Of a stretch of 48,084 bases of DNA, positions 1-48,084 are shown one piece after another. Position 1 is the first letter of the stretch. Each line of letters opens with the position of its first letter. This stretch comes from an uncultured Prevotellaceae bacterium (GTDB lineage: Bacteria; Bacteroidota; Bacteroidia; Bacteroidales; Bacteroidaceae), in contig CAMWJL010000006.1 in the NCBI GenBank assembly GCA_947174565.1, positions 1-48,084 of the forward strand, in the 5' to 3' direction. The position numbers were made by a program, and so were the translations under genes. The notes under the pieces were generated by a model. The model was not told where the DNA came from and did not search any database. It saw nothing but the letters and a program-made list of their open reading frames with translations.

Positions 1-34
1 ATGGTAAAATCAGTCTGTTCATATTTAATTTCTT

Positions 35-2029
35 TTAGAATGTCAAAACCGCACGCACACGACTTAGGCTGTATCGGCTACCTGGAGTAACCCCAAGCTT
101 GGTGACTTTGTCCGGTTTTCCGGTCTGAAATCTGAAAACCCATACAGTATCCCTTGTTTGCTGAGTCGATGACCAGTATTTTGAGCCGGCTAAGTCAAAT
201 CTCGGGCCTCCGAAAGGAAAAATTCCCACGTCACTCAATATGAAATCCTCGCCGCCTGCCTTTAAGAGACGCTCGCGTCGCCCGGTGAATTTATACAGGT
301 CGGAGAGCTGCCCGATGGAAGGCAGGTACCATGGGCTGAAGTATTCGGGCACTTCCACAGTCTCATTATAATCATTCAACTTGTAAAATGCCCAATAAGC
401 AAGCTCTTCCCCAAATCTATCATATTTATCCTTTTTATCGTTTGCGATCGGCAACATTTTCTGAGTATTCGTATAGCCATTGTAAAGATCGGTAAAATTA
501 TAATATAATCCAATCGCCGCTTCTGCATCTCTAACACCATCATCAAGACAACCGCCCCAGTTGCCGATTGAGTCAGGGGCCGCTGCGTCGTGAAGGGCCA
601 CTGCATAGCCGTGGATGGTTTCCAGGCGTCCGTCATAATTCTCTACAGTATCACCATTGCCGGGGCCGACCTTGAAAATAACGCCGATACATTTCCATTC
701 TTCACCATCATCGTAACCATAGCCGTAGCTGGGGTTCTTATTGCCGCTCTCACCTTCGCCGTCGTCGTCGTCATTGCCGCTAAGGTCCAAACCTACTATG
801 TCAGGACGCCATTTCCCGTTGGTGTATAGATAATCCCCCACCTGCATGTAATCGCCATATTCAAGACGCACACTCTCGGTATTGGCTTTAAATGTGAACA
901 CATGCTTGTCCTCCAACCTGACACGGTTGACCGATGCTACGCCTTCTATCACGTTAAAACCCTTTATAAAGTTTTCTCCGTCGTCATCAAGCGTGAGGCT
1001 GATGGTGAAGGTGTTGCCGTCCACCAAATATTTATCGTCTTCGGGTGTAATATCTTCGCGGTCTAATTCGGTAGATGGCTTCGCGTGTTCGCTGATTTCG
1101 AGTTGTCCGCTATCCAGAAGGTCGAAGAATTCCTTCGGGAGATAGAGATTGAGGGGTATCGACTCGGCGGATATTTCTTCTGATTCACCATCCCAAGAGG
1201 CAGAGATGGCGTTGACAACCAACTTATCTCGTCTCAAAGTTACGTTGAAAACATACGATGTGCCCGGCTTCAGGTCTGCATAATCGTCATCCGGGATGTA
1301 GCTGAAGCTTTTGTCATAGCCTCTCACTTTGAGATTGATACGGAACAGTTCTTTACCCCTCATGTCGGCGGGCACAAGCAGAGCCTCGTAGGTGTTTCCG
1401 CTTTTGATGGGGGAAATATCTCCGAAATAATTCCCGGTGAGCTCTCCCTCGACAAATGAGGCAACGGTACAACCGTTGAATGTAACGGTAGCATTTGCCA
1501 GTTCTTTGCTGGATATCTCATCGGTATCAGCGCTTTTGAGCATACATTTTACTTTTGCCATCTGGTGCTTGAAAGTCAGACCTACCGCTTTTTTGTAGCT
1601 CTGATTTTCAGCAGTGGCTGCCAAAAAGTCGATTGAAGATAAATCTGAGAGTTTTGCCTGATCGGCAATTGAAACATCTGTCTTCGGTTCAGAGGGATAC
1701 CAAGCCTTAACCGTGGCGGATGATGTATTTTTCCAGTGAAGAAGGTTGGCTGATTTATCAATATTTACGCTGCCGTCAGAATTTAATGTGTATCGTCCAA
1801 GATTGGCATCAGACCCAATTCTCACACCGATTTCATCTCCTTCCGTCCAGCTGTCCTTGCCGAGAGCACGGCTCTTCATTCCTTCTACGGACACTGTAAG
1901 ATCCAGCGGATATTGTCCGGGCGGCAATGGTAAGCTCTGCTCAACGTCATCCAGCGAGCAGGACGCTACTAAGACTGAAAGCAGCAACGCTTCAATTGTC
2001 TGCAATATATATTTATTGTATTTATTCAT
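35..2029 (-). CDS. Fimbrillin-family lipoprotein with C-terminal Lcl/FISUMP-like domain
   Basis: This 664-residue protein is probably a surface lipoprotein of the Mfa-like/fimbrillin superfamily, whose members form or decorate fimbriae. The N-terminus has a short hydrophobic segment ending in the lipobox VASC (Cys about residue 24), and the next 250 residues have the two-sheet fimbrillin pattern, with phrases such as WTEGDEIGVRI and YVFNVTLRRDKLVV. The last 200 residues look like another module: FSPWYLPSIGQLSDLY, then KYWSST and a closing RVRAVLTF. These phrases are typical of the DUF1566/Lcl_C or FISUMP lectin-like fold. An acidic Asp/Gly-rich linker near residue 420-445 separates the two parts. 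The gene follows the fimbrillin gene at 2084-3127 after 54 bases and is probably co-transcribed with it. The family assignment is fairly sure. Whether it is a structural subunit, a tip adhesin or an anchor cannot be read from sequence. Confidence 0.8.
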   Translation of the reverse strand: MNKYNKYILQTIEALLLSVLVASCSLDDVEQSLPLPPGQYPLDLTVSVEGMKSRALGKDSWTEGDEIGVRIGSDANLGRYTLNSDGSVNIDKSANLLHWKNTSSATVKAWYPSEPKTDVSIADQAKLSDLSSIDFLAATAENQSYKKAVGLTFKHQMAKVKCMLKSADTDEISSKELANATVTFNGCTVASFVEGELTGNYFGDISPIKSGNTYEALLVPADMRGKELFRINLKVRGYDKSFSYIPDDDYADLKPGTSYVFNVTLRRDKLVVNAISASWDGESEEISAESIPLNLYLPKEFFDLLDSGQLEISEHAKPSTELDREDITPEDDKYLVDGNTFTISLTLDDDGENFIKGFNVIEGVASVNRVRLEDKHVFTFKANTESVRLEYGDYMQVGDYLYTNGKWRPDIVGLDLSGNDDDDGEGESGNKNPSYGYGYDDGEEWKCIGVIFKVGPGNGDTVENYDGRLETIHGYAVALHDAAAPDSIGNWGGCLDDGVRDAEAAIGLYYNFTDLYNGYTNTQKMLPIANDKKDKYDRFGEELAYWAFYKLNDYNETVEVPEYFSPWYLPSIGQLSDLYKFTGRRERLLKAGGEDFILSDVGIFPFGGPRFDLAGSKYWSSTQQTRDTVWVFRFQTGKPDKVTKLGVTPGSRYSLSRVRAVLTF

Positions 2030-2083
2030 CTGTGTCTATTCTTGTAATTTGCACGGTTTTATCGGATGGATATTTGTTCGTGA

Positions 2084-3127
2084 TTACTCAACTGTCCAAG
2101 AAATATTGGGTACAGTCTCTGAATCCCATGCTTTGATGGTAGCTGTTCCTAAATTCAGACCTATTCTATCCACTGTAAAATTGTAGGTATACGCGGTTCC
2201 GAGCTTCCACTCCTGACCTCTAAGAGAGATGGTCCCCACTCTCAGATTCTCGGAATCATCCTTAAATGAATATGTGAACCTGACAGTTGCCTCTGATGAA
2301 GCATCAAAGAGCTGGGGAAGCATTATGAGGGCATCGTTGTCGGCAAACAGGTTGATTCGTTGACCGTTATCAACGATTTTAGGATCGTTGAAGATAATAG
2401 TCAAATTGTCGTTGCCATCGTACCCGGTAAATTCTATCAGTCGGTCGTCGGTCTGCGGATTCTCCAATAGTGGAGCCGGAGTGATTGCGATCTTAGCCTT
2501 TTTCTTTAATCCTGAAATTTCTAATCTATGAAACCGTATAAAATCATCGTCCTTTAAGGCTTTGTCGTCAAGCTTGGGAGCGAAATTTATCATAGACATC
2601 AGGTGACCGAATCTTAACGATATTGCATTGACATTATCGCCTTCGTTATATAACCGGCGATGGGTAGCTGCGACAATGTCAATAAGATCACTTTTGTCTT
2701 GAGTGTCCTGCATTTCCTTGTCTGAGTATGTCGGCATCGTATAAGCGAACGAAAGTTCTGAACCATAATATTGTGGCGAAACTTCCGATTCGAGCACCGA
2801 TGACGGACTTACCGCAACAAAAGAATGTTCATGTTTTGGAAACCAATACTGAGTACCATCATAGCACCAAACTCCGTCGTTATCCACAACTGAAGTTTTG
2901 TTGAAAATTACGATAGGTTCACTTATGTCTGACTGGAATTTCATGTCGCCATATACGGCAAATTCATCGATACTGGTTGTTATGGTCGCGCGTGAAAGGT
3001 CGGAGACGGTAAACTGCACCTCCGAACCCCGTGTAATACTCTCTCCGTCAAGAACATCGGATGCGCAGGAAGACAGAAGCCAGCCTGCACTCATAAGCAG
3101 AATGATATGTCGTAGTTTTGAATACAT
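2084..3127 (-). CDS. Fimbrillin-family lipoprotein
   Basis: This is a protein of about 347 residues with a lipoprotein signal (hydrophobic segment, then LLSSCAS with the lipid-accepting Cys near residue 20). The body is fimbrillin-like: VQFTVSDLSRATIT, then WCYDGTQYWFPKHEHSFVAVSP, then LRFGHLMSMINFAP, and YTYNFTVDRIGLNLGTATI followed by a W-D-x-E motif. The W(Y)P/F-A-Y-P and 'H-x-M(S/A)-x-I' phrases are hallmarks of the Mfa-like_1/FimB family. The frame can be extended to a TTG at 3160, but ATG at 3127 is preferred because it places a short basic n-region directly before the hydrophobic stretch. It is the first gene of a two-gene unit with the larger fimbrillin gene and has a Bacteroidota-type promoter box at 3246-3253. 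It may be a fimbrial subunit or anchor; the exact role is not visible. Confidence 0.82.
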   Translation of the reverse strand: MYSKLRHIILLMSAGWLLSSCASDVLDGESITRGSEVQFTVSDLSRATITTSIDEFAVYGDMKFQSDISEPIVIFNKTSVVDNDGVWCYDGTQYWFPKHEHSFVAVSPSSVLESEVSPQYYGSELSFAYTMPTYSDKEMQDTQDKSDLIDIVAATHRRLYNEGDNVNAISLRFGHLMSMINFAPKLDDKALKDDDFIRFHRLEISGLKKKAKIAITPAPLLENPQTDDRLIEFTGYDGNDNLTIIFNDPKIVDNGQRINLFADNDALIMLPQLFDASSEATVRFTYSFKDDSENLRVGTISLRGQEWKLGTAYTYNFTVDRIGLNLGTATIKAWDSETVPNISWTVE

Positions 3128-3245
3128 GAAATCAGAATCGAATCTTTTTTGGGGGCTCAATCCCTAAGGTTGGTGCTACTTCTGCAGGCCGTCATATCCA
3201 CTGAACCCCGTCAGGCGGAAATGAAGACCGACAATTTGTCGGGCA

Positions 3246-3253
3246 CAAAGGTA
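3246..3253 (-). promoter_or_regulatory. Putative -7 box for the fimbrillin genes
   Basis: On the minus strand this reads TACCTTTG, matching the Bacteroidota -7 consensus TAnnTTTG. It lies about 120 bases upstream of the ATG at 3127. No clear TTG -33 box is present about 20 bases further up, only T-rich sequence. The start of transcription would be near 3240, leaving a leader of roughly 110 bases. Confidence 0.5.
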
Positions 3254-3461
3254 ACTGAAATATTCGACATATTAAAAATTTAGTCACTAAAATTTCTCGA
3301 AACCACCAAATGACAAGGCATTACCCTCAGCTCGGGAAGAAAATCATCCCGAACTGGAGTGTTTTATACACAGACAGAGACCTCAGTACACATCCTCCCC
3401 AAAAGGCTTCCCTGACCGTCCACTTTTCGCCCCTCGCCTCATCCCCTCAAAAAGCACCCCG

Positions 3462-3539
3462 AAATCGGAGTCCCCGACTCCGACTGACCGATGTCCCCGA
3501 CTCCGATTGGTCGGAGTCGGGGACATCGATTTAGAGGCT
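3462..3539 (+). repeat. Triple-19 palindromic repeat, family I, copy 1
   Basis: The element begins with AAA and has three 19-nt units at 3465-3483, 3488-3506 and 3511-3529, joined by the 4-nt linkers CTGA and TTGG. It ends with TTTAGAGGCT. Unit 2 (CCGATGTCCCCGACTCCGA) and unit 3 (TCGGAGTCGGGGACATCGA) can form a stem of 18 bp with a TTGG loop. Unit 1 is itself nearly palindromic. A C-rich stretch to the left (3428-3460) resembles the same side of copies 2 and 3. It lies between the 5' region of the fimbrillin genes and the 3' end of the S46 peptidase gene, and no reading frame explains it. Confidence 0.9.
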
Positions 3540-3547
3540 AAAAATGA

Positions 3548-3557
3548 GGGGGGGGGG
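3548..3557. other. Run of ten G residues next to the repeat
   Basis: A G10 homopolymer sits nine bases beyond the end of the palindromic element. Such tracts can slip, but this one is about 300 bases upstream of the fimbrillin promoter box and outside any gene. A switching role is therefore only a possibility. Confidence 0.6.
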
Positions 3558-3582
3558 CGAAGGAGGAAATCTGTGGTTTAGT

Positions 3583-3609
3583 TAGTAGTTGTTGTTACTA
3601 CAACTACTA
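3583..3609. terminator. Short hairpin beyond the S46 gene terminator
   Basis: A perfect 10-bp inverted repeat (arms 3583-3592 and 3600-3609, 7-nt loop) lies just past the main terminator hairpin in the direction of S46 transcription. It may be a second terminator or 3'-end stabiliser. It has no strong U-tract, so confidence is low. Confidence 0.35.
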
Positions 3610-3621
3610 CATGATTTTCAG

Positions 3622-3673
3622 CAAACAAAAGGTCTTGCCGACGAATATGTTCGTCGGCAAGACCTTTTGTTTG
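3622..3673 (-). terminator. 24-bp perfect hairpin terminating the topA-to-S46 operon
   Basis: Arms 3622-3645 and 3650-3673 are perfectly complementary over 24 bp with a TATG loop. The hairpin sits 37 bases after the S46 peptidase stop codon. The 3' side of the stem on the minus strand ends CCTTTTGTTTG, giving a U-rich tail within the stem. It is the only strong hairpin at the end of the five-gene minus-strand run, so it is the likely operon terminator. Confidence 0.75.
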
Positions 3674-3710
3674 ATAATTGTGACAGAAATGGACGATTGT
3701 GATAGAGCAA

Positions 3711-5825
3711 CTACTCTATTGTCAGCTCTTTGATAAGCCGTTTGGCGTGGCTATAATCGTCGATGACGGAGAGCACCCAACGGATATCGACACCGATGCA
3801 ACGCTGCAAGGCGGTGTCGAATTTGAGGTCGCCTGACATGGCTTCCCAGTTGCCATCGAAGGCAAGACCGATGAGACGACCCTTGCCGTCGAAGATGCCT
3901 GAGCCTGAATTGCCACCCGTGATGTCGTTGGTGGTGAGGAAGCAGAGGGGGAGCTGACCTGTTTGGGCATCCATGTATTGTTTGGAGAACTTGCCGCGTT
4001 TCATCCACTTATAGACCTGAGGGATGAGCTGGAAATCGAGGTTGCTGGGGTTCTGCTCGTGCTTGTTGAGGAAGGAACGGGGGGAGGTTATCATGCTGGT
4101 CGCTTCTTCCTTCAACCCGATAGTGCCTGGGGCGAAGTCGATGGGCTTGCAGAGTCCGTAGCTGAGACGCATGGTGAAGTTGGCGTCGGGATAGTATTCG
4201 TGGTCGTGGTTCATCTCGCGGATGCCGTCACCCAGGAGCTGTTCATAGATTGCTTCACGACGGGGCGTGCTCGACATGGAGTAGAGCGACATGAGGACAT
4301 CGAGGGCGACACTGAACATCGGGTCGTCTTGAAGTTCAGAGAGTTCCGTCACGGCCTTGAGGGCATCGGGATGTGCCAGCACGCTGGTGTCGTAGAGCGC
4401 ATCGACAAAACGCTGGTAGTCGCCGTTCCAAACGGAATCGACCATCTGCATGGTGTTTTTGGGCAGGTACTGCTCACTGGGGACGTGACTGATGTAGTTC
4501 TGCAGCAGGGCAAGAAAGACTTTCTTGTCGGTGTCTATGTCAATGTCGCGATACGTTCTGGCGATGCGCTCCTGCAAGTCGCCCACAGGACCGTTCAGGC
4601 TCTTGAGAACGAAGGAAAAGATGTCGCTGCCGTTATAAAAGGACTCCATCCACAGGGTGTGGGTATAGAGCATGTCGCGCTCCTGCTGATAAATGGCTTG
4701 GAGGGAGTCGAGCACTCCGATATAGCGCGCACGTCCCACGGGGTCGGTCTGTACCCAAGCTGCCAATTCACGCTCCTGCTGTTGCTTTTCGCCGATGACG
4801 TTGAGGTTGTCGAGTGCCGTGTTCTGACCTAAGGAGAACTTCCAGTAGTTGGAACAGGAGGCGTGCTTGGAGGCGTACATGATGCGGAGACGGTCGCTTT
4901 GGCGCATGGCTTCGTTGAGGATGCCGAGCTTCACGCCACGCACCTGATAGCGCACGTCGTTGATGGTGCGCATGGTGCTCTCTATGCCGTAGGAGGACAG
5001 GTAGCGGTCGGTGGAGCCAGGATAGCCAAGCGTCATGGCATAGGAGCCGTCGTGATAGCCCTGTGTGCTGACATGGGCGTATTTGCGCGGATGGTAGGGT
5101 ACATTGTCTTTGCTGTATTCGGCGGGATTGTTGTCTTTGTCGGCATAGATGCGGAAGACGCTGAAGTCGCAGGTTTGGCGCGGCCACATCCAGTTGTCGG
5201 TGTCGCCGCCGTACTTGCCAAGGCACTGTGGTGGAGCATAGACGAGGCGCACGTCGTCAAAACGCTGATAGACAGAGAGGAAGTACTTGCTCCTTTTGTA
5301 GAAGGGGTTTACTTCGCTCTGAATACCCTTGGCACTGTAATCTACCATGCGCATGAGCTGGTCGGAAACGGCATTGATGACGGAATCGCGCTCCCAGTCG
5401 GTGGCATCTGCTGGCACAGCACCGAGAATGAGGTTGGTCACATCGACGGTCTTGAGGTGGAAGAGCACGAAGAGACCGTCGTTTGGCAGTTCGTCGGCAA
5501 AAGACTTGGCGACAAAGCCATACTTGAGATAGTCGTGCTTGGTGGTGGAGTGGTTCTGAATGGAGCCAAAGCCACAATGGTGGTTGGTGAACATCAAGCC
5601 ATCGTTAGACACGACCACGCCTGAGCAGAAACCGCCCAACTGCACAATGGCATCGTTGAGCGAGGGCTGCTCGGTGCTGTAAAGTTCTTCGGGCGTGAGT
5701 TCCAGCCCAAGGGAACGGAGAACGGAATCGGTCTTCTCCGAGATGTTGCCCATCACCCACATGCCTTCGTCTGCACGAGCCGTGAGACTGAGGAGAGCAA
5801 CCAACAATACTACAAACTGTTTCAT
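3711..5825 (-). CDS. S46-family dipeptidyl-peptidase (DPP7/DPP11 type)
   Basis: This 704-residue exported serine peptidase removes dipeptides from peptide N-termini in the periplasm or at the cell surface and feeds amino-acid use. The signal peptide is FVVLLVALLSLTARA, and the mature protein begins DEGMW, as in DPP7 and DPP11. The trypsin-like triad is visible: His in FTNHHCGFGSIQ (residue 82/83), Asp in GKYGGDTDNWMWPR, and Ser in TGGNSGSGIFDGKG. Family knowledge places the specificity residue 18 positions after the Ser. Here that is the Gly in AFDGNWEAMSGD, which fits a DPP7-like preference for hydrophobic P1 over the Arg of the acidic-specific DPP11. That is an inference from a remembered alignment. 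The length is normal. It is the last gene of the minus-strand run, 37 bases after the flippase gene, and is followed by a strong terminator hairpin. Confidence 0.93.
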   Translation of the reverse strand: MKQFVVLLVALLSLTARADEGMWVMGNISEKTDSVLRSLGLELTPEELYSTEQPSLNDAIVQLGGFCSGVVVSNDGLMFTNHHCGFGSIQNHSTTKHDYLKYGFVAKSFADELPNDGLFVLFHLKTVDVTNLILGAVPADATDWERDSVINAVSDQLMRMVDYSAKGIQSEVNPFYKRSKYFLSVYQRFDDVRLVYAPPQCLGKYGGDTDNWMWPRQTCDFSVFRIYADKDNNPAEYSKDNVPYHPRKYAHVSTQGYHDGSYAMTLGYPGSTDRYLSSYGIESTMRTINDVRYQVRGVKLGILNEAMRQSDRLRIMYASKHASCSNYWKFSLGQNTALDNLNVIGEKQQQERELAAWVQTDPVGRARYIGVLDSLQAIYQQERDMLYTHTLWMESFYNGSDIFSFVLKSLNGPVGDLQERIARTYRDIDIDTDKKVFLALLQNYISHVPSEQYLPKNTMQMVDSVWNGDYQRFVDALYDTSVLAHPDALKAVTELSELQDDPMFSVALDVLMSLYSMSSTPRREAIYEQLLGDGIREMNHDHEYYPDANFTMRLSYGLCKPIDFAPGTIGLKEEATSMITSPRSFLNKHEQNPSNLDFQLIPQVYKWMKRGKFSKQYMDAQTGQLPLCFLTTNDITGGNSGSGIFDGKGRLIGLAFDGNWEAMSGDLKFDTALQRCIGVDIRWVLSVIDDYSHAKRLIKELTIE

Positions 5826-5862
5826 CTTTATATTTATACGTTGTTATCGAACTATCTTATTT

Positions 5863-7308
5863 CTACTTCGTGAACTTCTTGCCAACGACAGGCAGACTAT
5901 GGAGCGGCAGGTCTCGACGGATAATGAGCACCAAGAAGAGACCTATGAGCAAAGTGTTGATGCCAAGACGAAGCCATGCAGCCCATCCCGCAGGGAGATA
6001 ACTCATCGCCACAAAGAGCGCAAGAGCCACAAAAATGTAGGTGAAGATGCCTTTGAGGTCATAGCGGATAGGATTGTAGTGTTGCCCTACAAAGTAACTG
6101 AGGAGCATGGCTGTGGCATAGCCCACGAAGCCGCCCCAAGCACAGGCCATGTAGCCATAACTCGGAATGAAGACAACATTGATGGCTATGAGTACCACAC
6201 ATCCAGCCAAGGAGAACCAAGCTCCCCAAATGGTCTTGTCGATGAGTTTGTACCAGAAGGAGAGGTTAAAGTAGATACCCATCATGATTTCTGCAGCCAT
6301 CACAATGGGGACGGTGACAAGCCCCTCGCGGTATTCAGAGCCGATGATGTGCTTGAGGATGTCCATATAGCCCATCACGCAAAGGAAAGCAAAAAGGGTG
6401 AAGATGATAAAGTACTTCATGGCCACAGCATAGTATTCCTTGCTGTCTTTATCTTTTGCCTTAGAGAAGACAATGGGTTCGTAGGCATAGCGGAATGCTT
6501 GGGTAATCATCGCCATAATCATCGCCACCTTCACACATGCTCCATACACACCGAGTTGGGCTTGGGCATTGGCTTCATCGCAAACAAGCGGAAAGATAAT
6601 CTTGTCTGCCGTTTGGTTGAGGATGCCTGCAATGCCGAGCACCAGAATGGGCCACGAGTAGCCTAACATGCGTTTGAGGAGGGCGATGTCGAACCGCCAC
6701 TTCACTTTGAAGAAGTCGGGAATGAAGAAGAAGGTAATCAGTCCTGTACACCACAGATTGATGCAGAAAACATAGAACACTTCTGTCTTGCCAAGCACCA
6801 CAAAATAGAAGACGTTGAGCAGGATGTTGAAGAGGATGAACAGCAACTTCAACGAAGCGAACTTGAGCGGACGCTTCTGAAAGCGTAAGTAGCTGAAAGG
6901 CATGGCTTGAATGGCATCAAGCACCACTACCGCTGCCATCATGAGGAGATACTCGTGGTGGTCGGCATAGCCCAACAAATTGCTGACGGGGGTGATGAAG
7001 ACGAACAGCCCTGCCAAGAAAAGAAGGGACAAAATGCCCACCACTGTCATTGCCGTAGAGAAGACGGTGTCGGGATGCTCATCTTCCTTATTGGCAAAGC
7101 GAAACAAGGTGGTTTCCATGCCAAAGGTGAGGATGACCAGCACGAGAGCCGTGTAGGCATATATGTTGACGCTGACCCCATAATCGCCTGAATCTTTAGG
7201 CATATAGTGGGTGTAGAGCGGCACAAGCAGGTAGTTGAGAAAGCGACCTACAATGCTGCTCAAGCCATAGATGGCGGTGTCTTTTGCAAGACCTTTGAGA
7301 TTTGCCAT
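5863..7308 (-). CDS. Wzx/MATE-like polysaccharide flippase (MOP superfamily)
   Basis: This integral membrane protein of about 481 residues has 12-14 hydrophobic segments spread over its whole length. Examples are ALVLVILTFGMETTLFRFAN, LLFLAGLFVFITPVSNLLGY and GWAAWLRLGINTLLIGLFLV. The N-terminal phrase LAKDTAIYGLSSIVGRFLNY is typical of oligosaccharide and lipid-linked sugar flippases. Such proteins move undecaprenyl-linked glycans across the inner membrane. No glycosyltransferases sit nearby, so the substrate is unknown; O-antigen, capsule or the protein O-glycan are all possible. The frame is open up to 7365, but the ATG at 7308 (MANLKGLAKD) is chosen because the upstream extension would cross the hairpin at 7334-7370 and lacks family character. 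It lies between speA and the S46 peptidase gene in one direction. Confidence 0.88.
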   Translation of the reverse strand: MANLKGLAKDTAIYGLSSIVGRFLNYLLVPLYTHYMPKDSGDYGVSVNIYAYTALVLVILTFGMETTLFRFANKEDEHPDTVFSTAMTVVGILSLLFLAGLFVFITPVSNLLGYADHHEYLLMMAAVVVLDAIQAMPFSYLRFQKRPLKFASLKLLFILFNILLNVFYFVVLGKTEVFYVFCINLWCTGLITFFFIPDFFKVKWRFDIALLKRMLGYSWPILVLGIAGILNQTADKIIFPLVCDEANAQAQLGVYGACVKVAMIMAMITQAFRYAYEPIVFSKAKDKDSKEYYAVAMKYFIIFTLFAFLCVMGYMDILKHIIGSEYREGLVTVPIVMAAEIMMGIYFNLSFWYKLIDKTIWGAWFSLAGCVVLIAINVVFIPSYGYMACAWGGFVGYATAMLLSYFVGQHYNPIRYDLKGIFTYIFVALALFVAMSYLPAGWAAWLRLGINTLLIGLFLVLIIRRDLPLHSLPVVGKKFTK

Positions 7309-7333
7309 AAATATTGAAAGTTGTAGAACTTTG

Positions 7334-7370
7334 AAGGCTTGATGAGTCCTGTAAAGACTCATCAAGCCTT
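7334..7370 (-). terminator. 15-bp hairpin between speA and the flippase gene
   Basis: Arms 7334-7348 and 7356-7370 pair perfectly over 15 bp (AAGGCTTGATGAGTC) with a 7-nt loop. It begins four bases after the speA stop. There is no long U-tract, so it may be a partial terminator, attenuator or RNA-stability hairpin splitting the operon rather than a full stop. Confidence 0.55.
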
Positions 7371-7373
7371 ATA

Positions 7374-9269
7374 TTATTCAAGATATGTGTATCCGTACAG
7401 CCCACTGCGGTAGGTATCGAGGAACTCCTTGCCTTCCTCCAAGGTAATCTTGCCCTCCTTGATGGCTTGCTTTGCCCAGACTTCAAGGCTGCGGACAAGC
7501 TTCTTCGGCTCATACTGCACATAACTCAGCACGTCAGCCACGGTTTCGCCGTCAATGACGTTCTTAATGTGATAGCCATCCTTGTCGGTGGTGACGTGGA
7601 CAGCATTGGTGTCGCCAAAGAGGTTGTGCATATCGCCAAGAATCTCCTGATAGGCACCCACGAGGAAGACTCCGATGTAGTAAGAGCCTTTCTTCTTGTC
7701 GAGCGAATGCAGGGGAATGAAGTGGCTCACGCCTGTTTCAGTAGCAAACTGCGCAATCTTGCCATCCGAGTCACAAGTGATGTCCTGCAAGGTAGCATTA
7801 TGGTCCGGACGCTCGTTCAGTCGCTGAATCGGCATGATGGGAAAGATTTGGTCAATCGCCCAAGAGTCTGGCAGCGAATGAAAGAGGGAGAAGTTGCAGA
7901 AGTATTTGTCCGCCAAGAGTTTGTCGAGCGAGAGGAACTCTTCGGGTACATGCTTCATGGTGTGGACAAGCGCGTTAATCTCGCGCGCCACCGCCCAATA
8001 CATCCTTTCTATTTCTGCGCGTGTACGCAAGTCGAGCATGCCATGAGAAAAGAGGTCAAGTGCCTCTTCGCGAATCTGCTGGGCATCGTGCCAGTTCTCC
8101 AACATGTTGCGCACGTTGATGTTACACCAAATGTCGTACAGGTCTCTTGCCAATGCGTGGTCGTCTTCCTTCACCTCAAACTCGTCGGGCATAACTGGCA
8201 CCTCGGTGGTTTCGAGCACCTCCATGATGAGCACAGAATGATGGGCAGCCAAGGAACGTCCGCCCTCGGTGATGAGATTGGGATGGGGAATATTGTTGGC
8301 ATCAGCCGCATCAACAAAGGTGTAAACACAGTTGTTCACGTACTCCTGAATGGAGTAGTTGACAGAGCTTTCGCTGTTGCTCGAACGGCTACCATCGTAG
8401 TCAACACCCAATCCGCCGCCACAATCCACGAACTCCACGCCATAGCCCAGTTTGTGCAACTGCACATAGAACATGCTCGCCTCGCGCAAAGCATTCTGAA
8501 TGCGTCGAATCTTCGTGATTTGCGACCCGATATGGAAATGGATGAGTTTGAGGCAGTCCTTCATGTCGTTCTCCTCAATATAATGAAGTGCGGTCAGAAG
8601 CTCGCCAGAGGTGAGACCAAACTTGCTGGCATCGCCCCCACTCTCTTCCCACTTGCCTGAACCTGAGGCTGCAAGCTTGATGCGGATGCCCATGTTAGGA
8701 CGGACACCTATCTTCTTGGCAATGCGCATGATAATCTCCAACTCATTGAACTTCTCCACCACGATAAAAATGCGCTTCCCCATCTTCTGAGCAAGCAGAG
8801 CAAGCTCGATATAGTCTTGATCTTTGTATCCATTGCAGATGATAAGCGAATCGCTGTTCATGTTGACCGCCAACACAGCATGCAACTCTGGCTTGGAACC
8901 AGCTTCAAGCCCAAGGTTGAACTTCTTGCCATGCTTTATCACCTCCTCCACCACGGGGCTAATCTGATTAACCTTAATAGGATAGATGATGAAGTTCTCA
9001 GCCTTGTAGCCGTACTCTTTAGCCGCCTTCATGAAACAGGTAGCAGTCTTCTCAATGCGGTTGTCGATGATGTCGGGGAAACGCACCAGCACAGGAGCTG
9101 ACACATCGCGCAAAGCGAGGTCGTCCATCACCTCCTTCAAATCGACCTCCACCCCATCCTTTCGTGGTGTCACAGCCACATTGCCTTTCTCATTGATGTG
9201 GAAATAGTTGACCCCCCAACCATTGATACCGTACAGCTCGTTGGAGTCTTCGATGCGCCATTTTCTCAT
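7374..9269 (-). CDS. speA: Biosynthetic arginine decarboxylase
   Basis: This 631-residue PLP enzyme of fold type III converts arginine to agmatine, the first step of the agmatine route to putrescine and spermidine. The PLP-binding Lys lies in NFIIYPIKVNQI near residue 100. Other family blocks are GLEAGSKPELHAVLAV, IHFHIGSQI, VEFVDCGGGLGVDYDGS and the glycine-rich LITEGGRSLAAHHSV. The start MRKWRIEDSNELYGINGWG matches the usual SpeA beginning. The start codon overlaps the aroK stop by four bases (ATGA arrangement), which implies translational coupling. The length is that expected of bacterial SpeA. Polyamine enzymes downstream of this step are not in the window. Confidence 0.96.
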   Translation of the reverse strand: MRKWRIEDSNELYGINGWGVNYFHINEKGNVAVTPRKDGVEVDLKEVMDDLALRDVSAPVLVRFPDIIDNRIEKTATCFMKAAKEYGYKAENFIIYPIKVNQISPVVEEVIKHGKKFNLGLEAGSKPELHAVLAVNMNSDSLIICNGYKDQDYIELALLAQKMGKRIFIVVEKFNELEIIMRIAKKIGVRPNMGIRIKLAASGSGKWEESGGDASKFGLTSGELLTALHYIEENDMKDCLKLIHFHIGSQITKIRRIQNALREASMFYVQLHKLGYGVEFVDCGGGLGVDYDGSRSSNSESSVNYSIQEYVNNCVYTFVDAADANNIPHPNLITEGGRSLAAHHSVLIMEVLETTEVPVMPDEFEVKEDDHALARDLYDIWCNINVRNMLENWHDAQQIREEALDLFSHGMLDLRTRAEIERMYWAVAREINALVHTMKHVPEEFLSLDKLLADKYFCNFSLFHSLPDSWAIDQIFPIMPIQRLNERPDHNATLQDITCDSDGKIAQFATETGVSHFIPLHSLDKKKGSYYIGVFLVGAYQEILGDMHNLFGDTNAVHVTTDKDGYHIKNVIDGETVADVLSYVQYEPKKLVRSLEVWAKQAIKEGKITLEEGKEFLDTYRSGLYGYTYLE

Positions 9270-9787
9270 ATAAGACTGATGATTTGATTGACGTAATTCT
9301 GAATTTGTTCTTGTGTGTGGATTGTCTCGATGGCAAGAGTATGCTTCGCCTTCTGATAGTGAGGAAGCCGCTTTTGAAGTGACTCTTCAATATAGACAAT
9401 GAGTTCGTCGGCAGTCTTACCCTGAATCAGAGGACGAATCGTCTTGCCCATGCGCAAATGCTCGTTCAACACCCGAGGTGAGGCATTGAGGAAGATGGTC
9501 TCACCGCGCGTGTTCATATAGTCCATGTTGTCGAAGAAGCAGGGTGTGCCCCCACCGCAGGAGACAACAACGTCCTCGAACTCCATCACCTCGTGCAGCA
9601 TCTTCCGTTCGATGTCACGAAAGCCATCCTCTCCCTTTTGGGCAAAGATGTCAGGAATCTTCTGATGGACGCGGTTCTCGATATAGTCGTCAAGGTCGTA
9701 AAAGCCCAGCCCCATCGTGCGTGCCAACACCTTGCCAATGATGGTCTTACCCGCACCCATATAGCCTATCAGAATGACGCGTTTCAT
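9266..9787 (-). CDS. aroK: Shikimate kinase
   Basis: This 173-residue cytosolic kinase phosphorylates the 3-OH of shikimate with ATP in aromatic amino-acid biosynthesis. The Walker A loop is GYMGAGKTIIGK (residues 8-19). The shikimate-binding DLDDYIE follows, with Asp pairs near residue 32-35, then FRDIERKML and VVSCGGGTPCF. The lid region contains RPLIQ. The gene overlaps topA upstream and speA downstream by four bases each, so the three are surely one transcription unit. The pairing of topA, aroK and speA has no obvious pathway logic and seems to be a housekeeping cluster. Confidence 0.95.
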   Translation of the reverse strand: MKRVILIGYMGAGKTIIGKVLARTMGLGFYDLDDYIENRVHQKIPDIFAQKGEDGFRDIERKMLHEVMEFEDVVVSCGGGTPCFFDNMDYMNTRGETIFLNASPRVLNEHLRMGKTIRPLIQGKTADELIVYIEESLQKRLPHYQKAKHTLAIETIHTQEQIQNYVNQIISLI

Positions 9788-12114
9788 GCCTTCGATGCAG
9801 GTTTACGTCCACGCTTGGCGGTAGCCTTAGCAGGTTGTGGCGTGTTGATAATGTTCATGCACTCTTCATAAGTAAGGTTGGCAGGTTCCTTGATGGTGCG
9901 AGGCAACTTATAGTTACTGCCCTTATACTTCAAGTATGGACCATAGCGACCATTCATCACCTCCAGTTCCGCATCCTCCTCAAAGGTCTTGATATGAGCC
10001 GACGCTTCGCCTTTCCGACGTTCCTCAATGAGCTGGATAGCTTCATCGAGCGTGATGCGCATGGGGTCTGCGCCTTTTGGCAAAGAAACATACTTCTTGC
10101 AATGCAGCACGTATGGTCCAAAGCGACCCGTACCCACCGTGACGCGTTCACCCTCATATTCTCCCAATTCACGGGGAAGTTTGAAAAGGTCAAGTGCCTC
10201 CTCCAAGGTGATGGTGGCAATGCTCTGCCCCTTGTTGAGCTGGGCGAAACGCGGCTTCTCGTTCTCATCGGCCACGCCAATCTGTACCATCGGGCCAAAG
10301 CGACCAATCTTCACGCTGACAGGCTTGCCCGTGCCTGGCTCTGTGCCCAACACACGCTCGCCCACCTTGTGCTCGCTCTTCTCCTGCAACGTGGCAGTCA
10401 CCATGGGTTCCAGCTTGGCGTAGAAGTCGCGCATCATCTCATGCCAGTTCTCTCTGCCATCGGCAATCTCGTCGAACTCCTTCTCCACGTTGGCAGTGAA
10501 GTTGTAGTCAACAATATCGGGAAACGACTGAATGAGGAAGTCGTTCACCACGGTGCCTATATCGGTGGGGATGAGCTTGCCTTTCTCATTGCCCACCATT
10601 TCGTTTTTCGTCGTCTTCTTCAGTTTCCCTGCCGACAATTTGATGATGCCATAGCTACGCTCCTCGCCCTTCTTGTCGCCCTTCTCCACGTATTCACGCT
10701 GCTGGATGGTCGAAATCGTTGGCGCATAGGTAGAAGGACGACCAATGCCCAGTTCCTCCAACTTCTTCACCAGACTCATCTCGGTGTAGCGCAGTGGACG
10801 CTGGGTGAAACGCTGGGTAGCCACCATCTCCTTCATCTGCAAGGCCTCGCCCTTCTTCACGGCTGGCAACAGCCCTTCGGCTTCCTCCTGTGGCGTGTCG
10901 TCATCGTATGACTCTCGATACACACGCAGGAAACCATCGAACGTAATCACCTCGCCCGTTGCCACAAAGGCGGCACCCGTCTCAGCGTTGGAGATAGTGA
11001 TGGTTGTCTTCTCCGCCTCGGCATCTGCCATCTGACAGGCAATCGTGCGCTTCCAAATCAGGTCATACAGGCGTTTTTCCTGCGAGTTGCCCGTAATCTC
11101 ATGCGCATCGATGAAGGTGGGGCGGATAGCCTCGTGCGCTTCCTGCGCCCCTTTCGAGCTGGTGTGGAACTGACGCACTTTGGAGTAGCGTTCCCCGTGT
11201 ATCTTGGCAATCTCGTTCTTCGTCGTGTTGATGCAGAGCGAAGAGAGGTTCACAGAGTCGGTTCGCATATAGGTGATGTGTCCCGACTCATACAGATGCT
11301 GTGCCACCATCATCGTTTGGCTCACGGTGAAACCCAACTTGCGACCAGCCTCCTGCTGCAAGGTAGAGGTTGTGAAAGGAGGCGCAGGGCTTCTCTTCAC
11401 GGGTTTCTTCTCAATGTCGGTGATGGTGAACTCCTTGTCCTTGCACGACAGCAGGAACTGCTCGGCCTCTTCTTCTGTCTTGAAACTATGTCCCAACGAA
11501 GCCTTGATTTCCTGCCCATCGACCACGAACACAGCGTTCACCCGATAGAACGACTCGCTGCGAAAACGTTCGATTTCCTTCTCACGCTCCACAACCAGAC
11601 GCACCGCCACACTCTGCACACGACCTGCTGAAAGGCTGGGTTTCAGCTTCTTCCACAACACGGGCGAGAGCTTGAAGCCCACAATGCGGTCGAGCACACG
11701 ACGTGCCTGCTGCGCGTTCACCAGCCCCATGTCGATGGTGCGCGGTGTTTCGATGGCTTTCAGAATCGCCGTCTTCGTTATCTCATGGAAAACAATTCTT
11801 TTTGCCGCCTTCGGGTCAAGCCCCAACACTTGGCTCAAGTGCCATGAGATGGCCTCTCCCTCGCGGTCTTCATCGGAAGCCAACCAAACCGTGTCGGCTT
11901 TCTTTGCCTCGGTGCGAAGGCTCTTCACCACGCTTTCCTTGTCGGAAGGAATCTCGTACTCGGGCGAGAAGTCGTTCAGGTTCACACTCATCTCCTTCTT
12001 CTTCAAGTCGCGAATGTGTCCGTAGGAAGACATCACCTTGTAGTCCTTGCCGAGAAACTTCTCCAGCGTCTTAGCTTTGGCTGGAGACTCGACTATCACT
12101 AAGTTCTTCTGCAT
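9784..12114 (-). CDS. topA: DNA topoisomerase I (type IA)
   Basis: This 776-residue enzyme relaxes negative supercoils by single-strand passage. The TOPRIM domain opens the protein (VIVESPAKAKTLEKFLG) with the acidic WLASDEDREGEAISWHL. The catalytic Tyr is in HITYMRTDSVNLS near residue 285. The C-terminus carries repeated glycine-aromatic modules instead of zinc ribbons: GRFGPMVQIG, GRFGPYVLHCKKY and NGRYGPYLKYKGSNYKL, a form common in Bacteroidota and other lineages. The tail is a basic, Lys/Ala-rich stretch (KATAKRGRKPASKA). It is the first gene of the minus-strand run and has a promoter-like box at 12159-12166. The start ATG at 12114 is supported by the family motif at residue 5. Confidence 0.96.
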   Translation of the reverse strand: MQKNLVIVESPAKAKTLEKFLGKDYKVMSSYGHIRDLKKKEMSVNLNDFSPEYEIPSDKESVVKSLRTEAKKADTVWLASDEDREGEAISWHLSQVLGLDPKAAKRIVFHEITKTAILKAIETPRTIDMGLVNAQQARRVLDRIVGFKLSPVLWKKLKPSLSAGRVQSVAVRLVVEREKEIERFRSESFYRVNAVFVVDGQEIKASLGHSFKTEEEAEQFLLSCKDKEFTITDIEKKPVKRSPAPPFTTSTLQQEAGRKLGFTVSQTMMVAQHLYESGHITYMRTDSVNLSSLCINTTKNEIAKIHGERYSKVRQFHTSSKGAQEAHEAIRPTFIDAHEITGNSQEKRLYDLIWKRTIACQMADAEAEKTTITISNAETGAAFVATGEVITFDGFLRVYRESYDDDTPQEEAEGLLPAVKKGEALQMKEMVATQRFTQRPLRYTEMSLVKKLEELGIGRPSTYAPTISTIQQREYVEKGDKKGEERSYGIIKLSAGKLKKTTKNEMVGNEKGKLIPTDIGTVVNDFLIQSFPDIVDYNFTANVEKEFDEIADGRENWHEMMRDFYAKLEPMVTATLQEKSEHKVGERVLGTEPGTGKPVSVKIGRFGPMVQIGVADENEKPRFAQLNKGQSIATITLEEALDLFKLPRELGEYEGERVTVGTGRFGPYVLHCKKYVSLPKGADPMRITLDEAIQLIEERRKGEASAHIKTFEEDAELEVMNGRYGPYLKYKGSNYKLPRTIKEPANLTYEECMNIINTPQPAKATAKRGRKPASKA

Positions 12115-12158
12115 ATATCGTTGTTTTGTCCTTTATCCCTTTTTGAGAAAATCGGGTG

Positions 12159-12166
12159 CAAAGGTA
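12159..12166 (-). promoter_or_regulatory. Putative -7 box for the topA operon
   Basis: The minus strand reads TACCTTTG, a perfect TAnnTTTG box, 44 bases upstream of the topA ATG. No TTG -33 element is visible at 19-21 bases spacing. The region above is a TATATATATA-rich stretch. Confidence 0.55.
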
Positions 12167-12348
12167 AACAAAATATCTTTCCCTGTATATATATAATGTG
12201 TAATTTTTTGAAAAAAGCAACATACGCACGTTTTCGCCACTTGGCAAGACTGTATTGCCTCCATTTGGGACAGAAACAGTGCTTCCATTCCCCGACAGAA
12301 AGGTCAAACACGAGCCAAAAGGCACTCCTGTTTGTAATGCGGTTTCAC

Positions 12349-12427
12349 AGCCTCTAAATCGATGTCCCCGACTCCGACCGACCGATGTCCCCGACTCCGA
12401 TTGGTCGGAGTCGGGGACATCGATTTT
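12349..12427 (-). repeat. Triple-19 palindromic repeat, family I, copy 2
   Basis: In minus orientation this is AAAA, units at 12423-12405, 12400-12382 and 12377-12359, linkers CCAA and TCGG, and the tail TTTAGAGGCT followed by GTGAAAC. Unit 2 reads TCGGAGTCGGGGACATCGG, the reverse complement of unit 2 in copy 1, and the linkers flip with it. Units 1 and 2 form a stem of 18 bp or more. The element lies in the divergent gap between topA and the GH3 gene, about 190 bases upstream of the topA promoter box. About 30 bases past the tail also resemble the same side of copy 3. Confidence 0.9.
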
Positions 12428-12581
12428 GGAGGGTTTTCTGAGGGGTGAACGAAGAGGGGCAAGAGGTGGGTTGAGTGAGGGCTGTTCGGGGGAGCAGTTC
12501 TATGACCTCGATTTGTTCTCTGAAATGCCCTTTCGGAAAAATTTGTTTCATAATTGTAAGAAGAAAGAGGTGAGAATGTCG

Positions 12582-12589
12582 TAACTTTG
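12582..12589 (+). promoter_or_regulatory. Putative -7 box for the GH3 gene
   Basis: TAACTTTG fits the TAnnTTTG consensus and lies 98 bases upstream of the GH3 ATG. The nearest TTG is at 12554, five bases further than ideal, so the -33 element is uncertain. Confidence 0.5.
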
Positions 12590-12687
12590 TCATACCGATT
12601 CTTGCGATAGCCACGAAAACGGCATTTTCCGTTAGATGGCGGCTATCGACACAGGACGAAACATACCAAAACTCAAAATAACCTGAT

Positions 12688-15630
12688 ATGAAGAAATTCA
12701 ATTTTGCCATGGTGGGGCTGTTGATGATGGCCTCGTCGTCGCTGGCACAAGCACAAAAGAGTCCCGTCACGTTCAATGCCTACGAGTGGGACTTCGGTGT
12801 CATCCATGCGCTGAAGGGGACGGTCTGTCACACGTTCACCATGAAGAACACATCGAACAAGGCTGTCAAGATTGGCAAAGCCATTCCCAGCTGTGAATGT
12901 ATCACCGCACATTACCCGACAGAGACGATTCTCCCAGGTGAGGTGACCAAGGTGATGGTGGCATTGTCACCATCGGGCACATTGGGCAAGACGTATCGCA
13001 GTGTGGAACTGGTGGATACAGAGGGGCGCACACTGGGAAGTCTCTCGGCGAAAGCTCTGGTGGAAGAAAGCACTCCTTTAATGCCAAACGGGGAACAATA
13101 CCCTTTCCAAGACCCAACACTCTCGAACGAGGAGCGTGTGGAGAACCTCATCTCGCTGCTCACCCCTACGGAGAAAGTAGGACTGATGATGAACAAGTCC
13201 ATCTCGGTCGATCGCCTTGGCATTCCTTCCTACAACTGGTGGAGCGAAGCCTGCCACGGAGTACGTCAAGGAGGCTATACGGTTTATCCACAACCGATTG
13301 GCATGGCAGCCGCGTTCAACGAGAAACTGGTTTACGATGTCTTCTCAACCGTGTCGGACGAAGCCCGTGCCAACTGGAACCGCTCTGACCACAACGTGTT
13401 CAACGTGCCTATGGGAGTCACTTACTATCCAGGCAACCCCGAACTGACGTTCTGGTGTCCGAACGTCAACATCTTCCGAGACCCACGCTGGGGACGCGGA
13501 CAGGAAACCTGTGGCGAAGACCCTTATCTGAACGCAGTGCTGGGTGTACAGACCGTGTTGGGCATGCAGGGCAACGATGACAAGTATTTCAAGACCCACG
13601 CCTGTGCCAAGCACTACGCCGTACACAGCGGTCCTGAACCCTTGCGCCACACTTACAACGCCTCCGTCTCCATGCGCGACCTGTGGGAGACCTACCTGCC
13701 TGCCTTCAAGGCACTGGTGAAGAAGGGGAATGTGCGCGAGGTGATGTGTGCCTACAACCGATACGAGGGCAAACCCTGCTGCACGAGCGACCGCCTCTTG
13801 GTGGATATCCTGCGGCGCAAATGGGGGTATGATGCCATTGTCGTGACCGACTGCGACGCCATCAACAATTTCTATAACAAGGGGCAGCACGAAACACACC
13901 CTGACCCGATGTCTGCCTCGATAGACGCGGTGCTGAATGGCACCGACCTCGAATGCGGCAAGGTGTTCATGGTGCTGACGGAGGCTCTGGAGAAGGACCT
14001 CATCCAAGAGTCAACGCTGGACGACCACCTGCGCAAGACACTCATGGGACGCTTCGAGTTAGGCATGTTCGACCCTGCCGATATGCTTCCATGGGCGAAA
14101 CTCGGGCCTGAGGTCATCAGCAGCGAGGCTAACAACGACCTCGCTACCCAAGCTGCCCGCGAGTCGATGGTGCTGCTGAAGAACAACGGGGTGCTTCCGC
14201 TGTCGAAAAGCCTCAGAAGCATTGCGGTGGTCGGTCCGAATGCTGACGACACAGAACTGCTCAACGGCAACTATGGCGGCACACCCACCAAGGAGCACAC
14301 GCATTCGCTGCTCGAAGGCATCCGCAAGGCTGTGCCGAACAGCAACGTCTTCTACAAGAAAGCCTGTGAACTGAATGACGAGTTTGCCACCATCCATCAT
14401 TTAGGCGACTTCAACGACGGCAAGGGCGTGAAGGTGGAGTTCTTCAACAACAACTCTTTGAGCGGAACACCCGACAAGACTGACTATTACAAAGAACTTA
14501 ACTTCAGCACGTTCGGTGCATGGGGATTTGCCCAAGGCATCAGCAAGGACACGCTCTCCGTTCGGGTATCGGGCACTTATCAGGCGACATTTACGGGCGA
14601 CATGAAATATACCCTCTCCACCGACAACGGCTATGTGCTCAAAGTGAATGGCGAAGTGGTGGAGGAAGCGGCTGCTGGCGGTCGCCGTGGCGGTTTCGGC
14701 TTCGGACGCAACGTGGAGTACAAGTCCTTCCCTGTCAAGGCAGGAGAGTGCTACGATGTGGTCATCGAATACAAACACGGCAACGGCAACTTCGCCATGT
14801 TGCGTGGCGACATCTGCGAACGCAAGCCTGTTGAGTTCAACGACCTTGCTGAGGAGGTGAAAGACATGGATGCCATCATCATCATCGGTGGTATCTCTGC
14901 TCAGATGGAGGGAGAGGGCGGTGACAAAGCCGACATCGAACTGCCGAAAGTGCAGCAGCGTCTCGTCAAGGCGATGCGTGCCACAGGCAAGCCCGTCGTG
15001 TTTGTCAATTGCTCGGGTTCTGCCATCGCTTTTGGCAGTGTGGAAGACAGCTACGACGCACTCATTCAGGCTTGGTATCCAGGACAAGGCGGCGCAAAGG
15101 CATTGGCGGAAGTGCTCTTTGGCGACTACAACCCTGGAGGCAAACTGCCCGTCACGTTCTACCGCTCCAACGACGACCTGCCCGACTTTCTTGATTACAG
15201 CATGGAGAACCGCACCTACCGCTATTTCCAAGGTGCTCCGCTCTATGCGTTCGGGCAGGGGCTGTCCTACACCACCTTCGCTGTGGGCAAGGGCAAGCTG
15301 TCAAGAAAGGCGATGAAAGCCGATGAGACGGTGAAACTGACGGTTCCTGTCACCAATACAGGCAAGCGTGAAGGTACTGAAACGCTACAAGTATATGTGA
15401 AGGCACTTGACTATCCCGAAGCACCCATCAAGTCGCTGAGAGGATTCCAGAAACTGGAACTGCAAGCTGGCGAGACAGGTAAGGCTGTCATCACGCTGGA
15501 TGGCGAAGCCTTTGAGTACTACGACCCTTCCATCGACGAACTCTCTACTCGCTCAGGACGGTATCAGATTCTCTATGGAACTTCTTCGCGCGACTGCGAC
15601 TTGCAAAGTCTTGAATTTGTAGTGAAATAA
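12688..15630 (+). CDS. Secreted GH3 beta-xylosidase/glucosidase with DUF1573 and PA14 domains
   Basis: This 980-residue exported enzyme should cleave beta-linked xylose or glucose from oligosaccharide ends. After a signal peptide (VGLLMMASSSLAQAQ), residues 28-125 form a DUF1573-like module (WDFGVIHALKGTVCHTFTMK, then IGKAIPSCECITAHYPTETI and LPGEVTKVMVALSPSG). The GH3 N-domain follows from about residue 150 (DPRWGRGQETCGEDPYL, KHYAVHSGPEPLRH). The nucleophile is Asp388 in VVTDCDAINN. The GH3 C-domain is interrupted by a PA14-type insert around residues 580-695 (VEFFNNNSLSGTPDK, YTLSTDNGYVLKVNGE). A fibronectin-III-like tail follows (VTNTGKREGTETLQVYVK). The DCDA phrase leans towards xylosidase. 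It stands alone and converges on ruvB with a shared terminator. The DUF1573 fusion is unusual. Confidence 0.92.
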   Translation: MKKFNFAMVGLLMMASSSLAQAQKSPVTFNAYEWDFGVIHALKGTVCHTFTMKNTSNKAVKIGKAIPSCECITAHYPTETILPGEVTKVMVALSPSGTLGKTYRSVELVDTEGRTLGSLSAKALVEESTPLMPNGEQYPFQDPTLSNEERVENLISLLTPTEKVGLMMNKSISVDRLGIPSYNWWSEACHGVRQGGYTVYPQPIGMAAAFNEKLVYDVFSTVSDEARANWNRSDHNVFNVPMGVTYYPGNPELTFWCPNVNIFRDPRWGRGQETCGEDPYLNAVLGVQTVLGMQGNDDKYFKTHACAKHYAVHSGPEPLRHTYNASVSMRDLWETYLPAFKALVKKGNVREVMCAYNRYEGKPCCTSDRLLVDILRRKWGYDAIVVTDCDAINNFYNKGQHETHPDPMSASIDAVLNGTDLECGKVFMVLTEALEKDLIQESTLDDHLRKTLMGRFELGMFDPADMLPWAKLGPEVISSEANNDLATQAARESMVLLKNNGVLPLSKSLRSIAVVGPNADDTELLNGNYGGTPTKEHTHSLLEGIRKAVPNSNVFYKKACELNDEFATIHHLGDFNDGKGVKVEFFNNNSLSGTPDKTDYYKELNFSTFGAWGFAQGISKDTLSVRVSGTYQATFTGDMKYTLSTDNGYVLKVNGEVVEEAAAGGRRGGFGFGRNVEYKSFPVKAGECYDVVIEYKHGNGNFAMLRGDICERKPVEFNDLAEEVKDMDAIIIIGGISAQMEGEGGDKADIELPKVQQRLVKAMRATGKPVVFVNCSGSAIAFGSVEDSYDALIQAWYPGQGGAKALAEVLFGDYNPGGKLPVTFYRSNDDLPDFLDYSMENRTYRYFQGAPLYAFGQGLSYTTFAVGKGKLSRKAMKADETVKLTVPVTNTGKREGTETLQVYVKALDYPEAPIKSLRGFQKLELQAGETGKAVITLDGEAFEYYDPSIDELSTRSGRYQILYGTSSRDCDLQSLEFVVK

Positions 15631-15640
15631 CGCAGAATGA

Positions 15641-15708
15641 GATATAGGCATAAGAAGAAGGAGGCGGAAAGGGATTCCTTTCCGCCTCCTTCTTCTTATG
15701 CCCATATC
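15641..15708. terminator. 32-bp bidirectional terminator hairpin between GH3 and ruvB
   Basis: Arms 15641-15672 and 15677-15708 pair over 32 positions with one mismatch and a GATT loop. It lies between two convergent stop codons (15630 on plus, 15725 on minus). A stem this long, with Gs and Cs at the tip and A/T-rich purine-pyrimidine arms, serves both directions. Confidence 0.85.
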
Positions 15709-15724
15709 AACAAGTAAGATGTGC

Positions 15725-16783
15725 TCAGTCAAACAGGTTGCGCATGCCTGTGTTGTCGTTAGGATTAGCCCAAGGATTGCGTCCAAGATGCTTGTAGGCC
15801 AACTCTGTGACTTCCCGACCGCGTGGGGTGCGCTTGATGAAGCCTTCTTTAATAAGGAATGGTTCATATACTTCCTCCACAGTACCAGTGTCTTCGCCGA
15901 TGGCTGTGGCGATAGTGCCAAGACCAACAGGACCACCCTTGAACTTGTCGATGATGGTGGTGAGAATTTTGTTGTCAATCTCGTCCAAACCAAACTTGTC
16001 GATGTTCAAGGCTTCAAGAGCCATGTGAGCGATGGGCAGGTCAATCGTGCCGTTACCTTTCACTTGGGCAAAGTCGCGTACACGCCGCAAGAGCGCATTG
16101 GCGATACGGGGTGTGCCACGAGAACGTGAAGCTATCTCGCCCGCTGCATCGAAGTTACAAGGAATGCCTAACAGCTTGGCTGAACGGAGAATAATCTGTG
16201 TAAGCACCGCTGCATCGTAGTATTCAAGGTGAAGATTGATGCCGAATCGGGCACGCAGAGGTGCTGTCAGCAGACCACTGCGTGTGGTGGCTCCAACGAG
16301 GGTAAAAGGACTGAGGTCTATCTGAATAGAACGTGCCGACGGTCCTTTGTCTATCATGATGTCAATGCGGTAATCCTCCATCGCAGAGTAAAGATACTCC
16401 TCCACCACGGGCGAGAGACGGTGTATCTCGTCGATGAAGAGCACGTCGTTCTCTTCCAGCGAGGTGAGGATGCCAGCAAGGTCGCCAGGCTTGTCAAGCA
16501 CGGGGCCAGATGTCACCTTGAACCCAACACCCAACTCATTGGCAATGATGTTGGAAAGGGTCGTTTTGCCCAGTCCTGGAGGGCCATGCAACAGTGTGTG
16601 GTCAAGCGGCTCGCCACGGAAACGGGCTGCCTCGACAAACACGCTAAGGTTCTCCACCACCTTGGTTTGTCCACTGAAATCGTCAAAGCGAAGAGGACGG
16701 AGAGCGTTCTCAAAATCCTTGTCCTTCGTGTTTCGTTGTTCGCGTATATCAAAATCTTCTTGCATAGTCGCTTTTAAGCTCAT
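15725..16783 (-). CDS. ruvB: Holliday junction branch-migration helicase RuvB
   Basis: This AAA+ motor of about 352 residues works with RuvA and RuvC to move and resolve recombination junctions. Walker A is [18 protein letters not shown], Walker B is [18 protein letters not shown], and sensor I is [21 protein letters not shown]. The winged-helix tail has [17 protein letters not shown]. The ATG at 16783 overlaps the upstream MG2-protein stop in an ATGA arrangement, which supports it. A second ATG at 16765 ([10 protein letters not shown]) is closer to the usual RuvB start and cannot be excluded. It is the last gene of a four-gene minus-strand operon. Neither ruvA nor ruvC is in the window. Confidence 0.96.
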
Positions 16784-19563
16784 TCATTCACCATAAACTT
16801 GCCGTCGGGAGTCATTCCCTCGCAAGAAACGTACATCTCATGGCACGACGAGTTGTTGAAGAACTCCACCGTAGCCTTGCCCTCAGCGTCGGTCTTCACG
16901 TCAGGCTCCCAAAAGAGCGTGCGACGGAAGTCATCCATGGGGGGCAGCACCGAGTAGTCATCCGTCTCGAAAGTGGAAGCCTTGTTGAAGCCTTGGAAGT
17001 GGGTGTTGCGCAATCCTTTCTGCTTCACTTGAAACGAATGGTGGGTATAGACGAACACCGTCACAGGGTTGGGAATAGACGGCAAAGCACGCAGATAACG
17101 CGTGTAAACGTCCGACCGTTCTGTCACATAGACCGCTTTCACCTCGTCCAAGTCCATATTGAGCAGCGTTCCTGCAATGTCAGAATCGGCTTGTGCCACA
17201 GCACTGCCTTGCATGACCTCAAAGACATCGAACTTCAGAGAGCCTAACATCGTGATAGCCCAATAGGCATTATCGACAATCCAAATAATCGGACGATTCT
17301 TATAAGAAAGACCTGCATAGCGGTAGATGCTGCCTGCTTCGCCACTACTATTCTCCATCTCCAACGGCTCTGCCTCCGTAATGTCCGTCCCTTCCGTCAT
17401 GTCGCCATCCTCTGTCCCTTCTAACGAAAAATCGGTTGAAGTGGCAGCCGCATCGGCTGTTGCTTCCTGCATGGCGGCATCCGTGGCAAAAGCGTTCACG
17501 TCTTTGCCCGAGCCACCAAAGAACGGGTTGCGCATGTGAAGCCAACTCCCCAATACAGGCATCTCCATTCCCTTATCGGCAAACATGTCGGCATCGGTGT
17601 CGGCATTGTAATACATGGAAGCATAACGCTGGGCTTGTCCCTCTGACTCCCATGCGGCACGGGCATTGTCATAAATACGAGTACGCTTCGCCTTCACCAC
17701 CACCGTGGGTAACACGTGTTCGCGCCGCTGAATCGGGATGTACTCATGCTCTTCCTCTGCCGCTTTCTTAGAAGACTCTGTGGCAAAGAGATTCGGACGC
17801 ATCAGATTGATTGTCTTTGTCTCGTCAGGCGACAACCAACGCCGCGCAGGGGAGAAATGGCGGTCGATACCCACAAAGTAGTTGGCATCCTTATCGCCCT
17901 TCTGTGTGTTGATGATGAGCTTCCATTCCCCGTCCATATTGGGCAGAGAGAAGGCATAGTTGCCTAACGAATCGGTCACAGTGCCCCCTTCCAAATGCTC
18001 GCCATTCTGATTGTAGAAGTACATGAACAGATTCACGCCATCCACCGTGTTCTTCTTGCGCTTTTGCCCTAACTTGCCAAACACATACAGCTTATCCTCA
18101 ATGGGTTGCGTGAAGTTAGCGGTGCTGTCGTTAAAGAGCGTGCGCCCCTTGTTCTGCTCAATGGCATTCGCCATCAATGCCCAGTCATACCGTCGCCATC
18201 CCTGCACCAACATCAGCAGGTCGGCTGCCAAACGATGCTCATAATCGTCTGCCTCAAAGTAATAACCAGGGTCTGCGATGTAGCCCTTGATGTCGCTGGA
18301 AAGCAAGAGCCATGTGAGCGCATTGCCTTCACGACCATTGGTCATGGTCGCCGCATCCATCGCTGAAATGGACAGGTTGCTGTTCGGCTGCGCCTGAATA
18401 CTGAGCGTCACGGTTCTGCATGGCTTCGGGAAAGCCTGTACAGCGGTAATGCGGACAGAATCTTCCTTACTGGCAGCAGGGGCAATGAAGAACTGGCGGT
18501 CAGCTTGGATATGCCCGTCGGCAGTAAAGAATGTCAACTGGTTCACGCCTGCTGGCAAGGAAGCTCGGTTGAACGGAATCATCATTGCGCGCTCCGCATA
18601 CACCGTATCCGCCATCATGATACGACCATTGTTGATTAACGTATAGCCCAACAACTTGCCCACCATCGACGGAGTGGCATACACCGTTACCTCCACCGCT
18701 TCATCCTTCAGCGTGTTCACCTTCATCGCCAAGCCCTCTGGCTCTCCCTCCGCCAAACGTACATCGTGCTTCTTTCCGTTGGCATCGACCAAACGTAAAT
18801 ACTTCGGTGTTCCGTCGAGCATCACATCGAACACGCCCTTTCCATCACGAATCGTACTCACCGCCGACAGTTCCTCCTTCTGCTCGTCCAGCAACCTACC
18901 GCTGGCTTCGATGCCAACACCCGTCTTGTCCGTCACATAGAACGCCACACGATTAGGCACACCACACACCAGCTTGCCGCCCTCAGGATAGAGCCTCACC
19001 TTCATTCCACTCTCCTTCGTATCAGAACCATCGTTCGTGCGCACATTAGGCAAACGCTTGCGATAGCCCATGTCATCCATCACCATCTTGGAGTAGTCTC
19101 CCTCCTGCTTGGGGGCGTTGAACACAGGGAACACGCGCGAGAAGATGCCGCCATTCCCCCAGTTGGTCATGTATCGAGTGTAGGCGCGCACCTCGTAGAA
19201 TCCTGTGGTATAGAGGCTGTCCAGCGTGATGTCGCCATGTGCCATGCCCTCTTGGATGGGCAGCTTCCGTGTCTCCACCACATCGCCCGATGGATTCACC
19301 AGCTCTACATAAAGCACAGTGCTCAGGTCGGTCGGCTTGCCATTATCGGCACGGATGACATACCCCTTGAACCAAATGGTCTCACCCTTGAAGTAACCCG
19401 TGTTGTCAAAATGCAGATACACCTTCTCCTGCGGCATCATCTGCGCAAAGTTCATGGCACGCTTCATGTAGGACAACACACCGATGAGTTCGCTGTTGTC
19501 CTGTGCCCATCCCCCTGCGATGGCAGAAAGCATAAAAATGAAAAGTAAAAACTGGCGTTTCAT
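16780..19563 (-). CDS. Large exported MG2/macroglobulin-like protein of unknown function
   Basis: This is a 927-residue protein with a clean signal peptide ([17 protein letters not shown]). Residues 40-150 carry the MG2-type phrase [18 protein letters not shown] followed by [12 protein letters not shown], which in Bacteroidota marks macroglobulin-like periplasmic or outer-membrane proteins. A carboxypeptidase-like or second macroglobulin region follows ([20 protein letters not shown]). Around residues 755-835 is a segment resembling a TonB-receptor plug ([12 protein letters not shown], then [20 protein letters not shown]), but no barrel follows. The end has another Ig-like strand set ([20 protein letters not shown]). 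It is 16 bases after the U32 gene and overlaps ruvB by four bases. The function is unknown; a role in the envelope or in TonB-linked uptake is a guess. Confidence 0.8.
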
Positions 19564-19579
19564 GCGTGTCTGTGTTGTG

Positions 19580-20836
19580 TTATCGCTGTGTCAGTCGGTC
19601 GGCTGGCTGCAGCACATAGAGGCGGTCGTTCACTCGCACACGATCGTTCACCTTGATGCTGATGTGCTGTCCCCGGGTGGCAGTCTCCACAGGTTGCAAG
19701 TCGAAGCGAATCTCTTCACAGGGTTGGATGAGCGCACCCGTCGTAGTGCCTGTCACCAGTATCTTGTCGCCCACATGCAGGTCTTCATTCTCTATCAGGA
19801 ACTCCGCCACGCCTATCTTCGAGAAGTACTTCATGCACTTGCCCACATACACCTTCTTCTCCGTCGCCTTGCTGCCATACACTTCGCACCACTCGCCCAG
19901 CTTCTGCCCTTGGTAGTAACCATCCCAAAAGCCGCGGTTAAACACCGTGCCAAGCTCCTGATCCCACGCATCTTGCCGTTCCTCGGTGAAACTGCCGTCA
20001 AGCACCGCATTGATGGCTTCGTCGTAGGCTTTCACCACTGTATAGACATACTCAGGTCCTCGGGCACGACCTTCAATCTTGAACACCCGTACCCCTGCAT
20101 TCATCATGATGTCGATGAAACGAACCGTCTTCAAGTCGCGGGGCGACATGATATATTTGTTATCCACATTCAGCTGTGTGCCCGTCTCCACGTCCGTCAC
20201 CTCATACCCTCGGCGACAAATCTGCACGCATTCACCACGATTGGCACTCCTGCCAGCGTTCTGCAACGACAGATAGCACTTGCCGCTGATAGCCATGCAC
20301 AAAGCTCCGTGGCAGAACATCTCTATTCTGATAAGCTCACCCTTCGGGCCTCTCACGTTCTGCTCCACAATCTGTTGATAGATATCCCTCACCTGCCACA
20401 TGTTCAGTTCCCGCGCTAACACCACCACATCGGCAAACTGGGCATAGAACTTCAGTGCCTCGATGTTCGAGATGTTCAGTTGTGTGCTCAGATGCACCTC
20501 CTGTCCAACCTCTCGGCAATACGTCATCACCGCCACATCGCTCGCAATCACAGCCGAAATCCTCGCTTCCTTTGCCGCGTCGATAATCTCACGCATCGTC
20601 GGAATGTCCTCGCCATAAATAATCGTGTTCACCGTCAAGTAGGACTGCACACCATGCTCATGACAGATGGCGGCAATCTCCTTCAAGTCATCAATCGTGA
20701 ACGCACTGGCTGAGTGACTCCGCATGTTCAGTTTCCCGATACCGAAATAGATAGAGTTGGCCCCTGCCTTCAATGCAGCCGCCAAACTTTCGCGACTACC
20801 AACAGGTGCCATGATTTCAAAATCAGAACGTTTCAT
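19580..20836 (-). CDS. U32-family protein (TrhP/YegQ-like, probable tRNA hydroxylation)
   Basis: This protein of about 418 residues belongs to peptidase family U32, whose best-studied members (TrhP, RlhA) hydroxylate RNA, using prephenate, rather than cleaving protein. It opens FEIMAPVGSRESLAAALKAG. The signature block is EMFCHGALCMAISGKCYLS, then RSANRGECVQICRRGYEV, containing the conserved Cys set thought to bind iron-sulfur. The C-terminal beta-barrel (VGVAEFLIENEDLHVGDKI-like) is present. A frame upstream to 20866 is open, but ATG at 20836 overlaps the methyltransferase stop in an ATGA arrangement and fits the family. Being in one operon with a THUMP-like methyltransferase strengthens an RNA-modification role. 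The assignment to TrhP rather than another U32 subgroup is tentative. Confidence 0.85.
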   Translation of the reverse strand: MKRSDFEIMAPVGSRESLAAALKAGANSIYFGIGKLNMRSHSASAFTIDDLKEIAAICHEHGVQSYLTVNTIIYGEDIPTMREIIDAAKEARISAVIASDVAVMTYCREVGQEVHLSTQLNISNIEALKFYAQFADVVVLARELNMWQVRDIYQQIVEQNVRGPKGELIRIEMFCHGALCMAISGKCYLSLQNAGRSANRGECVQICRRGYEVTDVETGTQLNVDNKYIMSPRDLKTVRFIDIMMNAGVRVFKIEGRARGPEYVYTVVKAYDEAINAVLDGSFTEERQDAWDQELGTVFNRGFWDGYYQGQKLGEWCEVYGSKATEKKVYVGKCMKYFSKIGVAEFLIENEDLHVGDKILVTGTTTGALIQPCEEIRFDLQPVETATRGQHISIKVNDRVRVNDRLYVLQPADRLTQR

Positions 20837-22059
20837 GGGTGCGAAGGTACGACTTTTTTTCTGCACTTCAACAACAAATGTCCCACATCTTTCACTTTGC
20901 CGCCAAACAAATAAACCTCGCCACCATCCTTGATGCCCGTCTTCTTGCGCAGCTCATCAGCCGTGAGGGGAAAATTGCGGGTGGCGATATTGGCTTGGGG
21001 GATGTCCCGTTTCAAGCGTTTGAGAAGTTTAGAAGAGAGGGGCATCCGCTCCTCTACCTCAAAGATGCGACCAGGGAAGTCAGGCAAGAGTTCGTCGGAG
21101 GTCATCAAGTGCGTGCCAGCCTCCAGTTGGCGAAGATGATTGAAGCGGTGGCAAAGGCTACCGAATGCCTGTGCCTTCATCAGGGTTACGTCAGGCTCAT
21201 AAAGGTAACACCCCACGCCGCTCTCTGAGACAAATACCGCCATTTCATCGGACAAACCGAAGGAGTATCGAATGGTTCTGTTAGTCTTGAAATCCACACA
21301 GAAAACCTTCACATCGTTTCCGTTGCAACAGCCTTCCTCTTGGGGGAGTTGCGGAGCTTCCATCTTCACTAACACTTCCTTACACTCGTTCTTCACCGCT
21401 ACCACATGCACCTCCGTCACACCTCTCAGCTTCCGCAACACATCCTTGATGTCAGCCATCGGAGACAGTTTCACCACCACCATGTTAGCGTGCGCCAAGA
21501 GTTCATCCTGCCACGCCACGACGTTGGGTTCGCAGTCCTCCATCGCATACACACGGCTGCCGTCACCTGCCCGTCGCGCTGGGTCAAGATAGATGACATC
21601 CACCGATGGAATCGGCAAATTCCTTCCATCCCCCTCTCTCACATCGACCACAGGATGGCATCCGTCAGCCAGAGCCGCAAAGTTGTGACGTGCCGCTTCG
21701 CAGAGAGACAGCTGACGCTCCGTGTAGATGGCGCGCTGCATTCCCTCCGACATATACCAAAAGTCCACACCCATGCCGCCTGTCATGTCGCACAGACTTT
21801 CGCCAGCGATGATGCTCCGCTTGTAGCGTGCTGTCTGTTCAGAACTGCATTGCTCGGCTGGCACACGACCACCCATCACGAGGTCGGCATTCCCGTACCA
21901 TTCGGGCAACTTCCCTTTCAGCCGTCGTCGCGCCTCAATCTGTTCCACAGCAAAAGGCACATCGACATCGGGATACCGCCGAGCCGCCAAGAGGAGGTCT
22001 GCGGTATCGTCATTCAGATGCTGCTGGATGAAAGTGCGTATGTCGGAAGTCCAAGTCAT
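20833..22059 (-). CDS. THUMP-like class I SAM-dependent methyltransferase
   Basis: This 408-residue protein has a Rossmann methyltransferase core with motif I SLCDMTGGMGVDFWYMSE near residue 90. The acidic VIYLDPARRAGDGSRVYAM near residue 157 is a D-P-A-R motif IV. The C-terminal 80 residues (LFEVEERMPLSSK-like, then NIATRNFPLTADELRKKTG) match the THUMP-like domain seen in Bacteroidota homologues. The substrate is probably RNA but is not proven. It is the first gene of the minus-strand operon, 23 bases from the end of a perfect promoter box. The downstream U32 gene overlaps by four bases, suggesting related roles in RNA modification. Confidence 0.82.
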   Translation of the reverse strand: MTWTSDIRTFIQQHLNDDTADLLLAARRYPDVDVPFAVEQIEARRRLKGKLPEWYGNADLVMGGRVPAEQCSSEQTARYKRSIIAGESLCDMTGGMGVDFWYMSEGMQRAIYTERQLSLCEAARHNFAALADGCHPVVDVREGDGRNLPIPSVDVIYLDPARRAGDGSRVYAMEDCEPNVVAWQDELLAHANMVVVKLSPMADIKDVLRKLRGVTEVHVVAVKNECKEVLVKMEAPQLPQEEGCCNGNDVKVFCVDFKTNRTIRYSFGLSDEMAVFVSESGVGCYLYEPDVTLMKAQAFGSLCHRFNHLRQLEAGTHLMTSDELLPDFPGRIFEVEERMPLSSKLLKRLKRDIPQANIATRNFPLTADELRKKTGIKDGGEVYLFGGKVKDVGHLLLKCRKKVVPSHP

Positions 22060-22081
22060 CGTCTGCTAATGGTAGGTCAGA

Positions 22082-22112
22082 CAAAGGTAAGAACTTTCCA
22101 GAAAACCTACAA
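22082..22112 (-). promoter_or_regulatory. Bacteroidota-type promoter of the methyltransferase operon
   Basis: The -7 box TACCTTTG is at 22089-22082 on the minus strand, preceded by a 20-base spacer and TTG at 22112-22110. This is close to the Bacteroidota consensus TTG-N19-21-TAnnTTTG. Transcription should start near 22075, about 15 bases before the ATG. Confidence 0.7.
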
Positions 22113-22161
22113 CGAATTACGCCAAAAAGAAGACACGCTGAAATGGTGCATTTACACCCCC

Positions 22162-22241
22162 AAAAGGGGTCTGAGTCAGACCCTAAGAAGGGAGTGAGTC
22201 AGACCCCAAATAGGGTGTGACTCACTCCCCTTTTGAGGCAT
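22162..22241 (+). repeat. Triple-19 palindromic repeat, family II, copy A
   Basis: AAAA is followed by units at 22166-22184, 22189-22207 and 22212-22230, with 4-nt linkers AAGA and AAAT and the tail TTTTGAGGCAT. Unit 1 (GGGGTCTGAGTCAGACCCT) is almost a perfect palindrome. Units 2 and 3 pair through GGGAGTGAGTCA and TGACTCACTCCC. The blueprint (AAAA, three 19-mers, 4-nt linkers, TTTnGAGGC tail) is the same as family I although the unit sequence differs. It sits in the divergent gap between the methyltransferase operon and mnmG, and it accounts for most of that 420-base gap along with the two promoters. Confidence 0.88.
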
Positions 22242-22453
22242 ATTCGGTGGCTTATCACGATGGTCGCCTAAGTCCATCTTGGCAGCACCGACAGGGCTAA
22301 CAAGTGGTTCATGATGGGGATTGAGGCTTTTTTCCTTATATATAAAGATGTGTAAACAGGTCAGCGTGTACAAATGCCGAGGTTTCGTGCGTCCCTTCCA
22401 TCGCTTTTTCGGCTTTTGTTCTACAAAAGATGCGTTTTTCATCCCATTTTCAT

Positions 22454-22461
22454 TACCTTTG
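22454..22461 (+). promoter_or_regulatory. Putative -7 box for the mnmG operon
   Basis: TACCTTTG matches TAnnTTTG and ends 21 bases before the mnmG ATG at 22483. This placement also argues against any of the upstream in-frame starts. No TTG is found 19-21 bases further up. Confidence 0.6.
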
Positions 22462-22482
22462 CAAAAATTTCACTTCAATCAG

Positions 22483-24432
22483 ATGGTTTTCAACTACGAC
22501 GTGGTTGTGGTGGGAGCAGGACACGCTGGATGCGAAGCCGCTGCCGCAGCAGCCAACTTGGGTGTTAAGACATGTCTCATCACGATGGACATGAACAAGA
22601 TTGCACAAATGTCGTGCAACCCTGCCATTGGCGGCATAGCCAAAGGACAGATTGTGAGAGAGATTGACGCATTGGGAGGATACACGGGCATCGTCACTGA
22701 CCGTTGCAGCCTGCAATTCAGAATGCTGAACCTCTCGAAAGGTCCTGCGGTGTGGAGTCCCCGTTCACAATGCGACCGTGCCAAGTTCATTTGGACTTGG
22801 CGAGAGATATTGGAGAACACGCCGAATTTGCAGATTTGGCAGGACCAAGTAAGGGAGTTAATCGTTGAGAATCAAGAGGTTCAAGGTGTAAGGACTTATT
22901 ATGGGGCGGAGTTCAGGGCAAAGTGCGTCGTCATTACGGCTGGCACATTCCTGAATGGCTTGATGCACATCGGTCGCATGAAGATTCCGGGTGGAAGATG
23001 TGCCGAGGCGGCTGCGCTGGAACTGACGGAATCTATCACGAAACACGGCATCCGTGCTGGTCGCATGAAGACAGGCACTCCTGTGCGCATCGACAAACGC
23101 AGCGTTGATTTCTCGCTCATGGAGAAACAAGATGGCGACCACGATTTCCACAAGTTTTCTTATCTGCCTACGGAACACACGGCTGTCAGCGAGCGCAACA
23201 ACCTACCCTGCTGGATTTGCTACACAAATACGGAAGTACACGACATCCTGCGTTCAGGACTTCCCGACTCACCACTTTATAATGGACAAATCCAAAGCAT
23301 CGGTCCGCGCTATTGTCCCAGCATTGAGACAAAACTGCACACGTTCCCTGACAAAGACGAGCACATGCTTTTCCTTGAGCCAGAGGGGGAGACGACCAAC
23401 GAGATGTACCTCAACGGCTTCTCGTCTTCGCTTCCATTGGACATACAGCTGACTGCCCTGCGCAAGATTCCTGCATTCAAGCATTTGGAGATTTATCGTC
23501 CGGGCTATGCCATCGAATACGACTTCTTTGACCCCACGCAACTCACCCACTCGCTTGAATCGAAGGTGGTGAAGAACCTCTTCTTCGCAGGACAAGTGAA
23601 CGGCACAACGGGCTATGAGGAAGCGGCTGGACAAGGCATCATTGCGGGCATCAATGCTGCCATCAACAGCAGCATGGCGACTCAACCCACGAGTCCTGCA
23701 TGCAGCGAGACGACTGCTGTTCCTCTCAACAACGGGCAGCCATTCACCCTCGGTCGTAACGAAGCCTACATCGGTGTCCTCATCGACGACCTCGTGACAA
23801 AAGGCGTGGATGAGCCATACCGCATGTTCACCTCGCGTGCCGAATACCGCATCTTGCTGCGTCAAGACGATGCTGACATGCGCCTGACGGAACGCAGCTA
23901 CAAACTGGGATTAGCCTCAGAAGAACGTTACCGACTGATGCAATCGAAGAAGGAGAAGGTCAATGCCATCACCGAATTTGCAGCCAACTTCTCACTGAAG
24001 CCTTCGCTTATCAATCCAGCCTTGGAGGCATTAGGCACGACACCACTCCGCCAAGGCTGCAAGTTGGAGGAACTGTTAGGGCGACCTCAAATCAACATCA
24101 ATAACATCGCGCCACACATCGACACCCTCCGCAAGGAGCTGAACCGTATCATTGGTGACGATTCGCGACACGAAGAGATGATCGAGGCAGCAGCGATCCA
24201 AATCAAATACAAGGGCTACATCTATCGCGAGCAACAAATGGCAGACAAGATGATTCGCTTAGAGAGCATCAAGATTCAAGGGAAGTTTGACTACCCCAAC
24301 ATGACCCAAATTTCTATCGAAGCGCGCCAAAAGCTACAAGCCATCCAGCCCGTCACGTTAGCGCAAGCCTCACGCATCCCAGGTGTTTCGCCTTCCGACA
24401 TCAACATCATGCTGGTGCTGATGGGCAGATAA
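22483..24432 (+). CDS. mnmG: tRNA uridine-5-carboxymethylaminomethyl modification enzyme MnmG
   Basis: This 649-residue FAD/NADH enzyme works with MnmE to install cmnm5 on U34 of several tRNAs. The N-terminal dinucleotide fold is YDVVVVGAGHAGCEAAAAAA. Family blocks follow: MSCNPAIGGIAKGQIVREID, GPAVWSPRSQCDR, GRMKTGTPVRID, and FFAGQVNGTTGYEEAAGQG near residue 370. The GidA-associated C-terminus is complete (SRIPGVSPSDINIMLVLMGR). The open frame extends 54 codons upstream, but ATG at 22483 fits the family start and lies just after the promoter box. It is the first gene of the run mnmG, apt, uvrC, dtd, deoC. In many bacteria this gene is near the replication origin, consistent with the parS-like sites that follow. 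Confidence 0.97.
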   Translation: MVFNYDVVVVGAGHAGCEAAAAAANLGVKTCLITMDMNKIAQMSCNPAIGGIAKGQIVREIDALGGYTGIVTDRCSLQFRMLNLSKGPAVWSPRSQCDRAKFIWTWREILENTPNLQIWQDQVRELIVENQEVQGVRTYYGAEFRAKCVVITAGTFLNGLMHIGRMKIPGGRCAEAAALELTESITKHGIRAGRMKTGTPVRIDKRSVDFSLMEKQDGDHDFHKFSYLPTEHTAVSERNNLPCWICYTNTEVHDILRSGLPDSPLYNGQIQSIGPRYCPSIETKLHTFPDKDEHMLFLEPEGETTNEMYLNGFSSSLPLDIQLTALRKIPAFKHLEIYRPGYAIEYDFFDPTQLTHSLESKVVKNLFFAGQVNGTTGYEEAAGQGIIAGINAAINSSMATQPTSPACSETTAVPLNNGQPFTLGRNEAYIGVLIDDLVTKGVDEPYRMFTSRAEYRILLRQDDADMRLTERSYKLGLASEERYRLMQSKKEKVNAITEFAANFSLKPSLINPALEALGTTPLRQGCKLEELLGRPQININNIAPHIDTLRKELNRIIGDDSRHEEMIEAAAIQIKYKGYIYREQQMADKMIRLESIKIQGKFDYPNMTQISIEARQKLQAIQPVTLAQASRIPGVSPSDINIMLVLMGR

Positions 24433-24460
24433 CACGCAGGAGGTTATTAAAGCCTTGCCG

Positions 24461-24476
24461 TGTTCCACGTGAAACA
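24461..24476. promoter_or_regulatory. parS: parS-type ParB-binding site 1
   Basis: TGTTCCACGTGAAACA matches the widely conserved chromosomal parS 16-mer. It is the binding site for ParB in chromosome segregation and SMC loading. It lies in the 115-base gap between mnmG and apt. A second site follows 728 bases away. The parAB genes are not in the window. Confidence 0.88.
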
Positions 24477-24547
24477 AAACCGTCGTACCTTCAACAGAAA
24501 CAGCCACTTACGGGAAGACATCAAAGAAAATCTATAATAGCATAACT

Positions 24548-25084
24548 ATGGAAATCAACAATCAGTACCTACTGAATCATCTACGCAGCATTCCCGACTT
24601 CCCCAAGAAAGGAATCAACTTCCGTGACGTAACCACCCTCTTCAAAGACGCTAAAGCACTTCAAATCATGGAAGAGGCACTTTACGAACTCTATAAAGAC
24701 AAAGGAATCACAAAGGTGGTGGGCTTGGAGACCCGCGGTTACATCATGGGGTCCATCCTTGCCCGTCGTCTGAATGCGGGCTTCGTCATGGCGCGCAAAC
24801 CAGGCAAACTCCCTGCCACCACGGTAAGAGAGAGTTTCACCAAAGAGTACGGCACTGATGCCATCGAGATTCACCTTGACGCAATCGAACCCAACGACGT
24901 GGTTCTTCTCCACGACGACCTGCTCGCTACGGGAGGCACGATTAAAGCCGCATGGAAGTTGGTAAAAAAGCTTAACCCCAAGAAGTGCTACATGAACTTC
25001 TTGGTGGAGATTAGCGACGAAGGCTTACAGGGGCGAGAGGCTATAGGCGACGGCATCGAAATCACCACGCTACTCACCATCTAA
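24548..25084 (+). CDS. apt: Adenine phosphoribosyltransferase
   Basis: This 178-residue purine-salvage enzyme makes AMP from adenine and PRPP. The type I PRTase PRPP loop is VVLLHDDLLATGGTIKAAW near residues 118-136, where the two Asp are DD of the loop. The N-terminal IPDFPKKGINFRDVTTLF and the central VVGLETRGYIMGSILA and RKPGKLPATTVRESFTKEYG are characteristic of Apt. The length is normal. It is flanked on both sides by parS-type palindromes in the non-coding gaps, with mnmG upstream and uvrC downstream in the same orientation. The 115- and 134-base gaps are large for this operon and seem kept open by the parS sites. Confidence 0.95.
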   Translation: MEINNQYLLNHLRSIPDFPKKGINFRDVTTLFKDAKALQIMEEALYELYKDKGITKVVGLETRGYIMGSILARRLNAGFVMARKPGKLPATTVRESFTKEYGTDAIEIHLDAIEPNDVVLLHDDLLATGGTIKAAWKLVKKLNPKKCYMNFLVEISDEGLQGREAIGDGIEITTLLTI

Positions 25085-25188
25085 AAGCCACAACCACAAG
25101 CCTCCACCCTTTGGAACTCTTTCAGCCATTAACAAAGCGTTGAACACGCTCTCGTTACGCACTGAAAACGGGGCAGTTAGGCAATAAT

Positions 25189-25204
25189 TGTTTCACGTGA
25201 AACA
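25189..25204. promoter_or_regulatory. parS: parS-type ParB-binding site 2
   Basis: TGTTTCACGTGAAACA is a perfect 16-bp palindrome and a classic chromosomal parS sequence. It ends 14 bases before the uvrC start codon in the apt-uvrC gap, so ParB bound here could touch uvrC translation or transcription. Together with site 1 it brackets apt. Confidence 0.9.
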
Positions 25205-25218
25205 AAGTAATGCTTTAA

Positions 25219-27051
25219 GTGAACAGAACCAACATAACAAAGAACGAAGAACGACTACAACGGCTCAAGGTGATTGTCAACAGCCTCACCGAAGAACCTG
25301 GATGCTATCAATACTTAGACAAAGATGGCACGGTCATCTATGTGGGCAAAGCGAAGAACCTCAAGCGGCGAGTCAGCTCTTACTTCAACAACTCTCCCAA
25401 GAATCGCAAAACGCAGATTTTGGTCAGCAAGATTGAGGACATCAAATATGTGGTCGTCCCCACTGACGAAGATGCGCTCATCCAAGAGAACAACCTTATT
25501 AAGGAGCACCAGCCTTTCTATAACATCCTGTTGAAGGATGGTAAGACTTACCCGTCCGTATGCGTCACCAACGAGTACTTTCCACGCATTGTCAAGACAC
25601 GCAACATTGACAAGAAAGCAGGTACATACTATGGTCCTTTCAGCCATACAGGCACGCTGAACGCCATGCTCGAACTGATTAAGAAGCTCTATCAAGTGCG
25701 CCTCTGCCACACTGCCATCACGCCCGAGAAAATCAAGCAAGGGAAGTTGAAGAAATGCCTTTATTACGACATCGGCAAATGTAAAGCTCCATGCCTTGGG
25801 TGGCAGTCAAGAGAGGAATACCTGCAACAAATCGACGAAATCAAGGATATACTGAGTGGGAATACACGCTTGCTGTGCCAAAAGCTGTTAGGTGAAATGC
25901 AGATACTGGCTGAAGAGGAGAGGTTTCTGGAGGCAGAAGCCGTCAAGAAGAAATACCTGTTGGCAAAAGACTTTGACAGCAAGAGCCGTGTCATCACCAG
26001 CACAAATCAAAACATCGATGTATTCAGCATAGAGGACGACGAAAACAAAGCTTATGTCAACTATATGCACGTCGTGAACGGCTGCATCACACGCGTCTTC
26101 ACCAACGAATACAAGAAACGATTGGACGAGACTCCCGAAGAGATTCTTTCATTGGCGATTGTCGATATGAGGGAGCAGTATGGCAACGAGTCGAAAGAGA
26201 TTGTCGTGCCGTTTGAGTTAGATTTCACACTCAAAGACGCTGATTTCATCGTTCCAAAGGCAGGGGACAAAAGGAAGTTGCTTTTCCTTTCGGAAGCAAA
26301 CGTCCGTCAGTACCGCATCGACGCACTGAAACAAGCCGACCGCATGAACCCTGACCAAAGGAACGTGAACATCCTGAAGGAACTGCAACGCAAACTCAAA
26401 CTGCCGAAGATTCCGATGCGCATCGAGTGTTTTGACAACTCCAACACGATGGGACAAGACGCTGTGGCAGGATGTGTCGTTTTCATCGGTGGAAAGAAGT
26501 CGAAGAACGACTACCGCAAGTATAACATCAAAACAGTGATTGGTCCTGACGATTATGCTTCGATGAGCGAGGTCGTCTTCCGCAAATACAGCCGTGCCAT
26601 CGAAGAAAAGACTCCCCTGCCCGACCTTATCATCACCGATGGCGGCAAGGGGCAGATGGAGGTGGTCAGAAAGGTAATAGAAGACCAGCTACACCTTGAC
26701 ATCCCCATTGCAGGTTTGGCAAAAGACAGCCATCACCGAACCAACGAGCTTCTTTTCGGCTTTCCTGCACAAGTGGTGGGCATCGAGATGGACAGCCCTC
26801 TCTTCAAACTGCTCACACAGATTCAAGACGAGGTACACCGCTTTGCCATCACCTTCCACAAACAAAAGCGTGTGAAGCACAACAGGGAATCAGAACTTGA
26901 CCACATCAAAGGCATCGGAGCAGCCACCAAGACCTTATTGCTCAAGAAGTTCAAGAGCCTCAAACGAATTAAAGAGGCTGATTACGAGACACTTGCAGAT
27001 GCTATTGGTGCATCGAAAGCACGACTCATCAAGGAGTTCTTCAACGCATAA
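25219..27051 (+). CDS. uvrC: Excinuclease ABC subunit C
   Basis: This 610-residue nuclease makes both incisions in nucleotide-excision repair with UvrA and UvrB. The GIY-YIG domain is at the N-terminus (EEPGCYQYLDKDGTVIYVGK, then KNLKRRVSSYF). The UvrB-binding region is near residues 205-240. The C-terminal RNase H-like nuclease shows IECFDNSNTMGQDAVAGCVV and DLIITDGGKGQMEVV, followed by HRFAITFHKQKR. Helix-hairpin-helix motifs end the protein (IKGIGAATKTLLLKKFKSL). The start is GTG at 25219; the nearest ATG upstream in frame (25210) runs straight into a stop. It lies 14 bases after parS site 2, with dtd 16 bases downstream. Confidence 0.96.
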   Translation: MNRTNITKNEERLQRLKVIVNSLTEEPGCYQYLDKDGTVIYVGKAKNLKRRVSSYFNNSPKNRKTQILVSKIEDIKYVVVPTDEDALIQENNLIKEHQPFYNILLKDGKTYPSVCVTNEYFPRIVKTRNIDKKAGTYYGPFSHTGTLNAMLELIKKLYQVRLCHTAITPEKIKQGKLKKCLYYDIGKCKAPCLGWQSREEYLQQIDEIKDILSGNTRLLCQKLLGEMQILAEEERFLEAEAVKKKYLLAKDFDSKSRVITSTNQNIDVFSIEDDENKAYVNYMHVVNGCITRVFTNEYKKRLDETPEEILSLAIVDMREQYGNESKEIVVPFELDFTLKDADFIVPKAGDKRKLLFLSEANVRQYRIDALKQADRMNPDQRNVNILKELQRKLKLPKIPMRIECFDNSNTMGQDAVAGCVVFIGGKKSKNDYRKYNIKTVIGPDDYASMSEVVFRKYSRAIEEKTPLPDLIITDGGKGQMEVVRKVIEDQLHLDIPIAGLAKDSHHRTNELLFGFPAQVVGIEMDSPLFKLLTQIQDEVHRFAITFHKQKRVKHNRESELDHIKGIGAATKTLLLKKFKSLKRIKEADYETLADAIGASKARLIKEFFNA

Positions 27052-27067
27052 AAACACAACATGATAT

Positions 27068-27520
27068 ATGAGAGCAGTATTACAACGAGTCACACACGCA
27101 TCCGTCACAATCAACGGAGAGAAGAAGTCAGCCATCGGCAAGGGCTATTTGATTCTACTCGGTTGCGAAAACGCTGACAATGAAGAAGATATAACGTGGT
27201 TAGCAAAGAAGATATGCAACCTTCGTGTGTTCGACGACGAGAACGGCGTGATGAACAAGTCCATTCTTGACGTGGGCGGCGAGATTTTGGTGGTCAGCCA
27301 GTTCACCCTGTGGGCAAGCTACAAGAAAGGCAACCGCCCATCGTATCTGCGAGCAGGGAATCACGAGGTGACAATTCCACTATACGAGCGATTCTGTGCG
27401 GTTCTATCGGAACAATTAGGTCGCCAAGTCGCCACAGGAGAGTTCGGTGCAGACATGAAAGTAGAACTGCTGAACGACGGGCCTGTAACCATCTGCATGG
27501 ACACAAAGAACAAGGAATAA
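27068..27520 (+). CDS. dtd: D-aminoacyl-tRNA deacylase
   Basis: This 150-residue homodimeric proofreading enzyme hydrolyses D-amino acids (and Gly on tRNA-Ala) from tRNA. It opens MRAVLQRVTHASVTING. The catalytic-site motifs are present: SQFTLWASYKKGNRPSY (the S-Q-F-T-L motif) and the C-terminal NDGPVTICMDT (N-x-G-P-V-T). The length is normal. It is the fourth gene of the mnmG run, 16 bases after uvrC and 53 before deoC. Confidence 0.96.
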   Translation: MRAVLQRVTHASVTINGEKKSAIGKGYLILLGCENADNEEDITWLAKKICNLRVFDDENGVMNKSILDVGGEILVVSQFTLWASYKKGNRPSYLRAGNHEVTIPLYERFCAVLSEQLGRQVATGEFGADMKVELLNDGPVTICMDTKNKE

Positions 27521-27573
27521 CGGCCCATTCCATCGGATAAACCCACACGAAAAAAGAAACAAACAATAGCAAT

Positions 27574-28461
27574 ATGGAAGAAAACAAGTATTTTGAAGTT
27601 CTGAAGCAATACGACTTGGAACTTGATGATGAGAAAGTGAAACGTCAGGTGGAGATTCTGCTGAAGGAACATCTGACAGAGAACAACACACGCGAGGTGA
27701 AGCAATTCCTGCTGAACAGCGTGGAACTGACCACACTCAAGACCACAGACAGCGAGGACAGCGTGCTGAAGTTTGTAGAGAAAATCAACAAGTTCGATGA
27801 TGTCTATCCCGAATTAGGGCATGTGGCCACCGTCTGCGTCTATCCCTGTTTCGCCAAGATTTGCCACGACACGCTGGAAAACGAAGAGGTGGAAATAGCC
27901 TGTGTATCGGGCAGTTTCCCATCAGCACAGACCTTTATTGAAGTGAAAATTGCAGAGACAGCACTGGCACTCAAAGACGGTGCGACAGAGATTGACATGG
28001 TGATTCCCGTGGGCAAGTTCTTGGCGGGCGATTACGAAGGAATGTGCGATGAAATCGAAGAAATGAAAGCCGTATGCGGAGAAAAGAAGCTGAAAACCAT
28101 CCTCGAAACAGGATGCCTCAAGACCGCTACAAACATCAAGACAGCCAGCCTCTTAGCCATGTATGCAGGAGCCGACTATATCAAGACTTCAACGGGCAAG
28201 CTCGAACCTGTCACCACCCCCGAAGCGGCTTTCGTCATGTGCCAATCCATCAAGGAATACTACGACAGAACGGGCGTTCAGATTGGCTTCAAGCCTGCTG
28301 GTGGCATGAAGACCGTGGAGGACGCGCTCATCTATTATACGATTGTGAAGGAGGTATTGGGCGAGAAATGGCTGACGAACCAGTGGCTGCGCCTTGGCAC
28401 CAGTTCGCTTGCCAACAAACTGCTTTCGGAGATTGAAGGGAAGGACGTGCAGTTCTTCTAA
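27574..28461 (+). CDS. deoC: Deoxyribose-phosphate aldolase
   Basis: This 295-residue class I aldolase splits 2-deoxyribose 5-phosphate into glyceraldehyde 3-phosphate and acetaldehyde in nucleoside catabolism. The Schiff-base Lys is in AGADYIKTSTGKLEPVT. The second active-site Lys is in VQIGFKPAGGMKTVEDAL. The TIM-barrel core also shows EIDMVIPVGKFLAG and KTILETGCLKT. It has about 60 extra N-terminal residues compared with short DeoC proteins, as often seen in this phylum (from general knowledge). It ends the mnmG run. Palindromic repeats follow directly and may serve as the transcription end. Confidence 0.95.
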   Translation: MEENKYFEVLKQYDLELDDEKVKRQVEILLKEHLTENNTREVKQFLLNSVELTTLKTTDSEDSVLKFVEKINKFDDVYPELGHVATVCVYPCFAKICHDTLENEEVEIACVSGSFPSAQTFIEVKIAETALALKDGATEIDMVIPVGKFLAGDYEGMCDEIEEMKAVCGEKKLKTILETGCLKTATNIKTASLLAMYAGADYIKTSTGKLEPVTTPEAAFVMCQSIKEYYDRTGVQIGFKPAGGMKTVEDALIYYTIVKEVLGEKWLTNQWLRLGTSSLANKLLSEIEGKDVQFF

Positions 28462-28517
28462 AAACCAATCTCTGTTTGGGATAAGAAAGCCCTTCTCCTC
28501 CCCCTAAATATACCCTG

Positions 28518-28596
28518 AAAATCGATGTCCCCGACATCGACCAATCGGAGTCCCCGACATCGGTTGACCGATGTCGGGGACTCCGATTTAGAGGCT
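28518..28596 (+). repeat. Triple-19 palindromic repeat, family I, copy 3
   Basis: AAAA is followed by units at 28522-28540, 28545-28563 and 28568-28586, linkers CCAA and TTGA, and tail TTTAGAGGCTGTGGAA. Unit 1 (TCGATGTCCCCGACATCGA) is palindromic apart from its three central C. Units 2 and 3 are exact reverse complements over 19 nt, extendable to 21. Compared with copy 2, unit 2 has the same outer halves but the central CCC replaces GGG. It lies between convergent deoC and the polyprenyl synthase gene. Confidence 0.9.
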
Positions 28597-28659
28597 GTGG
28601 AAGCGTACTGCACATAGATGTATCTTGTGACTGATGTCTGTTTCTACTTGTGAACAACA

Positions 28660-28701
28660 GCGACGTCCCCAACTACGATTGGTCGTAGCTGGGGACGCTG
28701 C
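28660..28701. repeat. Two-unit relative of the palindromic repeat with changed stem
   Basis: Two 19-nt arms (GCGACGTCCCCAACTACGA at 28660-28678 and TCGTAGCTGGGGACGCTGC at 28683-28701) flank the same TTGG loop found in family I. Relative to family I the stem bases differ, and several changes are matched on the other arm (CTCC/GGAG to CTAC/GTAG). A few positions remain unpaired. It lies 63 bases beyond copy 3 and 30 bases from the end of the polyprenyl synthase gene. Confidence 0.75.
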
Positions 28702-28731
28702 TGTTTGGGAAGTATGGAAGGAGGTATGACC

Positions 28732-29709
28732 TTACATAGAACGGTCGATTACATAATCAACATAGGCGATAAGGGCTTGTTTGGCAGGAGAATCGGGGAA
28801 AGACGCAAGCAAGTCTTTGGCCTCCTGAGCGTAGCCGTTCATCACAGCCACGGCATAGTCAATTCCACCATTCTCCTTGGTGAACTCAACCAGCCTTTCT
28901 ATCTCGGCTTGAGACACCATGCGTGCCTTTACTTTACGCACAAGGGCTTGCATTTCAGTGTTTTCAGTAACAAGGAGGGCATGGATGACAGGAAGGGTGA
29001 GTTTGCCCTCCTTCATGTCGTTGCCTGTAGGTTTACCAATGGCGGCATTTGAGAAATAGTCAAAGATGTCATCGCGAATCTGGAAACAAATGCCAATTTT
29101 TTCACCAAAATCGGCTAAAATCCGTCGTACCGATTTGTCCGACGAAACCGAAAAAGCCCCTGATTCGGCACATGCAGCAAAGAGCGCGGCCGTCTTATTC
29201 CGAATAATCTCAAAATAGACAGATTCGTCTATCTCTTGGTTCTGCACGTTGTGGAGCTGCAACAACTCGCCCGACGCAAGACCTTGGGCAGCAGTGGAAA
29301 CAGCATTGACCAGTTCGGTGCTGCCCATCTTGGCTGCGCAACGAAGTGCATTGGCTAAGATGTAGTCACCAACCAACACCGCCACCTGATTGCCGTATGC
29401 GCTATTGACCGATTCCTGCCCACGGCGTTCGGCACTCTCGTCCACCACATCGTCGTGAACAAGGCTCGCGGTGTGGAAGAACTCAAATGTAGCCGCGGCA
29501 TAGATGGCATCGTCGTTCACTGCACCACCTACCATCTTAGCTACCAGCAATGTAAGCATCGGACGCATCATCTTCCCCTGCCGCTTGCCAATGACGCTCA
29601 GCACCTCTTGCAAGAGGGGATTCGTATGCACCATGTAGGAGTCGAACACTTGTCGATAGGTGCTCAACTCCGCTTCAATCGGCTTTCTGATATGTTGCAA
29701 TACGTCCAT
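28732..29709 (-). CDS. Polyprenyl (octaprenyl-type) diphosphate synthase
   Basis: This trans-prenyltransferase of about 325 residues extends isoprenoid diphosphates with IPP and probably makes the menaquinone side chain. The first Asp-rich motif is FFHTASLVHDDVVDESAERR and the second is ICFQIRDDIFDYFS. GKRQGKMMRPMLTLLVA and GNDMKEGKLTLPVIHAL are the other landmarks. The frame is open to 29724, but the ATG at 29709 (MDVLQHIRKPIEAEL) is preferred. A promoter -7 box ends at 29728, so the longer start would precede the transcript. It is divergent from polA and convergent with deoC. The chain length of the product cannot be read reliably. Confidence 0.9.
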   Translation of the reverse strand: MDVLQHIRKPIEAELSTYRQVFDSYMVHTNPLLQEVLSVIGKRQGKMMRPMLTLLVAKMVGGAVNDDAIYAAATFEFFHTASLVHDDVVDESAERRGQESVNSAYGNQVAVLVGDYILANALRCAAKMGSTELVNAVSTAAQGLASGELLQLHNVQNQEIDESVYFEIIRNKTAALFAACAESGAFSVSSDKSVRRILADFGEKIGICFQIRDDIFDYFSNAAIGKPTGNDMKEGKLTLPVIHALLVTENTEMQALVRKVKARMVSQAEIERLVEFTKENGGIDYAVAVMNGYAQEAKDLLASFPDSPAKQALIAYVDYVIDRSM

Positions 29710-29727
29710 CTTTTTGAAAAACATCTA

Positions 29728-29735
29728 CAAAGTTA
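29728..29735 (-). promoter_or_regulatory. Putative -7 box for the polyprenyl synthase gene
   Basis: The minus strand reads TAACTTTG (TAnnTTTG), 18 bases before the chosen ATG at 29709. It shares a 76-base divergent gap with polA. The polA side has only a weak match (TATATTTC at 29750-29757). Confidence 0.55.
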
Positions 29736-29785
29736 GTGCTTTTTCCAAATATATTTCGTAAGTTTACACACAAAATGGAAAAGGT

Positions 29786-32674
29786 ATGGCAAAATTGTTC
29801 CTTCTCGATGCCTACGCATTGATTTATCGAGCTTACTACGGCTTCATCAAGAGTCCCCGCATCAACAGCAGAGGCGAGAATACCTCAGCGGTGCTGGGCT
29901 TTGTGAACACACTCGAGGAGATTCTCACCAAAGAGAATCCTGAATACATCGGTGTGGCGTTCGACCCACATGGGGCAACATTCCGCCACGAGGCATTTGC
30001 AGCGTATAAGGCACAACGCGAGGAGACTCCCGAGGGCATACGGTTTGCTGTGCCTATTATAAAAGATGTGTTGCAGGCTTACCGCATCCCCGTGCTGGAG
30101 GTGGCTGGCTTTGAAGCCGACGACGTGATTGGAACTTTGGCAAAACAGAGCGAATCCATCGAGGGAATTGACACTTTTATGATGACTCCTGACAAGGATT
30201 ATGGGCAGTTGGTGGCGAAGAATGTGCGGATGTACAAACCACGTCATGATGGGGGCTTTGACATCTTAGGTGTGAAGGAGGTGACGGAGAAGTATGGCAT
30301 CAGCGACGTGAAGCAAGTGATAGACCTTTTGGGCTTGATGGGCGACTCTTCTGACAACTACCCCGGCTGTCCTGGTGTTGGAGAGAAGACGGCGGTGAAG
30401 CTCATCAACGAGTTCGGCAGCATCGAAGGACTCTTGGCAAACATTGACCAACTGAAGGGGGCGACGAAGCGGAAGGTGGAGGAACACGTGGACGACATCA
30501 AGCTGTCAAAGTTCCTCGCAACCATCCGAACAGATGTGCCCATCACGCTCGACCTCAACAGCCTCAAACGCGAGCCGCTCGACGAAATCGCTCTGAAAGA
30601 GATTTTTGAACAGCTGGAGTTCCGAACTCTGAGCAAAAAGCTTTTCGGAAGAAACGATACATCGACACCCTCCCCTGCTCCATCGGCTGCCACCGCCAAG
30701 GGTAAGAACAAAGGACAGATGAATGACCTTTTCAGTGGCGACCTCTTCAACGAACCTGCACCAGCACCCCAACCTACCCTTCCCGAAGCCTCAAACACTG
30801 CGCTCCATCAGAACGAGGGGCAGGGCGATTTGTTTTCGTCAAATCTCAGCGACTTAACGACGACAAAGCACAACTACCAGCTCATTGATTCTGAGGATGA
30901 AATGGACTTAATCGCTGCAAAATTATTGACATCTAATTTCGTCAGTTTAGATACGGAGACCACTTCAGTTGATGCCATGTCGGCAAAACTGGTCGGATTG
31001 AGCTTCGCCGTCGAAGAAGGGACAGCGTTTTACATCCCTATCCCCTACCACGAGGAATGGCAAGGCGAGGACTTTGAGCATTCGTTAAAAATTGTGAACA
31101 AGTTCAAGGCGGTGTATGAGTCAGCCACCATTTTGAAGATTGGGCAGAACATCAAGTACGACATGATGGTGTTGGCAAACTATGACATCCATCTCAAAGG
31201 CAAGATGTTCGACACGATGATTGCGCACTACATCATCGCACCAGAGTTGCGTCACAACATGGATTATTTGGCTGAGGTGTATCTGAAATATAAGACCATC
31301 CACATCGACACCCTCATCGGTTCAGGCAAGAAACAACGCTCGATGCACGAACTCGACCCCAAGGATGTGTATGAGTATGCCGCCGAGGATGCTGACGTGA
31401 CCTTGAAACTGAAAAACATCTTGGAGAAGGAACTGCACGAGAAAGGACTCTGGCAACTCTTCGACGAGGTGGAAATGCCCCTGATGCCAGTTTTGGCGCG
31501 GATGGAGATGAACGGTGTCCGAATCGACGAAGCCTCGTTGGCAGAGACCTCGCGTGTGTTCACCGAACGGATGGAAGCCATCGAACACGAAATCCGCGAA
31601 GTGGCAGGAGAAGGACTCAACATCAGCTCCCCCAAGCAAGTGGGCGAACTCCTCTTCGACAAGCTCAAGATTGATGCCAAGCCCAAGAAGACGAAAACGG
31701 GGCAATACGTAACCGACGAAGCGACCTTGCTCGCCTTGAAGAGCAAGCATCCCGTGGTGGAGAAGATACTCGACTATCGGGGTTACAAGAAACTGCTGAG
31801 CACCTACATTGATGCCCTACCCCGACTGGTCAACCCACGCACAGGGCACATACACACCTCCTACAATCAAACCGTTACAGCAACAGGCAGGCTCTCGTCA
31901 AGCAACCCCAACTTGCAGAACATTCCTATCCGAGACGAGAACGGAAAGGAAGTGCGCAAAGCCTTCATTCCCGACGAAGGAGAGCTATTCTTCTCTGCCG
32001 ACTACAGCCAAATAGAGCTGCGATTGATGGCTCATCTGAGCCAAGACCCCAACATGGTGGAGGACTTCAACAGCGGACACGACATCCACCAAGCGACAGC
32101 CGCCAAAATCTTCAAGGTCAACATCAACGACGTGACCTCCACTATGCGCCGAAAGGCAAAAACAGCCAACTTCGGCATCATCTATGGCATTTCAGCCTTC
32201 GGCTTGGCCGAACGCATGGAAGTGAGCCGCAGCGAAGCCCGCCAGCTCATCGACGACTACTTTGCCACCTACCCAGGCGTGAAAGCATACATGGACAAGA
32301 GCATCGAGAAAGCCCGCCAGTTAGGCTACACAGTGACCCTTCTCGGTCGCCGCTGCCAGCTGCCCGACATCAACTCGCACAATGCCGTTGTGCGCGGCTA
32401 TGCCGAACGCAATGCCATCAACGCCCCCATTCAAGGCACTGCCGCCGACATCATCAAAGTGGCGATGATACGCATCGACAAACGGATGCGCGAGAAAGGC
32501 CTGAAGTCGAAGATGATTCTGCAAGTACACGACGAACTCAACTTCTCCGTTGTGCCCGAAGAGAAAGAACAGCTACAGGCATTGGTTATCAACGAGATGC
32601 AGAACGCCATCAAGCTGTCAGTACCCCTCTTTGCCGACTGCGGATGGGGCATAAACTGGCTCGAAGCCCACTAA
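29786..32674 (+). CDS. polA: DNA polymerase I
   Basis: This 962-residue enzyme fills gaps and removes RNA primers. All three domains are present. The 5'-nuclease opens MAKLFLLDAYALIYRAYYGF with EVAGFEADDVIGTLA and GDSSDNYPGCPGVGEKTA. The 3'-5' exonuclease is active by sequence, with the DxE pair in FVSLDTETTSVDAMSAKLVG. The polymerase domain has FFSADYSQIELRLMAHLS (motif A), KTANFGIIYGISAFGLAERM (motif B) and ILQVHDELNFSV (motif C). A low-complexity Pro/Ala linker (residues 290-335) separates the nuclease from the exonuclease domain. A GGAAAAGG stretch before the ATG can serve as a ribosome site. An EEP-family gene follows after 45 bases. Confidence 0.97.
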   Translation: MAKLFLLDAYALIYRAYYGFIKSPRINSRGENTSAVLGFVNTLEEILTKENPEYIGVAFDPHGATFRHEAFAAYKAQREETPEGIRFAVPIIKDVLQAYRIPVLEVAGFEADDVIGTLAKQSESIEGIDTFMMTPDKDYGQLVAKNVRMYKPRHDGGFDILGVKEVTEKYGISDVKQVIDLLGLMGDSSDNYPGCPGVGEKTAVKLINEFGSIEGLLANIDQLKGATKRKVEEHVDDIKLSKFLATIRTDVPITLDLNSLKREPLDEIALKEIFEQLEFRTLSKKLFGRNDTSTPSPAPSAATAKGKNKGQMNDLFSGDLFNEPAPAPQPTLPEASNTALHQNEGQGDLFSSNLSDLTTTKHNYQLIDSEDEMDLIAAKLLTSNFVSLDTETTSVDAMSAKLVGLSFAVEEGTAFYIPIPYHEEWQGEDFEHSLKIVNKFKAVYESATILKIGQNIKYDMMVLANYDIHLKGKMFDTMIAHYIIAPELRHNMDYLAEVYLKYKTIHIDTLIGSGKKQRSMHELDPKDVYEYAAEDADVTLKLKNILEKELHEKGLWQLFDEVEMPLMPVLARMEMNGVRIDEASLAETSRVFTERMEAIEHEIREVAGEGLNISSPKQVGELLFDKLKIDAKPKKTKTGQYVTDEATLLALKSKHPVVEKILDYRGYKKLLSTYIDALPRLVNPRTGHIHTSYNQTVTATGRLSSSNPNLQNIPIRDENGKEVRKAFIPDEGELFFSADYSQIELRLMAHLSQDPNMVEDFNSGHDIHQATAAKIFKVNINDVTSTMRRKAKTANFGIIYGISAFGLAERMEVSRSEARQLIDDYFATYPGVKAYMDKSIEKARQLGYTVTLLGRRCQLPDINSHNAVVRGYAERNAINAPIQGTAADIIKVAMIRIDKRMREKGLKSKMILQVHDELNFSVVPEEKEQLQALVINEMQNAIKLSVPLFADCGWGINWLEAH

Positions 32675-32719
32675 CCGAATTTCACTGCCACCAAGCCAGC
32701 AAATCAAACAGATTTCCCC

Positions 32720-33670
32720 ATGCTGCGGAACATGATTGTCCTTCTATTATTAGTATTGTACGCACACGACGTGAAAGCGCAGCAAACCTTCACGGTCATG
32801 TCTTACAACATCGAAAATGCGTTCGACACGATTCATGATGAGGGCAAGAATGACTATGAGTATTGTGCCGACGGGAAACGGAGATGGAGCACACACCGCC
32901 TCCTCACGAAACTGAAAGGTGTGGGGAAAGTGATTGCCGCCGCCGATGAACGGAAACCCATCGACTTGATTGGTCTCTGCGAGGTGGAAAACGACACAGT
33001 GATGACACACCTCACACAACACACCCCACTGCAGCACCTCGGCTATCGCTACATCATGACCCACTCCAGCGACCAACGTGGCATCGACGTCGCCCTACTC
33101 TACTCCCCCTTCACCTTCCATCCCATTGAGAATCATCCTATTCGCCCCAACACAGGCAAACGTACAACACGCGACTTCCTCCATGTGGCAGGCATCATTG
33201 CAGGAGGCGACACGCTCGATGTCTATGTGCTGCATCTGCCCTCCAAACGAGGTGGAAAAGAGGCCGAAAAACAAAGCATGCGCATCTGCCATCAGCTCCA
33301 AACACATACGGATTCCGTCCGCACACAGAGGCAACACCCCAACCTCATCATCATGGGCGACTTCAATGCCGAACCTCATTCGCCACAACTCAAACTCCTC
33401 ACCCAAAACCACCACCTCATCGACAGGACAGCCAAGCTCCCACCAGGCACCTATAAGTACCAAGGCGAATGGTCCACGCTCGACCACATCCTCACCCACA
33501 CCACCACCCTCGCCCATCAGCACACACGCATCCTGACCCTGCCATTCCTCACAGAGCCTGACCGCAGCCACGGCAACACGAAACCCCGTCGCACTTACCT
33601 CGGCTTCACCTATCAAGGCGGCATCAGCGACCACTTGCCCGTGGTCAGCGTCTTCCAAATAGAGAGATAA
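32720..33670 (+). CDS. Secreted endonuclease/exonuclease/phosphatase-family protein
   Basis: This 316-residue exported protein has the DNase I/sphingomyelinase/phosphatase fold. The signal peptide is MIVLLLLVLYAHDVKA, and the mature domain opens QQTFTVMSYNIENAFDTIHD, where the Asn of YNIEN is a metal/phosphate ligand. Other catalytic landmarks are LCEVENDTVM (Glu), VYVLHLPSKRGG, LIIMGDFNAEPHSPQ (D-x-N), STLDHILT and GGISDHLPVVSVF (the final D-H). The actual substrate is unknown; DNA from the environment or phospho-compounds are possible. It probably uses the polA transcript, 45 bases downstream, and a hairpin follows. Confidence 0.88.
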   Translation: MLRNMIVLLLLVLYAHDVKAQQTFTVMSYNIENAFDTIHDEGKNDYEYCADGKRRWSTHRLLTKLKGVGKVIAAADERKPIDLIGLCEVENDTVMTHLTQHTPLQHLGYRYIMTHSSDQRGIDVALLYSPFTFHPIENHPIRPNTGKRTTRDFLHVAGIIAGGDTLDVYVLHLPSKRGGKEAEKQSMRICHQLQTHTDSVRTQRQHPNLIIMGDFNAEPHSPQLKLLTQNHHLIDRTAKLPPGTYKYQGEWSTLDHILTHTTTLAHQHTRILTLPFLTEPDRSHGNTKPRRTYLGFTYQGGISDHLPVVSVFQIER

Positions 33671-33718
33671 GTGCGGCAAAACATCTCACCACATCTTTCT
33701 ACGTTTTCCCCCTTTTCT

Positions 33719-33764
33719 CATGTGAGTTCGATATAAGGATAGAAGCAAATATCGAACTCACATG
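33719..33764. terminator. 16-bp hairpin between convergent EEP and GH115 genes
   Basis: Arms 33719-33734 and 33749-33764 (CATGTGAGTTCGATAT) pair perfectly over 16 bp with a 14-nt loop. T-rich sequence flanks the right side and pyrimidine-rich sequence the left. It lies between the two stop codons (33670 plus, 33768 minus), so it is probably a bidirectional terminator. Confidence 0.7.
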
Positions 33765-33767
33765 ATT

Positions 33768-36377
33768 TTATTTTCTACATGGCGGTCCAAAATAACTATA
33801 GCATGAGTCGTCAGGATTTATCACAATCTTCTCTACCACAATCTCAGGGTCAACCATCATGATTTTCAGCTTGTGACGTTTCCTCGCACGGAGCTTAAAA
33901 GTGGTGTCAAGCCACCGCATATTGTCAAAAATCTCGCTTCTCATCTTCACTCCTCTACCGCTCAACGTCAGCGTGCTGTTGCGTGGTAGCGGCTTCAACT
34001 TTCCTGACCGTTCAATGTTCTCTTTCGTATATTCATTGAATATATCGACAAACCCCCTGCGGGCATCAAGCGTCTGAACAGGTTCGTCATCTACCTGTAC
34101 GGCAATTCGTAACCCTCTTTCCGGCCTTATGTCCTGTGTCGGCAAAATAGCTATTGCAATCCTCACACTATCTCCCGTACAATCAATCTCATACTCCAGC
34201 ACAGGCCCTTTTCCATCTGTTATACTTGCGGCTGCCACATCGTTGCTTCCCATACACCCTGCCGCACGTCCAAGATCAGGGAACAGCGTCCAGCGCAGAC
34301 CTCCCACGGCTTTGTTGCGTGAATAATCAACAGCATCAATAGCGTACTCCTCCGACACATGCGCTGGCTTGCTGTCCACACCACCATCGTTTTGTCCATC
34401 AACATGATACAGCTCAGGCATCCTGTTGTTGTCAGGCATAGACCATTGCGAATAACCAATGTGCTTATCCTGCATCATGCCATTCCATTTGCCACCACTC
34501 ATTTTCCTATTATAATAATCTGTCAGCAACGAGTCTTTGGCGAACAAATCCCTTGCCCTGTCGGCATAGACATTGGCAATGGTATCGTTCTTGGACGCAT
34601 AATAATGGTTGCGCGTAACGTCAATGTATAATTGCGCCACACAGGCAGATGCTACGGTCGGATAATACACAAGCTGGAAATAGGCATCGTCAGCAGCCTC
34701 GGGAATGCGTTTGCGCACCTCTTCGGCCTTCACCGCCAGCTCTTCCCATAACTTGTATATCCGCGATGCCTCGTCATAGTTCTCCACACTGAAAAGCCCC
34801 GGCACCTGCACCTCAGCCTTTCTCCACAAATTATATTTCGGATATTTCGCCAAAATGTCCGCCACATCATCCGCTACTCCTTGTCCGAAGACAGACGCAC
34901 TCCACGAACGCAGATAGTCCATCTCGTCTCCCGGTCCAACCAGCTCCGGATTCCAAGCGTAGTGCATGATGAAGTCAATCGGCAATTCTTTGGGTTTCAG
35001 GTCTCCCACATTCACTATCCAAAGGCGGTCTATTCCATTGCGATATGCCAAATTGAGCTGCTCGCGCAGTTTCGGGATGGGAGAAGTGTTCACCCATCGG
35101 TCATTCCACGGGCCTCCATTCATATCAATGTGGTAATACAATCCGAATCCACCCTTTCTGGCTTTCTCGGCAACCGACGGGACACGTCTCAGATACCCCC
35201 AATTATTGTCGCACAATAGAATCGTGACATCATCCGGCACAGAGAACCCCGCGTCATAATAGCGTTGCACCTCGGTAAACACCGCCCACAGTTGAGGCAC
35301 GCTGTCCGCCCGCCCGTAGATGTCACTGATGATATTCCGTTGACTTTCAACCACTCTGTATAGCGTCTTGATGTTCTCGCTGTCATCCCCTTTACCCATA
35401 GCCACGTCACCGTCGCCACGCATACCAATGGTAATCAGATTGTCAAACCCCTTGTTGCGTTCAAGCCCCTCACGAAAGAATCGGTCAATATTGTGCGGAT
35501 TGGAAGCATAATCCCAAGCCCCTATGCTGTCTTTGCGCAACTTATATTCCTTGTGCGCCCTCATCATCGGCTCATGATGACTTGTCCCCATCACGATTCC
35601 GTATTCGTCAGCCAATGCAGGACAAGCAGGGTCGTCCTCATTGAAAGCGGTATCCCACATAGCAGGCCACAGATAGTTGGCTTTCAATCGCAACAGCAAC
35701 TCAAACAGGTGCGCATACACCTTGGAGTTTATCCCTCCAAAACGGTTGACACACCATCCTCCAAACGAGGGCCATTCATCGTTGATGAATACTCCGCGGT
35801 ACTTTACCTTGGGAGATTGCTGAACGACCCGACCAGAGAAATACAGGCTTTCCTGATGCTGCACTGGCACATCAGCCCAAAAGTACCATGGAGACACACC
35901 GATGCGCTTGCTTATCTCATAGATGCCATAGATGGTTCCCCGTTTGTCGCTTCCAGCTATCACGAGATTCCCCTCCACATTCTCTATCACATAGGCTTCC
36001 CATTGTCCTGCCACTTCGCCAACATCCAACTTGCCAGCCGATACCAACTCATCAATAAAACTGCTTTTTCCTATCGTCCCGACGATAATGTTCCCCTTGC
36101 CGTTCCTCGGAGTGAAAACAACTTCAGACATTGTGCCTGTGACCTTGCCTATATCATCAGCCAAATCCTTTGCAGCCCTTATCACACCGGGCCAATCGCT
36201 CTCGCTGACCGTTATCGGTGCCGACACAGAATGTTCCGCAATGACGAACTTGCCACTCACACGGGCTGCTACAGCATTCACACCTGCATACAGGCACGCA
36301 AATGCGACTGATAGCGTCACGACTAAGGTACGGAATGCCGCACACTGTCTTTCATCTTTTACTTTTCCTTGCATCAT
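33768..36377 (-). CDS. Secreted GH115 xylan alpha-1,2-glucuronidase
   Basis: This 869-residue exported glycoside hydrolase should remove (4-O-methyl-)glucuronic acid from xylan. The signal peptide is TLVVTLSVAFACLYAGVNAV. The N-terminal domain (residues 40-165) carries IIVGTIGKSSFIDELV and GSDKRGTIYGIYEISKRIG. The catalytic barrel shows KYRGVFINDEWPSFGGWCVN, LKANYLWPAMWDTAFNEDD, GIVMGTSHHEPMMRAHKEY and DDVTILLCDNNWGYLRRVP. These are GH115 hallmarks. The C-terminal region (TLSGRGVKMRSEIFDNMRWL, then VDPEIVVEKIVINPDDS) matches the family's beta-rich end. It stands alone and has a palindrome in its leader that could be an operator. It may act with the GH3 enzyme at 12688, but they are 18 kb apart. 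Confidence 0.93.
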   Translation of the reverse strand: MMQGKVKDERQCAAFRTLVVTLSVAFACLYAGVNAVAARVSGKFVIAEHSVSAPITVSESDWPGVIRAAKDLADDIGKVTGTMSEVVFTPRNGKGNIIVGTIGKSSFIDELVSAGKLDVGEVAGQWEAYVIENVEGNLVIAGSDKRGTIYGIYEISKRIGVSPWYFWADVPVQHQESLYFSGRVVQQSPKVKYRGVFINDEWPSFGGWCVNRFGGINSKVYAHLFELLLRLKANYLWPAMWDTAFNEDDPACPALADEYGIVMGTSHHEPMMRAHKEYKLRKDSIGAWDYASNPHNIDRFFREGLERNKGFDNLITIGMRGDGDVAMGKGDDSENIKTLYRVVESQRNIISDIYGRADSVPQLWAVFTEVQRYYDAGFSVPDDVTILLCDNNWGYLRRVPSVAEKARKGGFGLYYHIDMNGGPWNDRWVNTSPIPKLREQLNLAYRNGIDRLWIVNVGDLKPKELPIDFIMHYAWNPELVGPGDEMDYLRSWSASVFGQGVADDVADILAKYPKYNLWRKAEVQVPGLFSVENYDEASRIYKLWEELAVKAEEVRKRIPEAADDAYFQLVYYPTVASACVAQLYIDVTRNHYYASKNDTIANVYADRARDLFAKDSLLTDYYNRKMSGGKWNGMMQDKHIGYSQWSMPDNNRMPELYHVDGQNDGGVDSKPAHVSEEYAIDAVDYSRNKAVGGLRWTLFPDLGRAAGCMGSNDVAAASITDGKGPVLEYEIDCTGDSVRIAIAILPTQDIRPERGLRIAVQVDDEPVQTLDARRGFVDIFNEYTKENIERSGKLKPLPRNSTLTLSGRGVKMRSEIFDNMRWLDTTFKLRARKRHKLKIMMVDPEIVVEKIVINPDDSCYSYFGPPCRK

Positions 36378-36419
36378 GATTTATTAGAGGGTGTTTATTC
36401 ACATCAATTTCCTTTATCC

Positions 36420-36445
36420 ATTGATATAGACACAACTATATCAAT
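36420..36445. promoter_or_regulatory. 10-bp inverted repeat upstream of the GH115 gene
   Basis: ATTGATATAG (36420-36429) and CTATATCAAT (36436-36445) are perfect inverted arms around ACACAA, 43 bases above the GH115 start. This spacing suits an operator for a dimeric regulator, or a leader hairpin. A degenerate -7-like box (ATTCTTTG, minus strand, 36496-36489) lies further up. No other structure was seen in 36446-36651. Confidence 0.4.
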
Positions 36446-36651
36446 CGTCTGTCATACCGACGAATCTGAATTTCAGGGCAAAAATGCAAAGAATTGTTCA
36501 CTCCCACAATTTTTAAGCCAACTTTCTCGTATCAAACTCCCGTTTTCCGCCTCTTCAAAGCACAGGACACATTCACCACTGCAAAAGTGTCAGCGAAACA
36601 AGCCCTTTCTTTTGTCATCAAATTGGTCAATATGTTCGCACTCACAGCCAC

Positions 36652-36732
36652 AAAATCGGTCTGAGTCACACCTATGAATAGGGAGTGAGTCACTCCCCAT
36701 TTAGGGTGTGACTCACTCCCCTTTTGAGGCAT
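36652..36732 (+). repeat. Triple-19 palindromic repeat, family II, copy B
   Basis: AAAA is followed by units at 36656-36674, 36680-36698 and 36703-36721, linkers TGAAT (5 nt) and ATTT, and the tail TTTTGAGGCAT. Unit 3 is identical to unit 3 of copy A. Unit 2 (AGGGAGTGAGTCACTCCCC) is a near-perfect palindrome and differs from copy A in its right half. As with copy A it lies in a divergent gap (GH115 on minus, acetyltransferase on plus) and points towards the plus-strand gene. Confidence 0.88.
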
Positions 36733-36864
36733 CAAGTATTGGTCATTTTGTACGATTTCGGCTTCTCGGCTGTGAAGAAAGGTGTCGGAACGGAGTTTCA
36801 GGCTCAGAAGCGATAAAAAATCGTTAATATTGTGGGAACGAAACCAGTATAAGGGAAAAAAGTT

Positions 36865-36872
36865 GTATCTTT
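36865..36872 (+). promoter_or_regulatory. Putative -7 box for the parE-argF' operon
   Basis: TATCTTTG matches TAnnTTTG and ends 24 bases before the ATG at 36897. No TTG box at the right spacing was found. Confidence 0.55.
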
Positions 36873-36896
36873 GCCCCAAATTTTGTTTGTGATAGA

Positions 36897-38030
36897 ATGG
36901 TAACCATCAAGAAAGTAGAGACGAAGGAGGAACTGAAAAAGTTTATCCGCTTTAATTACGAATTGTATAAGGACAACCCCTATTCTGTGCCCGACTTGTA
37001 TGAGGACATGGCGAACACGTTCTCCGACAAGAACGCTGCGATGGAGTTCTGTGAGGCGGCTTATTTCCTGGCGTATAAGGATGAGAAGGTGGTGGGGCGC
37101 GTGGCAGCCATCATCAACAAGAAGGCTAACAAGACTTGGAATCTCAAGAATGTGCGCTTCGGATGGATTGACTTTGTGGATGACGAGGAGGTGAGCGAGG
37201 CACTGCTGCAGGCGGTGGAAGCGTGGGGCAAGGAGCGTGGCATGGACACGATTCAGGGTCCGTTAGGCTTCACGGACATGGATGCCGAGGGTATGCTGAT
37301 TGAGGGTTTCGAGGAGCTTTCGACGATGGCTACTATCTATAACTATCCCTACTACCAGCGGCACGTTGAGAGGTTGGGCTTTGAGAAGGATGCTGACTGG
37401 ATTGAGATGTTGATGACTGTGCCGAAGGAGACGGGGCTGCCCGAGCGGTTGAAGCGTGTGGCGGAGATTGTGATGAAGAAGTATGACCTGCGCATCAAGA
37501 AATACACGTCGGCAAAGAAAATTGCGAAGGAGTATGGGCAGGAGATATTCTCGGTCATCAACGAGGCTTTCAAACCTTTGTTCGGCTACAGCGAACTGAG
37601 TCAGAAGCAGATAGACCAGTATGTGAAGATGTTCCTTCCTGTGCTCGATCTGAAACTGGTGAGCCTCGTGACGGAGGCTAACGGACGTTTGGTGGCTGTG
37701 GGCATTTCGATGCCCTCCATGTCGAAGGCGTTGCAGGCTGCCAAAGGAAAGCTCATGCCATTGGGCTGGTGGCACTTGCTGAAAGCGTTGAAATTCAAGA
37801 AGCCTAAGGTGCTCGACCTGCTGCTGGTGGGTGTGCTGCCCGAGTATCAGAGCAAGGGGGTGAACTCCATCTTGTTCTACGACTTGCTGCCCATCTATGT
37901 CTCTGAGGGTTACGACTATGTGGAGACGAATCCCGAACTGGAGTCGAACGACAAGGTGCAGCAGCAGTGGATTTATTTTGAGAGGAGACAGCACAAGAGA
38001 AGAAGGTGCTATAAGAAGGAGATAAAATGA
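36897..38030 (+). CDS. GNAT-like acetyltransferase of unknown substrate
   Basis: This is a 377-residue cytosolic protein. Its last 150 residues contain a GNAT acyl-CoA-binding motif [21 protein letters not shown], with the Q-x-x-G-V pattern, then [18 protein letters not shown], typical of the final strand and helix. The N-terminal half ([20 protein letters not shown], then [14 protein letters not shown] and [19 protein letters not shown]) looks like a second, degenerate GNAT-type fold. Similar proteins are common in Bacteroidota with no known function. Its stop codon overlaps the parE start (ATGA), so it heads the operon. The very basic tail ([12 protein letters not shown]) is unusual and could bind nucleic acid or membrane. 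Confidence 0.75.
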
Positions 38031-39994
38031 TGGCTGAACAGAACCTGAACAACACTCCCGATAATAATTATGGCGATGCCAACATCATCACGCTGACGGG
38101 CGTGGAGCACATCCGCCTGCGTCCGGGCATGTACATCGGTCGTTTGGGCGACGGAGGGCATGCTGAGGATGGCATCTATGTGCTGTTGAAGGAGATTGTC
38201 GATAACAGCATCGACGAGTTCAAGATGCAGGCAGGCAAGCGCATTGAGGTGGAGGTGAAGGACAACCTTGCCGTGACGGTGCGCGACTATGGTCGTGGCA
38301 TTCCGCAGGGCAAGATGATTGAGGCTGTGAGCATCCTGAACACAGGCGGCAAGTATGACTCGAAAGCGTTTCAGAAGTCAATAGGTCTGAACGGTGTCGG
38401 CACCAAAGCTGTGAATGCGTTGTCGAACCGTTTTGAGGTGAGAAGTTACCGAGACGGCGTGGTGCGCACCGCCGTGTTTGAGAAGGGCAAGTTGGTGAGT
38501 GACCAGACGGAGAAGACGAGCGAGGAGAATGGCACTTACATTTACTTCCAACCCGATGACACGCTGTTCCTCAACTACAAGTTTCACGACGAGTTTGTCA
38601 GCAACATGCTGCGCAACTATACCTATCTGAACACAGGACTGGAGATTTACTACAATGGTAGTCGCATCGTGAGTCGCAACGGCTTGAAAGACCTCTTGAA
38701 AGACACGATGGACACCACTCCGCTCTACGACATCATCCACCTGAAGGGCGACGACATAGAGATAGCTTTCACCCACACCAACCAGCAATATGGCGAGGAA
38801 TACCACTCGTTTGTGAACGGTCAGCACACCATTCAGGGCGGCACGCATCAGAGTGCGTTCAAGGAACACATTGCAAGAACCATCAAGGAGTTCTACGGCA
38901 AGAACTACGAGTATAGCGACATACGCTCGGGCATCATTGCGGCAATTGCCATCAATGTGCAAGAACCGCAGTTCGAGTCGCAGACAAAGATTAAGTTGGG
39001 TTCGCTCACGATGGAGCCAAACGGAGGCATCAGCGTGAACAAGTTTGTGGGCGACTTCATCAAGACAGAAGTTGACAACTACCTGCACAAGAACTTGGAC
39101 GTGGCGGAGACCATCGAGGAAAAAATCAAGGACAACGAGCGAGACCGCAAGGCAATTGCAGGTGTGACGAAGTTGGCACGCGAACGTGCGAAGAAGGCGA
39201 ACCTGCATAACCGCAAACTTCGCGACTGCAAGATACACCTGAACGATGCGAAGGGAGAACAGAAGGAGGAGAGTTCTATCTTCATCACCGAGGGCGATTC
39301 CGCCAGCGGCAGCATCACGAAGAGCCGCGACGTGATGACCCAAGCCGTATTCTCGCTGCGAGGCAAACCGCTCAACTCATACGGGCTGACGAAGAAGGTG
39401 GTGTATGAGAACGAGGAGTTCAACCTGTTGCAAGCTGCCCTCAACATCGAAGACGGTATTGACGGCTTGCGCTACAACAAGGTCATTGTCGCCACCGATG
39501 CCGATGTCGATGGCATGCACATCCGACTGCTGATGATTACGTTCTTCCTGCAATTCTTCCCCGAACTCATCAGAACCGGACATGTTTACATCCTACAGAC
39601 ACCGCTCTTCCGTGTGAGAAACAGGAGGAAACGCATCAGAAAGACGGCACTCGACCAGTACATGGCAGAACATCCTGACAGCAAAGGCGACTTTGTGACC
39701 ATTTACTGCTACAGCGACGAAGAACGTCAGAACGCCATAGAGCTGCTCGGTCCTGAGCCTGAAATCACCCGATTCAAAGGCTTGGGAGAGATTTCGCCCG
39801 ACGAGTTCAAGAACTTCATCGGCTCCGACATGCGTCTGGAGAGCGTCACGCTGCGCAAGACCGACCAGGTGAAGGAACTGCTCGAGTACTACATGGGCAA
39901 GAACACCATGCAGCGACAGAACTTCATCATCAACAATTTGGTTATCGAGGAGGACAAACCCGAAGAAGACCAAGAAATGAAAGAAGATGAGTAA
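38027..39994 (+). CDS. parE: DNA topoisomerase IV subunit B (GyrB/ParE family)
   Basis: This 655-residue ATPase subunit of a type IIA topoisomerase decatenates chromosomes with ParC. The GHKL ATPase shows [25 protein letters not shown]-type [22 protein letters not shown] and [15 protein letters not shown]. The TOPRIM domain has [17 protein letters not shown] and [15 protein letters not shown]. The C-terminus carries [20 protein letters not shown]. It overlaps the preceding gene by four bases and coaD by eight. GyrB and ParE are hard to tell apart by eye; no parC or gyrA is adjacent. The short acidic tail after the TOPRIM-associated region and the coaD context favour ParE from general knowledge. 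Confidence 0.92.
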
Positions 39995-40436
39995 GAAAGC
40001 CCTATTTGCTGGAAGCTTTTACCCTTTCACTAAAGGGCATCAGAACATCGTCGACCGCGCCCTGCGAAGTGTGGCCGACGAAGTCGTTATAGCCATTGGC
40101 ATCAACCACGACAAGCGTAGCACCTGCTCCTGCGAGGAGCGTCTGCAAGTTATCCGACAACTCTACAAGGACAATCCGCATGTGCAGGTGGAAGCCTACG
40201 AAGGACTTACGACCGACTATGCTCAACGCATTGGAGTGGACTTCCTCCTGCGTGGCGTAAGGAGTGTCAAAGACTTTGAGTTTGAACGAGATATGGCAGA
40301 GGTGAACAAGCGTCTTACAGGCATAGAGACCGTATTCCTCCTCTGTGACCCTGAATATGCCTGCATCAGTTCCAGCGTGGTGCGCGAACTGATGTCCTAC
40401 AACACTGACGTAACTGAATTTCTACCAACGATATGA
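39987..40436 (+). CDS. coaD: Pantetheine-phosphate adenylyltransferase
   Basis: This 149-residue enzyme makes dephospho-CoA from 4'-phosphopantetheine and ATP, the fourth step of CoA synthesis. The nucleotidyltransferase motif is [21 protein letters not shown]-x-G-H is intact, but the usual Asp of the G-T/S-F-D-P block is Tyr here. The other blocks are [20 protein letters not shown] and the C-terminal [19 protein letters not shown]. The length is slightly short (159 in E. coli). It overlaps parE by eight bases and the S41 gene by four (ATGA), so the three are coupled in translation. Confidence 0.94.
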
Positions 40437-42118
40437 AACAACTATTCCCCTGTATCAAAAGCACAATGACATTCTTGCTGGCGATGGCGTGTATGCCACT
40501 CATCGCACAGCAGAAAGGCTACTCTGACATAGACCAACAGATGCGCAAGCTCGTCTTTGCGCAAGCGTCCATCAACCAGCTTTATGTGGATACCGTTGAC
40601 ATCAAGAAGATGACCGAAGAAGCCATCCGCGGCATGCTCAAAGAGCTGGATCCACACTCCACCTACACCCCTGCCAAGGACGTGGAGGCACTGAACGAGC
40701 CGCTCACAGGTTCGTTTGACGGTATAGGCGTGTCGTTCAATTTGGTGGAAGACACCCTGCTCGTCATCCAACCCACCAGTGGCGGACCTTCGGAGAAAGC
40801 GGGCATCATCGCTGGCGACATGATTGTGACGGTCAACGACACGTCCATCGCTGGCGTGAACATGTCGAGAGAGGAAATCATGAAGCGTCTCCGTGGCCCA
40901 AAAGGAACGAAGGTGCATCTGGGCATTATCCGCCGTGGCGTGAAGGGTGTGCAGGAGTTCACTGTCACACGAGACAAGATTCCCGTCTATACCATTGATG
41001 CCTACTATATGGTGGATCCAACCACTGGTTATGTGCGCATCAGCAGCTTCGGGGCAACCACCAACGCTGAGTTCATCAAGGCCGCCACTCAGTTGCTGGC
41101 TGCTGGCATGAAAGACCTCATCATCGACCTTCAAGGCAATGGCGGCGGTTATCTGCAAGCCGCAGTCGATTTGTCCAACCAATTCTTAGCCAACAATGAA
41201 ATGATTGTCTATACACAAGGGCGCACCACGGGACGGCACGAGTATCGCGCAGAACGGGGCAAGATGAACATCAACAAGGTAGTTGTGCTCGTTGATGGCT
41301 ACACCGCTTCCGCCGCCGAAATCTTGTCGGGGGCGATACAGGACAACGACCGAGGCATCATCGTGGGACGGCGCACCTTTGCCAAAGGTCTCGTACAGCG
41401 TCCTGTCACCCTGCCCGACGGCTCTCTCATCCGACTCACCATCGCCCACTATTATAGCCCTGTGGGACGCTGCTTCCAAAAGCCCTACGAAAAAGGAGAT
41501 AGGAAGAAGTACGATATGGATATGCTTGACCGCCTCAACAGCGGCGAGTTGATGAGCGCGGACAGCATCCACTTCCCCGACTCTCTCAAGTACATGACCA
41601 AAGGCGGACGCATTGTCTATGGCGGCGGTGGCATCATGCCTGATGTCTATGTGCCGCTCGATACGACACGCTACACCCGTCTGCACCGTGAGCTTGCTGC
41701 CAAAAACTGCGTCAACCCAACAGTCCTCAAGTGGATTGACCTCCACCGCAAATCACTCATGAAAGAATACGATGTCTCCACGTACCGCAAGGCCAAAGCG
41801 AGACAAACCGACAACAAAAACTACGACCCCATTGATTTGACCGCTGGCTTCGACCGCTTCAAACAGCAGTTCACCGTGCCACAAGACATGCTCGACATCC
41901 TTGTTGCGAAAGCCCAAGAAGCCAAGATAGAATACACAGACTCCGCTTTCCAAGCCACGCTGCCCATGCTGAAATTGCAACTGAAAGCACTCGTGGCACG
42001 CGACCTCTGGGACATGTCGGAATACTTCCAAATCATCAACCCCACCAACGAAATCTATCAGTGCGGCTTGGAAGCCATCAAGGACGACAGCCTCTTTGAG
42101 AAAATCAAATCAGAATAG
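40433..42118 (+). CDS. S41-family C-terminal processing peptidase with PDZ domain
   Basis: This 561-residue exported protease of the CtpA/Tsp type probably processes or degrades envelope proteins. The signal peptide is TMTFLLAMACMPLIA. Then comes the N-terminal helical region (LDPHSTYTPAKD), a PDZ domain (residues about 95-180: GIGVSFNLVEDTLLVI, then AGIIAGDMIVTVNDTSIAG), and the S41 core. The catalytic Ser is in VLVDGYTASAAEILSGAIQD and the Lys in GRRTFAKGLVQRPVTLPDG. A C-terminal extension of about 130 residues past the core is helix-rich and typical of Bacteroidota members. The start overlaps coaD by four bases. The ybeY gene follows after 50 bases. Confidence 0.93.
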   Translation: MKQLFPCIKSTMTFLLAMACMPLIAQQKGYSDIDQQMRKLVFAQASINQLYVDTVDIKKMTEEAIRGMLKELDPHSTYTPAKDVEALNEPLTGSFDGIGVSFNLVEDTLLVIQPTSGGPSEKAGIIAGDMIVTVNDTSIAGVNMSREEIMKRLRGPKGTKVHLGIIRRGVKGVQEFTVTRDKIPVYTIDAYYMVDPTTGYVRISSFGATTNAEFIKAATQLLAAGMKDLIIDLQGNGGGYLQAAVDLSNQFLANNEMIVYTQGRTTGRHEYRAERGKMNINKVVVLVDGYTASAAEILSGAIQDNDRGIIVGRRTFAKGLVQRPVTLPDGSLIRLTIAHYYSPVGRCFQKPYEKGDRKKYDMDMLDRLNSGELMSADSIHFPDSLKYMTKGGRIVYGGGGIMPDVYVPLDTTRYTRLHRELAAKNCVNPTVLKWIDLHRKSLMKEYDVSTYRKAKARQTDNKNYDPIDLTAGFDRFKQQFTVPQDMLDILVAKAQEAKIEYTDSAFQATLPMLKLQLKALVARDLWDMSEYFQIINPTNEIYQCGLEAIKDDSLFEKIKSE

Positions 42119-42168
42119 CCCGTAGTGATGCGGCACGCCCCCTACATCGCCATTACGCAAGAAACCCT

Positions 42169-42606
42169 ATGATTTCCTACCAAACAGACCAAGTGCGGAT
42201 GCCTGCCATCCGTCGCCGCGACACCAGCGCATGGATTAAAGCCGTGGCAGCCTCTTACGGCAAGCGTGTAGGCAGCATCGCCTACATCTTCTGCAATGAC
42301 GACAAAATCCTCGAGGTGAACCGTCAGTACCTGCAACACGACTACTACACCGACATCATCACCTTCGACTACTGCGATGACGAACGCCTGATGGGCAAGA
42401 AGGACACCATCTCTGGCGACCTCTTCATCAGCCTCGACACCGTGCGTTCCAACGCCGCACAACAAGGCACCGCCTACGAAGAAGAGCTGCACCGCGTCAT
42501 CATCCACGGCATCCTCCACCTCTGCGGCATCAACGACAAAGGCCCAGGCGAACGCGAAGTGATGGAAGCCGCAGAGAATAAGGCACTCGCCATGCTCAAA
42601 GAATAA
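42169..42606 (+). CDS. ybeY: Endoribonuclease YbeY (rRNA maturation)
   Basis: This 145-residue metal-dependent RNase matures 16S rRNA and takes part in ribosome quality control. The metal site region is ELHRVIIHGILHLCGINDKG: the first two His of the H-x3-H-x5-H motif are present. The third position is Asp (or the following Lys) instead of His. From general knowledge this variation recurs in Bacteroidota, so the enzyme is probably active. Other family features are YIFCNDDKILEVNRQYLQHD and YYTDIITFDY. The length is normal. It lies 50 bases after the S41 gene and 23 before argF'. Confidence 0.93.
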   Translation: MISYQTDQVRMPAIRRRDTSAWIKAVAASYGKRVGSIAYIFCNDDKILEVNRQYLQHDYYTDIITFDYCDDERLMGKKDTISGDLFISLDTVRSNAAQQGTAYEEELHRVIIHGILHLCGINDKGPGEREVMEAAENKALAMLKE

Positions 42607-42629
42607 GCCCTACTTAAAAAATAATAACA

Positions 42630-43658
42630 ATGAAACTCTTTCAACACGTTTCCGACATTGGCGACCTACGCAAAGCCCTCGACGAGGCTTTCGAGATAAA
42701 GGCCGACCGCTATAAGTATCAGCATCTTGGCAAGAACAAGACCGCCATGCTCATCTTCTTCAACAACTCCCTGCGCACCCGCCTCTCCACCCAAAAGGCG
42801 GCACTCAACCTCGGCATGAACGTCATCGTGCTCGACGTGAACCAAGGCGCATGGAAACTTGAAACCGAGCGAGGTGTCATCATGGAAAGCGACAAGAGCG
42901 AACACCTCCTCGAAGCCATCCCCGTCATGGGCAGCTACTGCGACCTCATCGGCGTGCGCTCTTTCGCCCGTTTCGAGTCGCGCACAGACGACTACGAAGA
43001 GAAGATTCTCAACCAATTCATCAAGTACAGCGGCCGCCCCGTCTTCTTCATGGAGAGTGCCACCGTACACCCCCTGCAAGCCTTTGCCGACCTCATCACC
43101 ATCGAAGAATACAAGGACAAGACGCTCATTGAGCCTAACCCCCTCTTCGGCGGCAACGCTCTTCGGCGCACCCCCAACAAGCGTCCCAAGGTCGTGCTCT
43201 CGTGGGCACCCCACCCCAAGGCACTCCCACAGGCCGTGCCCAACTCCTTTGCCGAATGGATGAACGCAGCCAACGTGGACTTCGTCATCACCCACCCCGA
43301 GGGCTACGAACTCGACCCCCTCTTCGCAGGAGCGGCCCATGTGGAATACGACCAAATGAAAGCCTTTGAAAATGCCGACTTCATCTATGCCAAAAACTGG
43401 AGTTGCCCCGGCGTGACCCGTCCGAACGACTACGGCAAACTCTTGGGCGACTACCACGACTATGCCTCATGGACCGTGTCAGACCGCCAGATGGCAGTGA
43501 CCAACAACGCCTTCTTCATGCACTGCCTGCCCGTGCGCCGCAATATGATAGTCACCGACCAAGTGATAGAAGCCCCCACCTCCCTCGTCATCCCCGAGGC
43601 AGCCAACCGCGAAATCTCGGCCACCGTCGTGCTCAAACGCATGCTCCAAAGCCTGTAA
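42630..43658 (+). CDS. argF': N-succinylornithine carbamoyltransferase (ArgF'-type)
   Basis: This 342-residue transcarbamylase carries out the carbamoyl transfer of the acetylated/succinylated arginine pathway known from Bacteroides fragilis. The carbamoyl-phosphate motif is FFNNSLRTRLSTQKAALN. The ATVHPLQAFADL and FMHCLPVRRNMIVTD blocks complete the active site. Family knowledge says residue 90 (B. fragilis numbering) separates succinyl from acetyl specificity: Pro in B. fragilis, Glu in Xanthomonas acetyl enzyme. Here it is Ser in MESDKSEHLLEA, which fits succinylornithine. A segment of about 20 residues (163-183, LIEPNPLFGGNALRR and neighbours) is inserted after IEEYK compared with the 318-residue B. 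fragilis protein as I remember it. It is the last gene of the operon and is followed by a terminator. Confidence 0.93.
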   Translation: MKLFQHVSDIGDLRKALDEAFEIKADRYKYQHLGKNKTAMLIFFNNSLRTRLSTQKAALNLGMNVIVLDVNQGAWKLETERGVIMESDKSEHLLEAIPVMGSYCDLIGVRSFARFESRTDDYEEKILNQFIKYSGRPVFFMESATVHPLQAFADLITIEEYKDKTLIEPNPLFGGNALRRTPNKRPKVVLSWAPHPKALPQAVPNSFAEWMNAANVDFVITHPEGYELDPLFAGAAHVEYDQMKAFENADFIYAKNWSCPGVTRPNDYGKLLGDYHDYASWTVSDRQMAVTNNAFFMHCLPVRRNMIVTDQVIEAPTSLVIPEAANREISATVVLKRMLQSL

Positions 43659-43721
43659 CAAAGCGCAAGCCCTAATGCCCAATCACAGTTTTTAATATAT
43701 TTCATCTTTCGGGCATTACAG

Positions 43722-43761
43722 AAGCGACTTAACAAAGCAACACTGCCAAGTTAAGCCGCTT
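43722..43761 (+). terminator. Rho-independent terminator after argF'
   Basis: Arms 43722-43733 and 43750-43761 (AAGCGACTTAAC with one mismatch) form a 12-bp stem with a 16-nt loop, directly followed by TTCTTTTTCC. It lies 64 bases after argF'. The stem with trailing T-tract fits a terminator for the plus-strand operon. Confidence 0.75.
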
Positions 43762-43813
43762 TTCTTTTTCCATACATCAATATGAACATCTAAGAGCTTA
43801 CCCAATACAAAAA

Positions 43814-43851
43814 GTTAGCCCAACCTCTACTCATCAAGAAGTTGGGCTAAC
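43814..43851 (-). terminator. Rho-independent terminator of the T9SS-protein gene
   Basis: GTTAGCCCAAC (43814-43824) and GTTGGGCTAAC (43841-43851) form an 11-bp stem. On the minus strand it is followed by TTTTTGTATT. It starts 31 bases after the stop of the minus-strand gene at 43883, giving a standard terminator. Confidence 0.8.
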
Positions 43852-43882
43852 ATAACTTTGATTTAGTGGACAGTCATAATAG

Positions 43883-45313
43883 TCATTTCACCATCACTTT
43901 GCGAACCGTTCCATCACTCATACGAATAATGTTAATGCCCGATTGCTTCGTGTGGATAACCTGACCATTCACATTGTAGCGAGCGAGTTCAATAGCCCCA
44001 TCGGATGCCACACCATCTATACTGGTCGTGCCACCCTTCAGCAATGAGACAGAAAGTGTATTCATCACTTCCGAAACATCATAGAGAAGTGCATAGACAC
44101 ATGCCGAAGTGACCTTGAGCACATAAGTCACCTCGTCCGTGTCGAACACGGTTGCCGTGGATTCAAGACGGTTGCCGAAAACATCGTAGAAGTCAACCTT
44201 CACGTTCTGCGATGACACAACATAGGTCAGCGAATCACCTGCCGACACTTCCGACTTCATGCCAAGCATCCGTCCGGACTTGGGAGCATCCACCGTTTTC
44301 CGCACGCCGTCACTATCAAGTGCGAACATCTTTAGTTCCACAGGCACAGTCATTGGGAACGTGTCGGACAACACTGCCAACGAAGTGCGCCCGTCGGCAT
44401 TGCAAACCTGCATGCCGAAGAACACCTCATCATCCACCGTCACCTCCTCCGTCGCGGCCACAAAGCGGTAGCCGTCAAGTGTGTTCGGCATCACATCCTT
44501 CACTTCTATGACCACGTCGTTCAAGACTACCGACGGGCTTTCTGACTGCAAATCCACTCTTGTGCGACTACCTTTATTGAACCAATACTCGTATGCCGAA
44601 ATCACACCAGCCCCTTCTTCCAATTCAGGAATGAGGAAATAAGTCAAATGAGGCGCGCTCTTCTTTCCCGTGTCATATTCCACCTGATAGCTCAATGTGT
44701 GAATGCCCTTGCCCAAGGCGGCGACATCAATGTCAAGCAGTATATTGCCATCCGAGGTCGCACCAGTCTGCACGTTCGCATAATCGTCAATCCAATACTC
44801 GTACTTTGCCAATTTCCTGTCCGCAGGATTCTCCCCGAAAGTGAGGAAATAGCTTAAATGCGTTTGACTTAACCTTCCTCGTTTGTCGGCAAGGTTCACT
44901 TGCAACGAATGCAATCCCTCGCAAAGGGTAGATACATCTATGTCAAGGTCAAACGAATCCGTCAATTTTCCACTTTTGGCTTTCGTGCGGTCACCGTCAA
45001 TCCAGTATTCATACTTTGTCAGTTGATTGTCCGCAAAAGAGGGGTCGGTCTTCAGGAAATACCTCAACACCGTACCGCCCCATCGCCCTTTCGTGTCGTT
45101 CACCCGCATCTCTATCGTGTGAACACCATATCGCAGGCCGCTCACATCAATGTTTCGGGTAAGGGTTCCGTCGATGCCAACAGTCTGCCGTTGGTCGTAT
45201 TGAGCGTCAAGCCAATACTCCAATGTGGCAGGACGAACCTGTGCCCACACGGCAGATACCCCGACGACGAGCAGAAGCGACAGGACGAAGCGTTTCGTTC
45301 TGTTATTTTTCAT
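43883..45313 (-). CDS. Secreted repeat protein with T9SS-like C-terminal sorting tail
   Basis: This is a 476-residue exported protein of unknown function. After the signal peptide (LSLLLVVGVSAVWAQ) it holds three tandem modules of about 70 residues. Each runs from Y-E-Y-W-I/L-D through D-I-D-V-S-x-L-x-x-G-x-H-T/S-L to Y-F-L. The starts are LEYWLDAQYD (residue 31), YEYWIDGDRTK (about 101) and YEYWIDDYAN (about 171). A fourth, diverged copy begins AYEYWFNKGSRT. The C-terminus (ARYNVNGQVIHTKQSGINII, ending RMSDGTVRKVMVK) is the short type A sorting tail typical of Prevotella-like cargo of the type IX secretion system, so the protein is probably delivered to the cell surface. It follows the beta-helix gene by 19 bases, suggesting a shared transcript. 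The modules resemble beta-sandwich adhesion or carbohydrate-binding repeats, but this is a guess. Confidence 0.82.
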   Translation of the reverse strand: MKNNRTKRFVLSLLLVVGVSAVWAQVRPATLEYWLDAQYDQRQTVGIDGTLTRNIDVSGLRYGVHTIEMRVNDTKGRWGGTVLRYFLKTDPSFADNQLTKYEYWIDGDRTKAKSGKLTDSFDLDIDVSTLCEGLHSLQVNLADKRGRLSQTHLSYFLTFGENPADRKLAKYEYWIDDYANVQTGATSDGNILLDIDVAALGKGIHTLSYQVEYDTGKKSAPHLTYFLIPELEEGAGVISAYEYWFNKGSRTRVDLQSESPSVVLNDVVIEVKDVMPNTLDGYRFVAATEEVTVDDEVFFGMQVCNADGRTSLAVLSDTFPMTVPVELKMFALDSDGVRKTVDAPKSGRMLGMKSEVSAGDSLTYVVSSQNVKVDFYDVFGNRLESTATVFDTDEVTYVLKVTSACVYALLYDVSEVMNTLSVSLLKGGTTSIDGVASDGAIELARYNVNGQVIHTKQSGINIIRMSDGTVRKVMVK

Positions 45314-45332
45314 ACGCTGTCATGTTCTTGGG

Positions 45333-46436
45333 TTACTCCTTGTTCTGAGCCTCAGCCTTGATGCTGACCTTCAATGTGCCTTTGTTGACTTCTTTCGTGT
45401 CAATGGAACACTCGGTAATGCGAGGAATGCTCGGAATCTTGTTCCATGCGTACACACCGCCATGCAGACCGATTTCCGTGCCATCTGTACCGATGTAACG
45501 CTCTGGATACTTCAAGGCAAAGTCCTTGTCCTCTGCATATTTGCCATCTTCGCCCTCTGCTGCCCAAACAGCCAAATCTCTCATGTTATACCAACTTCCA
45601 TCAATAGTTGCGGTCGTGGAAGTGCCAGAAGTGCTGATAAAGATGTTGTTTGAATATACAGATCCTGCTTGACGAGTCCAATCTTCACATATATTGTTAG
45701 TATAACGGAATGGACCTTGTATTCCGTGTCCCGACAACACACAATGGTCAACAAGAATTGTTGAATTAGGCACAAACAAGTTTCCTCCTGAAGCATACAC
45801 ATAACTATTAGCTATCAATAAATTATGTGCTTGTACACCGTCTTGTCCTGCCGATACACCCACTGCTCCAGAAGCTGACACAACAGACTGTCTCACCACA
45901 CAATCATAGCAATCAGCCTTAAAGGATATAGATGACAATCGACATTTTATTACAGAAAGGTTATGGATAGGTTCGTCATTATTATTATCAACATACATAC
46001 TACCATTTACATACACACCCTCAATATGCACACCATTAACCCTTCTTCCTGCCTTAATAGTATTTCCATCCCCGTCCTGTGTATCAGCGTGTTTAAGAGA
46101 CAAATAGGAATTTAAGTACGTTCTTTCGACACCTGTAATAGCGTCATCCTCAAACCCTGCACCATATACAGCGATTGACTTTGAGATAGGATTAGGAACA
46201 TTAAACTCACCGCTTGACAACGTAATCACGTCAAGCGTGTCAGCCGCAGCGTCGTATGCTTGCTTAAAAGCATTAACACCATAAAACACAGAAGTTTGGT
46301 CGCCGTGTTGCAAAGTTGCCACTTGCTTGTCAGTCTGTTGGGCAGAGCTTGTCAAGACCATGCCTGCCGCCACGAACATTGAAAAAAGTTTTTCATAATA
46401 AGATATTTTGTGCCCATAGCATCCCAGAACAGGCAT
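45333..46436 (-). CDS. Exported right-handed beta-helix protein; start region may be frameshifted
   Basis: This is a protein of up to 367 residues. A signal-type segment MFVAAGMVLTSSAQQ is followed by a pectate-lyase-like parallel beta-helix. Short repeating strands appear as LDVITLSSGEFNVPNPISKS, VNGVHIEGVYVNGSMYVDNN, LSVIKCRLSSISFKADCYDC and HNLLIANSYVYASGGNLFVP. No catalytic residues are evident. The start is uncertain. The open frame reaches ATG at 46436, giving an odd n-region (MPVLGCYGHKISYYEKLFS). A much better signal peptide, MKNFFSMFVAAGMV, would begin at the ATG at 46396 if the run of six T on the minus strand (A at 46382-46387) had one more base. ATG at 46379 is another option. It sits 19 bases before the T9SS-type protein gene. 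Base composition is lower in G+C than the housekeeping genes. Confidence 0.72.
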   Translation of the reverse strand: MPVLGCYGHKISYYEKLFSMFVAAGMVLTSSAQQTDKQVATLQHGDQTSVFYGVNAFKQAYDAAADTLDVITLSSGEFNVPNPISKSIAVYGAGFEDDAITGVERTYLNSYLSLKHADTQDGDGNTIKAGRRVNGVHIEGVYVNGSMYVDNNNDEPIHNLSVIKCRLSSISFKADCYDCVVRQSVVSASGAVGVSAGQDGVQAHNLLIANSYVYASGGNLFVPNSTILVDHCVLSGHGIQGPFRYTNNICEDWTRQAGSVYSNNIFISTSGTSTTATIDGSWYNMRDLAVWAAEGEDGKYAEDKDFALKYPERYIGTDGTEIGLHGGVYAWNKIPSIPRITECSIDTKEVNKGTLKVSIKAEAQNKE

Positions 46437-46646
46437 TTATAAGTTTATACAAAATGAAAGACGTGGGACACTCTACTTCCCCATGTCCCTCCACAAGCTC
46501 TCGCATCACCTCATTCCAAACAAGCAATTCGACCAGTTTACGCTGTACATAAGCACATATTCCTCCAACTCCATCACCGCGGATTTCAAAAGCAGGGGAA
46601 CGACACGCTCCGACACAAACGTTTCTGTTGTATTTCTTTCGGACAT
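46393..46646 (-). pseudogene. Two short overlapping frames, possible remnant of a small gene
   Basis: A 46-codon frame (46646 to 46506, starting MSERNTTETFVSERVV) ends in TGATG, shared with the ATG of a 37-codon frame (46506 to 46393, MRELVEGHGEVECPTS). The second ends in an ATGA that contains the ATG at 46396. The overlaps look like translational coupling, and the two could once have been one frame. Neither product is recognised. The rest of 46437-46740 shows nothing else. This is weak evidence; chance frames are possible. Confidence 0.3.
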
Positions 46647-46740
46647 CAGGATTTGCGAAATCACAGGTGGAAGAAACGAGAAGTAACGTCTTTACTTCAT
46701 TCTTAAAAACAAATTTTAAGGTTGTTAGACACGCAATCCG

Positions 46741-47592
46741 CTACCATCTGATGGACAGGTATATACGTGGACAGTTCGTCTTTAACTTGAACTTTTCCGT
46801 GTTGAACACATTATCGAGACCCATAGGTGGGATTTCATCTTCCCACCCATCATACTCATATCCGTCATCGTCAAAAGAATTCTGTGTGTACTTGATGGTG
46901 CTCCATGCCCACTCGAAGCCAAGGGATAAACCTTTGTACACAACAGAGACACCTGTAGCCATGGCGCAAGCAAAGCCAGAGGAGAAGTTTTCATTTTCCA
47001 AAATAAAAGACCCCGTTGGCATGACGTGGAAGTAGGCACAAGCGATAAGATGCTTCCAAGGGTTCACGCTGACGCTCGGACCAATGTGCGGAGCCCACTC
47101 AAACTTGTGCATGCCCAGGTCATAAAGGTTATCATCAGCAGAAGTGTCGTAATCGTCCAGATCGAAGGGAATGTTCTTGGGCTTGAGTTTCTCATAATTG
47201 AAGCACAACAATCCCCAGTCTATACCAATCTTCACCATCCCCGCTATGGGCTTGGCATGCAGGTAAGCCGTCTTTCCCGTTTGGAGCATAAAAGCAATGT
47301 CTGTGTTCCAAGACAGGTCTCCATCGCCCTCAACATACTTCACGGTCGGAAACATCATTCCCAGCTTCAGGTACTTTTTGCGCTTCCAAATTTTTTCCTG
47401 CATCCGCTCTTGTTCCAAGAGATTGAGATGAGATTTGAGTTCAGTAACCTCACTCCAAAGAGAGTCGTAGTTCTGACTTGTCGTTTGTTCAACAAGATGC
47501 GTTGAATCGGTCAGACCCTCAACAGATTGTGCATTTGCGACTCCCATTGTTCCGAACAACAGGAACAGCGTGACTTTAAGTGTTTTGTTCAT
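46741..47592 (-). CDS. Predicted outer-membrane beta-barrel protein
   Basis: This is a 283-residue exported protein not recognised as a named family. It has a signal peptide (VTLFLLFGTMGVANAQ) and then a coiled-coil-like stretch (residues about 42-72, SLWSEVTELKSHLNLLEQER and on). The rest is made of alternating amphipathic strands such as KYLKLGMMFPTVKYV, NTDIAFMLQTGKTAYL, HIGPSVSVNPWKHLIACAYF and ATGVSVVYKGLSLGFEWAWS. It ends PRIYLSIRW with a terminal aromatic residue, a usual outer-membrane barrel signature. An acidic loop (FDDDGYEYDGWEDE) would be surface-exposed. The gene has a long leader with a structured RNA and a clear promoter at 47857-47887. A 304-base gap separates it from the beta-helix gene downstream. 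Confidence 0.7.
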   Translation of the reverse strand: MNKTLKVTLFLLFGTMGVANAQSVEGLTDSTHLVEQTTSQNYDSLWSEVTELKSHLNLLEQERMQEKIWKRKKYLKLGMMFPTVKYVEGDGDLSWNTDIAFMLQTGKTAYLHAKPIAGMVKIGIDWGLLCFNYEKLKPKNIPFDLDDYDTSADDNLYDLGMHKFEWAPHIGPSVSVNPWKHLIACAYFHVMPTGSFILENENFSSGFACAMATGVSVVYKGLSLGFEWAWSTIKYTQNSFDDDGYEYDGWEDEIPPMGLDNVFNTEKFKLKTNCPRIYLSIRW

Positions 47593-47598
47593 AATGAC

Positions 47599-47613
47599 AC
47601 TGTAGCCTACAGT
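47599..47613 (-). promoter_or_regulatory. Small hairpin at the ribosome-binding region of the barrel gene
   Basis: ACTGTA and TACAGT (47599-47604 and 47608-47613) form a 6-bp stem with a 3-nt loop, ending six bases before the ATG. It covers the place where ribosomes would bind, so it could limit translation. It is short enough to be chance. Confidence 0.3.
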
Positions 47614-47676
47614 TCCTATCGGCTTGATTGTTTTTAGTTTGTATGAAAAGAAAGCGCGGAACTGTTATACCGTATC

Positions 47677-47799
47677 GTAATTGAAGGTCGTAGGAAATAC
47701 CCAGTGTACAGACAGAGATATAGCAGCCCCACGTAACAACGTGAGAACCACTATGCCGCTCTTGTACACTATTTGAAAATTTCCTACGTTTTCAATTAC
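47677..47799 (-). ncRNA. Candidate structured RNA (leader or separate small RNA)
   Basis: The 123-base segment folds end to end as a rod on the minus strand. Closing helix GTAATTGAA pairs with TTCAATTAC (9 bp). Then come CGTAGGAAAT with ATTTCCTACG (10 bp), AGTGTAC with GTACACT (7 bp), AGAG with CTCT, and an apical helix of about 14 bp around the loop TTGTTA (47734-47739). The apical helix uses several G-U pairs that form only in the minus-strand transcript, which points to an RNA rather than a DNA palindrome. It lies between the promoter at 47857 and the barrel gene, about 85 bases before its ATG. It might be a regulatory leader or a 6S-like rod RNA. No family was recognised. Confidence 0.6.
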
Positions 47800-47856
47800 A
47801 AGAAAAGCATAACGCTTCTTCTATATATCTTGGAAAGGGATTCCCCAATCCAGTTG

Positions 47857-47887
47857 CAAAGGTAGTATAATTGCAACGACCGACCAA
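47857..47887 (-). promoter_or_regulatory. Bacteroidota-type promoter above the structured leader
   Basis: On the minus strand TTGG (47887-47884), a 19-base spacer and TACCTTTG (47864-47857) give a near-ideal Bacteroidota promoter. Transcription would start near 47850 and run through the structured element into the barrel gene with a leader of about 255 bases. Confidence 0.75.
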
Positions 47888-48031
47888 TCTTTCTCTCTAA
47901 AAAAGCGACCAACGCAATCCTTTTTCGTTCTTTTCGTCAAAAAGTGCGCGGTGGCTGAACTCCTTGCGCCAATATGTCCCTGTGACATCCTTGCCGCTGC
48001 ACGCTTGCGTTTCTTGTCCTTTTTTCATGCT
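47888..48031. other. Intergenic sequence without recognised features
   Basis: No convincing reading frame, hairpin or promoter box was found in this 144-base stretch between the barrel-gene promoter and the last palindromic repeat. It contains T-rich and GCGC-rich patches only. Confidence 0.6.
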
Positions 48032-48084
48032 AAAATCGATGTCCCCGACTCCGATTGGTCGGAGTCGGGGACATCGGTCGGTCG
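48032..48084 (+). repeat. Triple-19 palindromic repeat, family I, copy 4 (cut by window end)
   Basis: AAAA is followed by unit 1 (TCGATGTCCCCGACTCCGA, 48036-48054), linker TTGG, unit 2 (TCGGAGTCGGGGACATCGG, 48059-48077), linker TCGG, and the first three bases of unit 3. Units 1 and 2 form an 18-bp stem. Its unit order equals copy 2 read in its own direction, except that linker 1 is TTGG rather than CCAA. The tail is outside the window. Confidence 0.88.

Follow-up and report, generated by a model that had tools for sequence, protein, structure and literature searches.

Short palindromic elements of a fixed three-unit plan in one Bacteroidales genus, probably mobile and with unit sequences probably overwritten in place

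The repeats described here are probably short non-autonomous palindromic mobile elements, similar to the Rickettsia palindromic elements (RPEs) and to MITEs, whose unit sequence is overwritten in place and which are found here in one Bacteroidales genus. They were recognised in a stretch of 48,084 nt (hereafter the window), which belongs to contig 6 of G000, a draft genome of 2.81 Mb with 98% completeness. The core of the element is 65 nt long and consists of three imperfect 19-bp dyads, joined by 4-nt linkers and set between CCTCAAAA/TTTTGAGG ends. The four copies lie where the original prediction had placed them, three being complete and the fourth cut by the window end. A covariance model, for which copy 1 supplied part of the input, recovers the three complete copies and the cut one, and its next match in the window has an E of 0.71. 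The 4-nt linkers, the AAA(A)/TTT ends and the partly shared flanks are also as described there, and the unit TCGGAGTCGGGGACATCGG has 11 matches in the window at 3 mismatches or fewer, where 100 dinucleotide shuffles gave a mean of 0.01 and a maximum of 1. The features of the window are as follows:

3457 to 3537, plus strand: copy 1, an 8-nt end, the 65-nt core (3465-3529) and an 8-nt end
3465-3483, 3488-3506 and 3511-3529, plus strand: the three units of copy 1, with linkers CTGA and TTGG
3347 to 3459, plus strand: A-type (C-rich) flank of copy 1, profile match 50.6 bits
12351 to 12431, minus strand: copy 2, ends and core (12359-12423), minus-strand linkers CCAA and TCGG
12265 to 12353, minus strand: B-type flank of copy 2 (GAGGCTGTGAAA...), profile match 61.0 bits
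12429 to 12538, minus strand: A-type flank of copy 2, profile match 48.1 bits
12255 to 12526, minus strand: insertion separating topA from a GH3 gene, its limits estimated from orthologous sites and motif positions (ends within about 10 nt either way)
28514 to 28594, plus strand: copy 3, ends and core (28522-28586), linkers CCAA and TTGA
28592 to 28671, plus strand: B-type flank of copy 3, profile match 46.8 bits
48028 to 48084, plus strand: copy 4, core from 48036, unit 3 cut by the window end

The element had been given a size of about 78 nt. The copies of that size are real, but the conserved part is larger: the G000 core is bordered by two flanks, A (C-rich) and B (GAGGCTGTGAAA...), each of about 90-110 nt, which are linked to the orientation of the core and belong to the element too. 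In the G000 stretches, profiles of these flanks match only beside cores and in a fixed order; at L054, and weakly at L066, the B flank is matched on both sides, and copy 1 has lost its B-type flank after GAGGCT. Two other hairpins lie close to window copies. Just past copy 3 (28660-28701) is a diverged two-unit hairpin, GCGACGTCCCCAACTACGATTGGTCGTAGCTGGGGACGCTGC, with a TTGG linker as in the element, perhaps a decayed relative; downstream of copy 1 (3628-3673) is a long perfect hairpin, AACAAAAGGTCTTGCCGACG...CGTCGGCAAGACCTTTTGTT, which remains a hairpin in the related genome G155 and is probably a terminator.

The 13-mer GTCGGGGACATCG occurs 98+87 times in the 2.81 Mb of G000 (reversed control, 0), and by extrapolation from these 185 matches, at roughly 1.6 per copy, the genome would hold about 100-120 copies. 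In 59 stretches fetched around listed matches, to which the window and a locus read before were added, we sampled 64 copies, 4 of them truncated where a contig or the window stops. All but one of the 60 uncut copies have an exact 65-nt core, the exception (L079) having two units only, and the 19/4/19/4/19 spacing seen in the window is conserved here as it is in 40 of 40 copies from seven genomes of the same genus (see below). Three main half-unit forms, TCGGAGTC, TCGATGTC and CCGATGTC, make up 334 of 354 half-units in G000, around GGG or CCC centres. Copies are probably under-counted, since four G000 contigs (C1, C2, C23 and C31, at L001, L045, L102 and L103) start inside a core or within about 35 nt of one and the window itself ends in a core at 48084; the genomes compared are likewise drafts, some with contigs that end in copies.

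When genomes were scanned for three dyads at a fixed step without regard to their letters, the same plan emerged, with other units, in other species of the genus. The unit types are:

F2: CCGACGTCGTCGACGTCGG
F3: TCGATGTGTCCCACATCGA
type of G141: CCGTACCCGTCGGGTGCGG
F1: CGGTGTGACTCACACCG, with a 24-bp period and a less certain kinship

All 40 copies fetched from seven genomes (G141, G169, G113, G081, G063, G014 and G098), located by translated similarity to query copies, follow the exact 65-nt plan. As the letters of the unit differ between species, the family trait is the architecture and not the sequence. The scan proved too strict at 6 or more of 8 pairs per unit (2 matches in G000, 6 in G155). 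At 19 of 24 pairs summed it gave 40 matches in 0.33 Mb of G000 and 21 in 0.74 Mb of G155, 9 of the latter being other tandem arrays, and none in shuffles of either. At 18 of 24 pairs there were 8 matches in 0.37 Mb from 20 genomes of other genera, somewhat above chance given 6 in the shuffled 0.74 Mb of G155; these were set aside, their units being mutually dissimilar by eye. G155 has further tandem arrays at L120:14070, L123:18706, L150:1928, L151:14267 and L154:10540, in which palindromic units such as TGTTACAAnTGTAACA are 23 nt long, and three G155 contigs (L121:62, L154:113 and L156:62) have in common a hairpin, GGAGCCCTCCACATCATTTTGTGGAGGGCTCC, near their ends, perhaps another assembly-breaking repeat.

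The search of related genomes with a covariance model, which the original prediction had called for, matched 14 of 301 genomes of the family, 13 of these being among the 21 of the genus (G000, G014, G063, G081, G098, G113, G127, G141, G155, G169, G183, G212 and G263). Of the 280 family genomes outside the genus, one gave a doubtful match (G077, E 2e-4); this element-like sequence (L327:1501-1582), from another genus, is bounded by CCTCAAAA...CTTTTGGGG and has yet another type of unit. Among 393 genomes drawn from the order, only the window's own matched (0 of the 392 others). Copy numbers from these searches are floors: under strict filters the best 15 candidates per genome were scored for the family and the best 11 for the order, and weak types (G183, G077) may be missed. 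An 18-mer of the window's unit occurred in one of 201 genomes of the family, that of the window, in a draw without G201, and an exact-pattern scan of genome contigs, which may omit the window's own genome, gave 28 stretches, all from G201 (MAG WFMB01, 'Bacteroidales bacterium MAG021'), whose TopA is 97% identical to that of the window; G000 is placed in the Bacteroidales by way of this close relative. The G000 flank profiles (about 90 nt) had no match in other species with default filters, the best E for the B flank with filters off being 2.7, and short flank pieces such as TTCCACAGCCTC recur there by eye. Viral contigs scanned with the window-type and F2 patterns yielded 0 and 0 stretches.

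A gapless alignment of 64 copies over 81 columns, taking in the window, F2, F3 and G141 types, has 12 invariant columns, which are the six unit-end CG dinucleotides. Across the dyads, 84.2% of 2048 cells are paired and 282 cells show a double change, whereas slid partners reach no more than 44.3% and 88. Three of five covariation measures support the dyads and two are near the shuffle level: as many pairs with a double change were reached in 26 of 500 shuffles, and the number of pair types, attained in 144 of 500, is not exceptional. The end helix between CCTCAAAA and TTTTGAGG is paired in 75.0% of cells and thus forms inverted ends as in MITEs. As single-stranded DNA, six copies fold far better than their shuffles (z -4.4 to -9.4), with stems of 8 bp; the folds mostly pair neighbouring units, three separate hairpins not being the predicted state. 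Among G000 cores, 29 of 926 unlike pairs lie one inversion apart, compared with 3 for a plain-reversal control. These linker and whole-core inversions, together with the strong hairpin folds, point to palindrome extrusion.

An A-tract, hairpins and a T-tract are also what a bidirectional transcription terminator or an RNA element would show, and the AAAA...TTTT ends and the strength of the hairpins are consistent with this. The same could be said of the uneven mismatches in unoriented copies (27 G.T and 44 A.C in G141, 24 and 14 in G113), but the clearly oriented copies of G000 have 66 G.T vs 56 A.C. The mapping of copies to genes, also proposed in the original prediction, gave a flat context for 59 G000 cores: 10 lie between 3' ends, 10 between 5' ends, 14 in 5'-3' and 10 in 3'-5' gaps, 13 inside ORFs and 2 are undecided, as judged with a rough gene caller (the 13 ORFs are mostly short; core-free gaps 5, 7, 7, 7). 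This flat context and the lack of strand preference among mismatches in oriented copies argue against terminators, as do the copies within ORFs and the lack of an Rfam match in the window, and we consider a terminator or RNA function very unlikely.

Orthologous sites exist in both filled and empty states. At the topA/GH3 site a block of about 270 nt is present in G201 and missing as a whole from G155 and G169, and at locus L049 G201 lacks about 277 nt that are present in G000. Of 59 G000 sites compared with G201, 23 had a flank match and 11 of these stayed undecided; the 12 comparable on both sides comprise 11 filled and 1 empty (L049), three having been scored absent automatically and the element then being visible at two. 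A missing block could also be a deletion. No clean target-site duplication was readable from the site alignments, whose exact ends stay approximate. Orthologous cores of G000 and G201 are 95% identical (median of 14 pairs, a fifteenth having no core to compare), against 64% and 69% for the 100 nt next to them on either side, and in 14 of 14 pairs the core exceeds both flanks; these G201 copies were found by exact core pattern, which biases the comparison. In a separate analysis the pairing of loci L060/L025 is doubtful. Such conserved cores, with their invariant CGs and fixed spacing, are what one would expect of a selected chromosomal binding array, in which three dyads 23 bp apart are bound by a putative nucleoid or segregation protein whose specificity shifts between species. 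Under this explanation, however, the sequence would need to shift at tens of sites together; moreover, close species differ in which sites are filled and which are empty, some copies lie in frame within genes, and 8 of 21 genomes of the genus had no match with the strict filters. We commit to a selfish, RPE/MITE-like element moved in trans by a putative enzyme, and regard the bound array, its main functional rival, as improbable.

The element had been called intergenic, which does not strictly hold, since some conserved ORFs contain related copies in frame. These are (by Pfam names) a GSCFA gene, a glycerate kinase gene, a PrmC-type methyltransferase gene, where G141 alone of 14 genomes has a copy, and a fourth gene with no Pfam match. 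The GSCFA gene carries an insert of about 87-93 extra nt in 7 of 14 genomes, the other 7 being empty, and the type at this position is that of the window in G000 and G201, F2 in G155, G169, G081 and G063, and F3 in G014. In the glycerate kinase gene, matched in 11 of 14 genomes, the G141 type occupies one position and F2 the same position in seven genomes; in the fourth gene, the window type is found in G201 and F2 in G155 and G169. Pairs of unlike type occur at intergenic sites too, placed less exactly. In these samples, the four sites common to G000 or G201 and to G155 are all of different type (two of them involve F1, and one was matched on a single side).

Different types at the same position may mean that resident cores were overwritten, or that different types struck one strongly preferred target in separate lineages and cores were never overwritten. 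Independent insertions of this kind, which we hold to be rather unlikely, would agree with the mixing of filled and empty genomes on the TopA tree, where GSCFA presence takes 3 changes and 38 of 500 shuffles do equally well, and with most unlike-type intergenic pairs, which agree only to 16-103 nt. Against them, (i) at three coding sites the positions coincide to about 1 nt on one side or both, the CCTC ends are similar and the arms can be aligned, (ii) G000, G201, G155 and G169 form a clade on the TopA tree (support 100/99) and all four sampled members are filled at GSCFA, with two types, and (iii) the empty alleles show, by eye, no obvious conserved target. At the GSCFA site, G000 and G155 share 84-90% identity along 300 nt to one side; identity is 66% across the core plus 75 nt to its other side and 84-85% in the following 150 nt; the divergence thus reaches about 75 nt past the core on one side. 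For this pair, in-place overwriting is the simplest account and parallel insertion its main rival. In the same gene, a comparison of G014 with G081 (L251 and L249) shows a recombination breakpoint some 150 nt away from the core, where identity changes from 74-78% to 97-100%. The odd G014 core sits in a divergent tract wider than itself, as ordinary recombination would leave. Within the F2 group, glycerate kinase orthologues (1-13 differences) are often closer to each other than to paralogues of their own genome; continuous gene conversion is rejected on this ground for that group, and any replacement would be episodic.

We propose that the elements insert between genes and in frame within genes, and that their history may be described in three steps. 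The core would extrude as hairpins or a cruciform, as suggested by the folding and by the inverted linkers and cores; a trans-acting enzyme would then read the dyads and move the element; finally, a new unit sequence would arise, spread, and overwrite resident cores between their conserved ends, leaving one dialect per lineage at its old sites. For this last step, different types at one position are observed, and the overwriting itself we infer from them. No mobilising enzyme was found. The widest form of this proposal is put forward tentatively: architecture and site would be inherited, while a new unit sequence would replace the palindromic core in place and throughout the genome, much as if the old dyads were cut by a homing-like system and new ones copied in between the conserved ends. 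If true, it would imply concerted replacement at dozens of dispersed loci, in-frame ones included, for which we know of no precedent in bacteria. Short palindromic repeats are common in bacteria and, lacking their own enzyme, raise the questions of how they spread and why their sequences differ between species. As close relatives here offer one strict plan, several sequence dialects, alleles both with and without the element, and copies in frame within genes, insertion, overwriting and effects on proteins become testable together.

The original prediction regarded the element as defined, REP/BIME- or MITE-like in concept and without a named family, and as far as tested this holds: Rfam has no match at gathering score in the window, and among openly licensed papers we found none describing the three-palindrome plan. 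Like MITEs, the element is short and multicopy, has inverted ends and is absent from orthologous sites of relatives. The BOX elements of Streptococcus are also built of left, core and right modules but, compared by description, differ in that the number of core modules varies. Another modular repeat, BrickBuilt, likewise has its host within the Bacteroidales. As far as the available part of its description goes, this MITE of Porphyromonas gingivalis is reported to be intergenic and shares with our element a 23-nt period and a leader and tail (PMC4596501); its unit AGAYCATARTATCCTCTCRTRTG, however, is a direct repeat without spacers, variable in number and with IS5-type ends, and identity is rejected on account of the palindromic 19-mers, spacers and fixed unit number found here.

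REP/BIME elements moved by a Y1 (RAYT) transposase come close in other respects, with the 8-bp stems and strong single-stranded folds of the six copies. In the accessible portion of one study, GTAG- and CGTC-tagged REPs have stems of 8-9 bp and intragenic copies, and the CGTC REPs, which lack a dedicated transposase, are present in Bacteroidetes (PMC3733652). Tagged REPs nevertheless carry an unpaired GTAG or CGTC (TGTC, CCTC) tag at the palindrome end, whereas here units are joined by 4-nt linkers only and CCTC lies outermost in the element as a whole, facing GAGG; they are mostly singletons or head-head dimers, and 59 of 60 uncut copies here are trimers with 3-nt centres and matched outer ends. 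For a REP with a RAYT partner, a Y1 gene flanked by the repeat is expected. The search for such a partner, suggested in the original prediction, gave no Y1_Tnp match in G000 or G201. At E 0.001, matches were found in 9 of 22 genomes (6 over the cut-off), that is 5 of 14 with elements and 4 of the genus's remaining 8; three matches are strong (E below 1e-20), those in G183, G239 and G295, and of these genomes only G183 has elements. A Y1/RAYT partner is not supported, as no Y1 transposase tracks the elements and 9 of 14 element-bearing genomes gave no match, and a REP/BIME origin of this kind seems to us highly improbable.

The RPEs are likewise close in description. According to the sections of the source at hand, they are short palindromic repeats of several sequence families, found between genes and in frame in ORFs (PMC10969869), and RPE-4 and RPE-6 are CGTC REPs in the part seen of the REP study (PMC3733652). 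On these partial accounts our element resembles them in having several sequence types and intergenic as well as in-frame copies in conserved genes; the differences, again by description, are that RPEs belong to another phylum and that here the spacing is fixed at 19/4/19/4/19 and unlike types occupy one orthologous site. In the comparisons made here, REPs and BrickBuilt each fail a defining feature, and RPEs share features by description. A three-palindrome plan whose cores share sites and differ in type points to a new way of moving and overwriting DNA.
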